A stretch of DNA of 64,000 nucleotides from Klebsiella oxytoca. Lineage in GTDB: Bacteria > Pseudomonadota > Gammaproteobacteria > Enterobacterales > Enterobacteriaceae. Location: assembly GCF_009707385.1 (NCBI RefSeq), contig NZ_CP046115.1, positions 2,790,001-2,854,000 on the forward strand, read 5' to 3'. Each line of letters starts with the position of its first letter. Positions within the stretch are counted from its first letter, which is position 1. Made by a program: the position numbers and the translations under genes. Shown piece by piece: positions 1-64,000 of this stretch. Under the pieces are notes generated by a model, which made no database searches, was not told the DNA's origin, and was given only the letters and a program-made list of their open reading frames with translations.

Positions 1-909
1 ATCAAACCCGGCCTCATGCGCCTCTTCAATGAATCTTGGCCGCCAGTCGCTAAGGATGAACTTCAGCCCCAGCCCGCCTTTGCCATAGTGCGCGCTCATT
101 GATTTACGGGCAAAATCGCCGCCAATTAAGATTTGTTTTTGATAACCTCGCTGGCACAGCGCCAGAATCGCCTGGGTGCGAATATGTTCAGGGTGGTATT
201 TGATGCGGCTGATACCGTCAAAAGAGAGAAACGCCCCGGTGTTGGCGATCTGACGGTGCAGCCACGGATCGGGGTTGCGATCCATATGAGCAAAACATAA
301 GCGGGACAAATCCAGCCCCAATTTTTTAAAGATCTGCGCCTGTTCTAACCCCATCGTTCCCATTTCCGTATGGCTGTGCATCGGCGCTCCGGTACGCTGC
401 TGGGCGCGAACGATAACCTCCATGGTCTTTTGTTCCAGTGGGGAAATGGCGTTGTAGCCGGTGCCGCACTTCACTACGCCAGCGCGATGGACCGTACCTT
501 CAATCCCTTCGGTAACCTCACGGCATACATGTTCAACCAGCTCATCAATGTCTGAGTTTGCAATCCATTCGGCAAAAGTCTGCGTCAGCCCTGGCCGCGG
601 GCTGCTCCACAGAAAGCCTTTGTTAAAACCCGCGGTAGCGATAATGTGCAGCTGCTGGCGCTGCGCCATGGCAGCGACGGCTGCGGCCTGACGGCCATAA
701 TCCGGCGCGGTGGCGTCGTAGATTGCGTTCCCCCCGGCCTGGCGGAAGTCGCTTAACTCACGTTCTGAAGCCAGCGGATCGTCGAGTAAAAGATCGTCAT
801 CCCGACGCTCGGCCCAATATGGCGGAATACAGTAGATGTGGTCGTGGCTATAGGTTACGCCCAGCTGATTAGCAGAAATATCCCCGTTTAACGTACGAAT
901 GCTGCCCAT
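1..909 (-). CDS. Phosphotriesterase-family metal-dependent hydrolase (3' end beyond window)
   Basis: 303 codons are visible. The gene starts with ATG at 909 behind an AGGGAGCAAG-type Shine-Dalgarno and runs off the left edge in frame. The translation has the binuclear-metal amidohydrolase pattern of the phosphotriesterase (PHP) family: HDH at about residues 22-24, a KCGTGYN segment near residue 145 carrying the bridging lysine, HSHTEMG and FAHMDRNPDP histidine motifs, and GGDFAR near the end. The family cleaves phosphotriesters, lactones or similar esters; the true substrate cannot be told from sequence. Known enteric relatives (yhfV/php type) often sit in sugar-phosphate transport operons. 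A palindromic operator lies about 55 bp upstream. The family call is firm. Confidence 0.85.
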   Translation of the reverse strand, partial: MGSIRTLNGDISANQLGVTYSHDHIYCIPPYWAERRDDDLLLDDPLASERELSDFRQAGGNAIYDATAPDYGRQAAAVAAMAQRQQLHIIATAGFNKGFLWSSPRPGLTQTFAEWIANSDIDELVEHVCREVTEGIEGTVHRAGVVKCGTGYNAISPLEQKTMEVIVRAQQRTGAPMHSHTEMGTMGLEQAQIFKKLGLDLSRLCFAHMDRNPDPWLHRQIANTGAFLSFDGISRIKYHPEHIRTQAILALCQRGYQKQILIGGDFARKSMSAHYGKGGLGLKFILSDWRPRFIEEAHEAGFD

Positions 910-961
910 GTTTCTTGCTCCCTGGAACGGATAAGAAGGTACTTTCAACATAGGTGAGCGC

Positions 962-979
962 CACTTGACCAGTCAAGTG
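962..979. promoter_or_regulatory. Palindromic operator upstream of the phosphotriesterase-family gene
   Basis: CACTTGAC-CA-GTCAAGTG is a perfect 8-bp inverted repeat with a 2-bp centre, followed directly by a further TGATCAAG half-like element. It lies about 53-70 bp before the start codon, where a promoter would be. The size and TTGAC/GTCAA half-sites suit a GntR- or TetR-type dimeric repressor. The regulator is not in the window. Confidence 0.5.
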
Positions 980-1376
980 ATCAAGTTCGCATCAATTATA
1001 TTAAATTCTTATCTGTGAGGCGCGTCGATATTTCCGGACCGGCGGTTAAACATTAACAAGTGAAATAATTGTGCAGAAAATCTGACCATCAGTTTTCATA
1101 CCGCATGGTGATAAGGCGTGATTAGCTCAATACTGATGCTGACAAAAACGTGACGTTGTCACATATAATAATATAGCCTTACTAAACGATTACTGATGTT
1201 AGAAATCCGTTCCCTGCCCGCCATAAAATTAAATTTAGCCTTTTAAAACAATAAAGTAGAAGATATAAAACGAAAACCATCTCAGCCTAATAATCCCATT
1301 CATTGATTAAAAAGTTTAATTGAATGAATCGATGAAAGGAGTATTGTTAAAAATGTTGATGATAGGAGATAAATAA
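980..1376. other. AT-rich intergenic region, candidate promoter near 1164
   Basis: About 400 bp separate two divergent genes. The only promoter-like sequence noticed is TATAAT at 1164-1169 with a small TGACgttGTCA palindrome just upstream, which could drive the 82-residue gene. No other coding or structural signal was seen. Confidence 0.25.
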
Positions 1377-1625
1377 ATGTTACGTGATTTTTTAAAAGTA
1401 GAGAAAGAAGACCGTCTGGTAGAACAACAAGGCGCCAGCGACGGTAAAATCAATTCAACGGATGTTACTGAATGGATTATTGTGAATAAAAATGGTGATA
1501 AAAAAGGCCGCGTAGCCTTATTTAACCAATTTAGCACCCGCCGTTCATATTGCGTGAATTATCGGATCACACAATTTGATAACAGCGGAAAAGTGGTGGT
1601 AGACCGGTTAGCGGAATCTCTTTAA
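1377..1625 (+). CDS. Small hypothetical protein, 82 aa
   Basis: Not recognised. It starts with ATG after a good Shine-Dalgarno (AGGAG, about 8 bases upstream) and ends with TAA. The protein is soluble-looking and charged, with no signal peptide or membrane segment. It begins MLRDFLKVEKEDRL, and a central stretch (about residues 30-70) looks like short beta strands. The codon third positions and the SD make it more likely real than the overlapping minus-strand frame at 1316-1537. Its isolated, AT-rich setting suggests its own promoter. Function unknown. Confidence 0.5.
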   Translation: MLRDFLKVEKEDRLVEQQGASDGKINSTDVTEWIIVNKNGDKKGRVALFNQFSTRRSYCVNYRITQFDNSGKVVVDRLAESL

Positions 1626-1734
1626 TCACGGCAAACCCGGGATGGATTAACGCACATTTGTCGCCATTCCCTAAAGCAATCGGATGACGCTCTAATAACG
1701 ACCGGCCCGGTGACTCCGGACCGATCGATGTTTT

Positions 1735-2628
1735 TTATCCCGGCCCGTCACTGGCGGCGGCCAGCAGCGGCACTATCACATCGCTTAACGGCGTGGCAAT
1801 GTGATAAATCCTGCCGTATCGCTGCACGACTCCGTTACGTATATCCCATTCAAGCGGCAGTCCGGCCTGTCGATCGGTGAGTATGGAAGTACTCAGATCT
1901 GGAGGGGCCCGATGGAAACCGTCGATAATTTCCTGCAATACGCCATCGTCCAGGCTGGCGCCAGCGGCGCGGGCTACCGCAAGACACTCTTTTAAATAAG
2001 CTAAGGCCAGCTGCGTGATATCTTCACGCGCAAACATCCCCGCTCTTCTCCCCGCCAGCACCATCAAACCCGCGACCGCGTTTTGCAGCAGTTTACGCCA
2101 CGCGACTGCCGTAAAATCGGCGCTAATGTCTACTTCGCAGCGGGTGCCCCGCAGCGCGCGCTGCACCAGGTCAGCCCCCCGCTCGTCGGGCAACGTAAGT
2201 CGCGGTTTCGCCCGTAGCCAGACGGAAGCCTCTGGTTCGCGTTGTGCGGGAAACCAGACGACCGACGGTAGTATAGCGGCTTCCGGCAGGTGCGCGGCGA
2301 ACAGCGTTTTTTGTTCTACGCCGTTCTGTAAGACGCAAACCACCGTTTTATCGTGGCATAGCGCTTTCAGCCAGGGCGCAATAGCCGCAATTTGCGTTGC
2401 TTTTACCGCTACAAAAACCAGGTCAAACGGCCTGGCGACCGTCCCGGGATCGGTCACCACCGGCCCCGGAACCACAATGCTTCCGCCGTCGAAGCGCAGG
2501 AGTAGCTGCCGATGAGCGCTACGGCCGCACACCAGAGGCGTTCGCCCTACCTCATGCAGCGCAGCGGCGATGGTCGTTCCGATTGCGCCAGGACCGATCA
2601 GCGCTATGGTGGGCTCTTCAACTGTCAT
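1735..2628 (-). CDS. 2-dehydropantoate 2-reductase-like (ApbA/PanE) oxidoreductase
   Basis: 297 residues, the usual length for ketopantoate reductases. It has an N-terminal Rossmann motif GPGAIG at 12-17, a VLQNGVEQ segment near residue 100 matching the family's active-site Asn, and WRKLLQNA near residue 177 with the likely catalytic lysine. The family reduces ketopantoate to pantoate with NADPH in the pantothenate pathway. Enteric genomes often carry extra paralogues of unknown substrate, and the sequence is far enough from E. coli panE that I do not assign that name. It is divergent from ydcH with about 150 bp between them and appears monocistronic. Confidence 0.75.
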   Translation of the reverse strand: MTVEEPTIALIGPGAIGTTIAAALHEVGRTPLVCGRSAHRQLLLRFDGGSIVVPGPVVTDPGTVARPFDLVFVAVKATQIAAIAPWLKALCHDKTVVCVLQNGVEQKTLFAAHLPEAAILPSVVWFPAQREPEASVWLRAKPRLTLPDERGADLVQRALRGTRCEVDISADFTAVAWRKLLQNAVAGLMVLAGRRAGMFAREDITQLALAYLKECLAVARAAGASLDDGVLQEIIDGFHRAPPDLSTSILTDRQAGLPLEWDIRNGVVQRYGRIYHIATPLSDVIVPLLAAASDGPG

Positions 2629-2775
2629 CTATGCCTCCAGGCCGGTCCCCGGCTTCTGAGATTTCATCGCAACATAACATAAACGCGACTTTGTTCTCAT
2701 TACCATTTTATTCATATGGGTAATCTGAACCTGTGTGTCAGCGTACACACTTTTCTCCATTAACAAGGAAGGTAC

Positions 2776-3000
2776 ATGTTTCCAGAATACAGAGAGTTGA
2801 TTTCTCGATTGAAGACCACGCATCCGCGCTTTCAGTCGCTATTCGAAAAACATAATGCACTCGATCACGATATTTCACGCATAGAAGGAGACGATGGCAA
2901 AGGATACAGTCTCGAGCTTGTACATATGAAGAAAGAGAAACTTCTGTTGAAGGATGAAATGCTTAAAATCCTCCAGCATGAAAGCCTGAACAAGGCCTGA
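2776..3000 (+). CDS. ydcH: YdcH family protein (DUF465)
   Basis: 74 residues beginning MFPEYRELISRLK, with the family pattern of an N-terminal FPEYR segment, a central FEKHNALDHDI and a C-terminal lysine-rich coiled-coil helix MKKEKLLLKDEMLKIL. This matches enteric YdcH along its whole length. DUF465 proteins are short helical-hairpin cytoplasmic proteins of unresolved function. The start is supported by an AAGGAAGG Shine-Dalgarno. It is followed at once by an intrinsic terminator, so it is probably transcribed alone. Confidence 0.9.
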   Translation: MFPEYRELISRLKTTHPRFQSLFEKHNALDHDISRIEGDDGKGYSLELVHMKKEKLLLKDEMLKILQHESLNKA

Positions 3001-3011
3001 CGCTGGTGAAA

Positions 3012-3031
3012 AGGCCGCCAGATGGCGGCCT
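3012..3031 (+). terminator. Intrinsic terminator after ydcH
   Basis: AGGCCGCCA...TGGCGGCCT forms a GC-rich hairpin directly after the ydcH stop codon, followed by TCTCTTATTT. It could also act on the convergent minus-strand hydrolase gene. Confidence 0.8.
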
Positions 3032-3060
3032 CTCTTATTTCACACGACTATTTCAGACGA

Positions 3061-3897
3061 CTACGAGCGAATAAACGCCAGCAGGTCTGCGTTAATCACA
3101 TCAGCGTGCGAGGTATGCATACCGTGTGGATAGCCCGGGTAAATTTTTAGCTGGCTATTTTGCAGCAGCTTGTCCTGCAGTATTGCCGCGTTTTTATAGG
3201 GAACAACCTGATCGTCATCGCCCTGCATGACCAGCACCGGTAGCGTAATCGCTTTTAAATCCTCGGTCTGGTCGGTTTCAGAAAATGCCTTAATCCCTTC
3301 ATAATGCGCCTTCGCGCTGCCGGTCATGCCCTGACGCCACCAGTTCTGAATGGTACCCTGCGAAACTTCTGCGCCATCGCGATTAAAGCCATAGAACGGA
3401 CCGGACGCTACGTCGAGATAAAACTGCGAGCGGTTGGCGGCCAGCGCTTTACGAAAACCATCGAAGACTTCAACCGGCGTACCGCCCGGATTGTTTGCTG
3501 TTTTTATCATCAACGGCGGAACCGAGCTAATGAGTACCGCTTTGGCCACGCGCCCCTGCGGTTGACCATATTTGGCAACGTAGCGCGCTACCTGTCCGCC
3601 GCCGGTAGAATGCCCGACATGAACGGCATTATGCAGATCCAGGTGCTCTACGACCGCGGACGCGTCGGCGGCATAATGATCCATATCGTGACCTTCACTC
3701 ACCTGATCTGAACGACCGTGACCGCGACGGTCAATCGCTATAACCCGGAAGCCTTCTGCCAGGAAAAAAAGCATCTGGTTATCCCAATCATCAGCGCTTA
3801 AAGGCCAGCCATGATGAAATACGATAGGCTGCGCCTCTTTCGGGCCCCAGTCTTTGAAATAGATATTGACGCCGTCTTTGGTTGTCACAAATGCCAT
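3061..3897 (-). CDS. Alpha/beta hydrolase, non-heme chloroperoxidase/arylesterase type
   Basis: 278 residues, no signal peptide. It shows the oxyanion HHGWPLS motif at 28-34, the nucleophile elbow GHSTGG at 95-100 (Ser97), an acid residue in QGDDDQ near 227-229 and the catalytic His in GYPHGM near 258. This is the pattern of cofactor-free haloperoxidases, which are really esterases or lactonases with perhydrolase side activity. The start codon follows a GAGGAG Shine-Dalgarno. It stands alone, convergent with ydcH. The natural substrate cannot be inferred. Confidence 0.85.
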   Translation of the reverse strand: MAFVTTKDGVNIYFKDWGPKEAQPIVFHHGWPLSADDWDNQMLFFLAEGFRVIAIDRRGHGRSDQVSEGHDMDHYAADASAVVEHLDLHNAVHVGHSTGGGQVARYVAKYGQPQGRVAKAVLISSVPPLMIKTANNPGGTPVEVFDGFRKALAANRSQFYLDVASGPFYGFNRDGAEVSQGTIQNWWRQGMTGSAKAHYEGIKAFSETDQTEDLKAITLPVLVMQGDDDQVVPYKNAAILQDKLLQNSQLKIYPGYPHGMHTSHADVINADLLAFIRS

Positions 3898-4287
3898 GTT
3901 ACAAACTCCTCTATTGAGAAAACAAGGCTGCGGGCCTGACGCCTGCAGTTAGTCGGGTATAAAGGTAGATGTTCTGTCTGTCGACGATCGTTCCTCGTTC
4001 GGCTTGAAAATGACCCGGCTGAAAAAGTGTAGATGATTTTTGCCGATGCGGGAGGTGAAAATGATATTTTTACTAATAGTTCAGGGGCGAAAAGGCCTTG
4101 AAAAGTATATTTTTTGCTCAATTTAATAAATGAAATGATATTCCACACATTCCATCTTTCGTTTCCCAACGAAGCATGATGAATATCAGACCCTATAGTA
4201 AGCGCGGTAATCCTGAGTCAGCGCTGTCAGCGCAAACAGACGAAGACCGGGTCTTTATCATTTAATCCCGTAGAGGAAACTATCGCT
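3898..4287. other. Divergent intergenic region without recognised gene
   Basis: About 390 AT-rich bases between the hydrolase and the ACT-domain gene hold the promoters of both. No operator palindrome, small ORF with a good SD, or RNA gene could be supported. Confidence 0.4.
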
Positions 4288-4680
4288 ATGTATGATATTC
4301 ACATTATTCTCGACAATACGCCGGGGTCACTGGCATCGCTGGGTACTCTCGCTGGACAACATGGCGTGAGTCTGGAGGGCGGCGGCGTTTTTACTACCGG
4401 TAACGAAAGTCATGCGCACTTTTTGGTTGAAGACGGCGCACGAGCCCGTGAGGTCTTAACCCATGCAGGTCTCGATGTCCGGGATGTGACTAAACCTCTT
4501 ATCAGAAAATTAAAACAGGAACGGCCGGGAGAGCTGGGAAGAATAGCCAATGCGCTTGCGTCACACGGAATTAATATTTCCGTACAGTATAGCGATCATA
4601 ATAATCGATTAATTCTTGTTACTGATAATAATGAGCTGGCAGCAATAGTGACGCAAGAATGGGATATTGCGGCTGAGTAA
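4288..4680 (+). CDS. ACT-domain protein (tandem ACT)
   Basis: 130 residues with two ACT-like repeats. The first begins at residue 1 (MYDIHIILDNTPGSLASLG); the second begins near residue 70 (KQERPGELGRIANALASHGINI). Both carry the DxPGxLxxL/A ligand-binding signature. ACT domains bind amino acids or other small ligands and usually regulate a partner enzyme; here no catalytic domain is attached. The start is set by a GAGGAAAC Shine-Dalgarno. It is monocistronic with a strong terminator overlapping its stop codon. The ligand is unknown. Confidence 0.8.
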   Translation: MYDIHIILDNTPGSLASLGTLAGQHGVSLEGGGVFTTGNESHAHFLVEDGARAREVLTHAGLDVRDVTKPLIRKLKQERPGELGRIANALASHGINISVQYSDHNNRLILVTDNNELAAIVTQEWDIAAE

Positions 4681-4703
4681 ACTGTCCAGATTCTGGACAG
4701 TTT
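4679..4703. terminator. Bidirectional hairpin after ACT-domain gene
   Basis: The arms AAACTGTCCAGA and TCTGGACAGTTT are a perfect 12-bp inverted repeat beginning within the TAA stop codon. A-rich and T-rich flanks allow it to act for both converging operons. Confidence 0.75.
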
Positions 4704-4720
4704 ATAACCGGTAAGGTTAA

Positions 4721-5149
4721 TTAATCATCACGCTCGATTGTCACCGTTGCCGCGCCTGGCTGGTCGAGAGACGTGAGCCCCTCCTCTACCCGACCGAGTT
4801 TTATCAATCCCGGCGAGTAGCGGAAATCTTCGCGAAAAATCGCCAGATTACCCCACGGGGCGTAATAGGCGATATCGCCGCGCTTTGGGGTCATTGCTGC
4901 ATCTGCGTCCGCCAGACGCAATTTAGCCGGCAGCCAGGCGATTTTTTCGGTCGTACCGTAATCCTCCAGCTTTACCGTGATTGGCAGCTGCGCCAGAAAC
5001 GCTTTTGTCGCAGCGCTCGGCTCCAGTACACCCACCACCCTGGTTCCGTTAAACTCAAACTTAATTTTCACCGCACTCTCCCGTTCGGCAGCTGACGCCG
5101 CGTTCATCATGGCGATCAAAAATAGCGTCGCGCTAAGTGTTTTAAGCAT
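4721..5149 (-). CDS. Exported cyclophilin-like fold protein
   Basis: 142 residues from an ATG at 5149. A longer in-frame start upstream would overlap the preceding gene and remove the signal, so it is rejected. Residues 1-21 form a signal peptide (MLKTLSATLFLIAMMNAASA). The mature part (VKIKFEFNGTRVVG..., PKRGDIAYYAPWGNLAIF...) matches the cyclophilin-like (DUF369-type) beta-barrel family. That family shares the cyclophilin fold but lacks proline-isomerase residues, and its role is poorly known. It is the last gene of the minus-strand cluster, 4 bp after the CMD gene, so translation is probably coupled. Confidence 0.7.
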   Translation of the reverse strand: MLKTLSATLFLIAMMNAASAAERESAVKIKFEFNGTRVVGVLEPSAATKAFLAQLPITVKLEDYGTTEKIAWLPAKLRLADADAAMTPKRGDIAYYAPWGNLAIFREDFRYSPGLIKLGRVEEGLTSLDQPGAATVTIERDD

Positions 5150-5153
5150 CGGC

Positions 5154-5957
5154 TCATCCAACCAGACCGCGAGCTCGCAGCACTTCACCAACCACCGCCA
5201 CTGCGGAAAACGCATTTGGCCATCCGGCATAAAAAGCGGCATGGGCCACGATTTCCCCCGCCTCTTGCGCGCTCAGACCATTATCCATCGCCCGGTTGAG
5301 GTGATAGCCAATCTGCGCGCTCTGCCCGGCGGCAATCAGCGCACTGACCGTAACCAGGCTACGGTCGCGCGGTTTCAGTCCCGGTCTTTGCCACAGATCC
5401 AGAAACAGCGGGCTAGTGGTGAATATCACCAGTCCAGGAGAAATTGCGCCGAAGTTCTGCTCTACCGTTGTCGAACGCTGGCTTTCCGCCTCTTGATTAA
5501 GTGGAAGAAGCTCCGGTGAAACTGAAGCCAGCTGTTCACGGCTAACACCGCGCGCGACGAATATCTCTTTCGTCACCGCGATAGCGGACATCGCGTTTGG
5601 CCAGCCGGAATAGAAAGCCAGATGGGTGATAATCTCAGAGATCTCAGCCGGAGTGACCTGATTATTCAAAGCAACAGCAACATAATGCTTAAGCTCATCA
5701 GGCTGATGACGGGCGATAAGCATCGCCACGGTTACGATACTGCGGTCACGGCGCGATAATTCGTTTCTCTGCCAGAGGTCTTCTTCCAGCACCTCGCTGC
5801 CAAAACGCACCAGCGCGGGCGCGACGGACTGAATATCCTCAACGGATAATGCTGTAGGGCTAAGTGGTTGAGCCATTTTTTCACCTTTTTTTTCTTCCGC
5901 CTGGACAGGAACGCCCAGAATCAATGTCATGGCAGCAGCGGCAATCAATGCTTTCAC
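5154..5957 (-). CDS. Exported double carboxymuconolactone decarboxylase (CMD) domain protein
   Basis: 267 residues starting with GTG behind TAAGGAG. An N-terminal signal peptide (cleavage after PVQA near residue 20) precedes two CMD-type repeats at about 45-140 and 170-265. Each repeat carries the R/D-x-x-IVTVAxLIA...ELxxH...ALxNxxxxxEIxEIxxHxAFYxGWPNAxxA pattern. The AhpD-type CxxC redox pair is absent, so decarboxylase- or lactone-type chemistry is more likely than peroxidase reductase. CMD proteins are normally cytoplasmic, so the signal peptide is unusual. It lies in an operon with a flavodoxin-like and a cyclophilin-like protein. Confidence 0.8.
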   Translation of the reverse strand: MKALIAAAAMTLILGVPVQAEEKKGEKMAQPLSPTALSVEDIQSVAPALVRFGSEVLEEDLWQRNELSRRDRSIVTVAMLIARHQPDELKHYVAVALNNQVTPAEISEIITHLAFYSGWPNAMSAIAVTKEIFVARGVSREQLASVSPELLPLNQEAESQRSTTVEQNFGAISPGLVIFTTSPLFLDLWQRPGLKPRDRSLVTVSALIAAGQSAQIGYHLNRAMDNGLSAQEAGEIVAHAAFYAGWPNAFSAVAVVGEVLRARGLVG

Positions 5958-5978
5958 GATAAACTCCTTATTGGTGAA

Positions 5979-6575
5979 CTAGTTCGTCAGCCTTGCCACC
6001 AGCTGACGCTGATATTCAGGTAACTGGCTGCGGCTGGCGCTCTGAAAAACCAGCGGGGGGAGCCAGGTCATTCCTGCATGCAGCGCGCTGGCCTTCATCG
6101 GCGTAAACACCTCTGCCAGACTGATACCGACTCGCCCGGACTCGCCGTATGTCGACTCTCCGCCGGCTGCCGTGGTAACAATCAGCATCTCTTTGCCCTG
6201 CCAGACTCCAGGCCCCACGCTCCCCCAGGTATCGTTAAGCCAGGCTTTCATCATGGGTGTGATGTTGAACCAGTGGGTAGGGAAAATAAAAACGATACGC
6301 GAGCTTTCACGCATAAAGCGACGCTCTTCTTCAGCATTGATTTTCTGCGTGTCATAACCATAAATCGCTTCCAGATTGCGCACCGTTACGCCGGGTACGC
6401 TTTGCGCTGCGCCCTCCAGACCTTTGGTCATGACGGATTGTTGCGGATAAGGATGAGAAACAATAACCAGCGTTTTATGCTGGGCAGCAATGCTGGCGCT
6501 GGTAGAACAAATAAAAAACACGGCTGCGGTCAACAGGCAAAACAGACCGGGGATATAACGGATTGGGTGTTTCAT
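5979..6575 (-). CDS. Exported flavodoxin-fold NAD(P)H oxidoreductase
   Basis: 198 residues. A clear signal peptide (about residues 1-31, ending ASIAA) precedes a Flavodoxin_2 (NQO1/MdaB/KefF-like) domain. It opens with KTLVIVSHPYPQQS, continues with IFPTHWFNITPMMKAWLNDTW and has a TTAAGGESTYG segment for the flavin site. Such enzymes reduce quinones with FMN/FAD in the cytosol; an exported one would need a periplasmic electron donor. An AAGGAGACC SD supports the start. It is probably first in an operon with the CMD and cyclophilin-like genes (21 bp gap). Confidence 0.8.
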   Translation of the reverse strand: MKHPIRYIPGLFCLLTAAVFFICSTSASIAAQHKTLVIVSHPYPQQSVMTKGLEGAAQSVPGVTVRNLEAIYGYDTQKINAEEERRFMRESSRIVFIFPTHWFNITPMMKAWLNDTWGSVGPGVWQGKEMLIVTTAAGGESTYGESGRVGISLAEVFTPMKASALHAGMTWLPPLVFQSASRSQLPEYQRQLVARLTN

Positions 6576-6674
6576 CGAGGTCTCCTTCTCTTTTGCCTCA
6601 AGGGTAAGGTGAGCAATAAGAAGGAACCAGCCCTCAGCGTCGAATGGCGTTGTGAATAATTTTCATCAATCAGC

Positions 6675-7583
6675 TTACAGACCTAACGGCTTTATCTCGC
6701 GGACAAGAGAGATTAATAAGCGCAGCCCGGTCGGGATTTGATGACGGCTGGAATAATAGATATAGAACCCCGGTCCGTAGGAGGCCCAGTCGGTCAGCAC
6801 CAGGCGCAGGCGCCCTTTGCTGACGTGCTCTGCAATCAGCGGTTCAGGCAGATACATCAGGCCAAACCCCTGCAAAATCGCCACCACCCCGGTTTCGGCC
6901 TGATCGACGGTAAGCAAAGGGGGAACTTTTACGGCGATCTGCTCGTCGCCGCGCTCGAACTCCCATTTATAAATCCGATTATTTCCCAGACGATTGCTGA
7001 CGCAGCGGTGCTGATGAAGATCGTTGGGATGCTGCGGCACGCCAAAGCGGGCCAGATATTCCGGTGATGCGGCAACGACCCAGCGCACGTCGGCGGACAG
7101 CCGCTGCGCCACCATGTCTTCAGGCACGGTTCCACCGTAGCGGATCCCGGCGTCAAATCGCTGCTCCGTCACATCAATTATGCGGTTACTGGCCGCGATA
7201 TCGAGCTCAATATTGGGGTAACGTTCAGCAAAAATCGGTAAAACCGGAGCCAGCAGCAGCGTGGCCGCCTCAACGGCGACGTTAAGCCGAATATGTCCCG
7301 CAGGCGAATCGCGAAACTGATTAAGCTGTTCAATGGCAGCATCGATTGAGGCGACGGGTTCGCTTACCGCACGAGCCAGGCTCTCGCCTGGCGCCGTCAG
7401 GGTGACGCTTTTTGTTGTTCGGTTCAGCAGACGCACGCCAAGACGCGCCTCAAACCCTTTCAGGGCGTGGCTTAACGTCGATGCGCTTACGCCAAGCTCG
7501 ACGGCGGCTTTGCTAAAACTGTGATGGCGCGCGATGGCGCAAAAATAGATGAGATCGGCCATATCAGCACGGTTCAGATTCAT
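6675..7583 (-). CDS. LysR-family transcriptional regulator
   Basis: 302 residues, typical LysR length. The N-terminal winged HTH (about residues 5-65: LIYFCAIARHHSFSKAAVELGVSASTLSHALKGFE) is followed by a substrate-binding domain of the CrgA subgroup. It lies 100 bp upstream of the exported oxidoreductase cluster on the same strand, so it is the likely regulator of that cluster and may be co-transcribed with it. It is divergent from trpBA, but its sequence type and the TrpR-style trp control argue against a TrpI role. Confidence 0.85.
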   Translation of the reverse strand: MNLNRADMADLIYFCAIARHHSFSKAAVELGVSASTLSHALKGFEARLGVRLLNRTTKSVTLTAPGESLARAVSEPVASIDAAIEQLNQFRDSPAGHIRLNVAVEAATLLLAPVLPIFAERYPNIELDIAASNRIIDVTEQRFDAGIRYGGTVPEDMVAQRLSADVRWVVAASPEYLARFGVPQHPNDLHQHRCVSNRLGNNRIYKWEFERGDEQIAVKVPPLLTVDQAETGVVAILQGFGLMYLPEPLIAEHVSKGRLRLVLTDWASYGPGFYIYYSSRHQIPTGLRLLISLVREIKPLGL

Positions 7584-7712
7584 ACGGCCTCGCTAACGTG
7601 GGAAAAAATAAGCTAAAAAAACAACGGTACCTTGATTTGATGCTTTAAAGCAATCCGTCGCATCAGTCAGAACTACTGTAATAATGAATTCCAGTCGCCA
7701 GGCATTCAACGG

Positions 7713-7744
7713 TTGACATTAAACCCCAACACTAGTTTACTAGT
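7713..7744 (+). promoter_or_regulatory. trp-type promoter with overlapping TrpR operator
   Basis: A TTGACA -35 (7713-7718) is followed 17 bp later by TTTACT (-10, 7736-7741). The palindrome ACTAGT-TT-ACTAGT (7731-7744) covers the -10. Spacing and sequence match the enteric trp promoter/operator, where the core is ACTAGTTAACTAGT, with one centre base changed. Repression by TrpR with tryptophan is therefore expected. Confidence 0.9.
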
Positions 7745-7772
7745 ACAAAATCAATTTTAAGGTATCGCTACA

Positions 7773-7826
7773 ATGCAACACGTAATCATGATGACTCTGC
7801 ACGGCTGGTGGCGCACTTCCCGATAA
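7773..7826 (+). CDS. trpL: trp leader peptide
   Basis: A 17-residue ORF, MQHVIMMTLHGWWRTSR, with an AAGG Shine-Dalgarno. The tandem Trp codons at residues 12-13 followed by RTS match the enteric TrpL signature GWWRTS. Ribosome stalling at these codons when charged tRNA-Trp is scarce would let the antiterminator form. It is slightly longer than the 14-residue E. coli peptide and has a different N-terminus. Confidence 0.93.
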   Translation: MQHVIMMTLHGWWRTSR

Positions 7827-7893
7827 CGGGCAGTATCGTCACGTCTGCAGTTTGCATACCGATACCCGGCCCGCCAATGAGCGGGCTTTTTTT
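7827..7893 (+). promoter_or_regulatory. trp attenuator (antiterminator and terminator)
   Basis: The layout of enteric trp leaders is preserved. The 2:3 antiterminator pairs GTATCG (7833-7838) with CGATAC (7860-7865), extended by CGGG/CCCG. The 3:4 terminator pairs GCCCGC (7869-7874) with GCGGGC (7881-7886) and is followed by seven T residues. The segment from the Trp codons to the T-run is very close to the E. coli trp leader, which points to common ancestry with the main trp operon leader. Confidence 0.92.
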
Positions 7894-7985
7894 CGTCCAG
7901 ATTTTACCTAAACAGTAAACCCGGGCGTAAAAAGCAGTCAGGAACGGCTGCGCAGTACCTGATTTCATTTCACGTGCAGAGTCCT

Positions 7986-8006
7986 CCCGGAAACGATGTT
8001 TCCGGG
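7986..8006 (+). other. Hairpin between attenuator and trpB
   Basis: CCCGGAAAC-gat-GTTTCCGGG is a perfect 9-bp stem with a 3-base loop, about 35 bases before trpB and with no T-run. It may be an mRNA-stabilising 5' stem or a scar of the event that joined the leader to trpB. Confidence 0.5.
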
Positions 8007-8041
8007 CTATCAGGCACTGCGCATACATCAAGGAGCAATTA

Positions 8042-9235
8042 ATGAGTACATTACTCAACCCTTACTTCGGCGAATTCGGCGGAACCTATGTACCAGAGGT
8101 CCTTATTCCGGCCCTACGCCAGCTGGAAGAAGCCTTTGTCAGCGCACGCAAAGATCCGACGTTTCAGGCTGAACTAACCCAGCTGCTGAAAAACTATGCC
8201 GGTCGCCCAACGGCGCTGACAAAATGCCGCAACCTCACGCAAGGAACCCGCACCACCCTGTACCTCAAACGTGAGGATTTGCTGCACGGCGGCGCGCACA
8301 AGACTAACCAGGTGCTCGGCCAGGCGCTACTGGCTAAGCGCATGGGGAAAAGCGAAATTATTGCCGAAACTGGCGCAGGCCAGCACGGCGTGGCGTCAGC
8401 GCTGGCCAGTGCGCTACTGGGTCTGAAATGCCGTATCTATATGGGGGCCAAAGATATCGAACGTCAGTCGCCAAACGTCTTTCGGATGCGTCTGATGGGA
8501 GCAGAAGTCATCCCCGTTCATAGCGGTTCCTCGACGCTGAAAGATGCCTCAAACGAGGCGCTGCGCGACTGGTCCGGCAGCTATGAAACGTCCCACTTTA
8601 TGCTGGGTACCGCCGCCGGACCGCATCCGTTTCCAACTATCGTGCGAGAATTCCAGCGCATCATCGGTGAGGAAACCAGGGCGCAGATACAGGAACAAGA
8701 GGGGCGGATGCCGGACGCGGTTATCGCCTGCGTCGGCGGCGGCTCTAACGCCATCGGCATGTTTGCTGACTTTATCGATATCCCGGAAGTGGGACTGATT
8801 GGCGTCGAGCCTGCGGGCCACGGTATTGAGACCGGCGAGCATGGCGCACCGCTAAAGCACGGACGAACCGGCATCTATTTCGGGATGAAAACGCCTCTGA
8901 TGCAAACCGATGACGGACAAATTAAAGAGTCCTGTTCTATTTCCGCGGGTCTCGATTTCCCGGCCGTCGGGCCACAGCATGCGTATCTGAACAGCATTGG
9001 TCGCGCAGACTATGTTTCGGCAACCGACGAAGAAGCGCTGGCAGCCTTTAAAACGCTGAGCCGCGCCGAAGGAATTATTCCGGCACTTGAGTCCTCCCAC
9101 GCCCTCGCGCACGCCTTGAGAATGATGCGTGAAAACCCGGAGAAAGAGCAGCTTCTGGTGGTGAATCTTTCCGGCCGCGGCGACAAAGACATTTTTACCG
9201 TACACGACATTCTGCAAGCGCGAGGAGAAATCTAA
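8042..9235 (+). CDS. trpB: Tryptophan synthase beta chain
   Basis: 397 residues, matching enteric TrpB from end to end. The PLP lysine is in HGGAHKTNQ (Lys87), AETGAGQHG carries the catalytic Glu109, and the PLP phosphate loop GGGSN is near 232-236. It condenses indole with serine in the cytoplasmic alpha2beta2 complex. An AAGGAGCAATTA SD precedes the ATG. It overlaps trpA by one base (TAATG). It is preceded by a trp leader and attenuator, not by trpEDC, so this is a relocated or duplicated trpBA unit. The sequence is visibly diverged from E. coli TrpB but all key residues remain. Confidence 0.96.
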
Positions 9236-10047
9236 TGGAACGCTATACCGAGTTATTTTCTCAGCTGAAAAACCGTGGAGAAGGCGCCTTCGTTCCCTTC
9301 GTGATGCTCGGCGATCCGCATCCGGAGCTCTCTTTGCAGATAATTGACGCGCTGATTGCTGGCGGAGCCGATGCGCTGGAGCTGGGGATCCCGTTTTCCG
9401 ATCCGCTGGCTGATGGCCCGACGATACAAAATTCCACTCTCCGCGCTTTTTCCTCCGGCGTCACCCCAGACCGCTGCTTTGACATGCTGGCAGCTATCCG
9501 CGAGAAGTATCCGACTATCCCAATTGGCCTGCTGATGTACGCCAACCTGGTATACAACCGGGGAATCGATACGTTTTATGCCGATTGCGCCCGCGTCGGA
9601 GTCGATTCGTTGCTGGTGGCAGACGTCCCGTTCCAGGAATCTGCCCCGTTCCGCGAAGCGGCGATGCGTCACCATATTGCGCCAATTTTTATCTGTCCGC
9701 CGAACGCTGACGATGCGCTACTGCGGCAAATTGCCGCTCATGGCCGCGGTTATACCTACCTGCTATCGCGCGCGGGAGTAACCGGAGCGGAAAACCGCGG
9801 CGCGCTGCCGCTGCATCATCTGGTCGCAAAGCTCAATGAGTATCAGGCGCCACCGGCGCTACAGGGCTTTGGTATTTCTACCGTGCAACAGGTTGAGGAT
9901 GCCCTGAAAGCGGGAGCCATCGGGGTAATATGCGGTTCAGCCGTTGTGAAAATTATCGAGCAGCACGTTAACGATCCGCAAGTCATGCTGGAGCAGCTGA
10001 AAGCCTTCGCCCAGCGCCTGAAAGCAGCAACACTCAGGCCCGTATAG
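9235..10047 (+). CDS. trpA: Tryptophan synthase alpha chain
   Basis: 270 residues, full length. The catalytic residues Glu49 (in [16 protein letters not shown]) and Asp60 are present, as are the [12 protein letters not shown] loop and GFGIS phosphate-binding segments. It cleaves indole-3-glycerol phosphate to indole and passes indole through the tunnel to TrpB. It is translationally coupled to trpB by a one-base overlap. The C-terminal third is more diverged from E. coli than the core. It is the last gene of the unit. Confidence 0.96.
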
Positions 10048-10086
10048 CGTGAAGTGAAAACAGGATAATGCCGGTAATGGTTAGCA

Positions 10087-10611
10087 TCAATTGCCGGCAA
10101 TATCGCCTACCCGCCTGGATAGATGCCTGGAATAGCGCAGAAACTGCTGGAGATCCGCCGGTGAGATACAGACCGTGGCGGTATTTATCAACGGATGAAA
10201 GCCTAATAACTTCTGTTCGTCCACCGAGATATCTAACAGTACCTGTATTTTCTGCTCGGTATCGTTTAACAGCGCGAAGGGCGTCACTTCGCCTGGCTGC
10301 AGACTCATCAGCAGCTTCAGCTCGCCAGCCGTGGCCAGCGAAAGTCGGCTTTCGCCAATTTCGCTGGCCAATGCTTTTAAATCAGCTCTTTTCTCGCCGT
10401 CAAGGATATAAAGATAGAAATGACGTCCGCTGCTGTTCTTTAAAAGCATATTTTTGAGCAATTGCGCGGGCAGACTGACTGCATGGTGCGCTTTGTCACG
10501 AACGCTATGCATGGCCGGATGTTCAATGTAGCGATAATCAATATCGAGTTCATTGAATAAATTAAAGAGTTCCTGTTGATTCACAACATGCTTTTCCATA
10601 CCGGCGTTCAC
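10087..10611 (-). CDS. YbaK/ProX-type aminoacyl-tRNA deacylase
   Basis: 174 residues from a GTG with an AGGA Shine-Dalgarno 6 bases away; an ATG four codons on lacks one. The fold matches the YbaK/aminoacyl-tRNA synthetase-associated domain: YIEHPAMHSV near 33-42, KNMLLKNSSGRHFYLYIL with the conserved lysine near 55, GEVTPFALLND and GFHPLINTATV. Free-standing ProXp-type proteins hydrolyse mischarged alanyl- or seryl-tRNA-Pro. It resembles the PrdX/ProXp-ala group. It is convergent with trpA and upstream of no partner; 15 bp separate it from the VOC gene before it, so the two may be co-transcribed. Confidence 0.8.
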   Translation of the reverse strand: MNAGMEKHVVNQQELFNLFNELDIDYRYIEHPAMHSVRDKAHHAVSLPAQLLKNMLLKNSSGRHFYLYILDGEKRADLKALASEIGESRLSLATAGELKLLMSLQPGEVTPFALLNDTEQKIQVLLDISVDEQKLLGFHPLINTATVCISPADLQQFLRYSRHLSRRVGDIAGN

Positions 10612-10626
10612 TGAAATCCTGGCATA

Positions 10627-11010
10627 TTAGTAACGATATACGGCTTCGATATTATAACCATCAGGATCAAGAACATAGGCAGCATAGTAGCCGTCACCAT
10701 ATTGGGGCCGCAGTCCGGGCAAACCGTTGTCACGTCCTCCGGACTGCAGAGCCGCCTGATGAAATGCCTCGACCTCCGCTTGTGAACGCGCGCGAAAGGC
10801 GATGTGGGTGCGTGGTACATAGGGTATGCCGGCGGTGATCCAGAACGTTTCTGCCGCCAGCTCCAGCCCGGTCTTACTCAGGTTGCCGAATCCTAATCGC
10901 TCCCCCGGTGGCGACTTACTGGCTCCGATTCCCAACGCAGCGAGCGTGGCGACATAGAAAATCTGACTGCGTTCAAAATCAGTGACTGTAATACCGGTAT
11001 GATCGAACAT
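10627..11010 (-). CDS. VOC (glyoxalase/bleomycin-resistance) family protein
   Basis: 127 residues with the beta-alpha-beta-beta-beta repeat. It starts MFDHTGITVTDFERSQIFY, where His4 is a typical metal ligand, and continues with PRTHIAFRARS and DPDGYNIEAVY near the C-terminus with the second ligand Glu. Family members are glyoxalases, dioxygenases or drug-binding proteins; no substrate is evident. An AGGGAGA SD precedes the start. It is probably transcribed with the YbaK-like gene downstream. Confidence 0.85.
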   Translation of the reverse strand: MFDHTGITVTDFERSQIFYVATLAALGIGASKSPPGERLGFGNLSKTGLELAAETFWITAGIPYVPRTHIAFRARSQAEVEAFHQAALQSGGRDNGLPGLRPQYGDGYYAAYVLDPDGYNIEAVYRY

Positions 11011-11314
11011 ACATTTCTCCCTGAAAAATGACGCATATATCCCTGCACGACAAAGTACCGGAACGGATTACTCACGCTTATGATGATACCCGTTTAGTCG
11101 CCTGCGGACTGTGACGCTACGGACATCTTAACCCGTCTTTTCGCCCTATCAAGGCTTGCTGGTCTGAAGTAAATACTGCAAAATCGAGCGAATACCGCAG
11201 TCTGAAAACATCATTCGAGCATTATTGAGCAAGTGAATGATAGCCACTCCCCGGTATGGGCGTGGTGCCTGCCGGGTACAGGGAAATCTTACAATCTTAA
11301 GAAAAGGGAGAATC
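11011..11314. other. Divergent intergenic region
   Basis: About 300 bp between the VOC gene and the MFS operon. Promoters for both must lie here, but no convincing operator, RNA or hairpin was identified. Confidence 0.35.
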
Positions 11315-12454
11315 ATGCACGAACCCGCATCAGACGCCAGCCAACCGTTAGCCACGCGCATCGCTTTTTTTATTTCCGGATTCGCGACCGCCACCTGGGC
11401 CGTGCTGGTCCCCTTCGCTAAAAACAACACCGCGGTTAACGATGCCATGCTGGGAACCCTGCTGCTGTGCCTGGGAATGGGCGCGCTTATCGCCATGCCG
11501 CTTACCGGCATACTCACCAGCCGCTATGGCTGCCGTCGGGTAATCGTCTCATCGGTGGCGATTGTCATCATTTCCCTGCCACTGCTGGCCAGCATCAACG
11601 ATGCGTGGCTGCTCAGCATCGCTCTGCTGATATTTGGCGTAGGTATCGGCGTAACGGACTGCGCGATGAATATTCAGGCTATCATCGTCGAACGCCAGGC
11701 AAGCAGGCCTTTAATGTCCGGGTTCCACGGTATGTATAGCGTGGGCGGCATCGCTGGCGCCGGGGTGATGACCCTCTTTCTTACCTTTGGGCTAAGCGCT
11801 TTTATCGCAACGCTGCTGGTCGTACTGATAGTGGCAGGACTCATGCTTATCAGCATTAAGGGGCTGCTGCCCTGGGCCAATCCATCCAGCGGACCCGCTC
11901 TGGCAATGCCTCGGGGTATTGTGCTGCTGATCGGTATTATCTGCTTTGCGGTATTTCTGGCCGAAGGAACGGTTCTTGACTGGAGCGCCGTCTTTTTAAC
12001 CGAAGTTCGCGAGATGCCAGAGAATTTGGGTGGGCTCGGATTCGCCTTTTTTGCCGTAGCGATGACCGCGGTTCGGCTAAGCGGCGATCGTATGATGACG
12101 CGAATGGGCTTTATTCCGGTGGTTTTTGGCGGCGCTCTTCTGGCCGCGGTCGGTTTTTGTCTGGTGATCTTTATCACGGCCTGGCCGCTATCCCTGTTTG
12201 GCTATGCCCTGGTCGGCGCGGGCTGCGCCAATATAGTACCGGCGATGTTCTCCGCCGTCGGGCGCCAGCAATTAATGCCACAGTCAGTCGCGGTTCCTGC
12301 GATTACGACCATGGGTTATCTGGGCGTGCTGGCCGGGCCCGCGCTGATTGGTTACGTCGCGCATCTGAGCTCATTAACCAATGCCTTTATTTTTATCACC
12401 GTCCTGATGCTTTTCGTAGCCGGTATGTCCCGCACGGTAGCGCCGCACAGGTAA
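11315..12454 (+). CDS. MFS transporter, YbjJ-like
   Basis: 379 residues from the ATG at 11315, chosen because AAGGGAGAATC is an ideal Shine-Dalgarno; an in-frame ATG 26 codons earlier has none. Twelve hydrophobic segments are apparent. TSRYGCRRVIV is the family's loop 2-3 motif and GFHGMYSVGGIAGAG marks the second half of the N-domain. It resembles the enteric YbjJ inner-membrane protein. Direction and substrate are unknown. It is first of three tandem genes with a dienelactone-hydrolase-like enzyme and a DUF1349 protein, separated from the next by about 110 bp. Confidence 0.8.
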   Translation: MHEPASDASQPLATRIAFFISGFATATWAVLVPFAKNNTAVNDAMLGTLLLCLGMGALIAMPLTGILTSRYGCRRVIVSSVAIVIISLPLLASINDAWLLSIALLIFGVGIGVTDCAMNIQAIIVERQASRPLMSGFHGMYSVGGIAGAGVMTLFLTFGLSAFIATLLVVLIVAGLMLISIKGLLPWANPSSGPALAMPRGIVLLIGIICFAVFLAEGTVLDWSAVFLTEVREMPENLGGLGFAFFAVAMTAVRLSGDRMMTRMGFIPVVFGGALLAAVGFCLVIFITAWPLSLFGYALVGAGCANIVPAMFSAVGRQQLMPQSVAVPAITTMGYLGVLAGPALIGYVAHLSSLTNAFIFITVLMLFVAGMSRTVAPHR

Positions 12455-12567
12455 TTCGCGGCGCCAGAGAGCAAGCTTATACTCCGGACTTCAGCCCTGA
12501 TAAACTGGCGCTTCCGGGGAGGTATTCGACTCGCAACCGGTCCATGGTTTCCAACAGAGGCGCGTTT

Positions 12568-13167
12568 ATGTTACCTGACTGCAATAAAGCCATCGTTCTG
12601 CTGCATGAGATCTACGGCCTTAACGCGCATATTCAGCGAACCGCTGACCGGTGGAAAACCCGCGGCTTCGATGTTTATACCCCGGCGCTCTTCCCTCACG
12701 CGGCGCCTTTTGCTTATCATCAGCAGGACAAAGCCTATCGCCACTTTTGCGATAAGGTCGGATTTGATCCCACCGCGATCGTCTCCCTGCTGGCTGAGCT
12801 GAGAGCAAAATATGCCACGGTATTGATCATCGGCTACAGTACGGGCGCAACGTTAGCCTGGCTGGCCGCCAGAAGCGGGCTCTGCGACGGCGTGATTTGC
12901 CATTATGGTTCGCGGATCCGTCAATACAGCAACATAGCGCCGCCCTGCCTGACGCTGGTGATTCTCGCCAGCGATGAGCCCGCATTCGATCCCCGCGCTC
13001 TGCAAGATGAACTGAAAAAACAACCGACCGTGATCTGCCGCATGTTTCATGCGCGGCACGGTTTTTGCGATGCGGATAGCCAGGCGTGGAACTCCCGACT
13101 TGCGCGACAGGTAGCGGAGATCGCGGACCGCTTTATCTCCCTTATTCAGCAGCAACAGGAGGCATAA
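12568..13167 (+). CDS. Dienelactone hydrolase-like protein with Ser nucleophile
   Basis: 199 residues starting at ATG 12568 behind AGAGG; longer in-frame starts run back through the MFS gene and are rejected. The fold matches the DLH family: LLHEIYGLNAHIQ near 11-23, nucleophile elbow GYSTGA with Ser91, DEPAFDP for the acid and ARHGFCD for the His. Classic dienelactone hydrolases use Cys in this elbow, so the serine suggests a different ester or lactone substrate. The stop overlaps the next start by one base. Confidence 0.75.
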   Translation: MLPDCNKAIVLLHEIYGLNAHIQRTADRWKTRGFDVYTPALFPHAAPFAYHQQDKAYRHFCDKVGFDPTAIVSLLAELRAKYATVLIIGYSTGATLAWLAARSGLCDGVICHYGSRIRQYSNIAPPCLTLVILASDEPAFDPRALQDELKKQPTVICRMFHARHGFCDADSQAWNSRLARQVAEIADRFISLIQQQQEA

Positions 13168-13739
13168 TGGAACAGGCATTTCACTGGATTAACGAACCGG
13201 CGACCTGGACTCATCAAGACGACGCGCTCCGCGTGGTAACCGATGCGCAAACCGACTTCTGGCAAGAAACCTGGTACGGTTTTGAGCGTTTCAGCGGGCA
13301 TATATACGCAACGAATATTGCCGGAGATTTTACCTTTCAGGTTAGAGTACGCGCCGACTTCAGCACTCTCTACGATCAGGCGGGTATCATGCTGATGCAG
13401 GATGCCCGCCATTGGCTCAAGGCCGGTATTGAATATAACGACGGAGCGCCCGCCATCGGCAGCGTCTTGACGCTGGAGAAATCAGACTGGGCGACCGGTA
13501 TTTTTCCGGGTGACGCCGGTGAGTTCTGGCTGCGGCTGACCCGCCGTGGAGACGCGCTGCGGCTGCAGTACTCTTCAGATGGTCGCCAATGGCCGCTGCT
13601 GCGGCTGTGCCCCTTTCCACTTGGCGCAGTGAAAGTAGGAGTCATGTGCTGTACGCCGCAGCGCAGCGGTCTGCAGGTCAATTTTCACGATATGTCTCTG
13701 CTGCCGCCGAACGATAAAGATCTGCATGACCTGAGCTAA
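13167..13739 (+). CDS. DUF1349 domain protein
   Basis: 190 residues. The start ATG overlaps the previous stop (TAATG) behind CAGGAGG. The sequence is rich in Trp and Tyr and alternates beta strands (FTFQVRVRADFSTLYDQAGIMLMQD, WLKAGIEYNDG), as in DUF1349. This is a concanavalin-like beta-sandwich family that often binds carbohydrate. No signal peptide, so cytoplasmic. It ends the MFS/DLH operon and is followed by a terminator. Function unknown; a sugar-ester role alongside the DLH is only a guess. Confidence 0.8.
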   Translation: MEQAFHWINEPATWTHQDDALRVVTDAQTDFWQETWYGFERFSGHIYATNIAGDFTFQVRVRADFSTLYDQAGIMLMQDARHWLKAGIEYNDGAPAIGSVLTLEKSDWATGIFPGDAGEFWLRLTRRGDALRLQYSSDGRQWPLLRLCPFPLGAVKVGVMCCTPQRSGLQVNFHDMSLLPPNDKDLHDLS

Positions 13740-13742
13740 GAT

Positions 13743-13766
13743 CTCGGGAGGCGCTCTCCTCCCGAG
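13743..13766. terminator. Terminator between convergent operons
   Basis: CTCGGGAG and CTCCCGAG form an 8-bp GC-rich stem with an 8-base loop just after the DUF1349 stop, followed by CTTTACC. It can also serve the minus-strand protease gene that ends at 13775. Confidence 0.7.
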
Positions 13767-13774
13767 CTTTACCA

Positions 13775-15208
13775 TTACTGGAATGTCATGGTCATTGAGT
13801 CAAAATCAATTGTCCATTTATAGTGTCTGAGAAACTGATGGCTGAGAAAACCGTCGAGGATCATTCCTGACTCCGTGTGGTAAAGCGCTTCAGGTAAAAC
13901 GCCAAATAAACCGATTAACGCCGTCTGCTTCAACGCCCCCAGAGCCACGCTGTCAATACGCAAGCGGGTTATCGCAAATCCACCGCCGCCCAGCCCTCCT
14001 TTGCTGTTTTCCGGTGTAAAAGCGTCCCGTTCGTCGCGTTTGATTCCGGCATAATCCAGGGCTCCCTGTTGCAGGAGGATGGACGCTTCAGCATCATCCA
14101 GGCCGGAGTCGAGAAAAAAGGTCATGCCCTCTTTGCCGTTAACCGCCCCCTGAACAATCATGAAATGGGTACCATCGAGAATAAACGGAATTTCAGCGGC
14201 TGCGGCCTTAGCTGTACTGACCGCGTCTCCTCTGGGTTTCAGTATCAGCTGTCTTCCCGGATAGTCCAGGGTCGTGAGAAACTGATGGAAAACGCCGGTC
14301 GATAAAATGCCATCAACCTCAATGGTCTTGCCGGTTTTTTCATCGGTAAAAACCCACTCTGGAGGAAACTCCACTAAATCAATCGGTACGTCATGCAGCG
14401 TCACGGCAGCCAAATCCAGGCGCGCCAGCCGCGAATAGGTTGTCTCAGCCGTTTTCCCTCCGGCATAAATGCCGGTATAGCTGGCAACGGGCTTAATTCC
14501 CATTTGTTTAGCGGTCGCAGATTTCAGGACCAGAAGATCGGCCCCGGTATCAATAAAAACGTTAATAGGCTTTCCGTTTACGCTTACGGAAACAACCGGC
14601 AGATTATTCATCGCAATAAACGGCAGTACTGATTTATTCTCTCGCCATTGTGGTCGATAGGGTTGGCTATCGCCAAAATCGTTCATCAGGGCAAGCAGCG
14701 CTTGTTCGTTTTCGGAAAATTGCTGTAATTCCTCATCGCTGTTAAATAACGTTTTAGCTTTAGAAAACTGTCCCGTCTGATAATAGACATACAGTAGCCC
14801 GGCACGGCTTTTCTGATAATAGAAAGAATCGCGATTAACGCTGGCGTAATATTTTTCGGCCCTGGCATATTGTCCACGTAAATAGTGGATAAGCCCCAAA
14901 GACCAGGATGAGCGCTCCTGCCAGGCGGGAACCGTGAGGAGCGGTAGCAGACTGTTTTCCGCCGCCGTCAGGTTTCCGCTCATGAGTTCATCCTGAGCCA
15001 GCTCCCAGCGTAGAGCGTGGTTCTGCGGCTCCTCAGTCAGACGAGCCTGTTTTTCGGCAATGATCTGAGCATAATCCCCACGATGCAATACAGCGCTTTT
15101 CTCCGGTTCTGGCGGATGAAAAACCTGAGACCCGGAGGCGGCTACTGTGGCAAATGTACAAACCACCAGCAGAATAAAAACAGATGACCCTCGTAATTTT
15201 ATAAACAC
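13775..15208 (-). CDS. Exported retropepsin-like aspartyl protease with TPR-like region
   Basis: 477 residues from a GTG at 15208, preferred because GGAGGAG lies 4-5 bases upstream; an ATG 16 codons earlier has no SD. There is a hydrophobic export signal at about 8-25 (SVFILLVVCTFATVAASG). Residues 40-170 look like TPR helical repeats (WELAQDELMSGNLTAAE, LGLIHYLRGQYARAEKYY). Two aspartyl protease motifs follow: FIDTGADLLVL (Asp220) and FFLDSGLDDAEA (Asp367). Both halves of a pepsin-like site are thus in one chain, each with a retropepsin-type DT/SG. Substrate unknown. It is monocistronic. Confidence 0.75.
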   Translation of the reverse strand: MFIKLRGSSVFILLVVCTFATVAASGSQVFHPPEPEKSAVLHRGDYAQIIAEKQARLTEEPQNHALRWELAQDELMSGNLTAAENSLLPLLTVPAWQERSSWSLGLIHYLRGQYARAEKYYASVNRDSFYYQKSRAGLLYVYYQTGQFSKAKTLFNSDEELQQFSENEQALLALMNDFGDSQPYRPQWRENKSVLPFIAMNNLPVVSVSVNGKPINVFIDTGADLLVLKSATAKQMGIKPVASYTGIYAGGKTAETTYSRLARLDLAAVTLHDVPIDLVEFPPEWVFTDEKTGKTIEVDGILSTGVFHQFLTTLDYPGRQLILKPRGDAVSTAKAAAAEIPFILDGTHFMIVQGAVNGKEGMTFFLDSGLDDAEASILLQQGALDYAGIKRDERDAFTPENSKGGLGGGGFAITRLRIDSVALGALKQTALIGLFGVLPEALYHTESGMILDGFLSHQFLRHYKWTIDFDSMTMTFQ

Positions 15209-15390
15209 TTTACTCCTCCGGACAACAAATAATAGAATCGAAAATTGTGGTATCAAAACGGCAATGTTTATTTAAAATGTATGATTAACTGAGGTGTTTA
15301 TTTTTTCAGGCGAGTGAAACCACTGGCTGTGAAATACCAGGATGCCGATTAGCACCCAGTGAAAAAATAATGGCCAGAAATGCGGCAGTA

Positions 15391-15954
15391 TTAGAGGAAG
15401 AGTTTATTCTCTTCATTAATTAAGGTGGCCTTTTCAAGGATCCTGGCCACCGCCACAACGCACGCAGCAATAAAAAGCCAGGCGACTGATTGCAGTTCAA
15501 ACCCAAAAAGTATTTCACGCTCGCCGTCAGGTTTTAGCATCGTGAGCCAGTAGCTGAGCAGCGGATCGGCGGCGATTGTCATTACAACCCAGAAACCAAG
15601 AGAGATACCGATTTTGTGCATATGCCGCGCCGCGCTGGCAGAGAAGTAGTCTCTGCGCGCATAGGTACAGAACAGAGCGCGCAGATGGAACAGACTGTAA
15701 CAAAGCGGTATCAGAACCAGAAAGCTAATGAGCCCGGCCCCTGCCGCCTGCCACCACGGGAGTCCCTCCAGGCTGATATCAAGCGTCGACAATAGTCGAT
15801 TCGAAAGCGAGATATCGATTCCCAACCGCTCATTGCTCAATGACCAGGATGGAAAAAACAGAACAACCGTATTCATCATAATTATTGCCACCATCAACAG
15901 CATGGTGATGCTGACCATCTTTTGGCAGAACTGCGCGAGTGCATCAGTAGTCAT
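15391..15954 (-). CDS. DUF2975 family inner-membrane protein
   Basis: 187 residues from ATG 15954 behind AGAGGAATGT; a longer frame upstream has no SD. Four membrane segments are apparent: about 12-35, 75-95, 120-140 and 155-175. This is the DUF2975 arrangement, with HLRALFCTYARRDYFSASAARHMHKIG in the cytoplasmic loop. DUF2975 genes are usually paired with a small Cro/CI-type (YozG) regulator. None is present here, but a striking twin palindrome lies about 50 bp upstream. Function unknown. Confidence 0.75.
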   Translation of the reverse strand: MTTDALAQFCQKMVSITMLLMVAIIMMNTVVLFFPSWSLSNERLGIDISLSNRLLSTLDISLEGLPWWQAAGAGLISFLVLIPLCYSLFHLRALFCTYARRDYFSASAARHMHKIGISLGFWVVMTIAADPLLSYWLTMLKPDGEREILFGFELQSVAWLFIAACVVAVARILEKATLINEENKLFL

Positions 15955-16005
15955 ACATTCCTCTGTAATTTTATCCGTGCCGCTGGTGACAGAATACACA
16001 AAATT

Positions 16006-16039
16006 ATTGTAAAACAATAATAGTTTATTGTTTTACAAT
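16006..16039. promoter_or_regulatory. Twin palindromic operator upstream of DUF2975 gene
   Basis: A perfect 15-bp inverted repeat (ATTGTAAAACAATAA at 16006-16020 and its complement at 16025-16039) has a TAGT centre. Each arm is itself a near-palindrome of the form ATTGT-N3-ACAAT. This is what two dimer sites side by side would look like. It sits 52-85 bp before the DUF2975 start and could overlap the promoter. Confidence 0.6.
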
Positions 16040-16230
16040 AAAACTCAAGCGTTAAATAATTAATTATCTATAAATTTCATAGGGTTATAAAAAATCATTT
16101 TATAAATCGTCACGTGAGAAAACGGCTAATAATAGCGAGGAATGTATGATTTCTGCCCAGCCGGGCTACAGGCGCCAACTCCTTGCTGCTAGAGTGGTAT
16201 ATCCATTCAGGTAATCAATGAGGAGCAACC

Positions 16231-16623
16231 ATGTTTTCCTACATCATGCTCGGTACCAACGATTTGCCCCGCGCCATTCGTTTTTACGATCCGCTGATGG
16301 AAATGTTGGGACATCCCCAGAGCGGACGCAGCGATGAAGGCGCATCCTGGGGAACATTCAGCGGAAACAGCACCAGCGGACTGTGCGTTGGCAGGCCGTT
16401 CAATCAGCAGCAGGCAACGACAGGAAACGGCGTGATGGTTGCGCTGAATGCGCGCTCCGTTGAGCACATTCAGCAGCTGCATGAGCTGGCGTTAAGTCTG
16501 GGTGGGATTGATGAAGGCGCTCCAGGGCATCGTCCGCAGTACGGTGAAGGCTTCCACAGCGCCTATGTCAGAGATCCGGACGGCAATAAACTGGCATTTG
16601 TTTATTACGCAAACGACCATTAA
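16231..16623 (+). CDS. VOC family protein
   Basis: 130 residues with the VOC/glyoxalase fold. It starts MFSYIMLGTNDLPRAIRFYDPLMEMLG, has a conserved GHRPQYGEGFHSAYVRDPDGNKLAFVYY end, and GTFSGNSTSGLCVG in the middle. The ATGAGGAGCAACC stretch gives an SD. It is single, and convergent with the hydrolase downstream. Substrate unknown; this subgroup is often annotated as lactoylglutathione lyase-like without proof. Confidence 0.85.
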   Translation: MFSYIMLGTNDLPRAIRFYDPLMEMLGHPQSGRSDEGASWGTFSGNSTSGLCVGRPFNQQQATTGNGVMVALNARSVEHIQQLHELALSLGGIDEGAPGHRPQYGEGFHSAYVRDPDGNKLAFVYYANDH

Positions 16624-16640
16624 AACCGACGGACAGAGGG

Positions 16641-17354
16641 TTATTTCGCGGTCAGGGAGTGACGAAGCCATTCGCGTATCGTTTGTAGTTCTTCGGGTTC
16701 ATGAAAATAGTGTTCCGCTCCCTCAACGACCTCCAGAACGCCGCCATACTGACGGGAAAAAGCGCTTACGGCGGCATAATCCGCCACGCTATCGTTGCGG
16801 CCAATAAGAATCCCCATGGAGCCCTCCCAGACGACGGGCGAGCGCTGCTTGAGATAATCGAGATAGTCCGCGCGAAACACCATTCCGCTGCCGGTAGTCA
16901 TCACCTTTTCGCGCGATAGCTGCTCTTCATCAATCCCGGCGTGGGCCAGCATTTTCCTGAGCAGCGCCAGCAGATCGACCACCGGCGAAAGAAACAGGAC
17001 CTGGCTGAAGTCGCCGGGCTGAAAGGCAAAAAGGCTGAAACTGGCCCCCATACTACAGGCGAAGAGAGCCACTTCGCTGAAGTGCCCCCGCGCGTAGGCA
17101 TGGATACACTGAATGTCGCTCACCGCCTGAATGATATGGCACTCTTTTTCATTGCGGATACGATCGCCATGCGCGGGAAGATCGAAGCTCAGTACCTGAT
17201 ATCCCTCCGCGGCGGCCTCTTCGGCGAGGATCGCGATGCAGGTATCTTCTTTGTGCGAAAAGTTGCCGTGCACCGCAAGAACAACTTTCCCGCTGGGTTG
17301 CTCGCCCCAGAGGGTACAGGGTATCCCGTTAACGGCAAATTGGGTTCTGAACAT
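16641..17354 (-). CDS. Alpha/beta hydrolase
   Basis: 237 residues, no signal peptide. The core shows VVLAVHGNFSHKED (oxyanion loop, near 28-41), the nucleophile elbow FACSMGASFS (Ser near 102), GILIGRNDSVADY with the acid Asp, and a final GAEHYFHEPEE with the catalytic His. This is typical of small serine esterases or lipase-like hydrolases. AAGGATCC gives the Shine-Dalgarno. It is monocistronic. Substrate unknown. Confidence 0.8.
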   Translation of the reverse strand: MFRTQFAVNGIPCTLWGEQPSGKVVLAVHGNFSHKEDTCIAILAEEAAAEGYQVLSFDLPAHGDRIRNEKECHIIQAVSDIQCIHAYARGHFSEVALFACSMGASFSLFAFQPGDFSQVLFLSPVVDLLALLRKMLAHAGIDEEQLSREKVMTTGSGMVFRADYLDYLKQRSPVVWEGSMGILIGRNDSVADYAAVSAFSRQYGGVLEVVEGAEHYFHEPEELQTIREWLRHSLTAK

Positions 17355-17538
17355 AGAGCCGGATCCTTATAGATATGTTCACATCGCGAGTGATATTTCA
17401 CCGTATCAAACCTCGCCGATTTTGCCTTTTATGCTAACGCATGATGATGACCTGGGGCAAAAAATGTCCACATTGCACAACGCCGAAAATAAAACGGTAT
17501 TATTCAATTGGTTATAAATGGATAGTTATTTTTCCACA

Positions 17539-18147
17539 TCAACCCTCGGTAAACATTCCTGACGTAAACGCTGTTCTCATTGCCTCGATCTCTTTTTCCT
17601 CCGCCGCGTTGAGTGCCGCCAGCACATGACAGGTAAAGTCGACAAAGCCGACGCCGTTGGCGGTCACCAGGTTGCCATCGCGCACGGAAGGAACGTTCCG
17701 GTAACGGGCCGAGCCGGTGTAAACTTCCCCCGCTCTGCTCTGCAGATAGGCCAGTCCGTTCGAGGTGTGCTCGGCATTATTGAGAAATCCTTTGGCCCCC
17801 AGGAATGCCGAAGCATCGCATATTGCGCCGACAACGACCTGCCTTGCCAATGCCCGTTGCACCAGCGGAACTACCCGCTGAGCTTCCTCGCCCCACCAGT
17901 TCATGCCCCCCACCAGAATCAGCGCAGCGTATTCTTCAGGTACCGTCTGGAAGGTATAATCCGGCAGACAACGAACTCCACCGATGGACATCACAGGCCC
18001 TTCATCCGCAGCAACAGTTTTGACTGCATATTTCGGCTGCCAAACGCCAAATCCCCGGCGCAGCCCCGGTGCCAGCAGGGCAAACTCCCAGTCGGCATAC
18101 TCCTGGATCAGCACAAACAGCACTTCATTTTTGGTATCCGTAGACAT
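17539..18147 (-). CDS. DJ-1/PfpI (class I glutamine amidotransferase-like) protein
   Basis: About 202 residues. The second of two adjacent ATGs is preferred, as AAGGAG then lies 6 bases away. The family pattern is clear: VLFVLIQEYADWEFALLAPGL, YAALILVGGMNWWGEE and the nucleophile elbow GAICDASAFLG with Cys near 110. Members are glyoxalase III/deglycase-like, chaperones or AraC-like sensors. The nearby glutamate in the EYADWE segment suits the DJ-1 acid that modulates the cysteine. It stands alone between hairpins. Confidence 0.85.
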   Translation of the reverse strand: MSTDTKNEVLFVLIQEYADWEFALLAPGLRRGFGVWQPKYAVKTVAADEGPVMSIGGVRCLPDYTFQTVPEEYAALILVGGMNWWGEEAQRVVPLVQRALARQVVVGAICDASAFLGAKGFLNNAEHTSNGLAYLQSRAGEVYTGSARYRNVPSVRDGNLVTANGVGFVDFTCHVLAALNAAEEKEIEAMRTAFTSGMFTEG

Positions 18148-18307
18148 CATTCTCTCCTTGAGTAGTTCAAAACCCGTCGGCGCAACATTCAGCGTGGGCT
18201 ATTCCCGGGACACCAGCGCCGTGTTGCTGAAATACCCAAAACTGTATAAATACACAGTACTAAAGGCAAGGCTATTTTCGACGAGTATTCATTTTTGCGA
18301 GTCAGCT

Positions 18308-18332
18308 CCCCGGACAGAAGCCCTGTCCGGGG
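18308..18332 (-). terminator. Hairpin after DUF1062 gene
   Basis: CCCCGGACAG and CTGTCCGGGG form a perfect 10-bp stem with a 5-base loop just beyond the DUF1062 stop on the minus strand. The T-run is weak, so termination may be partial or Rho-assisted. Confidence 0.6.
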
Positions 18333-18338
18333 CGGTGA

Positions 18339-18965
18339 TTATCTCCTCTCTGGATCTTGACCCGCAGACAGCAGAATGCGCCTGCGCGCCAGGAGCAGCT
18401 CTACGCTGATGTAAAGCCTGTATCCTTCCGCTCTGAGCCCTGGCGAGCGCAATTCCTTCGGCGTGATACCGGCGATTTCGCCCGCATCAATCCGCTTACG
18501 GATCTCACAGCCGCTGAGCCGCAGCTGTTGTCGCAGCACCGCCAGCAAGCTGGCGTGAAAGGCTCGTTCCGGTTTGATATGTACCCAAACCCAGGCCGAG
18601 CGGATAAGGCTGCTTCGCCAGTGTTCGTCTACAACAAATTCGGGCGAGCCGGACAGCAACGCGCCATTACGTCGTAAAATCTGCAGATCGTGTGAATACG
18701 CCAGGACGGCGGACTTATCGTTAGCGATAAGTCGCGCGTAAAGTTGCGGCTTGATTTTGCTGACAGGCAATCGAGAGAACAGGCTGATATTCCAGGTATA
18801 AGCGCAGCGCACGCACTTATAAATGCTCCAGACATCAAGCCGTTTTTTTTGTGAATTGATCCGGAAAGCACCGGATGGGATGAAATCCTGCTGCCCGTGA
18901 CATGAGGGACAGCGTTTGCAAATCAGCTGGTAGCCCACAGGGCTGATGTTCCATGTGACTTTCAT
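18339..18965 (-). CDS. DUF1062 domain protein with zinc-ribbon cysteines
   Basis: 208 residues. The N-terminus carries CKRCPSCHGQ (about 16-25) and YKCVRCAYTWN (about 49-59), which gives paired CxxC knuckles like a zinc ribbon. The rest matches DUF1062 (SRLPVSKIKPQLYARLIAND; LSGCEIRKRIDAGEI). The C-terminal half looks helical and may be DNA- or RNA-binding. Function is not established for the family. An AAAGGTTC SD precedes the ATG. A divergent LacI operon begins about 365 bp away. Confidence 0.8.
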   Translation of the reverse strand: MKVTWNISPVGYQLICKRCPSCHGQQDFIPSGAFRINSQKKRLDVWSIYKCVRCAYTWNISLFSRLPVSKIKPQLYARLIANDKSAVLAYSHDLQILRRNGALLSGSPEFVVDEHWRSSLIRSAWVWVHIKPERAFHASLLAVLRQQLRLSGCEIRKRIDAGEIAGITPKELRSPGLRAEGYRLYISVELLLARRRILLSAGQDPERR

Positions 18966-19236
18966 GGTGAACCTTTTTTAACCCATACAAAAGCGGATCC
19001 GTGCTTAACGGACCGTGATTTTTGCGATGTGAAAAATATTTAGAGAATACTTTTCAGTGGGTTAAAAAAAGATTTCCAACACGACTGCCCTGTCTGATCG
19101 CCAATGAATGAGCCAAGGATAACAAAGCGCCTCAGGCTCTACATCTGTATCAAATCAATAAATCGTTGTAATTCATTCACAGATAGTCTTGTTTACGCCC
19201 TGTTCACAAAACGAGAAGCGGCTCACTGATCAAACA

Positions 19237-19295
19237 AACCTAAACGTTTATGTTTTGCTTCATAAACGTTTAGGTTGAGCTAATAACCGTTTATG
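19237..19295. promoter_or_regulatory. Cluster of LacI-type operators before the regulator gene
   Basis: AACCTAAACGTTTATG (19237-19252) and its exact complement (19261-19276) are separated by 8 bp. Each contains the AAACGTTT core typical of LacI/GalR-family sites. A third, weaker copy (ATAACCGTTTATG, 19283-19295) follows. All lie 35-95 bp before the LacI gene, so autoregulation and control of the downstream sugar operon are likely. Confidence 0.75.
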
Positions 19296-19329
19296 TCATG
19301 GGTATTTTCATCAATTCAGAGAGCGGAAA

Positions 19330-20361
19330 ATGCGAAAAGCAACGATGAGGGATGTCAGTGAGGCGACGGGATTTTCAATGTTCACCGTCTCACGTGCGCT
19401 AAACGGTGGTGATGGCGTTGCTGAGGATAGCCGCGAGCTGATTTTAAAAGTGGCGCGGGAGCTTGGCTATGTCCCCAACCGCGCGGCTCAGGCGCTTCGG
19501 CGCTCCAGCAGAGACTCGGTGGCGGTTATTACCGCCCATGCCTCAAACTCTTATTATCTCAACCTGATGTCCGGTATTCAGCAAATGCTGCCGCCTTCGC
19601 AATGGACCGTCGTTCTTGGCGATATTGCGGTGAACGGCATCTATGACCGGGCGCAGGAGGATCGCATGATTAACCGGCTGATCGAGTCGCGTATGGCCGG
19701 GATCATTTCAACGGTCACGCTGCAGCCGGAAAGCCTGAGTCTGCTGGCCAAATGGGACATTCCGGTGGTTTTTGTCGACTCACCTCCCCGCGGCGAACAC
19801 AATTTTCCCAGCGTCACTACCGACAATTACCACGCCAGCCTGCTGGTGGGAAATCATCTGGCGCAGCATGGCTATAAGAACTGGCTACTGCTGATCTATC
19901 CGGACCGCTGGACGACGCGTTTTGAACGCGAACGCGGGATCCGCGAAGCGGCAGAACGCTGCGGCGCGACGCTCCAGGTACTGGAGACAGAAAACGACGC
20001 GCTATCTGCCGCGGCTAAATTAAACCAATATCTGGATTGTCAGAACCCCCTGCCGGATGTGCTCATCGCCGGTAACAACCCTATTCTGCTGGGTTCTCTC
20101 AAGCAGCTCCAGCAGCGTCAGATAGCTATACCTGACGAGATGGCCCTTATTGCCTATGACGAATTTGACTGGGCGCCGCTGTTAAACCCGCCGCTCACGG
20201 TCCTGAATGAAAACAGCGAAGAGATCGGCAGGCAGTCGGCTGCAATGCTTATCCGCTTAATTAATCAGGAAGGAAAAGGAGAAATAAACACGCAGCTTAC
20301 AGTTCCCGCCGAACTGGTTATTCGCCAGTCCTGCGGCTGTAGAAAAGTTAATAACGACTAA
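19330..20361 (+). CDS. LacI-family transcriptional regulator
   Basis: 343 residues. The HTH is at the N-terminus (MRKATMRDVSEATGFSMFTVSRALNG) and is followed by the hinge helix VPNRAAQALRRSS and a periplasmic-binding-protein-like effector domain ending with PAELVIRQSCG. The start is set by GAGCGGAAA. It probably senses the sugar carried by the ABC transporter encoded 200 bp downstream on the same strand. The effector is unknown. The operators upstream fit autorepression. Confidence 0.92.
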   Translation: MRKATMRDVSEATGFSMFTVSRALNGGDGVAEDSRELILKVARELGYVPNRAAQALRRSSRDSVAVITAHASNSYYLNLMSGIQQMLPPSQWTVVLGDIAVNGIYDRAQEDRMINRLIESRMAGIISTVTLQPESLSLLAKWDIPVVFVDSPPRGEHNFPSVTTDNYHASLLVGNHLAQHGYKNWLLLIYPDRWTTRFERERGIREAAERCGATLQVLETENDALSAAAKLNQYLDCQNPLPDVLIAGNNPILLGSLKQLQQRQIAIPDEMALIAYDEFDWAPLLNPPLTVLNENSEEIGRQSAAMLIRLINQEGKGEINTQLTVPAELVIRQSCGCRKVNND

Positions 20362-20368
20362 AAACAGC

Positions 20369-20437
20369 GTTGAGATTGCTGACAAAGCGCGTTTTGGGGA
20401 GTTGCCCTGCGCCTGTCCACTGTTCAGCAATCTCAAC
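20369..20437 (+). other. Long-range stem-loop between regulator and binding-protein genes
   Basis: GTTGAGATTGCTGA (20369-20382) pairs exactly with TCAGCAATCTCAAC (20424-20437), a 14-bp stem with a 41-base loop, followed by TGATTTATCTATTT. It could be a terminator with a large loop, a processing or stability element that sets a lower dose of regulator than of binding protein, or an inverted DNA site. Confidence 0.5.
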
Positions 20438-20565
20438 TGATTTATCTATTTAAATCCCGGCTGAGCTTTTCAGTCGCTAACGCCAAACAATATCAGAGGA
20501 TTATTTCTGAGGGTTCCCCACACCTGGCGGTAAGTCATAACACGAGAAAATGAAAGGAGCACAAT

Positions 20566-21519
20566 ATGACCAAACTTCGCAAAGCATGGCTGGCTGTCGC
20601 TGTTACCGCGGTTATAACCACCATGACAGGATTTATTCCCGCCGCCGGTGCGGTGCCACAGGAAAATAAAAAAATCTCCCGCATCGGATTAATGGTGCAG
20701 GACATGTCTAACCCCTTCTTCTCGGCAATGGAAAGAAACGCAAAACAGGCCGCGGCAAAAATCGGCGCAACCCTTAACGTCCAGGATGCTCAAGTCGATT
20801 TGGCTAATCAGAACACGCAGATTGACGCGTTTATTCAGCAGAAAGTGGATCTCATTATTATTTCCGCCGTTGATGAGTCCGGGATCGAACCAGCTATTCA
20901 AAGAGCCAAAGCCGCCGGGATCATTGTTATCGCGGTCGATACGCCAGCCAAAGGCGCTGATGCAGCCATCATGACAAACGCCGTTCAGGCCGGAGAAACC
21001 TCCTGCGAATATCTGTTCAACCAGATGGGCGGTAAAGGCAAAGTGCTGTTGGTCGATGGTACGCCGATTCAGACCATTATCGATCGTATCAAAGGGTGCA
21101 AAAACGTCGCGCAAAAATACCCGGATATCAAAATTGTCGGCCAGCAGGCATCGCGCAACGACCGCGCCTCCGGCCTGATGGTTACCACCGATATGCTCAC
21201 TGCCAATCCGGACGTTTCCGGTATTTTCGGCATGAACGATCCTTCGGCTCTCGGCGCGGTGCTGGCCGTTGAACAGGCAGGCAAAGCCGGCGCTATCAAA
21301 GTCACCGGCGTAGACGGTAGCCCGGAAGCGGTTGAAGAACTCAAGCACAGCGGCTCACCGTTTATCGGCACCGCAACCCAGAACCCGGGGGAAATGGTAC
21401 GCCAGGCCATCACTCTTGCTCAGGAGATGGTCGACGGCAAACCTCTCGCCTCCCGTACCGTCTTGATCCCCAGCGTGCTGGTAACCCGCGATAGCGTCGA
21501 AAGCTATCCGGGCTGGTAA
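20566..21519 (+). CDS. Sugar ABC transporter periplasmic binding protein (RbsB-like)
   Basis: 317 residues with a signal peptide of about 29 residues ending PAAGA. The mature protein follows the ribose/galactose-binding (Peripla_BP_4) pattern: RIGLMVQDMSNPFFSAME, DLIIISAVDESGI, GIIVIAVDTPAKGADA and VTGVDGSPEAVEEL. It delivers a sugar to the membrane complex encoded next. AAAGGAGCACAAT is a strong SD, as expected for the highest-expressed subunit. The sugar is unknown; the class covers pentoses, hexoses and inositols. Confidence 0.92.
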   Translation: MTKLRKAWLAVAVTAVITTMTGFIPAAGAVPQENKKISRIGLMVQDMSNPFFSAMERNAKQAAAKIGATLNVQDAQVDLANQNTQIDAFIQQKVDLIIISAVDESGIEPAIQRAKAAGIIVIAVDTPAKGADAAIMTNAVQAGETSCEYLFNQMGGKGKVLLVDGTPIQTIIDRIKGCKNVAQKYPDIKIVGQQASRNDRASGLMVTTDMLTANPDVSGIFGMNDPSALGAVLAVEQAGKAGAIKVTGVDGSPEAVEELKHSGSPFIGTATQNPGEMVRQAITLAQEMVDGKPLASRTVLIPSVLVTRDSVESYPGW

Positions 21520-21585
21520 TCACATCATCACTTCAAGAGGCAACAAACGGGATGACGCACAGCTTCATCCCGGAGGGCAAAGACA

Positions 21586-23118
21586 ATGGCCGACAGATCA
21601 TCACACCCCTTACTCAGGCTGGAAGGGATCTCAAAACGCTACGGCGCGACGCTGGCGCTGAACAACGTGCGCTTTGATTTATTCGCCGGAGAGGTCCATG
21701 CCCTGATGGGGGAAAACGGCGCGGGAAAATCCACGTTGATGAAAATCCTCTCCGGAAACGAGCAGCGCGATAGCGGCGCGATTTTTATCAACGGGCAGGA
21801 GATTGATATTCGCACGCCAAGGGATGCCCGCAAATATGGCATCGCCATTATCCACCAGGAGCTGAATACGGTTCCCGATATGACGGTGGCGGAAAACCTG
21901 TTTCTCGGCCAGGAACCGACCGTTTTCGGCGGTATTCTCGATCGCAAACGGATGCAGCGGGAAGCCAGAGAGAAACTGGAGCGGATTAACGCCGACATCG
22001 ATCCGCAGGCGCCGCTCGGCTCGCTGAGCATCGGCCGTCAGCAAATGGTGGAGATCGCCCGCGCCGTGAGCGAAAACGCGAAAGTTCTGGTGCTTGACGA
22101 GCCGACCGCCGCCCTGTCGCGGGCGGAGACGCTGCAGTTATTCCAGCTGATAGAACAGATGCGCAAGGAGGGCGTCGGAATGGTCTATATCTCGCACCGT
22201 ATGGAAGAGGTATGGCGGCTGGCAAATCGGGTCACGGTGTTCCGGGACGGCACCTGGATCGGCACAGAAACCATGGGCAGCGTCACGACCACTGATATCG
22301 TGCGCATGATGGTTGGCAGGCAAATTGTCGATCTTTATCAACATGAACCGCGTACGCCCGGTGGCGTATTGCTGGAGGTCAGGGATCTGGCGGGAAACGC
22401 TACCGGTCCGGTCTCTTTTGAGGTCAGGGCTGGCGAAGTGGTCAGCATGTCCGGGCTGGTGGGCTCGGGTCGAACCGAAGTCGCCCGCCTGCTGTTTGGC
22501 GCCGACGTGCGGCTCCAGGGCAGCGTGCGTATTGACGGTAAAGCCAGCCATCCGGCAGATCCTACCGCCGCCATCGCCGACGGTATCGGGATGGTGACCG
22601 AAGATCGCAAAACTCAGGGGCTGTTTCTTGTTCATTCGGTTGAGCACAACATCGATATCAGCTCGCTGGATAACTTTGTCGCCGGCGGCGTGGTAAAGCG
22701 CAAGACGATCCGCGCCGCCGTTCTTGAGCAGATGCGCAGGCTTCGGCTGCGGGAAAATGCGGTCGAACTGCCCGTCGGCGCCCTGTCCGGCGGTAATCAG
22801 CAAAAAGCGGCGCTGGCGCGCTGGCTACTGCGCGACTCCAGGCTACTGATTCTCGATGAACCTACCCGCGGCGTGGATATCGGCGCCAAAAGGGAAATCT
22901 ATGAACTGATCGATAAGCTCGCCCGCGCCGGGAAAGCCATTCTGGTTATCTCCTCAGATTTACCGGAGGCCATCGGCATCAGCGACCGCGTGCTGGTGAT
23001 GCGCGGCGGGCGAATCGTTCACCAGTTACCCTCATTTTCAGCAACGGAAGAAGAAGTGATGCTGCATGCAACAGGAACCTATACCAGTCAATCCGGAGAA
23101 TGCCATGGACAACAATAA
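21586..23118 (+). CDS. Sugar ABC transporter ATPase, double-domain (RbsA-like)
   Basis: 510 residues with two fused nucleotide-binding domains. Domain 1 has Walker A GENGAGKST near 43-51, signature LSIGRQQ and Walker B VLVLDEPTAALS. Domain 2 has a degenerate P-loop GLVGSGRTE near 292, signature LSGGNQQK and LLILDEPTRGVD. This asymmetry is the norm for RbsA/XylG/MglA proteins. GGAGGGCAAAGACA precedes the ATG. It overlaps the permease gene by 14 bases. Confidence 0.95.
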   Translation: MADRSSHPLLRLEGISKRYGATLALNNVRFDLFAGEVHALMGENGAGKSTLMKILSGNEQRDSGAIFINGQEIDIRTPRDARKYGIAIIHQELNTVPDMTVAENLFLGQEPTVFGGILDRKRMQREAREKLERINADIDPQAPLGSLSIGRQQMVEIARAVSENAKVLVLDEPTAALSRAETLQLFQLIEQMRKEGVGMVYISHRMEEVWRLANRVTVFRDGTWIGTETMGSVTTTDIVRMMVGRQIVDLYQHEPRTPGGVLLEVRDLAGNATGPVSFEVRAGEVVSMSGLVGSGRTEVARLLFGADVRLQGSVRIDGKASHPADPTAAIADGIGMVTEDRKTQGLFLVHSVEHNIDISSLDNFVAGGVVKRKTIRAAVLEQMRRLRLRENAVELPVGALSGGNQQKAALARWLLRDSRLLILDEPTRGVDIGAKREIYELIDKLARAGKAILVISSDLPEAIGISDRVLVMRGGRIVHQLPSFSATEEEVMLHATGTYTSQSGECHGQQ

Positions 23119-24124
23119 ACCTGTGACGGAGCTGGCGGTCAAAGCGCCGTTTGATTTTGCCAAATGGTGGGATCGGGTGGGAATTTTAATCGTTCTGCTG
23201 GTTCTGCTGATCCTGATGTCGACCTTTGCCCCGAACTTTAACCGCGTCGATAATCTGCTGAATATCGCCCGCTCGATTTCCGTCAACGCTATTCTGGCGG
23301 CGGGCATGACCTTCGTCATTTTAACCAGCGGTATTGATTTGTCCGTCGGGTCTATCGTCGCCGTCTCCGGCGTGGTCTCGGTGGTTGCGGCGATGGCCGG
23401 GATCCCTGCACCGCTGGCGCTACTGGCCGGCGTGGGTGTGGGCGCGCTCTGCGGTCTGCTGAACGGCGTGCTTACCGCTTATCTCGCTCTTGCGCCGTTT
23501 ATCGTCACCCTGGGCACGATGACGTTTCTTCGCGGGATGGCCTACACCATTACCGAAGGGCAACCCATTGTTTCGAGCAGTCTTAGCTTTCGCGAGCTGG
23601 GAAACGGCTATCTTGCCGGTATTCCCATTCCGGTGATCATCATGCTGGTGGTGTACTTGCTGGCGTGGTTCATCCTTGAACGTACGCGATTTGGTCGTCA
23701 CATCTACGCCGTCGGCGGCAACGCTCAGGCTGCCCGTCTGGCCGGCGTCAGGGTAAAACGCGTGCTGGCGGCAGTGTATATGATTGCCGGCGTCTGCGCG
23801 GGTCTGGCGGGAATGATTTTCGCTGCCAGGGTTATTTCCGCCCAGCCTACGGCGGGTACAGGTTATGAACTGGATGCCATTGCGGCGGTGGTTCTGGGAG
23901 GCACCAGCCTTGCCGGTGGCCGCGGACGAATTATCGGCACCCTGATTGGCTCGATTATTCTTGGGGTACTCAGCACCGGCCTGATACTGCTGAGCGTGCC
24001 CTTTTTCACCCAGCTATTAATTAAAGGCATCGTCATTATTCTCGCCGTAGCTATAGACGGACTAAAGCAGCATCCGGAGCTGTTCACCTTCTGGCGGAAA
24101 AAAGAGATCGCCCGTCCCCGCTAG
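23105..24124 (+). CDS. Sugar ABC transporter permease (RbsC-like)
   Basis: 339 residues from ATG 23105 behind CCGGAGAATGCC, inside the end of the ATPase gene; an earlier in-frame ATG is rejected. There are 8-10 membrane segments. The family motifs FVILTSGIDLSVGS near 78 and GRHIYAVGGNAQAARLAGVRV near 200 mark the BPD_transp_2 family (ribose, xylose, inositol type). It forms the membrane channel of the transporter. Confidence 0.95.
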   Translation: MDNNKPVTELAVKAPFDFAKWWDRVGILIVLLVLLILMSTFAPNFNRVDNLLNIARSISVNAILAAGMTFVILTSGIDLSVGSIVAVSGVVSVVAAMAGIPAPLALLAGVGVGALCGLLNGVLTAYLALAPFIVTLGTMTFLRGMAYTITEGQPIVSSSLSFRELGNGYLAGIPIPVIIMLVVYLLAWFILERTRFGRHIYAVGGNAQAARLAGVRVKRVLAAVYMIAGVCAGLAGMIFAARVISAQPTAGTGYELDAIAAVVLGGTSLAGGRGRIIGTLIGSIILGVLSTGLILLSVPFFTQLLIKGIVIILAVAIDGLKQHPELFTFWRKKEIARPR

Positions 24125-24201
24125 CTTTCCCTGACGATTTGTTTATCCGCCGCTCTGGCGGCGGGTTTTCGCTTGCTTAAATTTGAATGGAGTACACGCC
24201 G

Positions 24202-25572
24202 ATGACATATCTTATTACGCTGACGGACCCGATGAACGGCACTCGGGAAGGCGAACCGATTACGTTTACGCTCCCGGAGCCGTTGTCAGGATCCCTGTGG
24301 TGGGCTATCACCGAAAACGGAGAACGGATCCTCTGCCAGCGCCTCAATCATCAGTCGACGCAAGACAGCACCGCTTTTATCGCTACGATCAGCTTCTGCG
24401 GAACGCTGAACATGCGGCTCGAACGCCCGCTCACGGCGGCGGAAGTCGGGGAAATTTCCGGCATCAAAACGCTGCCGGGACGGGAGAGTGATTGCTTCGT
24501 TCGCCTTAACACCGGCTGTTTCGATCTGGAAATGTGTCGGGGAACCGCTCAGGGCGTCGGCTCATCCAAATGGGGTTTGCGCCATTTCCGCTGTCTGGCA
24601 GACGACGTCGAGCTGCTTCCTTCCGGCAATAACGCCATCGGGGGTTTTTACGGCCCCTTCTTTACTCCGGAAAATGGGCTGATTAACCCACCGGAACATA
24701 CTGTTGTCGACATAGACATTATTGAACAAGGTCCGGTCTACCATCATTACCGCATGCGCGGCGAAATCCCCGATGGCTTATTACCGGAGCTACGCGGTAA
24801 AGGTTTCGCTATCGACTGGAAATTTAGCTGGGGCACCCCGTGGTTTCAGCGGCGATACTGCGTGGATGACTTTTCAACGGTCATTAACGGACGTTCGGTC
24901 ACCAACAAAATAACCGTCGGCGACGAGTTTGAAAGCGGCCCGGGAAAACTGCTGTTCGACCGCTTCGCGGCCTATGGCGGTACCCGCTACCGCGCGGGCG
25001 ATCCCTATGCCGAAGAGCTGGTCGCCATGGTCGCCGATACCGTCGCCACCTCGGAGAATGCTGGTCCGAAATTTGCTGAATTCCGCGAACAGCTTGCCGA
25101 TATGGCTTCCGCTCACTGGGATCTTTACTGGCGGATGTTCTGCCGCTGGGAGAACGTGCTTGATGAGGCGGAAATTCGCCAGCGGCTGAGCCAGGTTCGC
25201 ACCCGGGCGCATCTCAGGGCCGATCTGCCCGAACGGCAATGGCTGCTGACCGACTCCCCCGTGGACGTTTCCTCCGTGGCCGATGAAACCATTTTCCCCG
25301 GCCCGGCCAGTAAAACCGTCGAATATGACTCGGCTAGCGGCCGGGCGATGATCTGGTGGACTTCCCGTCCCTCCGGCGCGTTTCAGATTGTCCAGCGCCG
25401 TCAGTCCGGATGGGTTAACTGGGGCAGCAACGGTGAAAACGAATGCCCTGAACTCCCGGTCGGCGTCGATATCAAGACCGCCTGCGGACCGTATGCCGAT
25501 CGCTGGACGCTGATAGCCAACCAGCTGGAAACTCCGCCGCTGGTAGCGGTAAATAAAGGAGATAGCCTGTGA
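24202..25572 (+). CDS. Unrecognised 456-residue protein in sugar ABC operon
   Basis: Start at ATG 24202, since GGAG lies 9 bases upstream; an ATG five codons earlier has none. I do not recognise the family. There is no signal peptide or membrane segment. It is Trp-rich and beta-rich (WWAITENGER, GGFYGPFFTPENGLINPPEHTVVDID, WKFSWGTPWFQRRYCVDDF), with an acidic/aromatic C-terminus. The texture suits a carbohydrate-active enzyme: large galactose-mutarotase- or lyase-like beta-sandwiches look like this. The position after an ABC transporter and before a kinase remnant also suits a cytoplasmic glycosidase or lyase. Its stop overlaps the next start by 3 bases. Confidence 0.65.
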   Translation: MTYLITLTDPMNGTREGEPITFTLPEPLSGSLWWAITENGERILCQRLNHQSTQDSTAFIATISFCGTLNMRLERPLTAAEVGEISGIKTLPGRESDCFVRLNTGCFDLEMCRGTAQGVGSSKWGLRHFRCLADDVELLPSGNNAIGGFYGPFFTPENGLINPPEHTVVDIDIIEQGPVYHHYRMRGEIPDGLLPELRGKGFAIDWKFSWGTPWFQRRYCVDDFSTVINGRSVTNKITVGDEFESGPGKLLFDRFAAYGGTRYRAGDPYAEELVAMVADTVATSENAGPKFAEFREQLADMASAHWDLYWRMFCRWENVLDEAEIRQRLSQVRTRAHLRADLPERQWLLTDSPVDVSSVADETIFPGPASKTVEYDSASGRAMIWWTSRPSGAFQIVQRRQSGWVNWGSNGENECPELPVGVDIKTACGPYADRWTLIANQLETPPLVAVNKGDSL

Positions 25573-25715
25573 TCCTGTGCTGCGGAGAAGCGCTCATTGA
25601 TATGCTGCCCTGCCAGATACGGAAAAACGCCTCCGCCTTCCTCCCCTGCGTCGGCGCCGCGGCGGCGACGGTTTCAAGAGCCGGCGCTAATCCACCGTGG
25701 CAGCATGAGCTTTGA
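25569..25715 (+). pseudogene. Truncated PfkB/fructokinase-type kinase remnant
   Basis: A GTG start inside the previous gene's stop gives 48 codons. The first 30 residues (VILCCGEALIDMLP...FLPCVGAAAA) match the N-terminal strand and glycine-rich sugar-binding segment of PfkB-family sugar kinases. The reading then degrades and stops with TGA at 25713-25715, about 250 residues short, and no downstream frame restores the kinase. This looks like a deletion scar of a kinase that once ended the operon. Confidence 0.75.
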
Positions 25716-25755
25716 GTCCTGATTAGGCTTTACCCCAGCAAGTATTGGCAGTGAA

Positions 25756-25790
25756 TGATGGTCTGAAAGAGTTTTTATTTCAGACCATCA
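25756..25790 (+). terminator. Hairpin after the sugar ABC operon
   Basis: TGATGGTCTGAAA and TTTCAGACCATCA form a perfect 13-bp stem with a 9-base loop, 40 bases beyond the kinase remnant. It is the probable end of the operon, though the following T-run is poor. Confidence 0.6.
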
Positions 25791-25934
25791 ATATTATTCG
25801 TTGCGCATATCACTTAAAGCTCACTTATTGAATGAAACCTCAACCAGCCTGATTTATTGATGGCTATTGTCCTCTAATACATTAGTATCAGGTCATTGGA
25901 TTGTATTCATTTGTCTGTCGACAGGATGTCATCA

Positions 25935-26078
25935 ATGAAAAAGTGCGAATGGCTCACCCGGTTACGTGATACAACGATTCCACAGCATAAGCTTCAGCCG
26001 GCGAAATGGCTTGCGTTTCTGGCCTTACTACTTTTACTGGTACAGCTGACGGTGGAATCGCTGCTGCTGTCTGAATAA
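25935..26078 (+). CDS. Small single-pass membrane protein, 47 aa
   Basis: Start at ATG 25935 with AGGA about 9 bases upstream; two earlier in-frame ATGs lack an SD. The N-terminal half is basic (MKKCEWLTRLRD...) and residues about 24-42 form one hydrophobic helix (KWLAFLALLLLLVQLTV). It looks like one of the many short enteric inner-membrane proteins. It ends 7 bp before the convergent fimbrial operon end. Function unknown. Confidence 0.5.
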   Translation: MKKCEWLTRLRDTTIPQHKLQPAKWLAFLALLLLLVQLTVESLLLSE

Positions 26079-26085
26079 TCTGCTG

Positions 26086-26763
26086 TTATCGGATCTCAGA
26101 GCAGGCTTTTCCCAACGTGAAATAACGCTGGTTGGCCACCACAAATTTTCGGTTTTCCCCGCTTAACGATGCGTCGCGATAGCTTTCTCCGGGCAGCATA
26201 TAGAACTGGGTGGATCGTTCATCATCTCCCGCGCACCCCTGATGAATAATTACCCGGAAAAAGGTATTCCCGCTATTGCGAATCTCTCCTGTACGCTCGT
26301 CAATCTGCCACTCCAGGCGCTGCTTACGCGGCCTGACCACCAGAATCGTGCTCATCGCCACCACCGGCAGAACATCCATCTGCTGCGCCGCCGCCCTGAA
26401 CGGCAACAATGTAACCGGCGTCTCTTTAAAAACCACCCGGTAATAACGCTCCTGACTATCTTCAGGGCCTTTGTAGTAAAGGCGAAAATATTCACTGCTT
26501 CGCGGCTGTAAATTAAAACGCAGCGGGGCATACAGCAGTTCGCCCTGATTGGGCAAAACCGTTTCGTTTCCCGCCCCGGGTTTAGCGATTTTCCACGCGG
26601 AGATGGTATACATGTTATTGCGCGGCGTATCGTTATACAGCGGCTGCGAGATAAACGCCTGGTCAGAGGGCATCTCATAAATCACCGCATTAAAAAACGC
26701 CGCTACCGCCGCCAGCGGCGCGGCGGCCAGCAACGTTGTCATGGCCTTGATTCTGCTGACCAT
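26086..26763 (-). CDS. ECP-like fimbrial periplasmic chaperone (EcpE-like)
   Basis: 225 residues from ATG 26763, which overlaps the previous stop by one base. An N-terminal export signal (about 8-25) is followed by an immunoglobulin-like chaperone domain with the pattern of alternate chaperone/usher proteins (EYFRLYYKGPEDSQERYYRVVFKETPV) and the SNS-like NTFFRVIIHQG region. As in E. coli ecp, it is the second chaperone in the operon and would assist the tip adhesin or usher. It is the last gene of the operon. Confidence 0.8.
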   Translation of the reverse strand: MVSRIKAMTTLLAAAPLAAVAAFFNAVIYEMPSDQAFISQPLYNDTPRNNMYTISAWKIAKPGAGNETVLPNQGELLYAPLRFNLQPRSSEYFRLYYKGPEDSQERYYRVVFKETPVTLLPFRAAAQQMDVLPVVAMSTILVVRPRKQRLEWQIDERTGEIRNSGNTFFRVIIHQGCAGDDERSTQFYMLPGESYRDASLSGENRKFVVANQRYFTLGKACSEIR

Positions 26764-28376
26764 TAATCGACACCCAGCCATTTGGCGGTAACCTTTACCT
26801 CACCGCTGGCGTTGACGGTTCCCATCCAGTCGCTACCGTCCAGAGTGCGCCGTGAACGCGGATCGTCCATCGGAAACAGCAGCTTCAGGCGGGTAGAAAA
26901 ATAGTATCCGTCATCAATGGCCGCATTCCACGGCGTCTGCGTCCAGCGCGCGCCGGTCATATCTACCGGGGTGTCAATACAGCTGTTGCGGGTTTTGACC
27001 GTTTCCCCGCCCGCTGCCGTCCAGGAGAGAAATGCCGGGATCGGTACCTGCCAGCCGCCCTCCTGCGAGGTGAAGAGGCAGTAAGAAACGCCATCAATAG
27101 AGGTTCCTGCTCCGGTTACCTCCGCCGTCACCGCATCCGCCATACGCGACGAAGAGACCGTGACCTGATAGTCAAACTCAATCGGCGTCGGGTCGCCGAT
27201 ATTGCCAGACTCTTTGGGCGCAGAGTTTCCATCCGATGAAACGATACTGATCCCATACTCTTTCGGCAGAATGTTGATCATGCTCGACGCCGTAAACTGG
27301 TAATAACCGGACTGCGAGGTATTGCCGTTATCAAAGAAAAAGGTGAACAGCTCATCGTTATTGGTAATGCTGATCCCGCGCTGGATCAGATTTTGAAAGA
27401 AAGTTTTCGACAGGAACACATAAACGTACTGACCCTCGGTGGTAAATACATTGGAGTAGGTGGTGGAAGCGCTCCAGTTATACCAGTTTGAGCCATTGCC
27501 GCTGTATTTAATGGTTTTCGCTGCCGGACTGAAGCCGAGCGTCGCGGTATCGACCACCATTTCAAAAGACAATGACGAGGTTACGCGCTTGGTTTCCCGA
27601 TAGCGGTACGAGACCATCTTGCAGGTCATCCCGCTCTCGCCGCCGACAATGCTGACTTCGCAGTGCTCGCTGCCAACGTTGACGCTGGGCGTGCCATCGC
27701 TGGCAATCCAGATTTCCGCCAGCGCGCCGGTGCTGTTCAGCGTCAGGTGCCCCACCTTGGTGGCATTGATAGTGTAATAACGCCACGTCGCTCCTGAGGC
27801 CAGGTCCCGACAGCGCTGTCCCGACGCGGCATCATAATCGGTTTTGGTATAACACAGATTCAGCACAAAAGCGTCGGTCTCACCCGGCTGTCGATTACGC
27901 AGATATTCATACATCGCCGGAGAGAACGTCGCGTATCCTGTACCGCCGTTTTCCAGAGTGCTACCGGCCATCGTATGGTAAAAACCCTCACTATCAATAA
28001 CCTCACCGGAAAGATAGCCCTGCGACGGACAGCTGGTACCGGTCGTCATGCAGCGAATGCCGACAAACGGCGTATTTACCGGCGAGTTGGAGAGCCACAT
28101 ATCATAATAATAGGAACGATAGCTCCAGCTAACGTAGCCCATATAGCCCAGACTACGCTGCTTCGTTGAATAGCGGGTCCAGACGTTCGCGCCGGAAAAA
28201 CGCGGATCCAGGCTACCGGGGGTGACGAAATACTCGTTATCGACGTGGTTTTCAATAAACAGGTAATCATTTTTCCCCGAGCCGCTACTGCTGGCGTTGA
28301 CCGCCCAGCAGTGAAATGATGTCACGCTCAGGCAAGCGCCCAGCGCCAGACCGAAAAAAAATTTACAGCGTCCCAC
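26763..28376 (-). CDS. ECP-like fimbrial tip adhesin (EcpD-like)
   Basis: 537 residues from a GTG at 28376, chosen for GGGAGG 6 bases upstream and a 14-base overlap with the usher; an ATG 14 codons earlier also exists. A signal peptide spans about residues 1-26. The protein is rich in Ser, Thr, Tyr and Gly, with several Cys pairs. Size (EcpD is about 547) and position after the usher identify it as the polymerised tip subunit of the alternate chaperone/usher class. Receptor unknown. Its start depends on the end of usher translation. Confidence 0.75.
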   Translation of the reverse strand: MGRCKFFFGLALGACLSVTSFHCWAVNASSSGSGKNDYLFIENHVDNEYFVTPGSLDPRFSGANVWTRYSTKQRSLGYMGYVSWSYRSYYYDMWLSNSPVNTPFVGIRCMTTGTSCPSQGYLSGEVIDSEGFYHTMAGSTLENGGTGYATFSPAMYEYLRNRQPGETDAFVLNLCYTKTDYDAASGQRCRDLASGATWRYYTINATKVGHLTLNSTGALAEIWIASDGTPSVNVGSEHCEVSIVGGESGMTCKMVSYRYRETKRVTSSLSFEMVVDTATLGFSPAAKTIKYSGNGSNWYNWSASTTYSNVFTTEGQYVYVFLSKTFFQNLIQRGISITNNDELFTFFFDNGNTSQSGYYQFTASSMINILPKEYGISIVSSDGNSAPKESGNIGDPTPIEFDYQVTVSSSRMADAVTAEVTGAGTSIDGVSYCLFTSQEGGWQVPIPAFLSWTAAGGETVKTRNSCIDTPVDMTGARWTQTPWNAAIDDGYYFSTRLKLLFPMDDPRSRRTLDGSDWMGTVNASGEVKVTAKWLGVD

Positions 28377-30909
28377 GCAGAGCCTCCCCTTGTGCGGCCA
28401 TTCGGGTTTGTGATTCACACTGTAAATCCCCCATCCACACGGCGCCGCGCGCTTCCTGTAAATCCAGCTCCAGTTCGCAACGCTGGCCGTTTTTTTCCAC
28501 CAGGGTGATGGTCGGGTAACGTTTATCTACATCCATCGCGAATTCTCCTTGTCCATCAGTACGCCCTTTACCAATGTGGTTATGAATATCGAGGTGCGCG
28601 GCGACGCTGCCGTTATCGCGGCGAATACGGCCAAAGACCGTAACCAGCTGTTTTATCTCGGGACGTATCACCTCAACGTTGCCGGGATAAAGCACTGACT
28701 GGTGGCTTCTGCCGCTGACAATATCCACGCTATCAACGCTGCGTTTGTCATTCATCAGCTCCACGCTGTAGCGCGCGTAGGCAGGTAGCGGAATAAAGTT
28801 TTTCTTGCCGCTGAGCGGATAATGCTGGCCGTTAATTTTGGCGGTCATAGTCGCGTTATCGTTGAAATCGGTATGGATCAGCACGCCGGAAGCGTGGCTA
28901 CCTTTCGCCGCAACCACGTCGCGTCCGGCCCAGGCAACGCTTCCCAGGGTGCTGAAATTGACATTGGTGCTGTTATCCGAAGCATGAGTGGCGGATAGCG
29001 TGCCGCTGCTGTATTTGCTGTCGTAGCTGACAAAACCGTTGATGGCGCGCTTATCGCTGCGGTGGCTCTCACTCTCTTTGCTCTTCAACCGCTGAGAAGC
29101 CGATAGTCCCGCCTGGGTAATGGTACTGTCGGTAAAACGCTTCCTGAGCGCCATATTCGCCAGCATATTGCCATTTTCACTGGAGACGCCTGCGCTAAAC
29201 CAGGCCGCCAACGGCAGCGAGAATTCAAGATTGACGTATTTATCCCGGGTGGTGTCCTGGTTGCGCTGATAATGATAATTCTGCACTCCGGTTCTCAGGG
29301 TGACCGTGCCATAGCGCCCCGAGGCCAGCGTCTGGGAGTAGTCGAGGTTGTTATAGCGCGTTTTGTTGCTGTAGTTTTCCGTCCGGCTAAAGGTCAAAGA
29401 ACCAAGATAAGGCGTCAGCGACTGCAGGGGCAGCGTCGCGCCCCAGGTGAAATAATCCCCATTACGTAACGGCAAATGATTGCCGATATGGGTAAATTCG
29501 CGGGAGCCCCAAAATGAACCATAGCCCGCAGGAAGACTCAGATTGAGGGTGGTGATGCTTTTTCTGCTGCCATCGTTGGCCAGCAGTATTTGCTGGTTGG
29601 CCCGCAGGCGTTCGTTGAACATTACGTCAACTTCGCTTTCGTTGACGGCGTTGCTGTCGAAGCCGTACAGCGTAGATTTAAACGATGTTCCGGCAAGCCA
29701 GGGAAACGTGACCGCCGCCGATCCGCCGCTCAGCCAGGTGTCCTGCTTCCCTTCGCGCAGCGCGTTTTTCGGCCGATAATCGGTTTTGTGATATTCCAGC
29801 ATTCCGCCAAATACCTGCCACGACCAGCGTTCAGTCACGCTTGAACGACGGGAGTAGGTTTTGTTGATCTGCTCGTTGCGGCTGCTGGCAACTTTGCCGT
29901 TAATCACCACCTGAACCTCAACGTTGTAAATCCCGAACGGCAGCGTCGCGGTATTTACTTCATAGCTACCCATGGCAAAGTTCTGGATGCTCAACAATTT
30001 GCCGTCGCGCAAAATATGCACCTCGCCCGCCGCCGGTAAAAATACGGTGATCGGCGTCAGGGACAGCGTGGTATCTTCAAGATGCGAGTTGCTCTTGTTG
30101 CCATAGCTGACGCCGTAGATGCGGCTGGAGTTAAGGGCGGTCATGCTGGCGATGGACTGTAGATTCCAGGTATCCACCATACCCAGCGCCAGTCGATTAC
30201 CTTTGACATCGCGTTCATACATCGCCCGGTAGAGATTACCGCTGCTGTTGGATGAGCCGATCCCGTAGAAAGAACCGTTGAGATTAACGTGGTGCTCACG
30301 CAACGCCGTGGTGTTATCCAGGGTCAGATAGCTGCTGGTACCGTCATAGCCGTTGTAGCGATGGTGATAGGAGCCAAAAGAGTAGTTAAGCACGTTCGAT
30401 GGCGCGCTGGCGGTGGAATCCCCTAAAGCGCTATGTCGGGGGAGCGTCGTCGTCGCCAGCGCGCTGCGGTCGACGGTCATTTCCAGGTAGAAGGCCCTGA
30501 CATCGAAGGTTATCTGCGCGGCTTCGGAAAGATGAAGCGTCATGTCGGAGGAAAACTGGCGGTCCTTCAGGCCATTAACTATCTCTTCCACCGGCGCAGA
30601 AAGCGAAAGGTTATCCGCCGTGGAGACCAGAGTGAGTTCGCGGATCGTCAGCGCGCCGTCTTCGGTAGCAATCAGCGCGTCGGCAATTTTTTGTCGGCTT
30701 CGCGTCGGCTGCTCCGTCTCTTTATAGCGAATAAAAACCGGTACCCGCATGCCTTGCTTAAGCGCATCGGCAAATACGGGAGGAATAACATAATCACCCA
30801 CGCGCAGCAGCGTCGCCCTGCCCGCGTTATCGCTTGCAGATGCATCCACCGTACAGACGAGACATATTCCGGACAGCAGCATTCCTTTTCTGAATAACAA
30901 TCCTGACAT
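28363..30909 (-). CDS. ECP-like outer-membrane usher (EcpC-like)
   Basis: 848 residues from ATG 30909; an ATG 17 codons earlier would overlap the chaperone. A signal peptide ends near residue 24. It is followed by a long beta-barrel with many Tyr/Ser-rich strands (SYHHRYNGYDGTSSYLTL...), a plug-like segment and C-terminal domains ending GDLQCES. Length and order match EcpC of the CFA/I-like (alternate) usher family rather than FimD. It assembles the pilus through the outer membrane. Confidence 0.85.
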   Translation of the reverse strand: MSGLLFRKGMLLSGICLVCTVDASASDNAGRATLLRVGDYVIPPVFADALKQGMRVPVFIRYKETEQPTRSRQKIADALIATEDGALTIRELTLVSTADNLSLSAPVEEIVNGLKDRQFSSDMTLHLSEAAQITFDVRAFYLEMTVDRSALATTTLPRHSALGDSTASAPSNVLNYSFGSYHHRYNGYDGTSSYLTLDNTTALREHHVNLNGSFYGIGSSNSSGNLYRAMYERDVKGNRLALGMVDTWNLQSIASMTALNSSRIYGVSYGNKSNSHLEDTTLSLTPITVFLPAAGEVHILRDGKLLSIQNFAMGSYEVNTATLPFGIYNVEVQVVINGKVASSRNEQINKTYSRRSSVTERWSWQVFGGMLEYHKTDYRPKNALREGKQDTWLSGGSAAVTFPWLAGTSFKSTLYGFDSNAVNESEVDVMFNERLRANQQILLANDGSRKSITTLNLSLPAGYGSFWGSREFTHIGNHLPLRNGDYFTWGATLPLQSLTPYLGSLTFSRTENYSNKTRYNNLDYSQTLASGRYGTVTLRTGVQNYHYQRNQDTTRDKYVNLEFSLPLAAWFSAGVSSENGNMLANMALRKRFTDSTITQAGLSASQRLKSKESESHRSDKRAINGFVSYDSKYSSGTLSATHASDNSTNVNFSTLGSVAWAGRDVVAAKGSHASGVLIHTDFNDNATMTAKINGQHYPLSGKKNFIPLPAYARYSVELMNDKRSVDSVDIVSGRSHQSVLYPGNVEVIRPEIKQLVTVFGRIRRDNGSVAAHLDIHNHIGKGRTDGQGEFAMDVDKRYPTITLVEKNGQRCELELDLQEARGAVWMGDLQCESQTRMAAQGEALRGTL

Positions 30910-30919
30910 CTGTAATTCT

Positions 30920-31594
30920 CTATTTGACGTGGATATATTTACCTTCGTGCCAGATGCCAATTCGCGTCTGTTTATTTGTAACCTGCGTCTGCTTTATTTT
31001 TGCGCTAAGCCCGGGCATCACATAATAACGTTCGCGGCAGCCCTCGCCTTTATCTTTTGCAGGGTCCTGACACGGGCCATATGAAATAACCCTGAAGGTC
31101 ACGTTGCCGGTATTTGTCACCGTATCGCCGCTATGCTGGTAATTAAATTTCGCTTTGCGGGGAGCCACCACCAGAATGGTATTTATTTGCGCCGACGTGG
31201 TCGCCAGACCGTGGCGTGAATTACTGCTGACCTGATGATCGCTCACCGGCTCATCGAGCCAGGACAGGCGGTAATAGCGCTCCTTATCATCCTGCGGACC
31301 ATGATAAATAAAACGAAAATGTTCTCTGGCCCCGGCAGGTAAAATCATATTGGCCGGCGTAGAGAGCAGCTCTCCGTTCTGCTCCATCGGGATAATTTTT
31401 CCGCCCGACATTGGCGTAGAGATTCGATGCGCGCTCACGCTGACGAAGCGTGCCGTATCGCTGGCGTTATCGATCTCTTTGGCCAGCATTTGATCGTTGG
31501 CAAACATTATTGAGGTGACTTCCCCGACGCCAATGCCCGCCGCGCTACCGCTGATAAACAGCGTCAGAAATAAAAAGATATGTGATTTTTTCAT
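30920..31594 (-). CDS. ECP-like fimbrial chaperone (EcpB-like)
   Basis: 224 residues. A signal peptide (about 1-20) is followed by a two-domain Ig-like chaperone with GAREHFRFIYHGPQDDKERYYRLSW, the alternate-chaperone F1 strand pattern, and a second domain starting near FNYQHSGDTVTNTGN. It would cap the major subunit before assembly. It lies 60 bp after the subunit gene, behind a hairpin. No Shine-Dalgarno is seen within 12 bases of the start; the nearest GGAGG is inside the hairpin stem. Confidence 0.8.
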   Translation of the reverse strand: MKKSHIFLFLTLFISGSAAGIGVGEVTSIMFANDQMLAKEIDNASDTARFVSVSAHRISTPMSGGKIIPMEQNGELLSTPANMILPAGAREHFRFIYHGPQDDKERYYRLSWLDEPVSDHQVSSNSRHGLATTSAQINTILVVAPRKAKFNYQHSGDTVTNTGNVTFRVISYGPCQDPAKDKGEGCRERYYVMPGLSAKIKQTQVTNKQTRIGIWHEGKYIHVK

Positions 31595-31603
31595 TATTAA
31601 AAT

Positions 31604-31625
31604 AAAGGAGGGCTACCCCTCCTTT
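31604..31625 (-). terminator. Hairpin between major subunit and chaperone genes
   Basis: On the minus strand AAAGGAGGG pairs with CCCTCCTTT (9 bp, 4-base loop) and is followed by ATTTTAATA. It lies directly after ecpA-like. It can act as a leaky terminator or 3' stabiliser, giving more major subunit than chaperone and usher. It also traps the only GGAGG upstream of the chaperone start. Confidence 0.6.
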
Positions 31626-31654
31626 TTGCAGGTCAGAATTTGGCTATGGGGAAA

Positions 31655-32233
31655 TTACAGGGTCCACTCGGCGGTGAACTGAACTTTCACGTCACCGCTC
31701 CAGTAACCGTCGGCTAAAGAAGCAAAAGTCGCCGGTGCGGTACCGTCAGAAGTTGCGGAGTCTACGCTAAACAGGAACGCGCTCTGGGTGCTGGTGCGGT
31801 TAACGTGATCATCAAAACCAGCGGCCAGGTTTTCCAGGCCAGCGCTAATATTGCTGCCGATATTAATCATGGTTACCGGCGCGGTCTTAGACAGCTTCTC
31901 ACCGTTCCATGCCACACCGATTTCCAGCGTCGAACCATCCGCCGCGCGGTTCAGCGTGCTGGTAACCAGCTGGGAGGTTAAGACGAAGTCAGTCGCATTT
32001 TCCTGGCCCTGAATAGTGATATCAAACGCACCATCCTGAGTATTAAACGCTTTCAGGCCTTGAGCATATTCAAAAGACACAGAACGCAGCGGCGTAACAA
32101 CCAGCAGACTGGTGGTATCTTTTGTTGCAGAGGCATCCCAGCTTGCCGTGGCTGATGCCGTAACGTCAGCGGCCATCGCGCCGGAGCAAAAAAGAATAGA
32201 AGAAGCGCATGCTGCCAAAAGAGACTTTTTCAT
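31655..32233 (-). CDS. ECP-like major fimbrial subunit (EcpA-like)
   Basis: 192 residues. The signal peptide ends CSGAMA (about 21), and the mature protein starts ADVTASATASWDASATKDTT, the ECP/Mat pilin pattern. Internal KAFNTQDGAFDITIQG and a C-terminal DGYWSGDVKVQFTAEWTL also match the EcpA family, whose end forms the last strand. It is clearly diverged from E. coli EcpA, so I read it as a separate ECP-type locus. AAGGATATATA precedes the start. No ecpR (matA) regulator lies upstream. Confidence 0.85.
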   Translation of the reverse strand: MKKSLLAACASSILFCSGAMAADVTASATASWDASATKDTTSLLVVTPLRSVSFEYAQGLKAFNTQDGAFDITIQGQENATDFVLTSQLVTSTLNRAADGSTLEIGVAWNGEKLSKTAPVTMINIGSNISAGLENLAAGFDDHVNRTSTQSAFLFSVDSATSDGTAPATFASLADGYWSGDVKVQFTAEWTL

Positions 32234-32489
32234 TATATATCCTTAATAAAAATTTCCAGATGTATTGCTTTGGCGTTGCCGCCACAGAGATATTCTGCCG
32301 AAGAGCAGAATAATATTAATTACGGGTTACCAGAAAGACTTTACAGCCCTAAAAAACAGCCTGGCTAAATGTATATTCAAATATGAATACGGCGCAGTAT
32401 AAGTTTACGAATATCTGCTGTCTATTACCTGTAACTTTAAGAAAAATCGCCCTCACCATCAGTGATGAAAATAGAAAAACCTGATAAAG

Positions 32490-32498
32490 CCCCCCCCC
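32490..32498. repeat. Homopolymeric tract of nine C
   Basis: Nine consecutive C residues lie about 257 bp upstream of the major pilin start, in the long non-coding stretch (32234-33035) between the fimbrial and aldolase operons. Such tracts can change length by slipped-strand mispairing. Its distance from the pilin promoter is uncertain. The rest of the left part of this intergenic region is AT-rich with no supported gene. Confidence 0.5.
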
Positions 32499-32789
32499 TT
32501 GCCATCGCCGCCATTAGGAATTTTCTCAACCAACATTTCGATTAATTCAATTTCGTGGGATAAAAGCCTGCGGCACCGGCGAGATAAAGCGTGCAGCGAT
32601 GAATCAGAAGATGATTTTGGTAGAAAAAAACACAGGAAAAACCGAATGGTAAAACAGGTTAACATTTCCCATGGGAAATATTTAGCTTGAATATTTTTCT
32701 GCATGCAGGACAATCACAAATGTTCATCGATTGGTACTGAGTCCGTTCAAAATTAAAAAATTCCATTAAGATTAAACTCAGATTAAATT

Positions 32790-32851
32790 TGTGATGAGAA
32801 TCGCAATTTATCAATAACGGCTGGACAGAAAGAACCATGGCATGCTAGTAA
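32790..32851 (+). promoter_or_regulatory. CRP-like site and promoter of the aldolase/GlpP operon
   Basis: TGTGATGAGAATCGCA (32790-32805) matches the CRP consensus TGTGA-N6-TCACA with one mismatch. TGGACA (32822-32827) and TAGTAA (32846-32851), 18 bp apart, form a plausible -35/-10. Starting near 32859 would put the CRP centre at about -61.5, the class I position. Inferred by eye. Confidence 0.45.
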
Positions 32852-32922
32852 TTTATTCAAGCAAGGGAACGGATTTAAATGAAACGAATTTAAACCCCTT
32901 TCCGACAGGCTGAAAAATTGAA

Positions 32923-33018
32923 TTGATAATGGTTTGGATTGCTGAACGATTATCAAAAGGGTAAGTGAATCGAAGGCCCTCAGAGACGAAAGTCTCTGAG
33001 GGCCTTTTTGTTTTTTCT
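32923..33018 (+). promoter_or_regulatory. Leader RNA with upstream hairpin and very strong intrinsic terminator
   Basis: TTGATAAT/ATTATCAA (32923-32930, 32949-32956) forms a first hairpin. AAGGCCCTCAGAGAC (32973-32987), a GAAA tetraloop and the exact complement (32992-33006) form a 15-bp terminator stem followed by a TTTGTTTTTT tract. It ends 18 bp before the aldolase start codon, with the SD (CAGGAG) in between. The next-but-one gene encodes a GlpP-family antiterminator, so this is the probable target of its control. Alternatively it ends an upstream small RNA. Confidence 0.75.
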
Positions 33019-33035
33019 ATCTCAGGAGTAAAAAA

Positions 33036-33827
33036 ATGTCTAAAGAACGTCGTCTCTCACGCATTTTCGCAAAAGATGGTAAATCAGTCACTCTGGCGCT
33101 GGATGGCTACTATTTTTCAAACAAAACAAATGGTATTGATAATACGATAAACCAGCTCCCGGCGCTGGTCGAAAGTGGCCTGGACTGTGCGCTGGTGACT
33201 TATGGGATGTTGAAAAATTTCCGCGAAGTTTTCAATAGCGTTCCCGTGGTATTACGCGTCGATAGCACAGTGAGTATTTTTGATAATACCGTTCCCGATA
33301 CCACCCCGGTTTTTTCCATCGAAGATGCGCTGAAAGTGGCTGCCGATGGCGTTGTGTGCATGACCTTTCCCGGCGCGTTCAACGAAGAGAAAACGCATAT
33401 CATGGCCATGCAGCTGGCGCAGGCGGCCGATCGCTGGAACGTACCGCTGATCGTTGAATCCCTGCCATACGGCTATCCCGTCACCAGCGACGATTCTAAT
33501 AACCCGGCTATCATCGCCGCCTCCGCCCGCATCGCCGTTGAGCTCGGCGCCGACGTCATCAAAACCCGCTTTACCGGCACCGATGATGACAGACTTATCG
33601 TCGAAGCGGCCGGCGTACCGGTACTGGCGCTGGGCGGGCCCAAAACCGGTATTGACGGCTATTTTAAATTTGTGCAGCACTGCATGCAGATGGGTGCTAA
33701 AGGCGTGGCGGTGGGCCGCAATATCACGCAGGACCCACAGCCAGCAAAAGTGGTAGCAGGTCTGAATGCCATCATCCATGAAAACGCCACCGCGGAAGAT
33801 GCCTACAGCCTCTACATGGCTAAATAA
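33036..33827 (+). CDS. Class I aldolase (DeoC/LacD/FbaB-LsrF family)
   Basis: 263 residues, a TIM barrel. Core signs are LALDGYYFSNKTNGIDN near 20-36, GVVCMTFPGAFNEEK near 105-120, the Schiff-base lysine in GADVIKTRFTGTDDD near 181, and ALGGPKTG followed by GVAVGRNI for phosphate binding. The family cleaves phosphorylated ketoses or acts as thiolase (LsrF). It is first in a six-gene operon and is likely the C-C cleaving step yielding a triose phosphate. An AGGAGTAAAAAA SD follows the leader terminator. Substrate unknown. Confidence 0.85.
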   Translation: MSKERRLSRIFAKDGKSVTLALDGYYFSNKTNGIDNTINQLPALVESGLDCALVTYGMLKNFREVFNSVPVVLRVDSTVSIFDNTVPDTTPVFSIEDALKVAADGVVCMTFPGAFNEEKTHIMAMQLAQAADRWNVPLIVESLPYGYPVTSDDSNNPAIIAASARIAVELGADVIKTRFTGTDDDRLIVEAAGVPVLALGGPKTGIDGYFKFVQHCMQMGAKGVAVGRNITQDPQPAKVVAGLNAIIHENATAEDAYSLYMAK

Positions 33828-33841
33828 CAACGGATATACAT

Positions 33842-34393
33842 ATGCTCTTAAATAACACCATCATTCCTTCAGTCAGAAAATATAAACATTTTGAACAGGC
33901 GCTGGCCTGCGCATCTGAATACGTACTGTTATCCGAAGCGAATATCGGTAATTTGCAGTCGCTGATTGGCAAATGTCATCAAAGCGGCAAAAAAGTCCTT
34001 ATTCATCTGGAGTTACTGGGTGGTTTTAAACCCGACCAGGCGGGGATCGGTCTGCTAAAAAATTACTACAAGGTTGATGGTGTTATTTCGTCCAATCTCT
34101 CGGCCCTACGCTCTGCCAAAAAAGAGGGATTGTTAACTATCTTTCGGGTATTGCTGATCGACTCGCGTTCGCTGGATCAGTCCATCGATATTGTTAAGCA
34201 TAACCCGCCGGATGCAATTGAAATCTTACCTGCTGAATATGCCTGCCAGTGTCTGGAATTGATTAGCCGGAATTTAAAAGGCTTTGACGTGATATTCATC
34301 GCCGGAGGCTTTGTTAAGCGGAAATACCTTGTAGATAAAATATTCCATGCCGGATTTAAAGGGATCACCACCAGCGAACCCGGTTTATGGTAA
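33842..34393 (+). CDS. GlpP-family antiterminator
   Basis: 183 residues. It matches the glycerol-3-phosphate-responsive antiterminator family: a PSVRKYKHFEQAL opening, SGKKVLIHLELLGGFKPDQAG near 50-70, VDGVISSNLSALRSAKKEGL, RVLLIDSRSLDQSI, PDAIEILPAE and the ending IAGGFVKRK...GITTSEPGLW. These form a glycerophosphodiesterase-like barrel that binds the ligand phosphate. In Bacillus subtilis GlpP lets glpD leader mRNA escape its terminator. Here the gene lies inside an operon that starts with such a terminator, which suggests local feedback. The family is rare in enterics. Confidence 0.85.
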   Translation: MLLNNTIIPSVRKYKHFEQALACASEYVLLSEANIGNLQSLIGKCHQSGKKVLIHLELLGGFKPDQAGIGLLKNYYKVDGVISSNLSALRSAKKEGLLTIFRVLLIDSRSLDQSIDIVKHNPPDAIEILPAEYACQCLELISRNLKGFDVIFIAGGFVKRKYLVDKIFHAGFKGITTSEPGLW

Positions 34394-34413
34394 CTCATAA
34401 GGAGTTCACGCGA

Positions 34414-35952
34414 ATGAAAGAACAATATGTCATGGGCATCGATAATGGCGGAACCGTAACCAAAGCGGCGATTTACGATCGTGCCGGCAGCGTAGTGGCC
34501 ATCGCGTCGAAGTCAACGCAAATGCTGACGCCAAAAGAATTTCATACCGAGCGTGATATCAACGAGCTCTGGGCGGCCAACGTCGAAGTGATTAAAACGG
34601 CTATTGCGCAGTCGGGGATTGACGCCAGTCAGATCAAAGGCGTGGCGGTGACCGGCCACGGTAACGGACTGTATATGGTTGATGAAGCCGGTACCCCGGT
34701 ACGCAACGGAATTATTTCTACCGATAGCCGGGCGAAAGCGTACGTTGAAAAGTGGTACAACGACCCGACCTTTAGTCGCGACATTTTACCCAAAACCATG
34801 CAGTCCATCTGGGCCGGCCAGCCCGTTGCCCTCCTCGCCTGGCTGCAAGATAACGAGCCTGAAGCGCTGGACAAAGCGCGCTACATTTTTATGGTCAAAG
34901 ATCTGATTCGTTTTTATCTGACCGGCGAAGCCTTCCTTGAGCTGACCGATATCTCAGGAACCAACCTGATCAACGTGCGCGACCGCGACTATGATTCATC
35001 GCTGCTGGCCTGGTGGGGACTTGGCGATCTGCGCGACAAGCTCCCGCCGATTAAACTCTCCACCGATTGCTGCGGCTACATTACCGACGAAGTCGCGCAG
35101 CTGACCGGGTTATGTGCCGGAACGCCGGTCTCCGGCGGCGTCTTTGATATTTCGGCATCATCGGTGGCTTCGGGGATCAATACGCTAAATAAGCTGGCCA
35201 TCATTACCGGCACCTGGAGTATCAACGAATACGTGACCGACCATCCGGTTATCGACCGGGATTTGTTTATGACTTCCATCTATCCCATTGAGGGTAAATG
35301 GCTAATCACCGAGGCCAGCCCCACTTCCGCCAGCAATCTGGAGTGGTTTATCAATAACTTTATGGAGGGCGATCGCGCGGCCGCCTCGGCGCAGGGAGCG
35401 TCGGTTTACGATCTGTGCAATGAGCTGGTGTCCACCACGACGCCGGCAGAAAGCCACCTGCTGTTCTTCCCGTTTGTGTTTGGCTCCAACACTATTCCCG
35501 ACGCCTCTGCGGGCTTTATCGGTCTGAACAGTTTCCATAAAAAAGCGCATTTTCTGCGCGCTATCTATGAAGGCGTCGCCTTCAGCCATCTTTATCACAC
35601 CGAACGCTTGCGCCATATCAACCCCGAGCTAAGCCGCACCATACGTATTGCGGGAGGGGTCACCAACTCTCCGGTCTGGCTACAGGTATTTGCCGATATT
35701 TTCCAGTCCACTCTGGAGATTGTCGACGTCAAAGAGCACGGCACGCTGGGCACCGCGATGACGGCGGCAGTAATGGCTGGCTGGTTTGATGACGTCTTCG
35801 CCGCCTCCAATGAGATGGTTCACGTATCGCGAACCGTCATACCGAACCCGGACAACAACAAGGTCTATCAGGATAAGTATCAGCTCTACAAAAACCTGTT
35901 ATCGGAAATGCAGTCTCCGTGGAAAAGCTGCAGTAACTACATCACGCATTAA
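34414..35952 (+). CDS. FGGY-family carbohydrate kinase
   Basis: 512 residues from ATG 34414 with AAGGAG 9 bases upstream; a start 27 bp earlier overlaps the GlpP-like gene. The N-terminal MGIDNGGTVTKAAIYD is the phosphate-1 motif, followed by GVAVTGHGNGLYMVDEAG and a C-terminal IAGGVTNSPVWLQVFADIF adenosine motif. Xylulokinase-like. It phosphorylates a ketose or polyol; L-xylulose-type kinases are the nearest look-alikes. It gives the operon a cytoplasmic kinase even though it also has a PTS component. Confidence 0.88.
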   Translation: MKEQYVMGIDNGGTVTKAAIYDRAGSVVAIASKSTQMLTPKEFHTERDINELWAANVEVIKTAIAQSGIDASQIKGVAVTGHGNGLYMVDEAGTPVRNGIISTDSRAKAYVEKWYNDPTFSRDILPKTMQSIWAGQPVALLAWLQDNEPEALDKARYIFMVKDLIRFYLTGEAFLELTDISGTNLINVRDRDYDSSLLAWWGLGDLRDKLPPIKLSTDCCGYITDEVAQLTGLCAGTPVSGGVFDISASSVASGINTLNKLAIITGTWSINEYVTDHPVIDRDLFMTSIYPIEGKWLITEASPTSASNLEWFINNFMEGDRAAASAQGASVYDLCNELVSTTTPAESHLLFFPFVFGSNTIPDASAGFIGLNSFHKKAHFLRAIYEGVAFSHLYHTERLRHINPELSRTIRIAGGVTNSPVWLQVFADIFQSTLEIVDVKEHGTLGTAMTAAVMAGWFDDVFAASNEMVHVSRTVIPNPDNNKVYQDKYQLYKNLLSEMQSPWKSCSNYITH

Positions 35953-35963
35953 GTGAGGAAAGT

Positions 35964-36725
35964 ATGGATCTGAATTTACATCACCGCACAGCTATCGTAA
36001 CCGGCGGCGCAACCGGGCTGGGCAAAGAGTTTGTCCTTTCTCTGGCCAAAGAAGGAGTCAACATCTGCTTCACGTATATGCGTGATGAAGAGCATCCAGA
36101 GCGGCTAATCGACGCGGTGAAAAGTAGCGCCAACGTCGAAATAGTGGCGGTGAAAGCCGATCTTTCCGACGAGCAAAGCCGGGAGAATCTGTTCACGACC
36201 TGTATCGACCGCCTGGGGAACGCCGATATTCTGGTCAATAACGCCGGGATCTGGCTGAGCGGCTACGTCACTGAAATCACCCAGCAGGACTGGGATAAAG
36301 TGATGAACGTCAATCTGAAAGCGGTCTTCCACCTGTGCCAGCTGTTCGTTAACCACTGTCTGGCGAAAGAGCAGCCCGGCAGCATTCTGAATATAACTTC
36401 TCAGGCAGCCTTCCACGGCTCGACAACCGGTCATGCCCACTATGCGGCCAGTAAAGCGGGTCTGGTCGCCTTCTCTATCTCGCTGGCGCGTGAGGTAGCA
36501 AAACAGAAAATCAATGTTAACAACATCGCCGTCGGCATTATGGACACCGCGATGATCCGTAAAAACATTGAACAAAATCCTGACTATTACGTCAGCCGAA
36601 TTCCGGTTGGCCGGGTGGCCCAGCCGCACGAAATTGCCGACATCGGAGTCTTCATGGTCTCTCCTAAAACCAGCTATATGACGGGAGCGACTCTGGATGT
36701 CACCGGCGGTATGTTGATGCGTTAA
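35964..36725 (+). CDS. SDR-family oxidoreductase
   Basis: 253 residues, classical short-chain dehydrogenase. TGGATGLGKE at 13-22 binds the cofactor and NNAGIWLSG is near 90. The catalytic Ser is in NITSQAAFHGS, and Tyr/Lys are in HYAASKAG near 156-160. The end is MTGATLDVTGGMLMR. It likely interconverts a polyol and ketose, or a keto acid, of the operon's pathway. TGAGGAAAG gives the SD. There is an 11-bp gap from the kinase gene. Confidence 0.9.
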   Translation: MDLNLHHRTAIVTGGATGLGKEFVLSLAKEGVNICFTYMRDEEHPERLIDAVKSSANVEIVAVKADLSDEQSRENLFTTCIDRLGNADILVNNAGIWLSGYVTEITQQDWDKVMNVNLKAVFHLCQLFVNHCLAKEQPGSILNITSQAAFHGSTTGHAHYAASKAGLVAFSISLAREVAKQKINVNNIAVGIMDTAMIRKNIEQNPDYYVSRIPVGRVAQPHEIADIGVFMVSPKTSYMTGATLDVTGGMLMR

Positions 36726-36741
36726 TTGATGGAGAATCATT

Positions 36742-37737
36742 ATGAAATGTCTGGCGATTGCCGATCTTTTTATCAACCCAGCGATGATGGACGCAGGTCT
36801 GAAGGCGCTGAAAGATAAAGGTATTGAAGTTGAGGTGCGCGAGTGGGCGCACGAATCGATTGAAAAGCTGCAGGAGGATAATTTACTGGTCGAGCAACAA
36901 GGTTCTGAAGCGGTGGCATTACCTGACGCCCTGCTTCAGGACGCGGAAGACGTTGAGATCCTGATTACCCAGTTTGCGCCCGTTAACGCCGCGGTATTTG
37001 AAAAACTGCCCGCTCTCAAGTACGTCGGGGTGCTGCGCGGCGGAATTGAAAACGTTAACCAGGCACAGGCAAAGGCACGCGGGGTGGAAGTCATCAATAC
37101 CCCTGGACGCAACGCCCGCAGCGTGGCGGAGTTTACCGTCGGAATGATCCTCGCAGAAATGCGTAACATCGCCCGCTCGCACGATGCGCTGCGCGATAAG
37201 CTCTGGCGCAAAGACAGCCCTAACCACCAGGCCATACCCGAATTGGGCGGTAAAGTTGTAGGACTGGTTGGGCTGGGGCATATCGCCCAGCTGGTAGCAG
37301 GTTTTCTGCGCGGTTTTGGCAGCGACATTATCTTTTACGATAAATACGTCTCCGGTCATGAGTGCTATGAAAAAGTGGATTCGCTGGATGAACTGGTTCG
37401 CCGTGCGGATGTGGTCTCTCTTCATGCCCGTATGACCCCGGAAACCGAAAATCTGATCAACGCCCATCATTTCGAGCTAATGAAGGAAAGCGCCATTATT
37501 GTTAACACGGCACGCTCCGGGCTCATTAACGAAAGCGATCTGATCGCCGCGCTGCGGGCGGGGAAAATCATGGGCGCCGCCCTCGACACCTTTGATGATG
37601 AACCGCTACCGGACGACAGCCCGTTTTATTCGTTGAACAACGTCACGATTACGCCGCATATTGCCGGAAGTACTATTGACGCGTTCAGTAATTCACCAAA
37701 ACTTTTTTCTGAGATCTTACTGAAGAAACTCGGTTAA
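36742..37737 (+). CDS. D-isomer-specific 2-hydroxyacid dehydrogenase
   Basis: 331 residues. The NAD-binding GLVGLGHIAQ is near 173-182. The catalytic Arg is in VSLHARMTPETENLI, and the Glu/His pair lies near ALDTFDDEPLP and TPHIAGSTIDA. An N-terminal catalytic domain contains LKYVGVLRGGIENVN. It is of the phosphoglycerate/glyoxylate-reductase class. In this operon it may reduce a 2-keto acid or act on an aldonic-type intermediate. GGAGAATCATT precedes the start. Confidence 0.88.
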   Translation: MKCLAIADLFINPAMMDAGLKALKDKGIEVEVREWAHESIEKLQEDNLLVEQQGSEAVALPDALLQDAEDVEILITQFAPVNAAVFEKLPALKYVGVLRGGIENVNQAQAKARGVEVINTPGRNARSVAEFTVGMILAEMRNIARSHDALRDKLWRKDSPNHQAIPELGGKVVGLVGLGHIAQLVAGFLRGFGSDIIFYDKYVSGHECYEKVDSLDELVRRADVVSLHARMTPETENLINAHHFELMKESAIIVNTARSGLINESDLIAALRAGKIMGAALDTFDDEPLPDDSPFYSLNNVTITPHIAGSTIDAFSNSPKLFSEILLKKLG

Positions 37738-37773
37738 ATATTAAAAGAAACAGTTAAGGTTTTTTATACGGCC

Positions 37774-37803
37774 AATTGGGCGCGGGTTCGCTCGCGCCCA
37801 ATT
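37774..37803 (+). other. Hairpin between dehydrogenase and PTS IIC genes
   Basis: AATTGGGCGCG and CGCGCCCAATT form an 11-bp stem with an 8-base loop in the 90-bp gap before the transporter gene. There is no T-run. It probably shields the upstream message or lowers read-through into the membrane-protein gene. Confidence 0.55.
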
Positions 37804-37827
37804 CAGCCGCCCGTTAAAGGAAATATT

Positions 37828-39090
37828 ATGGATATTATCAACAGCATTATTAGTCTGGGGGCATCAGTGATGATGCCAGTAATATTCTTTATTATCGCAC
37901 TTTGCTTTGGGGTAAAAATTGGCACCGCCTTTAAAGCCGGAATGCTGGTAGGAATTGGCTTTGAAGGGGTTGGCCTGGTTATTGGTCTGTTGTTAACCAA
38001 TCTCGGTCCTGCTTCACAGGCAATGGTCGAGCGTATTGGCCTGCATCTGACGGTTGTGGATACAGGCTGGCCAACGGCCTCCACGATAGGCTGGGGCTCG
38101 CCGTTGATGCTGCCGGTAGTGGTAGGTTTTATCGTTATCAATATCGCCATGCTGCTGTTCAAATTAACCAAAACGGTGAATATTGATATATTTAACTACT
38201 GGATATTTCTGATTATGGGTTCGGTGGTGTATGCCGGAACCGGTAATTACTGGCTCTCCGTCGGCATTACCTTCGGTATATTCATTTTAACCCTGCTGGC
38301 GGCAGATTTAACCGCACCGTATTTGCAAAAAAACTATAATCTCAAGGGAATTTCATTTCCCCATCTTACCTGTATAACCTACGTACCGTTTGGCATTGCC
38401 TGTAACTATATTATTGATAAGATTCCGCTGATCAATAAAATTAATTTCGACCCGGAGAGTATTAATAAAAAATTCGGCGTTTTTGGCGAACCGCTGACTC
38501 TGGGCTTCGTACTGGGGCTGCTGCTGGCTTTCCTGGCCGGGTACGATGTTTCGGCTGCGGTATCGCTGGCAATTAAGGTTTCCGCCGCCATGCTGCTGCT
38601 GCCGAAAATGATCGAAATTTTAGTCCAGGGCTTACTGATTGTTCGTGATGCTGCCGAAGCGAAGCTGAAGGAAAAATTCCCCAATCGCGATTTCTATATC
38701 GGGATGGATACCGCGCTGCTTATTGGCGAACCTTCGGTACTGGCGACCGGACTGCTGCTGATCCCCATGGCGGTAGTGCTGGCGATCGTTCTGCCCGGCA
38801 ACCGCGTGCTGCCGTTTGTCGATCTGGCTTCGCTAATGTTTCTGTTAGCGATGGTCACGCCGTTCTGTAAACGCAATATGTTCCGCATGTTTGTTACCGG
38901 CACGCTGGTGGTCACCTGCATTTTGTATGTCGGGACGGATATCTCGCAAGAGTACACTCAGGCGGCAGTTAACTCTAATATCCCGGTACCGGAAGGGATG
39001 TCGGAAATCACCAATATCGTCGGCGGAGCGACCACTCCGGTTGGCTGGCTGGCGGTGAAATTCGGCGAGTTTTTTAGTACGGCGCCTTAA
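37828..39090 (+). CDS. PTS galactitol-family IIC component
   Basis: 420 residues, with about nine to twelve membrane helices. Sequence blocks such as MLVGIGFEGVGLVIGLL, DTGWPTASTIGWGSPLMLPVVVG and GEPLTLGFVLGLLLAFLAGYD are typical of EIIC-GAT (GatC) proteins. No IIA or IIB gene is present in the operon or elsewhere in the window, while an FGGY kinase is. So it may work with IIA/IIB encoded elsewhere or as a non-phosphorylating permease. AAAGGAAATATT gives the SD. Confidence 0.85.
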   Translation: MDIINSIISLGASVMMPVIFFIIALCFGVKIGTAFKAGMLVGIGFEGVGLVIGLLLTNLGPASQAMVERIGLHLTVVDTGWPTASTIGWGSPLMLPVVVGFIVINIAMLLFKLTKTVNIDIFNYWIFLIMGSVVYAGTGNYWLSVGITFGIFILTLLAADLTAPYLQKNYNLKGISFPHLTCITYVPFGIACNYIIDKIPLINKINFDPESINKKFGVFGEPLTLGFVLGLLLAFLAGYDVSAAVSLAIKVSAAMLLLPKMIEILVQGLLIVRDAAEAKLKEKFPNRDFYIGMDTALLIGEPSVLATGLLLIPMAVVLAIVLPGNRVLPFVDLASLMFLLAMVTPFCKRNMFRMFVTGTLVVTCILYVGTDISQEYTQAAVNSNIPVPEGMSEITNIVGGATTPVGWLAVKFGEFFSTAP

Positions 39091-39143
39091 TTCCCCGGTG
39101 CGGGTAGAAGTATCGGGCTTTTTGCCCTGCCCCAGAAATAAAA

Positions 39144-39174
39144 ATGCCTGCCAGGAGGGTTATCTGGCAGGCAT
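39144..39174. terminator. Terminator between PTS IIC and porin genes
   Basis: ATGCCTGCCAG and CTGGCAGGCAT form an 11-bp stem with a 9-base loop between convergent genes. The A-run to the left (AAATAAAAATG) gives a U-run for the minus-strand porin transcript. Confidence 0.8.
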
Positions 39175-39194
39175 CGTACTATGAAACGCGTTAC

Positions 39195-40277
39195 TTAGAA
39201 CTGATAGGTCATGCCCACGGCAACGATGTTGTCGGTGCTGATACCAACAGCTTTGGTGAACGTATTGTCATCCAGCATGTTGATTTTATAGTCTACGTAG
39301 GTAGACATGTTTTTATTGAAGTAGTAAGTCGCGCCTACATCAACGTATTCAACCAGATCCTGGTCGCCGTAGCGGCCCAGATCTTTGCCTTTTGATTTCA
39401 GGTAGGCGATGGACGGACGCAGGCCGAAATCGAACTGATACTGGGCAACCACTTCAAAGTTTTGCGTAGTATTGGCGGTATTGTCTTTGCCGAACTTGGT
39501 CATATTGTGGGTTTCAGCATAGGTGGTCGCCAGGTAGATGTTGTTGGCGTCGTACTTCAGGCCGGCTGCCCACAGTTCTGCTTTTTCGCCACGAGCCTGG
39601 AGATCCGGATTAGCACGACCAGCATTAACCTGAGTATTCGTACGATCGGAAGCCGCATAGGCCGCGCCTACGCTGAATCCTTCGTACTCATAGGAAGAGG
39701 ACATGCCCCAGCCATCGCCGTGCTGTTTAGCCAGGTCGCGCTTGCCTTCTTCCTTACCCTGGTACTGTACGGCAAAGTTCAGACCGTCAACCAGGCCGAA
39801 GAAGCCATTGTTACGGTAGGTAGCCACGCCGGTGGTACGAGCGGTTGCGAAGACGTCAGTCTGCGTCCAGGTGTCACCACCGAACTCAGGCAGCATATCG
39901 GTCCAGCCGCCGATGTCATAAGCAACGCCATAGTTACGACCATAGTCCAGAGAACCATACTCGCCAAACTTCAGGCCGGCGAACGCGAGACGCGTTTTGT
40001 CTCCGGAATTGTCGCCTTCAACGTTATTGGCGCTGAAGTTATATTCCCACTGGCCGTAACCGGTCAGCTGATCGGTGATTTGTGTTTCACCTTTAAAGCC
40101 CAGACGTGCATAGGTCTGGTCGCCATCTTCGCCATCATCGTTGGAGAAATAATGCAGGCCGGTCACTTTCCCATAGAGGTCGAGTTTGTTTCCGTCCTTG
40201 TTATACACCTCAGCTGCCTGCACGGTTCCTGCAGCAAGAAGTGTAGAGACGGCCACTGTTAGTAATTTTAATTTCAT
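39195..40277 (-). CDS. General outer-membrane porin, OmpC/OmpN/PhoE type
   Basis: 360 residues, full length. The signal peptide is [21 protein letters not shown], and the mature protein begins [17 protein letters not shown]. The loop 3 PEFGGDT motif, 16 strand-like segments and the C-terminal VAVGMTYQF with its final Phe, needed for barrel assembly, are all present. It forms trimeric diffusion channels for small solutes. The exact orthologue among enteric porins cannot be settled by eye. The long AT-rich upstream region suggests complex control. Confidence 0.92.
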
Positions 40278-40819
40278 ATTATTTCGTCCCTAACTATTAA
40301 TAGAATATCAAATCTCAGATACCTTCTGAGCGAGCCTATTATGCGATAATTCGCAAAGAGACTTGTAATTAAAAGTTCCGGATTTTTATACCAAATACTA
40401 TAAATGTGATATCACACGCAGTTGTTAATTGACCTGGATCAATAAAAACCAACCAACACCGCCAATTATTCTGAAGCGATCTCACCGCAAGCAACAAAAC
40501 CAGAATATTCAACCAAAATAAATAAATTCTTATAAGTAAATTCTAATGATAAGAGAAATTAAACATTTCAATATGTTAAAAGTTAATAAAATCAATGCAT
40601 TAAAATTAAAATTCTCAATGGAAAATTCTTATACATAAACGAATCAATTCGCCAGATCCCGGTTCCATAGGTATATTCAGAGCTTTCTTCTTACGCCATT
40701 TTTGTTATTGAAGTTTTTTTACAAAACTCAAGCAAAGTATACCTCTGGCGTTTAGATTTTGTTTAGCTTTTCTGTGGAAGGGATTACAACCACAGTATTT
40801 TCAAGGGATAGCTTTAGTA
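40278..40819. other. Long AT-rich regulatory region of the porin gene
   Basis: 540 bp separate the porin from a divergent methyltransferase. It is very AT-rich, as in OmpR/H-NS-controlled porin promoters. TGTGATATCACA (40405-40416) is a perfect 12-bp palindrome about 130 bp upstream of the porin start, shorter in spacing than a CRP site. No small RNA with an intrinsic terminator was found. Confidence 0.4.
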
Positions 40820-41539
40820 ATGAATAAATTTAGCCCAGAAAATTGCCCGAAGGATTATGTCTATCAGAATATGATGGGGCCGAATGTGTTAAGGCTGACA
40901 GAAGAACTTAGTCGTTCCCTGGAGCTTTGGCCGGGCATGCGAATTCTCGATCTGGGCTGCGGAACGGGGCTGTCTTCGATGTATCTGGCTAGCGAGTTTG
41001 CTGTGGAAGTGGTTGCCGCTGACCTGTGGATCCAGGCTGATGATAATGCCCTCCGTTTTGCGGCAGCGGGCATGGATAACAAGCTCACGCCGATTAATCT
41101 TGATATCAGCACCTCACCTGGACTGGGTTTCTTCGCCCGTGACGCCTTCGACGCGATAGTCAGCGTCAATGCGTGGCACTATTTTGGTAGCGATATACAT
41201 TTCTTTGATCGGTGCATCGCCCCGTATATAAAAAACGGCGGTACCGTTGCTATCGTCGTTCCTGGCCTGCGCAACAGCGACGCGGAAACGCCTCCTGAAA
41301 TTCGTTCGCTGATTGAGGGTGGTATGAACCTTTTCACTACCGACCATTGGCGCTCAATCTGGTCCAGAAGCCAGCATCTTGAGGTGAGTCAGTGCCGCCA
41401 TATGACTTCAGGTCGTCAGTCATGGCTTGAGTGGCAAGAGTGTGAAAATGAATTTGCCGTTGCCGATACCGTCTTCAGGGACGAAGAGATAGCTAAGCAC
41501 CTGCGTTTTATTCAGACGATCGGCCAGATTATTAAATAA
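40820..41539 (+). CDS. Class I SAM-dependent methyltransferase
   Basis: 239 residues. The SAM-binding motif I ILDLGCGTGLSSMYLA is near 42-57, motif II VVAADLW near 67, and DAFDAIVSVNAWHYFG near 110-125. It resembles small-molecule rather than rRNA methyltransferases. There is no partner gene. Its AT-rich promoter region and the LuxR-type neighbour point to an accessory island. Substrate unknown. The Shine-Dalgarno (AAGGGATAG) is weak but present. Confidence 0.8.
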   Translation: MNKFSPENCPKDYVYQNMMGPNVLRLTEELSRSLELWPGMRILDLGCGTGLSSMYLASEFAVEVVAADLWIQADDNALRFAAAGMDNKLTPINLDISTSPGLGFFARDAFDAIVSVNAWHYFGSDIHFFDRCIAPYIKNGGTVAIVVPGLRNSDAETPPEIRSLIEGGMNLFTTDHWRSIWSRSQHLEVSQCRHMTSGRQSWLEWQECENEFAVADTVFRDEEIAKHLRFIQTIGQIIK

Positions 41540-41560
41540 AGAACACGATGTGAGCGGGAA

Positions 41561-41581
41561 CTCGCCATCAGCAATGGCGAG
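41561..41581. terminator. Hairpin after the methyltransferase gene
   Basis: CTCGCCAT and ATGGCGAG form an 8-bp stem with a 5-base loop 20 bases after the stop. It is the probable transcript end, with a poor T-run. Confidence 0.6.
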
Positions 41582-41717
41582 CCAGAATAATTATCTTTGC
41601 AGTAGTGTAATTAATTAGCAGAACTATAAATACGGCTGATATCACCTATGAAACCACGTTTAAAACGGCGAAAGAGAATAGCGCTATATAGCGACGAAAC
41701 CAGGATCCTTACGATAG

Positions 41718-42224
41718 CTAATCCGGTGTGAATCTATCGATCATTGAAGAAGCGTGTAAATAATTAGAGAGCGCCAGCAGCGCATGAAATGAGTTAAATC
41801 CAAATTTATCAATTAGTTTTCTTTTATAACTGCTATAAGCTTTCGGTGAGAGACCCAATAGTTCCGGATAATCTTTTGCCAGCACGTTAAACTTCATAAC
41901 GAAAATATACTGAAACTCCCTCTCAGTCAGAGAGATATCTTCACCTACGGGAATGCCATCCGTCACTCTTGCGATTATGTTAGCAATATGCGCGGTACGT
42001 CTTTTATTTATCAAACAAATGATATTTCTTTCCACTTTGAAACAGACAAAATTCTTTTTCATTTCAAAGCTATTAATCAAGAAATGAAACTGTGCGTCGC
42101 TGCTTGAGGTGTAGTTTGTTAAACGTAAATCGACCAGATTGGCTTGCCTCGCCGTTTTTATGTCATTTATTTTCACACGCATTGCTTTTTTAAAAAAATG
42201 ATTATGGCTGAAAATAGTCAACAT
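41718..42224 (-). CDS. LuxR-type HTH regulator, small
   Basis: 168 residues. The C-terminal 60 residues fit a LuxR/GerE HTH: LTEREFQYIFVMKFNVLAKDYPELLGLSPKAYSSYKRKLIDKFGFNSFHALLAL. The N-terminal region, about 100 residues, matches no sensor domain that I recognise. Regulators of this shape control fimbriae or motility in enterics. It is AT-rich compared with its neighbours, which suggests horizontal origin. An AAAGGA-type SD is present. Target unknown; the divergent methyltransferase and the nearby porin are candidates. Confidence 0.65.
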   Translation of the reverse strand: MLTIFSHNHFFKKAMRVKINDIKTARQANLVDLRLTNYTSSSDAQFHFLINSFEMKKNFVCFKVERNIICLINKRRTAHIANIIARVTDGIPVGEDISLTEREFQYIFVMKFNVLAKDYPELLGLSPKAYSSYKRKLIDKFGFNSFHALLALSNYLHASSMIDRFTPD

Positions 42225-42803
42225 TCCTTTCCCTCACGAAAGTTCGATAATCCTTTATAGAAATGCGTATAATACGCTCCATGGGGATATACCCATGAGT
42301 GAAGTCCGGAAATTATAAGTTTGTTTAATAATTATTGTCCAGACGATCGATTTTCAGAAAAATCCCGCGATAAATTCACGTTGAAACTTTGCGCAACCTT
42401 ACGTACAGCGACCTTGCCATCCATTACTTTAGGATTTTTCTTAATTTAAAAGAGAAAAAAAGAAGTTTTCAGCACAAACCTCCACAAAATAAATAATATT
42501 CAATTAATAAAACCATAAAAATGGTTTTATTAAAATATCATACCAACAATAGAATTGTTGCTCGCAAAACAGGTTAACATGATATCAATCTTCTAAATGT
42601 TTGTTTGCCATTCGTTTAAGCGGCATCACGTGGAAATGGCAGTCACGGCCGGAGGCGGAAAGTTTCACCCTGGCTTGTGACAAGCAGAATAATAATAAAC
42701 AGTCCCCATATTGGCTCGAAATGATGACATTCTGCTACGCCTGTGGGCTCGCAGCGTGATTCTTTGCGACAGCACTCAGTTAATTTGAAAAGGAAACTTC
42801 TGC
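42225..42803. other. AT-rich non-coding stretch with a perfect hairpin
   Basis: About 580 bp. The notable element is TAATAAAACCAT / ATGGTTTTATTA at 42505-42532, a 12-bp perfect stem with an AAAA loop. It could end an unannotated transcript or be an operator. A small ATGGG/CCCAT repeat lies near 42281-42296. No ORF with an SD could be supported. Confidence 0.4.
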
Positions 42804-43088
42804 ATGAAAACGGTTGAGTTTTTGCTCTATACCCTGAAACCGGGTACCGGCAGCGATTTTCACAGGATAATGGAAGAACAAAGCGTCCCCTGCCACCGTG
42901 ACGCCGGTATGGATATCGTCTCTTTCGGCAACTCCATTGATGACAACGATGCTTATTATCTGATCCGAGCCTATGACGATCTGGCGCATTTAAAAACTTC
43001 GCAGGAGCATTTCTACAGCAGCTCCGCGTGGCGTGAAGGCCCGCGTCAGGCCATTATCGATAAAATCAGCGTTAGCGTAAAACGGTAA
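42804..43088 (+). CDS. NIPSNAP-like / dimeric alpha-beta barrel protein
   Basis: 94 residues. The ferredoxin-like pattern MKTVEFLLYTLKPGTGSDFHRIMEEQSVP, then DAYYLIRAYDDLAHLKTSQEHFYSSSAWREGPR, is that of NIPSNAP or antibiotic-monooxygenase-type dimeric barrels. The conserved SSxAWxEGPR C-terminal helix is present. An AAAGGAAACTTC SD is present. It is monocistronic. Family members include small monooxygenases and heme-binding proteins; the specific role is unknown. Confidence 0.75.
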   Translation: MKTVEFLLYTLKPGTGSDFHRIMEEQSVPCHRDAGMDIVSFGNSIDDNDAYYLIRAYDDLAHLKTSQEHFYSSSAWREGPRQAIIDKISVSVKR

Positions 43089-43227
43089 TGGTTCTCAGCG
43101 AAAGCGCTATTGATAGTCTGCGCTCCGGCTGACCCGGTCGGCTCACCCTGCGCTTAGCTGGGATCGGCCTGCGGGGCAAGCCTTCACCCAACAAAATGGC
43201 AGCGCCATAGTTGAAACCATCTTGTAT

Positions 43228-44049
43228 TTAGCCTTGATTCAACGACTGCAGGAAACCCTGCGGTGTGCTGTCGCCAAGCTTTTTTTGCCTCCGTCCCTGG
43301 TTCCACAACGAGCATAGCCTCTGCAGCGTCGCGTCCGGTTCATCCAGCGCCGGGATGATATCAGCCAGGCGTTCACTGAGCTGCACCGCCCCGCTCTCCT
43401 CTGTCGCCACCGTTCTGCATACCAAACCCGCGCGTGCGGGTTGAAAGCCTTGATGAGCATAAGTCTCAAGACATTGTATCCGAGCAGGACAGGCATCAAG
43501 CACCTGTCCCAGCCAGCTGTCAATCAGCGCGGGAGAGATTCCGGAATAGATGCGCCCATAGCACCAGCCGCTGACTGGCTCCTGGGCCCAGAGCAGATGA
43601 TGCTCGCCGCCGTCGTCCATCGACAGCGCCAGCTGGCGGTAATGCAGCGTTAGCGTATCCGCGCGCATTCCGGCCTTTAACGCTTTCTTTCCCTGCGGCG
43701 CGGCGTTTTTCCGCCCTGCATGCGCCGGACGCAGATAGCGGTTCAGCGTAGCCCGGGAAATGACGATGCCTAAACCTTCATTAACCATAAACAGCAGTTC
43801 GTCCAGCGGAGCGCGCAGTATATCGCGCAGGGCATTAATCAGTATCTCCTGATTTTGTCTCAACACTTTGTGTATCAAATGCGGCGTGGTGTGGTTGTCT
43901 GAAATCTGGCTACGATTGCGCCAGCGGCGAACCGTAGTAATAGAAATCCCCAGTTCCTGCGCCAGTTCACGGTCACTTTTCGTCGATTCCTGGAGATATT
44001 TTCGCGTTCTTGGGGTCGTGGTTGCGTTAGCGTGCAGCTTAATTTCCAT
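43228..44049 (-). CDS. IS481-transposase-derived HTH protein, probably domesticated
   Basis: 273 residues from ATG 44049, since GAGAGGAATGT precedes it; an earlier start lacks an SD. The N-terminus (IKLHANATTTPRTRKYLQES...LAQELGISITTVRRWRNRSQ) is the IS481-family HTH. A second helical DNA-binding part follows (LDELLFMVNEGLGIVISRATLNRYLRPA). The C-terminal half keeps the outline of the RNase H-like integrase core. But the usual LTDNGKEF strand reads LETYAHQGF and the HxD start is gone, so DDE catalysis is unlikely. No terminal inverted repeats were seen. It is divergent from the PTS/glycosylasparaginase operon, so it is a candidate regulator of it. Confidence 0.75.
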   Translation of the reverse strand: MEIKLHANATTTPRTRKYLQESTKSDRELAQELGISITTVRRWRNRSQISDNHTTPHLIHKVLRQNQEILINALRDILRAPLDELLFMVNEGLGIVISRATLNRYLRPAHAGRKNAAPQGKKALKAGMRADTLTLHYRQLALSMDDGGEHHLLWAQEPVSGWCYGRIYSGISPALIDSWLGQVLDACPARIQCLETYAHQGFQPARAGLVCRTVATEESGAVQLSERLADIIPALDEPDATLQRLCSLWNQGRRQKKLGDSTPQGFLQSLNQG

Positions 44050-44110
44050 ACATTCCTCTCCAGGAAATATAACCAATCATATGAGATATATATAATTACA
44101 GAGAATACAA

Positions 44111-44126
44111 TGTGAACCGCTTCACC
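44111..44126 (+). promoter_or_regulatory. CRP-like site upstream of PTS/glycosylasparaginase operon
   Basis: TGTGAACCGCTTCACC differs at one core base from TGTGA-N6-TCACA. It also contains the palindrome GTGAA-CCGC-TTCAC, which could be the site of the divergent HTH protein instead. It is about 85 bp before the PTS start. Catabolite control fits a sugar operon. Confidence 0.5.
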
Positions 44127-44203
44127 TTTCAATCCACCGCTTTCTCTCATAATCCGCCATAGATAACACACACAGCCACTGTCGATCTTGTACGGAGTTC
44201 ACA

Positions 44204-45523
44204 ATGAACAATGTTCTGGGATTTCTTGAAGCCAAACTGATGCCGCTGGCGGCGAAAACCGCCCAGCAGCGTCACCTCGGCGCGATTCGCGGCGCCTACG
44301 TTTCATTCATGCCTTTTATTATTGTCGGTTCAATACTGCTGGTGATTTCGTCATTCCCTAATCAGGGCTACCAGCAATTTATGGCCAGCACCTTTGGCGC
44401 CAGCTGGAGCGCGATCGTCGAAATCCCGTTTAACGCGGTATTTTCGACAATGTCGCTATTTATCAGCTTCCTGGTCGCCTATCGTCTGGCGGAGCACTAC
44501 GGTGAGGACCGCATCTCATGCGGAATTCTCTCGCTGGTGGGATTTCTTATCCTCACCCCTTTTATCAAGGTCGCAGAGAACGGCGGCATCACGGTGATCC
44601 CGGTGGAATGGATCGGCACTAAAGGGTTATTCGTCGCCATGATTGGTTCACTGCTGTGGACCGAGCTCTTCTGCTGGTTAAAACGTAAAAAACTGGTTAT
44701 CAAGATGCCGGACGGCGTTCCACCTGCGGTTCAGGAGTCCTTCGCCGCGCTGATTCCGGCGCTGATGGTTATGATTCTGATACTGGCAATTCGCATCGGT
44801 TTCGAGCATACCCACTACGCCACCATTCACCAGTTTATTTATGAGGTTGTCGCCTCGCCGGTACGCCATTACGGTACCTCCTATTTCGGCGCGCTGATGA
44901 CCGTTTTCAGCATTACCATTCTGTGGTCGGTCGGCATCAACTCGGGTTCAATGATCAACGGTATTATTCGTCCGCTGTGGATGGAAAACCAGACCGATAA
45001 TATCGCCGCCATCCAGGCTGGCGTCACCCCTCCGCACATCATTACCGAGCAGTTCTTCGATATGATCTGGATGGGCGGCGCGGGTGCGACGCTGTCGCTG
45101 GTGATCGCCATGTTGATTTTCGCCCGCAGTAAGAACATGCGCGAAGTGGCTCGCCTTGGTGCAGGTGCCTCAATCTTTAATATCAACGAACCGATTCTGT
45201 TCGGCCTGCCGGTGATCATGAATCCAGTCATGCTGATCCCGTTTAATCTCGTGCCGCTGGTACTGGTCACGGTCCAGTACGCGGCGATGAAGATCGGCGC
45301 GGTGGCCGTCACCACCGGGGTATTTATTCCCTGGACGCTGCCGCCGGTGATCAGCGGATTTATTGTCACCGGTCATCTTAGCGGTAGCGTGATGCAGATC
45401 CTCAATTTACTGATTGGCGCCATGCTGTATCTGCCCTTCATGCGCATCGTCGATAAGCAGTATCGCGCGGCGGAAATCACCGCCCGGGCCGAAACGGACA
45501 ACACGCTTGCTAAACAGGAGTAA
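44204..45523 (+). CDS. PTS lactose/cellobiose-family IIC component
   Basis: 439 residues with about ten membrane helices. It opens with a short amphipathic N-terminus and GAIRGAYVSFMPFIIVGSILLV. The EIIC-Lac hallmark FNINEPILFGLPVIMNPVMLIPF near 325-348 is present. It would take up a beta-glycoside such as a chitobiose-like compound. No IIA or IIB is found nearby, so phosphoryl transfer must use partners from another locus. GGAGTTCACA is the SD. The two following genes suggest the cargo carries an amino acid. Confidence 0.88.
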   Translation: MNNVLGFLEAKLMPLAAKTAQQRHLGAIRGAYVSFMPFIIVGSILLVISSFPNQGYQQFMASTFGASWSAIVEIPFNAVFSTMSLFISFLVAYRLAEHYGEDRISCGILSLVGFLILTPFIKVAENGGITVIPVEWIGTKGLFVAMIGSLLWTELFCWLKRKKLVIKMPDGVPPAVQESFAALIPALMVMILILAIRIGFEHTHYATIHQFIYEVVASPVRHYGTSYFGALMTVFSITILWSVGINSGSMINGIIRPLWMENQTDNIAAIQAGVTPPHIITEQFFDMIWMGGAGATLSLVIAMLIFARSKNMREVARLGAGASIFNINEPILFGLPVIMNPVMLIPFNLVPLVLVTVQYAAMKIGAVAVTTGVFIPWTLPPVISGFIVTGHLSGSVMQILNLLIGAMLYLPFMRIVDKQYRAAEITARAETDNTLAKQE

Positions 45524-45527
45524 ACCA

Positions 45528-46481
45528 ATGTGGGGAATGATTGCCACCTGGCGAATGGCGCTGGAAGGCGTGACGGAAGCGGCAACGGCGCTGGCAGCCG
45601 GTGCTGACACCACTACCGCCGTGGTTAATGCGGTGGCGGCGGTAGAAGATTTTCCGCTGTACAAATCGGTAGGCTACGGCGGCCTGCCAACGGAAAACGG
45701 TGAAGTCGAACTGGATGCCGCCTATATGAATGGTGATACTCTGGCCTTCGGGGCAGTCGGCAACCTGGTGGATATTGCCAACCCGGTGAGAGTAGCCCAC
45801 GCCCTGAGCCGCCAGCGCTATAACAGCCTGCTGGTCGGTCAGGGAGCCAGAGAGTGGGCCATCAGTCAGGGTTTCGCCACCAAACCGATGCTCACCGAGC
45901 GCGCTATGCAGCACTACCGGAAGCGCTGTCGCGAAACGCTGGATAAAGGCCTCAGCCCCTATGATGGCCACGACACCGTCGGAATCATCGGTCTCGACAA
46001 GCAGGGGTCGATGAGCGTCGCCACCTCTACCAGCGGCCTGTTTATGAAAAAGCGCGGGCGGCTCGGCGATTCGCCGATTATCGGCTCCGGCTTCTACTGC
46101 GATAGCGAAACCGGCGCCGCTACGGCGACCGGCGTCGGCGAAGATCTGATGAAAGGCTGCACCAGCTATGAAATTGTCCGGCGAATGGCTCAAGGGATGA
46201 GCCCGCAGCAGGCGGCGGACTCGGTGGTTTACGAACTGGAGGACAAACTCATGTCGCGCTTTGGTCGCGCGGGCGATCTTTCGGTGGTATGCATGAACCG
46301 CCACGGCGAATTCGGCGCCGCCACCAATATCAAAACCTTCTCCTTTGTCGTCGCCAGCGCAGCGCAGCCGCTCACCGTATTTTGCGCCGAGCGCGTACAG
46401 GAAAAAACCCACTACCGTCCGGTGGATGACGAATGGATGCAGGCCTACGCCGCGCGCATTCGCGCCCCCATCGAGGAGTAA
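45528..46481 (+). CDS. Glycosylasparaginase (N4-(beta-N-acetylglucosaminyl)-L-asparaginase) family
   Basis: 317 residues from ATG 45528, four bases after the PTS stop, behind AGGAG. A longer frame inside the PTS gene is rejected. It begins IATWRMALEGVTEAA and contains SVGYGGLPTENGEVELDAAYMNGD and the autocleavage site GHD-TVG, so Thr150 becomes the N-terminal nucleophile. Those blocks match aspartylglucosaminidases rather than EcAIII isoaspartyl peptidases. The enzyme splits GlcNAc-Asn into aspartate and an amino sugar. No signal peptide, so it acts on imported substrate. Confidence 0.85.
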   Translation: MWGMIATWRMALEGVTEAATALAAGADTTTAVVNAVAAVEDFPLYKSVGYGGLPTENGEVELDAAYMNGDTLAFGAVGNLVDIANPVRVAHALSRQRYNSLLVGQGAREWAISQGFATKPMLTERAMQHYRKRCRETLDKGLSPYDGHDTVGIIGLDKQGSMSVATSTSGLFMKKRGRLGDSPIIGSGFYCDSETGAATATGVGEDLMKGCTSYEIVRRMAQGMSPQQAADSVVYELEDKLMSRFGRAGDLSVVCMNRHGEFGAATNIKTFSFVVASAAQPLTVFCAERVQEKTHYRPVDDEWMQAYAARIRAPIEE

Positions 46482-46483
46482 TT

Positions 46484-47938
46484 ATGCTTTATCGCTTAAT
46501 TAATCAGCTGGACAGCGCCTGCAAAGGCGCACATCTGGTGACCTGGCCCGACAGCACTCTGTTATCTGAGTCGCCTCTTAGCGCCAGCCCCCTGCTGGCG
46601 GAAATGAAAGCACAGGCCATCGGTGGTGAAATCGCGGATACCCGTTTCGGCTGCTCGCCTTTCGCCCGTATAACCATTGTTCCGCAGGCGCTATGGCAGG
46701 ATACGCTTAACGACGGCCTGACCGCCGCGCTGAGGCCGCTGTGCAAAAAGCCGGTAAGCGACTCCATTATCCTCGATTGCTCACAGAAAGAGGCCAGTGG
46801 CGCATTGACGAAAACGCTGCGCTATTTGTTCAATCTCGACTGGCAGCTGGATGATTTAGGCCTGCACCAGGACAAAACCGTCAGAACTCGCCTGCGCCAG
46901 CTGACGCTTTACGTTTTGCCTGGGCAGACAATGGAGCTGGAGGCCCTCGCTCACCAGCAGCAGGCTATCGCGCACGGCATGATGGCCGCACGACGACTGG
47001 CTGACCTGCCTTCCGAGCAGTGTACGCCACAGTATGTGGTGGAAGAGGCCCAGCGTCTGTGCGCTAATATCCCTGCTCTGCGCTGCGAAGCGCTTGATGA
47101 AAAGGCGATCGTTGAACAAGGACTCGGGCTGCTGCATGCGGTAGGTAAAGGATCTGAGCGCCCGCCGCGCCTGCTGGCGATTCATTATGATGGCGTCAGC
47201 GATGGTCCGGTTCGCTGCTACGTAGGGAAAGGCGTGACCTTTGATACCGGCGGGCTATGGCTGAAGGAAGGCGCCGGAATGTACACCATGAAGTACGATA
47301 TGTGCGGCGCGGCCAACGTCCTCGGCCTGATGCTGTGCATTGCCAGGCTTGCGTTACCGGTTCGGGCCATGGGCGTACTGGCGCTGGCGGAAAACGCAAT
47401 TGGTCCAAACGCCATGCAGCCGGGCAGCGTCGCCCGGGCCTGCAATGGCTTAACGGTAGAAATCAACAATACCGACGCCGAAGGCCGGCTGGTACTTTCC
47501 GACGCCATCGCCTGGGCCAGCCAGCGTCATCCGCGGGCGCGCTATATTATTGATATGGCAACGCTCACCGGCGCGGTGGTGAAGGCGCTGGGCTACGAAT
47601 TGAGCGGTCTGATGACGCAAAACGAACCGCTGCGGGCGGCGCTCACGCAGGCAGGACTTAAGAGCGGTGATGAAGTCTGGTCCCTGCCGTTGGATAATCG
47701 GCTGAAGAAACAGACCGAAAGCGCTATTGCCGATCTATGCAACACGCCGGGCAACAATGCGGCGATCAGCGCTTCCGCAGCCTGGCTTTTGCAGTACTTC
47801 TGTCCGCCGGAAATCCCCTGGGCCCATCTCGACGTCAGCGGTACGGCGCTGTGGCGCGAAGGGGGTAAAAGCGTATCCTCCGGCAGGCCGATCCCACTGC
47901 TGATTCAGCATCTGCTTGACGATATCGGGGAGAGTTAA
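46484..47938 (+). CDS. M17 leucyl aminopeptidase family protein
   Basis: 484 residues from ATG 46484 with AGGAG. The metal-binding and catalytic blocks of PepA-type enzymes are present: GKGVTFDTGGLWLKEG near 247, KYDMCGAANVLG, and NTDAEGRLVLSDAIAWA near 327. The active-site lysine and arginine positions therefore appear intact. It removes N-terminal residues from peptides. It lies 2 bp after the glycosylasparaginase gene, so the pair could process an imported glycopeptide. It ends the operon before a REP-like block. Confidence 0.9.
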   Translation: MLYRLINQLDSACKGAHLVTWPDSTLLSESPLSASPLLAEMKAQAIGGEIADTRFGCSPFARITIVPQALWQDTLNDGLTAALRPLCKKPVSDSIILDCSQKEASGALTKTLRYLFNLDWQLDDLGLHQDKTVRTRLRQLTLYVLPGQTMELEALAHQQQAIAHGMMAARRLADLPSEQCTPQYVVEEAQRLCANIPALRCEALDEKAIVEQGLGLLHAVGKGSERPPRLLAIHYDGVSDGPVRCYVGKGVTFDTGGLWLKEGAGMYTMKYDMCGAANVLGLMLCIARLALPVRAMGVLALAENAIGPNAMQPGSVARACNGLTVEINNTDAEGRLVLSDAIAWASQRHPRARYIIDMATLTGAVVKALGYELSGLMTQNEPLRAALTQAGLKSGDEVWSLPLDNRLKKQTESAIADLCNTPGNNAAISASAAWLLQYFCPPEIPWAHLDVSGTALWREGGKSVSSGRPIPLLIQHLLDDIGES

Positions 47939-47969
47939 CCCCACCCCGGCGGCGGTGCTGACGCACAAT

Positions 47970-48109
47970 CCCGGGTTGCGGCGTAAACGCCTTACCCGGG
48001 GCTCATCAGTGGCCGCTTTCCCGGAGGCGATGCTGCGCATCTGTCCGGGCTACCGCTCGCAGAAGGCGATGGACCTGTAGCCCGGCTAAGCGCAGCGCGA
48101 GCCGGGAGT
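47970..48109. repeat. REP/BIME-like palindromic repeats
   Basis: At least three related imperfect palindromes lie in the gap: CCCGGGTTGCGGCGT..ACGCCTTACCCGGG near 47970-48000, one around CCCGGAGGCGATGCTGCGCAT near 48020-48050, and GTAGCCCGGCTAAGC..GAGCCGGG near 48078-48107. They resemble enteric REP units that lie after operons and bind gyrase or stabilise mRNA. Confidence 0.75.
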
Positions 48110-48113
48110 TTTC

Positions 48114-49313
48114 CTACTCTTCGCTCGCCACCGGTTTCACTCTCACCGCAAACAGCACAATCACCATCGCGCTAACCAGCAGCATCCCGCTGCCGACAAA
48201 GACGCCGCTGGCACCGTTAAGATCGAATACCGCCCCGCCGCCCGCTGCACCGGCGCTAATCGCCAGCTGAATAGATGCCACCAGTAGACCACCCGCGCTT
48301 TCCGCTTCATCCGGCACCGTGGTGGCAAGCCAGGTCGACCAGCCCACCGGCACCAGGCCAAAGGCAAAACCCCACATCGCTACCAGCAAGCCATCCAGCA
48401 GCGCAAAGTGGCCAAACGCCACCATCATCAGCGCCAGCACGCTCATCGCCAGCGGTACCAGCGCCAGCGTCAGGCGCAGGCTTCTGGAAAGAAAATGTCC
48501 GGCAATCGAGGTACCAATAAAGTTTGCAATACCAAAGCCCAACAGAATCAGGGAGACGCCCTCAACGCTGGCCTGGGCCACGGTCTCCAGAAACGGTCGC
48601 AAATAGGTGAAGAAGGCGAAATGGCCGCTGAATATCAGGATAGTCGCCAGCAGTCCGCCAATCATGCCAGGTCGGCGCAGCACCTTAAACAGCGTCGCGA
48701 AGCTGCCCGCGCTCTCCGGGCGCATAGAAGGCAATACCCACAGCTGCCAGAACAGTGCCACCACGCTCGGTAGCGCACAGATCAAAAATACGTTACGCCA
48801 GCCTATCAGCGCGCCGAAATAGCTACCCAGCGGCGCGGCAACGACGGTAGCGATTGATACGGCAGAAAAAATAATTGCCAGCGCCCTGGGAACCATGGCC
48901 GGCGGCACCAGACGCATGGCGGTCGCCGTCGACATCGCCCAGAAGCCGCCGATGGCTATTCCCAGCAGCAGACGCCCAAGCAATAAAAACTCAAGCGATC
49001 CGGCAAAAGCCACCATGATGCTGGAGATGATTTGTAAAACGGAGAAGAACATCAGCACCCATCGGCGGTCGATATTTCTCGTCGCGGTGGTGATTAACAG
49101 CCCGGTAAAGAGCGCCACCAGCGCCGTCGCGGTCACCGCCTGCCCTGCCATGCCTTCGCTCACGCCGAGGCTTGCCGCCATTGGCGTTAATAAACTGGCA
49201 GGCAGAAACTCGGCAACAATCAGGCCAAACACCCCCAGCGCCAGCGCATAGACGGCGCGCCATGCGGGTCTGGCGTTTGCCAGACTCTCTTCAGCTGCAA
49301 TGCAGGAACTCAT
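48114..49313 (-). CDS. MFS transporter, NepI (purine ribonucleoside efflux)-like
   Basis: 399 residues from the ATG at 49313. Its SD CTGGAG is 8 bases away, whereas an ATG two codons earlier sits too close. Twelve membrane helices are apparent. The sequence resembles E. coli NepI: EFLPASLLTPMAASLGVSEGMAGQAVTATA, GRLLLGIAIGGFWAMSTATAMRLVPPAMVPRALAIIF and GLVPVGWSTWLATTVPDEAESAGG. NepI exports inosine, guanosine and analogues by proton antiport. It is divergent from an AraC-family gene (about 110 bp), the probable regulator. Confidence 0.8.
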   Translation of the reverse strand: MSSCIAAEESLANARPAWRAVYALALGVFGLIVAEFLPASLLTPMAASLGVSEGMAGQAVTATALVALFTGLLITTATRNIDRRWVLMFFSVLQIISSIMVAFAGSLEFLLLGRLLLGIAIGGFWAMSTATAMRLVPPAMVPRALAIIFSAVSIATVVAAPLGSYFGALIGWRNVFLICALPSVVALFWQLWVLPSMRPESAGSFATLFKVLRRPGMIGGLLATILIFSGHFAFFTYLRPFLETVAQASVEGVSLILLGFGIANFIGTSIAGHFLSRSLRLTLALVPLAMSVLALMMVAFGHFALLDGLLVAMWGFAFGLVPVGWSTWLATTVPDEAESAGGLLVASIQLAISAGAAGGGAVFDLNGASGVFVGSGMLLVSAMVIVLFAVRVKPVASEE

Positions 49314-49421
49314 AAACATCTCTCCAGATTAATTAACATTTCGTTAAGATTAGGAGCTTCTGCTCGGACGATCTATGATGCATACTCCGTGATTATTGAT
49401 AATTCGTCCGGGAATGATGTG

Positions 49422-50378
49422 ATGACCCAGCAAACTCTCGATCTCACCAGCGAACTGCTGCGCGGGATGCGCCTTTCCGGCGTCAACTACCGACGCATCG
49501 AAACCTCTCGCCCGTTTGGGGTCGAATTTGGCTTTGTGCCGGGTAAAGCGCAGTTTCACTTTATTAGCCGGGGACCGGTACTGCTGCGCATGGTCAGCGG
49601 TCAGCGTTTACTGCTGCAAAGCGGAGATGCGCTGTTTATTCCCAACGGCGATGGTCACGTGCTGCTCTCGGATGATCAGGCATCGGTGGTCAACGTTTCC
49701 CGGCTTCCCAGCGAACCGGTCTGCGACTCGGTCAGCTGCGTCAAAAACGCCTGCGACGATGCGCAAAGCGACAGCGCTATTATCTTCAGCGCCTGCATGG
49801 ACTTTGAGCTGGGCGGCATGCAACCGTTGGTCAAAGCAATGCCGGAAGTGATGCTGGTGAGCAGCCTGCTGACCAGCCGCCCGGAGATCCAGCCGATGCT
49901 GGCGGCCATGGAGCGCGAAAGTCTTACCCGACAGGCGGGCTACGCCGGTATTCTGGCGCGGCTTGCCGATGTCGTCGCCGCGCTGATCGTCCGCGGCTGG
50001 GTGGAGTGCGGCTGCGGTAACGCCACCGGCTGGGTTCAGGTACTGCGCGATCCTAAACTGGCTAAGGCCATCTACGTCATGCATCAGCGGCCCGGCATTA
50101 ACTGGAAAGTTGAAGATCTGGCTCGCGAGGCGGGAACCTCCCGTTCGGTATTTGCCGAACGCTTTCTCTCCGCCACCGGCACCACGCCTGCCCGTTACCT
50201 GACCGAGCTGCGCATGCGCCTGGCGATACAGTACATTTCCCATGAGGGGCAAGCGCTGGAGACCGTGGCCTTCAGGCTCGGCTACAGCTCGCATGCTGCC
50301 TTTAGCCGCGCCTTCAAACGTATCACCGGCAAAGCGCCGGGTGCGCTGCGCGAGCTGGCGCGGGAAGAAGCGCAATAG
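49422..50378 (+). CDS. AraC-family regulator with cupin N-terminus
   Basis: 318 residues from ATG 49422; an upstream in-frame ATG is less likely. The N-terminal half is an AraC-binding cupin (FHFISRGPVLLRMVSGQRLLLQSGDALFIPNGDGHVL near 46-82). The C-terminal 100 residues carry the two HTHs (WKVEDLAREAGTSRSVFAERFLSATG and ETVAFRLGYSSHAAFSRAFKRITG). This cupin_6 subgroup usually controls a divergent MFS or oxidoreductase gene, here the NepI-like exporter. Confidence 0.88.
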   Translation: MTQQTLDLTSELLRGMRLSGVNYRRIETSRPFGVEFGFVPGKAQFHFISRGPVLLRMVSGQRLLLQSGDALFIPNGDGHVLLSDDQASVVNVSRLPSEPVCDSVSCVKNACDDAQSDSAIIFSACMDFELGGMQPLVKAMPEVMLVSSLLTSRPEIQPMLAAMERESLTRQAGYAGILARLADVVAALIVRGWVECGCGNATGWVQVLRDPKLAKAIYVMHQRPGINWKVEDLAREAGTSRSVFAERFLSATGTTPARYLTELRMRLAIQYISHEGQALETVAFRLGYSSHAAFSRAFKRITGKAPGALRELAREEAQ

Positions 50379-50521
50379 TTTTGCCAGCCTGAATATTATT
50401 CAATTTTTATGAATAAGATGCGCAAATTGTTTCGATTTTAATCATCCCATGGTCGGCCTATTATTTATCACATCGAAGCAACATCGCTTCAACACTGATA
50501 AAACACAAAAGGAATACGACC

Positions 50522-50731
50522 ATGAAATCCATCAAAACTTTCGTTGCAGTTGCCGCCCTTTCAATGATCTCTTTCGGTACTTTTGCCCAGAGCATCAGCG
50601 CCAGCGCTTCAACGCTGGACCGCGCGGAAGCCAAAATTGCCGCGCAGGCTGCAGAACAAGGCGCTTCTTACAAAATCACCAGCGCTCAGTTCAATAACCG
50701 CGTGTATATGACCGCTGAATTAACAAAATAA
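50522..50731 (+). CDS. DUF1471 (YdgH/BhsA/McbA) small exported protein
   Basis: 69 residues. The signal peptide ends TFAQ near residue 23, and the mature ~46 residues follow the YhcN/BhsA pattern (SISASASTLDRAEAKIAAQAAEQGASYKITSAQFNNRVYMTAELTK). These periplasmic or outer-membrane proteins are induced by stress and affect biofilm or permeability. AAAAGGAATACGACC gives the SD. It is followed 70 bp later by another small exported protein. Confidence 0.85.
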   Translation: MKSIKTFVAVAALSMISFGTFAQSISASASTLDRAEAKIAAQAAEQGASYKITSAQFNNRVYMTAELTK

Positions 50732-50804
50732 ATACACTCGACGTCATTGCCGGGCCGCCAAAAAACAGGCGACAGCGACAACACGATGCAATAAGGAACG
50801 GATC

Positions 50805-50993
50805 ATGAAAAATATCGGCGTAGTCACCGCACTGCTTTTGGCCGCTACACTATCGTCCGGCGCGATGGCCGCAGAGAATAGCTTTGCGCGCCCGGAGGCA
50901 GGTTCAAATATCGATACCTCTGTGCACCAGAACCATATCGATGTGAGCCATGCGTTCGACAAAGAAACCCTGACGGCGGGTAATCTTCAGTAA
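50805..50993 (+). CDS. Small exported protein, 62 aa
   Basis: The signal peptide (MKNIGVVTALLLAATLSSGAMA) is clear and leaves a 40-residue mature chain rich in Asn, His, Asp and Ser with no Cys. I do not recognise the family. The AAGGAACGGATC SD is good. It lies between the DUF1471 gene and a strong terminator and may share the DUF1471 transcript. Confidence 0.6.
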   Translation: MKNIGVVTALLLAATLSSGAMAAENSFARPEAGSNIDTSVHQNHIDVSHAFDKETLTAGNLQ

Positions 50994-51003
50994 ACCACAG
51001 CAA

Positions 51004-51036
51004 AAGGAGCGTGCGGAAATATCCGCTGCGCTCCTT
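51004..51036. terminator. Bidirectional terminator
   Basis: AAGGAGCG...CGCTCCTT with an inner GCGGA/TCCGC stem and a short A/T loop forms a long hairpin followed by TATTTTTT. It serves the small exported protein and overlaps the stop codon of the convergent VF530 gene. Confidence 0.85.
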
Positions 51037-51310
51037 ATTTTTTCTGCCAGTTCGCCCACGGACTCTCCGTCGGGGCATCCGTAATAGCTGACTTCACATC
51101 CGCCAGCGAATCGATATACAACTCCTCCACCTCTTTGCGCGCCCACGGCGTACGGCGTAAAAACTTCAGGCTCGACTTAATACTCGGGTCGCTTTTAAAA
51201 CAATTGATATTGATACGTTTTGCCAGCTCGGCCCAGCCATATTGCGCCACCAGCGCGTTCAGCAGCGCTTCCAGCGTAATGCCGTGCAGAGGATCGTTCG
51301 GGTGCTCCAT
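51035..51310 (-). CDS. VF530 family DNA-binding protein
   Basis: 91 residues. It matches VF530 (DUF2132) throughout: [60 protein letters not shown]. The family is a small helical DNA-binding fold of unknown role found in many gammaproteobacteria. The start is set by AGAGACGCA. It is monocistronic. Confidence 0.9.
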
Positions 51311-51504
51311 TGCGTCTCTACCTGAATGTAAATTTTGCCCACCATACTGACTCCCGACGCCATGTGCAACCGGCCCGCCTCCCCTTATCCAAAATTCGCA
51401 AAAGCACTGAACCCTGCACAGTCATAAATTAGAAAAGAACGTTATTGGTTGATTATTTTCGCTTGAGGCAAGCTGACTGCAACCACCTGACTGAGGAATC
51501 GATC

Positions 51505-51633
51505 ATGCGCTGTTGTTGTCCCCGAACCCTAAGCTTCTATACACGAAAATACCTGCATGCCATCTTCGGAGAAGACAATGAACGCGACAACCTTACCAAT
51601 ACTGGATCTTGCCCGCTACGCGGACCCCGCTGA
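51505..51633 (+). CDS. Upstream ORF with Cys-Cys-Cys motif (candidate leader peptide)
   Basis: 42 codons from ATG 51505 behind GAGG at 8 bases. The peptide begins MRCCCPRTLSFYTRKYLHAI, so three tandem TGT codons are at positions 3-5. It overlaps the first 56 bases of the dioxygenase gene in another frame, so its translation must affect initiation at 51578. Poly-Cys leader ORFs are known cysteine-responsive attenuators before sulfur genes in actinobacteria. Here the operon is a MetQNI-like transporter with a dioxygenase. That it is a regulatory peptide is inference. Confidence 0.5.
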   Translation: MRCCCPRTLSFYTRKYLHAIFGEDNERDNLTNTGSCPLRGPR

Positions 51634-52606
51634 AAAAGCGGCGTTTCTTGCCGACCTGCGCCACGCTGCGCGAGATATCGGTTTCTTTTATCTCATCAAC
51701 CACGGCGTTGATGAGACGCTTCAGCAGGAAGTGCAGCGGCAGTCCCGCGCTTTTTTTGCCCTCCCCGATGAACAAAAGCAGAAGGTGGCGATGATCCACT
51801 CTCCGCATTTTCGCGGCTACAACCGCGCCGCTTCGGAATTAACCCGCGGCCAGCCCGACTGGCGCGAACAGTTTGACATCGGCGCCGAGCGTCCGGCCTT
51901 GTCGCTTAGCGAAAGCGCTCCGCGCTGGCAGCGTCTGCAGGGGCCTAATTTGTGGCCTGAATCTCTTCCAGCGCTTAAATCGACATTGTTGGCCTGGCAA
52001 TGGCAGATGACCCAGGTCGGGATCGCCCTGCTGCGCGCCTTTGCCGAAGCGCTGCGCCTGCCGCGGGATGCTTTTGATGGCCTGTATGGCGATAAACCTA
52101 ACGAACATATCAAGCTGATCCGTTATCCGGGCCAGCAGGAGACCCAGAGCGCCCAGGGCGTTGGCGCGCACAAGGACTCCGGTTTTCTCAGCTTCCTGTT
52201 GCAGGACGAGCAGAAAGGATTGCAGGTCGAAGTGTCCCCGGACCGCTGGATTGACGCGACTCCGCTGGCCGGAAGCTTTGTGGTGAATATTGGCGAACTG
52301 CTTGAGCTGGCGACCAACGGCTATCTGCGCGCGACGGTGCACAGAGTGGTTTCGCCGCCCGCCGAACAGCAGCGACTGTCGATAGCCTTTTTCCTCGGCG
52401 CGCAGCTCGACGCCATGGTCCCCGTCTACACGCTGCCCGACGAGCTGGCCCGCGAAGCCCTCGGACCGGATAGCGACCCGCAGAATCCGCTGCTGCGCGA
52501 AGTGGGCTGGAATTACCTGAAAGGGCGTCTGCGCTCGCATCCTGATGTCGCTGAACGCTACTACCAGGATGTTTTTCGCGAACGCGCCGAGCAATTGATC
52601 GTTTAA
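51578..52606 (+). CDS. 2-oxoglutarate/Fe(II) dioxygenase, isopenicillin N synthase family
   Basis: 342 residues from ATG 51578 with GGAGAAGACA. The N-terminal DIOX_N part contains LRHAARDIGFFYLINHGVDETL. The 2OG-Fe core has GAHKDSG (His198, Asp200), ATVHRVV (distal His near 253) and QQRLSIAFF (2OG-binding Arg/Ser near 266). The facial triad is complete. It is coupled to a methionine-type ABC transporter, which suggests oxidative attack on an imported organosulfur or amino-acid-like compound. It is 31 bp before the binding-protein gene. Confidence 0.88.
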   Translation: MNATTLPILDLARYADPAEKAAFLADLRHAARDIGFFYLINHGVDETLQQEVQRQSRAFFALPDEQKQKVAMIHSPHFRGYNRAASELTRGQPDWREQFDIGAERPALSLSESAPRWQRLQGPNLWPESLPALKSTLLAWQWQMTQVGIALLRAFAEALRLPRDAFDGLYGDKPNEHIKLIRYPGQQETQSAQGVGAHKDSGFLSFLLQDEQKGLQVEVSPDRWIDATPLAGSFVVNIGELLELATNGYLRATVHRVVSPPAEQQRLSIAFFLGAQLDAMVPVYTLPDELAREALGPDSDPQNPLLREVGWNYLKGRLRSHPDVAERYYQDVFRERAEQLIV

Positions 52607-52636
52607 ACATAACAACAAACGCAAGGAATTAAGATA

Positions 52637-53443
52637 ATGAAATATGCCGCATTTAAACTGGCAGGGGTCGCACTGTCTCTCTCTCTGGCATGGACTTCCG
52701 CCCAGGCCGCCGCGCTGCGCGTTGCCGCGGACCCGGTGCCGCACGCCGAAATTCTTAACTATATTAAGAAGATCGATCCCAGCCTCGATCTGAAAGTTGT
52801 CGAATTAACCAGCGGCGTTAACGCCAACGAGCTGCTGGCCAACGGCGATGTCGATGCCAACTATTTCCAGCATGTGCCCTACCTGAAAGATCAGGAGAAA
52901 GCGCTGGGTAAGACCTTTGCCGTCGCGGCTACCGTGCATATTGAACCCCTGGGGATCTACTCGCACAAATATAAAGATTTTAAATCGCTGCCCGAAAACG
53001 CCACCGTGGCGGTACCGAATAACACCACCAACCTGAGCCGCGCGCTGTTCCTGTTGCAAAATCAGGGACTGATTAAGCTGGCGGCGAAATTCACCGACCC
53101 GGCGACCACCCTGGCAACGCCGAAAGATATCGTGGAAAACCCAAAGCACCTTAAAATTCTTGAAATTGAATCACCGCAGATTCCACGCTCGCTGGACGAT
53201 GTCGATCTGGCGGTGATCAACGGCAACTACGCGCTGGAAGCCGGGCTGGTTCCGGCAAAAGACGCGCTGGGCCTGGAAAGCTCTGCCAACAATCCGTACG
53301 CCAATATTCTGGTCACCACCCCGGAGCTGGCGAACGATCCGCGTATCAAGGCGCTGGCGAAGGATCTGACTTCGCCGCAGGTCGCCGAATTTATCCGTAA
53401 ACAGTATAACGGCTCGGTGATCCCGGTTGCCCCTCAGTCATGA
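52637..53443 (+). CDS. MetQ/NlpA-family periplasmic binding protein
   Basis: 268 residues. The signal peptide ends SAQAA near 24, and there is no lipobox Cys, unlike classic MetQ. The mature protein has [41 protein letters not shown] and [15 protein letters not shown], the NlpA family pattern. It should bind methionine or a related amino acid or organosulfur compound. The stop overlaps the ATPase start (ATGA). It is probably a soluble periplasmic form. Confidence 0.9.
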
Positions 53444-54231
53444 TTGAGATTGTCGGGCTGAGTAAGACTTATGCCGGAACAGGCCGACCGGCGCTAAACG
53501 ATGTCTCTCTGCAGGTGCCGAGAGGAGCCGTTTACGGCATCCTTGGCCGCAGCGGTGCGGGCAAAAGTACGCTGATACGCTGCCTGAATTTGCTGGAGCG
53601 GCCCACTACGGGCCGCATTATTGTCAACGGGAACGATATTACCCGGATGGATAAAACCGCGCTGCGCGAGTACCGGCTACGTACCGGCATGATCTTTCAG
53701 CACTTTAATTTACTTCACGCCCGCAGCGTCGCCGACAACGTGGCGGTGCCGCTGGAAATCGCCAAAGTGCCGAAAACCGCCCGACAGGCGCGGGTTGCGG
53801 AGCTGCTGGAGCTGGTGGGACTGGCGGACAAAGCCGCCGCCTTTCCGTCCCAGCTTTCCGGCGGGCAAAAACAGCGCGTGGGAATCGCCCGCGCGCTGGC
53901 CGCGCACCCGGACGTTCTGCTGTGCGATGAGGCCACCAGCGCGCTCGATCCCGAGACCACGGCCTCAGTGCTCGGCCTGCTGGCGGACATTAATCAAAAG
54001 CTGAACCTCACCATCGTGCTGATTACCCATGAACTCGAGGTAGTGAAAACCCTTTGCGATCACGCGGCGCTGCTGGAGCACGGTGAAATTATTGAAAGCG
54101 GCAGAATTGCCGATCTGCTGGCGGCGCCGTGGTCGCAGCTGCGCCAGTCGCTGCTCCACGACCCGCAGGCGGAGCGGGATTTTCTCGCGCGCCACGGATT
54201 TCACGGGAGGCCGTTATGCACAGTAGCATGA
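53440..54231 (+). CDS. MetN-like ABC transporter ATPase
   Basis: 263 residues. Walker [10 protein letters not shown] is near 37-45, Q-loop [23 protein letters not shown] near 86, signature [15 protein letters not shown] near 140 and Walker [16 protein letters not shown] near 160. The order and sequence resemble MetN, but the C-terminal ACT-like regulatory domain of E. coli MetN (343 residues) is missing. So methionine trans-inhibition through it is not expected. Confidence 0.92.
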
Positions 54232-54887
54232 GTTGGGAAGATCTCTGGCCGCTGTTGCTACAGGGCACGACGGATACCGTCTATATGGTCAGCCTGGCGG
54301 CGCTGTTTACCGTGCTGCTCGGGCTGCCCACCGGTGTACTACTGTTTGTTTCACGACGCGATGGCCTGGCGCCAATGCCGAAGCTCAACGCGATCTTAGG
54401 CGCGGTTATCAACTTTGGCCGTTCGCTGCCGTTTATCGTTTTACTGATTGCGCTGATCCCTTTCACCCGCCTGATTATCGGCACCACGCTCGGCAGTACC
54501 GCCGCGGTGGTGCCGATCACTATCGGCGCTTTTCCCTTCTTCGCGCGTCTCACCGAGAACGCGCTGGATGAAGTGGATTATGGGCGTATCGAGGCGATTT
54601 TATCGATGGGCGGCAATGTCTGGCACGTAATCTTTAAATCACTACTGCCGGAAGCCCTGCCGACGCTGCTGGCCGGCGTCACGCTGACGATCGTCATGCT
54701 GATCGGCTTCTCTTCGATGGCGGGAGTCATTGGTGGCGGCGGACTCGGCGACCTCGCTATTCGCTATGGCTATCAGCGCTTTAATAACGAGGTGATGGTC
54801 GGTACGGTGCTGATTCTGGTCGCTCTCGTGCAGGGCGTACAGATGGCGGGCGATCGTCTGGTACGCAGCCTCGCCCACCGGCGTTAG
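54216..54887 (+). CDS. MetI-like ABC transporter permease
   Basis: 223 residues from ATG 54216 behind GGGAGG, overlapping the ATPase gene by 16 bases. Five membrane segments are apparent. The EAA motif region is [37 protein letters not shown], and the MetI-type end is [25 protein letters not shown]. The gene order binding protein - ATPase - permease differs from the usual metNIQ. It ends the operon. Confidence 0.92.
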
Positions 54888-54920
54888 CATAACGGGCGGA
54901 TGGCTGCGCGCCATCCGCGA

Positions 54921-55967
54921 CTAAAACCCGCTTTCGTTCACCAGAATTTGTATCAGTTCCGCCGCCGGAAGCTCGCGAATCAGGTTCACTCCCTGCCCGG
55001 CCCAGTGAGCGCCATACCGATGGTCTCCCCGCGCTTTTGCCGCTGCGGCCAGCGCTTTCCCGGCATCGTAAGCCACCGGATAGGCCGGAACGAGATGCGG
55101 CTCGTTTATCTCTCGCCAGCCGTTAACAATGCATCTCGCCGGACGCCCGGAAATCGCTGAGGTTAAAATGGTCTGTCCGTCAGGGCTGCCTTTTATGGCC
55201 TCGCGGTAGCCGGTATCCGCCGCCGATTCCGGACACAGGAGGAACGCCGTTCCCAGCTGTACGCCATCGGCGCCGATGGCCATCATGCTGTTAATTCCGG
55301 CCCCATCCATAATGCCGCCTGCGGCGATAACGGGGATATCAACGCGCCGTTTGAGCACCTGAACCAGGGTAAAGGTGCTCATCTGCCCATCGAACGCCTG
55401 TGGGTCAAACATACCGCGATGGCCGCCGGCCTCGTAGCCCTGAGCCACCACCATATCAATCCCCTGCGCCGCAACCAGTAGCGCCTCTTCGACGCTGGTG
55501 GCGCTCGCCAGGGTAACGATGCCCTTTTCACGCAGACGGAAAACGACTTCCCGATCCGGAACGCCAAAGTGAAAGCTCACCGCCGCCGGAATAAGATCGA
55601 GTAGCAGCTCAACCATTTGTGGCTGCTGCTGAAAGCTGAGGTAAATTTCCGCCAGCGTTTCCGGCGGATGGCTGTCGAAACGCGCAAATTCAGGGCCCAG
55701 CCGCGCCAGCCACTGCGCTTCACGCTGCGGGTTTCTCATCGCCGGGAGGTGGCAAAACAGATTGACGTTAAACGGATGAGTCGTTAAGCCACGGGTTCGC
55801 TTAATCAACGCTTCAGCCTGCGCCACGGTGGACGAGCCCAGCCCCAGCGAGCCAAGCGCGCCGGCTTCGCTGACCGCCGCCGCCAGCTCTGGCGTCGAAA
55901 CGCCCGCCATCGGCGCCTGGATAAGTGGATAATCAATATCAAGCTGCTGCGTAAGCCGGTTGCTCAT
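54921..55967 (-). CDS. Nitronate monooxygenase family protein
   Basis: 348 residues. The TIM barrel starts LDIDYPLIQAPMAGVSTPELAAAVSEAGALGSLG. FMN-binding blocks follow: VVAQGYEAGGHRGMF near 190, IPVIAAGGIMDGAGINSMMAIGADGVQLGTAFL near 225-255, and the catalytic His in AGGHRG. It oxidises alkyl nitronates (propionate 3-nitronate type) with FMN. It is divergent from a LysR gene 90 bp away, the likely regulator. Some members are enoyl reductases instead. Confidence 0.85.
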   Translation of the reverse strand: MSNRLTQQLDIDYPLIQAPMAGVSTPELAAAVSEAGALGSLGLGSSTVAQAEALIKRTRGLTTHPFNVNLFCHLPAMRNPQREAQWLARLGPEFARFDSHPPETLAEIYLSFQQQPQMVELLLDLIPAAVSFHFGVPDREVVFRLREKGIVTLASATSVEEALLVAAQGIDMVVAQGYEAGGHRGMFDPQAFDGQMSTFTLVQVLKRRVDIPVIAAGGIMDGAGINSMMAIGADGVQLGTAFLLCPESAADTGYREAIKGSPDGQTILTSAISGRPARCIVNGWREINEPHLVPAYPVAYDAGKALAAAAKARGDHRYGAHWAGQGVNLIRELPAAELIQILVNESGF

Positions 55968-56058
55968 ATTTGCCCTGTCAGAATTTGTGCGTGCGGACCA
56001 ATAAAATCTCTTTTAGAGATGATAAGATCAACATTATTTTCAAATTAAGAATAAAAAT

Positions 56059-56895
56059 ATGAACCACACCACATTACAGATTTTCCGGACGGTGGCGGAA
56101 ACGCAGAGCGTTACCCGGGCGGCGAAGCTGCTGGGCCGGGCGCAGTCCAATATCACCACCCGCATTCACCAGCTGGAAGAAGAGCTCGGCGTTGAGCTGT
56201 TTGCCCGCAGCAATAAGAAGATGCTGCTGTCTCCCGCCGGAGAGAATTTTTTGGGCTATGCGCTGAAAATCCTCAGCCTGGCCGAGGAGGCGCGACAGGC
56301 GCTCCATCCGGCGAAACCGGGCGGCATTTTACGAATGGGAGCGATGGAGGCCACCGCCGCCAGCCGCCTCCCCCAGCTGCTTCCCCGGTTTCATGCCCAA
56401 TGCCCGGAAGTCAGTCTCACCCTCATCACCCAGCCAACCCGCCAGCTTACTCATCAGGTTCTGAACGCCGCGCTCGATTGTGCGCTGGTGAGCCTGCCAG
56501 AGAACGCCAGCACGCCCGATAATCTTGCCTGGGTGCCGATCTTTCAAGAACAGCTGGTAATGGTGCTTCCCGACGACCGGCGGCGCTTGCGCTTCGCCGC
56601 CTTTGCCGATGGCTGTACTTACCGGACGCTGGGGGAGGCGTTTCTGGCGCAGTCCGGGGACGCTGAGATTGAAATCCAGGACGTCAATTCCTACCATTCG
56701 ATGCTCGCCTGCGTCACCTCCGGCGGCTACGCCGGTATTTTACCGCAGAGCGTGCTCGACACCCTGACGCTGCCTGCAGCGTACCAGCTGCGGCCAGCAG
56801 GCCAGGCGCTGACGCAGCTTATCTGGCGCAAGGATTATGCCTCTCCCGCCCTCGAACAAATGCGTCAGCTTCTTGAATCAGCCGCCGATCTTTGA
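56059..56895 (+). CDS. LysR-family transcriptional regulator
   Basis: 278 residues, slightly short for the family. The HTH is at 1-60 (LQIFRTVAETQSVTRAAKLLGRAQSNITTRIHQLEEELGVELFARSNKK), followed by an effector domain. The Shine-Dalgarno is weak (AAGAA in an A-rich stretch). It is divergent from nitronate monooxygenase and overlaps the convergent MFS gene by 18 bases at its 3' end. It probably regulates one or both neighbours. Confidence 0.88.
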   Translation: MNHTTLQIFRTVAETQSVTRAAKLLGRAQSNITTRIHQLEEELGVELFARSNKKMLLSPAGENFLGYALKILSLAEEARQALHPAKPGGILRMGAMEATAASRLPQLLPRFHAQCPEVSLTLITQPTRQLTHQVLNAALDCALVSLPENASTPDNLAWVPIFQEQLVMVLPDDRRRLRFAAFADGCTYRTLGEAFLAQSGDAEIEIQDVNSYHSMLACVTSGGYAGILPQSVLDTLTLPAAYQLRPAGQALTQLIWRKDYASPALEQMRQLLESAADL

Positions 56896-58065
56896 GCGCC
56901 GCCGCGCGCCTGTCGCTACCAGCGCAGCGGCGGCCAGCAGCGCGATTGCCGCCGCGCCGAGCGAAGGATTAAACGAACCGCTGCGAGCATACAGCGCCCC
57001 GGCGACCAGCGGGCCGACAATTTGCCCGATACCGTAGGTTGCGGTCATTGCGGCAATCATATTAAACGAAACCAAATGGTTCAGCCGCCGTCCCTGCGAC
57101 AGCGCGATAGTTACCGTGCCCAGGAAGGTAAAGCCCACCAGCAGCGCGCTCAATATACAAAACGGTAACGAATGACTCCACGCCGGGAGAATCACGCCAA
57201 CGGCCTGAATCAGCAAATTAAGGGTGAAGGCGCGACGGTAGCCTGCTTTCATCACCAGCCGATGCCAGATAAAACAGGACGGTACCGCGGCAAGCCCGAA
57301 AATAGCCCAGATTTGCACCGGATCGATGGCGTTCAGCGATCCGCTGAGAAATAGCGGCAGATAGGTGGCGGTAATAATGTAGCCAAAGCCGGCCAGACCA
57401 TAAATCAGTAGCAGTTTCCATGCCTCACGCGGCTTATCTTCGGTCTGCTGGTGGTGTAGATTATCGGAAGCTTTATACGCGATGAGATAATCAGCCGGGC
57501 TCAGCAACAGGCGCAGAGCAAGTAAAAAAAGCACGCCTGCGCTTACCGCGCATATCAGCCATATTTGCTGGCTGGAGAGCGCAAGCGCCTTACCCAGTGA
57601 GATAAACTCCGCCGACAAAAATATTCCCATACCGACGCCAGAAAACAGCACCGGCGCGCCGTTATGATGCTTCATATGCTGCAACAGCCACAGGGAGGCG
57701 GCAATCAACGTGACCGCGCTTAGCAGCCCGGCAATACCGCGTACCACGATGATGGCCAGCGGTGAAACCAGGAAGGCAAGCAAGGCCAGGCAGAGCAGCG
57801 TCAACAGTACGGAAAGCAGATTTAAAAATCGGGCGTCTGAAGGCCTGGCTTTCGTCAGCAGCAGCGCGCCGGCGAGATAGCCGGCATAGTTTGCCGAAGC
57901 AGCAATATTACCTTCACGTAGCGATAGCACCTGTTCATCGATCATCAGCGGCAGGATCCCGGTATAGGCAAAACGGCCATAGCCCATTCCCGCTATCAGC
58001 ACCACTGAACCGGCCAGCGCCAGGAGAAAGGCCTTTAACTCCGGCCTTCTTTGCAAAACGTTCAC
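56878..58065 (-). CDS. MFS transporter, YbfB/YjiJ family
   Basis: 395 residues from GTG 58065, five bases after AGGAGG; an earlier GTG overlaps the SD. Twelve membrane helices are apparent. The subgroup signature GMGYGRFAYTGILPLMIDE near 26-44 and ASANYAGYLAGALLL identify the YbfB/YjiJ family. The motif QGRRLNHLVSFNMIAAMTATYGIGQIVGPLVAG is in the second half. Cargo unknown. Its last 18 bases overlap the LysR gene on the other strand. Confidence 0.85.
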   Translation of the reverse strand: MNVLQRRPELKAFLLALAGSVVLIAGMGYGRFAYTGILPLMIDEQVLSLREGNIAASANYAGYLAGALLLTKARPSDARFLNLLSVLLTLLCLALLAFLVSPLAIIVVRGIAGLLSAVTLIAASLWLLQHMKHHNGAPVLFSGVGMGIFLSAEFISLGKALALSSQQIWLICAVSAGVLFLLALRLLLSPADYLIAYKASDNLHHQQTEDKPREAWKLLLIYGLAGFGYIITATYLPLFLSGSLNAIDPVQIWAIFGLAAVPSCFIWHRLVMKAGYRRAFTLNLLIQAVGVILPAWSHSLPFCILSALLVGFTFLGTVTIALSQGRRLNHLVSFNMIAAMTATYGIGQIVGPLVAGALYARSGSFNPSLGAAAIALLAAAALVATGARRRSKIGG

Positions 58066-58301
58066 CCTCACCTCCTTTTATGCTCTTTTTATTATATTTC
58101 TACTTAAAGCAGCGCTGTGCAGCAGCGCCTGGCGAGAAACTTTACGGGAAGCAGTCAGCAATGCTTCGCTGAAGGACGAAGTATGGAGTGAAGCGCAGGT
58201 CGGAGATCATGGGCCGGGATATTTTAGCGCTTGGTTAAAGCTCAAATAGTCGCGTATTGATAAAAAAGGCGGGATTCGCTTCAGAAGAAAACCACAGTAA
58301 T

Positions 58302-58324
58302 AAGGGGCGTCAGTCACGCCCCTT
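58302..58324 (-). terminator. Terminator after the sugar-acid MFS gene
   Basis: AAGGGGCGT and ACGCCCCTT form a 9-bp stem with a 5-base loop, 43 bases after the minus-strand operon end, followed by ATTACTG. The remainder of 58066-58366 shows no gene or repeat. Confidence 0.7.
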
Positions 58325-58366
58325 TGCTACGGCTAGCCGGAAATAACTCCGCAAATCCTGGCAAGA

Positions 58367-59713
58367 TTAACTGGCCTGGGCCTCTTCAACTTTTTTACCG
58401 CTTCCCGGCAGTTGGATCGTGTCGAGTTTTCTGATGATGAAGATATGGGACAACGCGCCGAGTACGGAAACAAAGGAGATATAGTACATCGCGTAAGCGA
58501 AACTGTTCGTTGTCTGCAGGATAACGCCCATGATGATAGGAGTTGCGATCCCCGCAAGGTTGCCGGAAACGTTAAAGAATCCCCCTACGGTACCGATGAC
58601 TTTCGATGGGACAATATCGCTTAAGATAACCCAGCCAATATTCGAGAAAGCGTTGGCAAAAAAAGCAAATGACAGAATCGCAATCGCAATAACCGGCTTG
58701 TCCTCAAAGAAATTGACAAAGCACATCGTGCCCGCCAGTCCCAACCCAAGAATAGCCGGAAGCTTACGCGATACCGTGCGGGAAATACCTCTTTTCATCA
58801 GCGCATCGCTGACAAAACCGCTGCACAGCAGGCCGAGCATCGCCATCATATAGGGGAAGGCTGCGCCAATACCCGCTTTGGAGATAGACAAATTCAGACC
58901 TTTCTCCAGATATACAATGAACCATGTCAGAAAGAAATAAAGCGTTGAGTTCATTGCAAACTGAGCAATAAACAGCCCCCAGATATTACGCTGCTTTAAA
59001 ACATGGGCCACATCGCTCCATTCAACTTTTTCATTCACGACTTTTTTATCAGCAGACATCTGGCCCAGGCCACCGCCCTTGCGGATATGCTCAAGCTCTG
59101 CGGCATTGGTCGCTTTGTTGTCCAGCGGGTCACGGTATTTGAACAGCCAGTAGGTTCCAAAAACGATCCCTACGCCGCCGGAGGCATAGAACGACATCTC
59201 CCAACCGTAGTTGGCAACAATAAACGCCAGCACAGGAGTGAGCAGAGCCAATCCGATATACTGGGCGCAGGCATATACCGCCGTGGCGCTGGCTCGCTCC
59301 TGGGTTGGAAACCATGTTGAAATAATCTTGGCATTGGCCGGAAATGAGGGGGCTTCAGCAATACCGATAAGGGCACGACACAGCAAAAGAAACGCAAATG
59401 ATGCCGCAGCGGTAGTGAAAAGGTGGTGCGACGCCAGCCCCATTAAACAGGTGAAAATACTCCAGATAATAACCGCAGCGCCGTAGAGCTTTCTCACGCC
59501 GATACGGTCAAGAATATAGCCCACCGGAATTTGGCTTAGCACATAGGTCCAGGTGAACATGGAGAATAATAGCCCTAAGTGCGCCGGAGAGAGGTCAAAC
59601 TCCCCCTGAATACTGGTTCCTGCTACCGACAGATTCGCCCTGTCCATATAGTTAATCGCAGTGACAATAAATAGCAGTAGTAGAACAAAAAATCTTGATC
59701 TTGTTGCTTTCAT
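58367..59713 (-). CDS. MFS transporter, anion:cation symporter (hexuronate/galactonate) family
   Basis: 448 residues, twelve helices. FIVTAINYMDRANLSVAG near 15-32 and DRIGVRKLYGAAVIIWS near 69 mark the ACS family (GudP/DgoT/ExuT-like). GIAEAPSFPANAKIISTWFPTQERASA is the conserved helix-4 region. It would import a hexuronate, aldonate or aldarate with protons. AAGGAAGCACA gives the SD. It is last in an operon with an isomerase-type TIM barrel and an oxidoreductase. Confidence 0.88.
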   Translation of the reverse strand: MKATRSRFFVLLLLFIVTAINYMDRANLSVAGTSIQGEFDLSPAHLGLLFSMFTWTYVLSQIPVGYILDRIGVRKLYGAAVIIWSIFTCLMGLASHHLFTTAAASFAFLLLCRALIGIAEAPSFPANAKIISTWFPTQERASATAVYACAQYIGLALLTPVLAFIVANYGWEMSFYASGGVGIVFGTYWLFKYRDPLDNKATNAAELEHIRKGGGLGQMSADKKVVNEKVEWSDVAHVLKQRNIWGLFIAQFAMNSTLYFFLTWFIVYLEKGLNLSISKAGIGAAFPYMMAMLGLLCSGFVSDALMKRGISRTVSRKLPAILGLGLAGTMCFVNFFEDKPVIAIAILSFAFFANAFSNIGWVILSDIVPSKVIGTVGGFFNVSGNLAGIATPIIMGVILQTTNSFAYAMYYISFVSVLGALSHIFIIRKLDTIQLPGSGKKVEEAQAS

Positions 59714-59759
59714 TTGTGCTTCCTTAGATATTACAAGACGCCGGTGCGTTGACCGGCAA

Positions 59760-60626
59760 TCAGATCCTATTAATTTCCATTACTTTTTTAGTTGTTTTCC
59801 ATGCCGAGGAAATAACCCATTCTGCGGGCTTTTGCCAATATTCCGGCCTGAATATTTCCACAGAGATAATACCGTCGTAACCCACCTCTTTTAAATTCTG
59901 AAGAAAGTTATTGATATTTATTACTCCGGCATCGCAGAAACATCTTTTTTCCTGCGTGGCCGGTGCGCCATCCGTGTCGTCACAATTATTAATATGCACA
60001 CAGAATATCTTTTTAGGGTCTATCTGCTTAATGACCGAAAAATCATTCAGCTGCTCATACAGATACAGGTTGTAAGCATCCAGCACCAGGCCGACATTCT
60101 CTCTGTTGACCTCCTGAATGATTTTCCATGCCTGCTCTACGCTACGCACTGAACTGCGGTTAAAGCCCACAATTTCAAAGCAGAGCCGAACATGATAGGC
60201 CTCAGCAATTGCGCCCAGCTTATTCAGAATTCTGACGCAGTTCTCATGTGTTTGTTGCTCGGTACCGTTATAGGGGCCCCCGTTGGGGTCGCGTTGTAGT
60301 GGCGGAACGATAATGAAATCCTGTGAGCCAATCTCTTTGGCTATCTCAAGACCCCATTTAAAATCGTCAAGCAACTGAGCATCTTTAATGCTGTCAGGTT
60401 CGAGGAACAACTCATCCCAGGTATACAACGCATTGAACGCGTGGGGTTTAATTCTCTTACCCGCCAGGAGCGCTTTTAAATCATCAATACTGTTCTTCGC
60501 AAAATACTCCTTGAGCTTATCAAGTCTGAACTCGATAAAATCAAATCCCTGAGCTTCACAAAGCTGCACATCTTTTTCCAGCGTTGAACAGTGCATTGAT
60601 GTCGCCTGATTAAAACCAGTCTTCAT
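59760..60626 (-). CDS. Sugar phosphate isomerase/epimerase family TIM barrel
   Basis: 288 residues. It is of the AP_endonuc_2/xylose-isomerase-like family: GFDFIEFRLDKLKEYF near 29, CFEIVGFNRSSVRSVEQAWKII near 150, LVLDAYNLY near 185, CVHINNCDD near 210 and GYDGIISVEIFRPEYW near 260. Glu and Asp/His residues in these strands form the metal site. IolE/IolI-like roles such as dehydratase or epimerase are likely. It is 13 bp after the oxidoreductase gene. Confidence 0.85.
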   Translation of the reverse strand: MKTGFNQATSMHCSTLEKDVQLCEAQGFDFIEFRLDKLKEYFAKNSIDDLKALLAGKRIKPHAFNALYTWDELFLEPDSIKDAQLLDDFKWGLEIAKEIGSQDFIIVPPLQRDPNGGPYNGTEQQTHENCVRILNKLGAIAEAYHVRLCFEIVGFNRSSVRSVEQAWKIIQEVNRENVGLVLDAYNLYLYEQLNDFSVIKQIDPKKIFCVHINNCDDTDGAPATQEKRCFCDAGVININNFLQNLKEVGYDGIISVEIFRPEYWQKPAEWVISSAWKTTKKVMEINRI

Positions 60627-60638
60627 GCGTGCCTCAGA

Positions 60639-61715
60639 TCATAAAGGAAATTTTATGGGCTGCCCGCTTTCGGTACTCCGGTATATAGCTTCAATAAGCT
60701 CGACGGTTTTTCTGCCGGCCATCCCGTCAATGAGTGAAGGTTTCCCGGTGATAATGGAATTAATGAAGTCGTCAATCTGTACCTGATGGTAGTAGTACAT
60801 TGAATCCTGACTATTGAAAAAATCACGATCTTCGCTTTGCCACTGCGCGAGCTGTTCAGCCTCCTGTGGAATAGTCCAGATATCGTTATAGGGCGGTTCG
60901 GTAATTGACGAAACACCGGCAATAAACATGGCTCCCCCGTCGGTTTGTACACCTACCGTTGAACCGTTTTCACCATGAATATGCACTTTTCCATAGAGCG
61001 CAGGATTCTGTGAGTTGCTCACCAGGACGTTGCCAATACCGCCGTTTTTAAATTTAATGACGGCGACAGCCGTATCTTCCACTTCAATATACGGATGATT
61101 AAGGTTACGCCAGAGACCATAAACTTCTTCAATGTCGCCCATATACCAGAGCAGAAGATCAATCTGATGAGGAGCCTGGTTAACCAGAACGCCGCCACCT
61201 TCACCTTCCCAGGTACCACGCCAGGGATCGCTCTCGTAATAAGATTTATCGCGCCAGCCCAGCATATTTACGGTGCCTAAAACCGGACGCCCCAGTTTAC
61301 CGCTATCTATAGCCTGCTTTATTCTCATGCATGGCCGATAAAAACGACGCTGGCAGACAGTTCCCACTTTAACGTTATTTTCAGCCGCCGCTTTCAATAT
61401 CGCATCGCAATCTTTCAGATTACTGGCCAACGGTTTCTCAACCAGGATATGACAACCATTCTGCGCAGCTTCAATAGCCACCGCCGCATGAACCGGGTGC
61501 GGCGTACAGATACTGACTACATCGATTTTTTCGCTTTTTATCATCTCCGCGATATCGTCGTATGCCCTGACGCCATACTCACTGGCGAAAGCTTCCGCAC
61601 GCCTGATATCACGGTCAAACACGGCGCAAAATAGCGAGTTTTCCAGCTGAGCAAAGCCTCTGGCATGGAAATGCCCCACTTTTCCGCACCCTATAATTGC
61701 TGTTCTTAATGCCAT
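60639..61715 (-). CDS. Gfo/Idh/MocA-family oxidoreductase
   Basis: 358 residues. The N-terminal Rossmann motif IIGCGKVGHFHARGF is at 8-22, ICTPHPVHAAVAIEAAQNGCHILVEKPLA near 68-96 has the catalytic EKP lysine, and the C-terminal GFO_IDH domain carries the VNQAPHQIDLLLWYMGD His. It oxidises a sugar, inositol or sugar acid using NAD(P). It is first in the operon behind two palindromic operators; its AAGGAGGAAAAA SD lies right next to one of them. Confidence 0.9.
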   Translation of the reverse strand: MALRTAIIGCGKVGHFHARGFAQLENSLFCAVFDRDIRRAEAFASEYGVRAYDDIAEMIKSEKIDVVSICTPHPVHAAVAIEAAQNGCHILVEKPLASNLKDCDAILKAAAENNVKVGTVCQRRFYRPCMRIKQAIDSGKLGRPVLGTVNMLGWRDKSYYESDPWRGTWEGEGGGVLVNQAPHQIDLLLWYMGDIEEVYGLWRNLNHPYIEVEDTAVAVIKFKNGGIGNVLVSNSQNPALYGKVHIHGENGSTVGVQTDGGAMFIAGVSSITEPPYNDIWTIPQEAEQLAQWQSEDRDFFNSQDSMYYYHQVQIDDFINSIITGKPSLIDGMAGRKTVELIEAIYRSTESGQPIKFPL

Positions 61716-61727
61716 TTTTCCTCCTTA

Positions 61728-61799
61728 GTTACCGGTAACATTTGCTGGCAAAAAATTTTCGTCAGCGTTCAAATCAGGGGTGTTTGTTATCGGTAACAA
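61728..61799. promoter_or_regulatory. Two GntR/IdnR-like (LacI-family) operators
   Basis: GTTACCGGTAAC (61728-61739, perfect palindrome) and TTGTTATCGGTAACAA (61784-61799, near-perfect) match the known GntR/IdnR gluconate operator ATGTTACCGGTAACAT. Their centres are about 58 bp apart, and the first nearly touches the SD of the oxidoreductase gene. A LacI/GalR-type repressor encoded elsewhere is expected. The rest of 61716-62033 is AT-rich with no gene seen. Confidence 0.7.
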
Positions 61800-62033
61800 T
61801 GAAACATATTAAGCGTGCAATAACTACAGGCGGCGGCAGGATTATTATTAATTTATGAGAATTATCACAATCATCATAAATTCAGACAAAAACTCCATTC
61901 TTACTTATTTTTACGCTTGACTAGCGTCTGCGATGAATACAAACCCGCGGCTGCCAGACGCTGACCCAGCGTTAATGCAGATAGCCATAGCAGCGGCCGC
62001 TGGCAATTACTGCCCCCGGATAAAATGCTGCCA

Positions 62034-62555
62034 TTAATCCGCACTCACATGAAAAAAATTGGGGTGACTCCGGCTCATATAGGTAATCCACCAGAGAAAC
62101 CAGCGACGATTTGGAATACTCATCTTTTGCGTGAAGGTATAAACTTTTCGGCGCAGGCGCTTTTCCTGAATATTGAGCTGCCGGGCAGCTATTCGATAAT
62201 TATTGCTTTCGGATAGCGCATCGAAAACGCGTTGATCATCTGTTTTCAAACCCTGTATGAAATGGCAAAACTCACAGGTATCCTGCTGACGGCTGCTGCG
62301 ATAAAAATTCAACTTTTTAATAATAGTTTCAAGAGAGTCATCGAGGCTGATATGGCGCTTCAGAAAAATATTCTCCGCCGGAGGTGAAACACCTATAACG
62401 ATATATTTACGCGTTAAGTGGCAACAGCATTCTGACTGTAAACGCATCGCCGGTAGATAAACAAATGCTCTGCCACGGAAATACTTATCAAGTTTGCGTT
62501 CCATAAATTTCAGACCAATCAGTACCAGCGGGCTTACTTCCCTTTCTGTCTGCAT
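62034..62555 (-). CDS. LuxR-type HTH protein at end of fimbrial operon
   Basis: 173 residues. The C-terminal 65 residues look like a LuxR-type HTH (LKTDDQRVFDALSESNNYRIAARQLNIQEKRLRRKVYTFTQKM). The N-terminal part contains several Cys residues (SECCCHLTRKYIV; CEFCHF) with no recognised domain. It lies 21 bp after the adhesin-like subunit on the same strand, so it is probably co-transcribed and may feed back on pilus expression. An SD-like GGAAGG is present. Confidence 0.65.
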   Translation of the reverse strand: MQTEREVSPLVLIGLKFMERKLDKYFRGRAFVYLPAMRLQSECCCHLTRKYIVIGVSPPAENIFLKRHISLDDSLETIIKKLNFYRSSRQQDTCEFCHFIQGLKTDDQRVFDALSESNNYRIAARQLNIQEKRLRRKVYTFTQKMSIPNRRWFLWWITYMSRSHPNFFHVSAD

Positions 62556-62576
62556 ATTACCTTCCTGGAAAAGTGG

Positions 62577-63632
62577 TTATTTATACTGAACGGTATACAG
62601 AAGTTTGCTGTTTGCCTGACCCGCGGTGACGTTGCTTTCAGTCTGGATATAACGCGCATAGAGCGGGATCTTAATTGTATTTGCTGCCGCTTTATTTTCA
62701 TCTATCCATGCCAGAGAAGACCATTCCTGTTCAGACTGAGTACGGGAAATCTGCACCCCAAGCCCTGAGGCGCCGCCGCTGTCCAGCGCCATAATGCCTC
62801 GGGAACTGTCAATAAAGCCATTAACGGAATCCAGTGATACCGAATAATAATTATCTGGTCTGGTGGTAGTAGTAATATTGCCTGTAATAAAGAACTCTGA
62901 AACGTTGTTATAGGCATTGCGGAAAACCGTATCGCAGGTCAGAACAATACTGGCATCGACCCACGGCGTCGCCGAAGTGCCAGTGAAATCGCCGGTAGTA
63001 TACTCGCCCAGCCAGATATCTTTATCCTGTGCGCTACAGCTGGGTACCACATAACTCACGGTGCCGCTGAACGTCATTTTAGTAATCTGCACCGCGCTGC
63101 TGTTAAAAACACCGCTGCTGGATTCAGTGGCGTAAAAACTCACAACCGGCAGCGTCGATGCATCTAAAACTCCGCTAACCGTTGCGTTATTTAATTTTAT
63201 CAAGTTCATATCGACTTGAGGAACTAATACTACCCCGGCATTTGTTGATTCAACCTGCATACCGTTTGATTTTACATTAGTATAATAAACTCCAAGCCCT
63301 TCAATATTGGTTTTATAAACAGGAGAACCATCAATAAAAACACCGGTAGTACCGGATGTATTTTCAATTTTATAAGTCCAGTAAATAGTGCCGGTAGCGC
63401 ATTTCACCGCTGCGCTGTCAAAGTACTTCTTCACGCTTAATAAAACATTATTGTTATGTACGTTTGGCGATATACGGCTAATGGGTAATGGATACGTTTG
63501 CAGCACTGGCGGGAGTGGCGTACTGGTTATTATGCAGGCCGCTTTGGCATCCGTAGTAACAGAAAAAAAGAAACCCAGCCCCGAAAGTACACTGACCGAC
63601 AGGCTATTTTTTTTGCTAATTTTAAATAACAT
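62577..63632 (-). CDS. Chaperone-usher fimbrial adhesin/minor subunit
   Basis: 351 residues from ATG 63632 with GAGGG just after the usher stop; a longer frame running back into the usher is rejected. A signal peptide (about 8-32, ending DAKA) is followed by a Cys-paired N-terminal lectin-like half. A C-terminal pilin-like half ends in LLYTVQYK, the typical donor-strand region (beta-zipper, penultimate Tyr). Two-domain size suggests a tip adhesin like FimH, though the sequence is distant. It is located between usher and regulator. Confidence 0.8.
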   Translation of the reverse strand: MLFKISKKNSLSVSVLSGLGFFFSVTTDAKAACIITSTPLPPVLQTYPLPISRISPNVHNNNVLLSVKKYFDSAAVKCATGTIYWTYKIENTSGTTGVFIDGSPVYKTNIEGLGVYYTNVKSNGMQVESTNAGVVLVPQVDMNLIKLNNATVSGVLDASTLPVVSFYATESSSGVFNSSAVQITKMTFSGTVSYVVPSCSAQDKDIWLGEYTTGDFTGTSATPWVDASIVLTCDTVFRNAYNNVSEFFITGNITTTTRPDNYYSVSLDSVNGFIDSSRGIMALDSGGASGLGVQISRTQSEQEWSSLAWIDENKAAANTIKIPLYARYIQTESNVTAGQANSKLLYTVQYK

Positions 63633-63645
63633 ATAATCTATTCCC

Positions 63646-64000
63646 TCAAGGATATTCACAACGTAGAGAGATCTCTTCCAGCACCGCCGCTTTTGCTTGC
63701 GCCAGGGCATAAGGCAGTCGACAGGACTTTCCATCGGCACGAACGGTTAATACTCCACTCACCTGCTCCACCCGAGCATAGATTTGTCCACCCTGGCCCA
63801 CATACCCCACCGCGCGTCCGGCAGCATCATGGACCTCCGTACCGAAAGGCAGCGAAGGGGTTGCCCCTGTCACGGTAATCAATAACGGATACCCCTGACG
63901 TGCCCGATAGCTGACCTTCACTACCGCGCCGTCAAGCGGTGCGACTTTTTGCGAGGTGCTATCCAGTTCCACGCCGCTGGCGGTGCCCTTAGGATCGAGT
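63646..64000 (-). CDS. Outer-membrane fimbrial usher, C-terminal part (5' end beyond window)
   Basis: 118 codons enter from the right edge and end TGA at 63646. The translation (LDPKGTASGVELDSTSQKVAP, DGAVVKVSYRARQGYPLLITV, GTEVHDAAGRAVGYVGQGGQIYARV, CRLPYALAQ) is the FimD/PapC-type C-terminal domain, with its late Cys pair (DGKSCRLP and LRCEYP). It belongs to the classical gamma/pi-like usher class, not the ECP class found at 28-31 kb, so the window has two unrelated pilus systems. Confidence 0.88.
   Translation of the reverse strand, partial: LDPKGTASGVELDSTSQKVAPLDGAVVKVSYRARQGYPLLITVTGATPSLPFGTEVHDAAGRAVGYVGQGGQIYARVEQVSGVLTVRADGKSCRLPYALAQAKAAVLEEISLRCEYP

Follow-up and report, generated by a model that had tools for sequence, protein, structure and literature searches.

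In Bacillus subtilis, GlpP acting with glycerol-3-phosphate lets RNA polymerase past a terminator located between the promoter and the first gene, according to excerpts of PMC9604022, and excerpts of PMC3997798 place GlpP itself on a yhxA-glpP transcript. As a class of mechanism, antitermination by GlpP is already known (excerpts of PMC9604022 and PMC7430163). The annotation of E. coli ygcP already names it a glycerol-3-phosphate responsive antiterminator, and an enteric GlpP is thus not new in itself; of 5426 complete E. coli genomes, 5068 match the ygcP region. We found no regulatory test of YgcP in the open-licence literature, where excerpts of two papers include the gene in a resistance-screen list that also names ygcU (PMC8228696) and in an ethanol expression table (PMC1599756).

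The window, by which we mean the whole 64,000-nucleotide stretch of Klebsiella oxytoca DNA analysed here, contains six genes running in the same direction at 33036-39090; these and all further features of this operon lie on the forward strand. They encode a DeoC/LacD-family aldolase (33036-33827; PF01791, with the DhnA-type and LsrF models matched only below their cut-offs), a GlpP-family antiterminator protein (33842-34393), an FGGY-family carbohydrate kinase (34417-35952), a short-chain dehydrogenase (SDR; 35964-36725), a D-isomer 2-hydroxyacid dehydrogenase (36742-37737), and a galactitol-type PTS EIIC permease (37828-39090), the last four recognized by profile matches. None of the six matched as a glycerol gene. 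The initial annotation had called the second gene a GlpP-family protein, and this assignment is sound: its product scores 154.8 bits against Pfam PF04309, well above the cut-off of 27, and matches the solved GlpP-type chains 3kts and 1vkf. No second PF04309 match at E ≤ 0.001 occurs in the 5.39-Mb host genome, and the window GlpP is 28% identical to E. coli YgcP.

The locus resembles the B. subtilis glpD, glpFK, and glpT leaders in pairing a PF04309 protein with a terminator between the promoter and the first gene. It differs in that the B. subtilis targets are glycerol genes and GlpP is carried on a separate transcript, as far as excerpts of that literature describe, whereas here GlpP lies inside the operon that it presumably controls. 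Antiterminators of the BglG/LicT type combine a CAT RNA-binding domain with PRD domains. No BglG/LicT-type domain was found in the window GlpP, in which PF04309 is the sole domain at E ≤ 0.001. The likeness to BglG and LicT, the latter also covered by a literature excerpt, is one of outline only, with a protein holding a hairpin that competes with a terminator; the protein families are unrelated, the RNA elements are different, and the window GlpP is without PRD domains.

Three other features of the window deserve mention. The galactitol-type EIIC stands beside the FGGY kinase gene in an operon without EIIA or EIIB, and it may import a free sugar instead of phosphorylating it. Between the hydroxyacid dehydrogenase and EIIC genes, at 37774-37803, lies a strong hairpin of 11 bp (AATTGGGCGCG...CGCGCCCAATT) that lacks a T-run and may determine how much enzyme mRNA is made relative to permease mRNA. 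Elsewhere, at 7800-7894, lies a tryptophan operon leader (Rfam RF00513, 74 bits).

Upstream of the aldolase gene, we recognized a CRP-like site (TGTGATGAGAATCGCA, 32790-32805) and a promoter (32822-32851) composed of a -35 element, TGGACA (32822-32827), an 18-nt spacer, and an extended -10 element, TGcTAGTAA (32843-32851), in which TAGTAA (32846-32851) is preceded by TG. A simple promoter scan does not list this pair, which was read by eye and is conserved. The transcription start predicted from it lies near 32858, relative to which the CRP-like site is centered at about -61. A center about 61 bases upstream of the start is a usual position for activation by CRP. The predicted untranslated leader (32858-33035) would be about 178 nt long, and the region 32810-33040 folds better than 200 of 200 dinucleotide shuffles (z = -6.4). 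A CRP-like site, a promoter, and a leader of 150-180 nt had all been proposed before, and all three are borne out here.

Within the leader, hairpin 2 (TTGATAAT...ATTATCAA, 32923-32956; -12.7 kcal/mol, z = -5.4) is conserved, with 91.7% of cells paired and three pairs changed on both sides among the aligned leaders. A possible hairpin 1 (32865-32903; 74.1% of cells paired) was rejected as a defined element because a one-column slide pairs better (78.6%). The leader ends in an intrinsic terminator (32972-33016), identified by scan, alignment, and fold, with a 16-pair stem and GAAA loop at 32972-33007 followed by TTGTTTTTT, the T-run extending to 33016. Its fold (-31.6 kcal/mol, z = -8.45) is accompanied by one pair changed on both sides, from A-U to G-C in four sequences. 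We rejected a chance match, since this is the strongest terminator-like site in 31500-39500 (the runner-up has 9 pairs) and is conserved. The end of the T-run lies 19 nt before the aldolase ATG (33036). The initial annotation gave a 15-bp stem and a T-run ending 18 bp before the gene; 13 of the 16 pairs form a strong core, so that its count was fair.

The promoter, leader, and terminator are kept in 19 of 19 aligned loci, a set that includes the window and ranges from Klebsiella and E. coli SE11 to Erwinia. All share the CRP site, promoter, hairpin 2, AGGGT, GCCCTCAGAGA, and terminator. Ten of the loci come from named genomes of Klebsiella, Citrobacter, Enterobacter, Entomohabitans, and Erwinia. 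These 19 loci represent 17 distinct sequences. L014, L015, and L016, whose upstream regions are identical to those of L025, L027, and L029, were left out of the alignment. TGnTAGT and GTGA-N6-TCnCA are present in 17 of 17, and the -35 element reads GGACA or AGACA in all except L020, which has GGACG (16 of 17). In an unconstrained column-by-column comparison of 16 distinct leaders (L060 left out), AGGGT, TGA, and GCCCTCAGAGA are invariant in every one; by contrast, of 98 fourfold-degenerate sites in the aldolase gene, only 7 show no change across these 16 loci. The initial annotation had counted against its own reading any orthologous operons that keep GlpP and lack a leader terminator; because promoter, leader, and terminator persist in all 19 loci, no such case appears in this set. 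Leader, terminator, and antiterminator also occur in three further genomes, of which two, judged by eye, repeat known leaders and one (L107, with a GlpP 86% identical) is new.

The gene order of the window is annotated likewise in E. coli SE11 and in a Klebsiella pneumoniae record. Among complete E. coli genomes, only 3 of 5426 match the leader-aldolase-GlpP stretch by megablast. The SE11 operon (L013 8422-16399) lies between a VOC-family gene adjoining mdtM and topAI-yjhQ-yjhP, and these gene surroundings together with its rarity suggest horizontal gain.

The invariant residues define a candidate antiterminator, which we call type A. The hairpin AGGGU-(13 nt, GUGA...GAA)-GCCCU overlaps the terminator such that its 3' strand also serves in the terminator 5' arm. 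Its 5' strand AGGGU (32958-32962) is invariant in 16 of 16 leaders, and the GGGGU of L107 can still pair; in the loop AAGUGAAUCGAAG (32963-32975), the proposed GlpP contact, UGA and a single G do not vary among type A leaders; and the 3' strand is GCCCU (32976-32980). The AGGGU-GCCCU and terminator pairings are mutually exclusive, which fits how antiterminators work. The hairpin is weak (-4.9 kcal/mol, z = -0.96, compared with -31.6 kcal/mol for the terminator). A 5-bp stem arises at this place in 345-387 of 1000 shuffles of three type A leaders (387 for the window), and the stem on its own thus proves nothing. Stem and loop motif arise together in 18 of 1000 shuffles of the window and in 0-19 of 1000 across 13 single leaders, a count that is a rough guide only because three of the 13 (SE11, Listeria glpD, and Listeria glpF) do not fit the loop expression used. 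No covariation was found within the type A antiterminator, whose five pairs never vary among 16 leaders, so that support for it comes from other families.

A promoter, a very strong terminator, and a conserved hairpin between them also resemble a small-RNA gene. The two could instead delimit a separate RNA of about 155 nt, with the operon transcribed by read-through or from another promoter and GlpP acting elsewhere. We consider this improbable, given that the terminator stands directly before the first gene in 19 of 19 loci, even where the flanking genes are different (L013 and L060), that the conserved residues are those of an antiterminator whose layout is common to glp leaders, and that the leader yields no Rfam match at gathering score. 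A stable by-product RNA would be compatible with the sequence, as would the separate small RNA that the initial annotation had counted against its own reading.

Related elements appear in other leaders linked to GlpP. In E. coli, the ygcW leader carries AGUUACC-AGAGAUAAUGAGAAA-GGUAACU, with GGUAACU inside a 19-pair terminator stem, and the yqcE leader carries AUUACU-AGAGACCUGAGAAA-AGUAAU. A Streptomyces locus has AGUUACU-AGAGACCAGAGAAC-AGUAACU about 300 bases upstream of an SDR gene, an Enterococcus MFS gene has GUUACU-GGAGACCAGAGAGA-AGUAAC in its leader, and in Cytobacillus the glpF leader reads UGUGA-AAGAGAUUAAGAGAC-UCACG and the glpD leader GGUU-AGAGACCACGAGA-GACC, the last found by eye where automatic scans missed it. 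The stems differ across these leaders, whereas the GA-rich loop runs are kept and each 3' strand doubles as part of a terminator. In the enteric ygcW leaders of L045 and L049, the 3' strand is GGUGACU, which pairs via U-G in the antiterminator and via G-U in the terminator. A third GlpP subgroup, type C, found in G593 and G662, has ACAGAU-UUUAGAUAAGAGACU-AUCUGU overlapping a terminator; it was spotted by eye after the scan had missed it. As DNA, the type C leader reads ACAGAT-TTTAGATAAGAGACT-ATCTGT in L164 (2029-2100), L167, and L051 (around 1610, with one loop base different). The L164 operon behind it encodes an MFS transporter, an FGGY kinase, an unclassified gene product, a FAD oxidoreductase, and GlpP.

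Compared with the glp leader elements, type A has the same position, the same overlap, and a GA-rich loop, yet its stem is short and its loop GUGA...GAA (UUGA in L017 and L019) departs from their GA repeat. The L107 element, GGGGU-CAGUGAAGAGAAA-GCCCU, in which G-U keeps one pair, is intermediate, and its loop lies midway between type A and the E. coli type. MAFFT shifted the stems when type A was aligned together with the other antiterminators, and this alignment was rejected. A design resembling the overlapping antiterminator of the window recurs in the glp leaders compared here, those of Cytobacillus, Listeria, and Acetoanaerobium.

Our scans were designed after the type A, ygc, Streptomyces, Enterococcus, and Cytobacillus leaders had been seen, so only later finds are independent: the scan that picked up the elements of Listeria glpD, Listeria glpF, and Acetoanaerobium glpF had been set up before these three leaders were seen. 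The same motif was not found by scan at Fusobacterium glpF, Enterococcus glpF and glpD, or a second Listeria glpF, and the Paenibacillus glpD leader, placed by eye in a register other than that of the scan, is not counted as support. A descriptor scan of both strands of 32 loci (428,221 bases) gave 22 matches, compared with 2 in a reversed-sequence control. Twenty of the 22 lie in GlpP-linked leaders and amount to 19 places, as the matches in L063 and L072 are one place. The descriptor missed several leaders counted as positive (type A in L017 and L019, Cytobacillus glpD, Paenibacillus glpD, the L043 yqcE leader, and type C in L051).

The divergent ygcW and yqcE leaders (L053 16060-16379) each combine a GA-loop antiterminator with an overlapping, promoter-proximal terminator, as in the window. 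Excerpts of a genomic-SELEX study list RpoD promoters towards both genes in their shared gap (PMC3946193). The E. coli ygcN-ygcE region is also similar in placing a GlpP-family protein near SDR and FGGY-kinase genes. It is different in that the ygcP gene follows ygcN-ygcO, away from the proposed targets of its product, and in that the motif stem has 6-7 bp. From this arrangement, ygcW and yqcE are likely targets of YgcP. We found no description of ygcW leader termination in the open-licence literature; PMC4448311, in the excerpt available, lists ygcW as a downstream operon, but the regions concerned lie kilobases off, and we rejected it as a report of this leader.

These leaders bear on whether GlpP could chiefly stabilize or process the mRNA through hairpin 2 or the leader, with termination constitutive and partial. 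B. subtilis GlpP reportedly stabilizes glpD mRNA, as the title of a 1996 paper by Glatz states, and an excerpt of a review says that it does so in addition to antitermination; hairpin 2 is conserved with some covariation. The element common to GlpP-linked leaders is, however, the terminator-overlapping hairpin and not hairpin 2, and the conserved stretch of the ygcW leader starts at the antiterminator. We hold such a role to be slightly less probable still than a separate small RNA.

The length of the leader and its strong terminator would also fit a riboswitch or ribosome-mediated attenuation, with GlpP as a passenger, and a short frame such as MVWIAERLSKG covers hairpin 2 in several leaders. 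That ATG frame is not among the frames of at least five codons in E. coli SE11 (L013), L031, or L021, begins with GTG in L019, and has no clear ribosome site; because it is not kept in those three leaders, ribosome-mediated attenuation was rejected. No Rfam riboswitch reaches its gathering score in the leader. Its eight Rfam matches up to E = 1 are all weak, the best of them being to NrrF on the other strand (E = 0.011, 23.6 bits compared with the required 60); a known riboswitch or small RNA was rejected, and no Rfam 15 family covers the antiterminator element at gathering score in the window and seven loci. The motif, moreover, accompanies GlpP in Bacillota, a Streptomyces, and Enterobacteriaceae. 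Control of the terminator by such a different signal is the least probable of the three alternatives and appears very unlikely.

The initial annotation had proposed searching Enterobacterales for GlpP homologues and asking whether each goes with a leader terminator and this gene set; GlpP and a leader element coincide in most cases. Of 343 Enterobacteriaceae genomes, 33 carry the ygc-type motif. These 33 fall within the 46 that are GlpP-positive (a match to the window GlpP at E ≤ 1e-10, a threshold that more distant forms may escape), and 0 of the 297 without GlpP have the motif; the reversed pattern gave one match. In 30 of the 33, the locus was examined, and every pattern match overlaps a terminator in the ygcW-yqcE gap. 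The remaining 13 GlpP-positive genomes include two with type A only (G000 and G430) and six with AGUUACU-CGAGA...AAGAGAAA-AGUAACU or a similar variant (G465, G482, G520, G558, G566, and G614). In all, 43 of the 46 have an element, two of these by eye. Scans found no antiterminator in G544 or G625 and no element in G471; L158 and L166 were covered by scan only. In G544 (L161 14940-15110), a 131-bp ygcW-yqcE gap retains a terminator only, with no antiterminator half, and a YgcP-type gene is present; this gap looks like a deletion.

Within the genus, the 10 of 20 genomes that have type A GlpP are also the 10 with the type A motif, and the 7 with YgcP-type GlpP are those that carry the B motif, twice per genome; G401 and G403 carry a third GlpP type only. 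Across the order, PF04309 exceeds its cut-off in 6 of 394 genomes (11 matched, with the five having only sub-cut-off matches not counted). The ygc-type pattern occurs in exactly the five PF04309 genomes other than G000. The type A pattern is present in G000, and two further matches to it, with two mismatches each, fall in genomes that lack GlpP. Because motif and GlpP gene are near neighbors, this co-occurrence partly reflects co-inheritance.

Overall, we think it likely that the operon is controlled by antitermination through its own ligand-bound GlpP, in positive feedback. Antitermination by the operon's own GlpP, as first proposed in the initial annotation, is the best-supported explanation, with an invariant overlapping antiterminator and the same layout at glpF and glpD and at ygcW and yqcE. 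Its basis is the conservation of the cis elements, the overlap of antiterminator and terminator, the architecture shared by GlpP-linked leaders, and the genome co-occurrence; GlpP binding, ligand dependence, ligand identity, and feedback are what we infer from these. RNA polymerase would start at the CRP-aided promoter and stop by default at the terminator (32972-33007). As the leader emerges, hairpin 2 would fold first, after which AGGGU (32958-32962) could pair with GCCCU (32976-32980). GlpP carrying a phosphorylated metabolite would bind the GA-rich loop and hold the weak antiterminator, so that the lower part of the terminator could not close beside the U-run and polymerase would read on. 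Since GlpP is encoded by the operon's second gene, read-through would yield more GlpP, giving a positive-feedback switch.

The effector is probably a phosphorylated compound, either made directly by the operon's FGGY kinase or following closely from its product. GlpP has an FGGY kinase as a near neighbor in type A and type C, in the E. coli ygc region, and in Streptomyces and Cytobacillus. Glycerol kinase is itself a member of the FGGY family, and its product is glycerol-3-phosphate. As B. subtilis GlpP binds that product, it would be simplest if each GlpP sensed what its own kinase makes, or a compound close to it. Type A GlpP has HLEL where its relatives mostly have HxDL, while the C-terminal GG and TTS segments, which lie near the presumed phosphate site, are kept. 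This combination hints at a ligand that still carries a phosphate but differs in its sugar moiety, and the type A ligand may thus differ from glycerol-3-phosphate.

We lean, by a little, towards a more general reading in which GlpP proteins are modular metabolite-sensing, RNA-binding antiterminators whose role extends beyond glycerol regulation, each subgroup matched to its own GA-loop element and FGGY-kinase product. Enterobacteriaceae would then contain three or more subgroups, namely type A, which is self-encoded, type C, encoded at the end of its operon, and YgcP, which would act in trans on ygcW and yqcE. Set beside the mechanism class known from B. subtilis, what appears new from sequence comparison is the overlapping hairpin, the motif common to these leaders, the proposed E. 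coli targets, and an enteric form that encodes its own GlpP. In the open-licence literature we did not find the latter three, nor, among the papers listed, a GlpP RNA motif from comparative genomics or RegPrecise; part of the Gram-positive element may already be described in B. subtilis papers (Holmberg, Glatz).

The analysis describes a specific RNA element found repeatedly, in Bacillota, in a Streptomyces, and in Enterobacteriaceae, and a probable self-contained switch that unites regulator and target in one operon amid different gene surroundings in different genera. It also supplies likely targets for E. coli YgcP, a regulator without a known role, whose function thus becomes directly testable in a laboratory strain. 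Because related switches appear to precede little-studied E. coli genes, a poorly known type of gene control is opened to testing.
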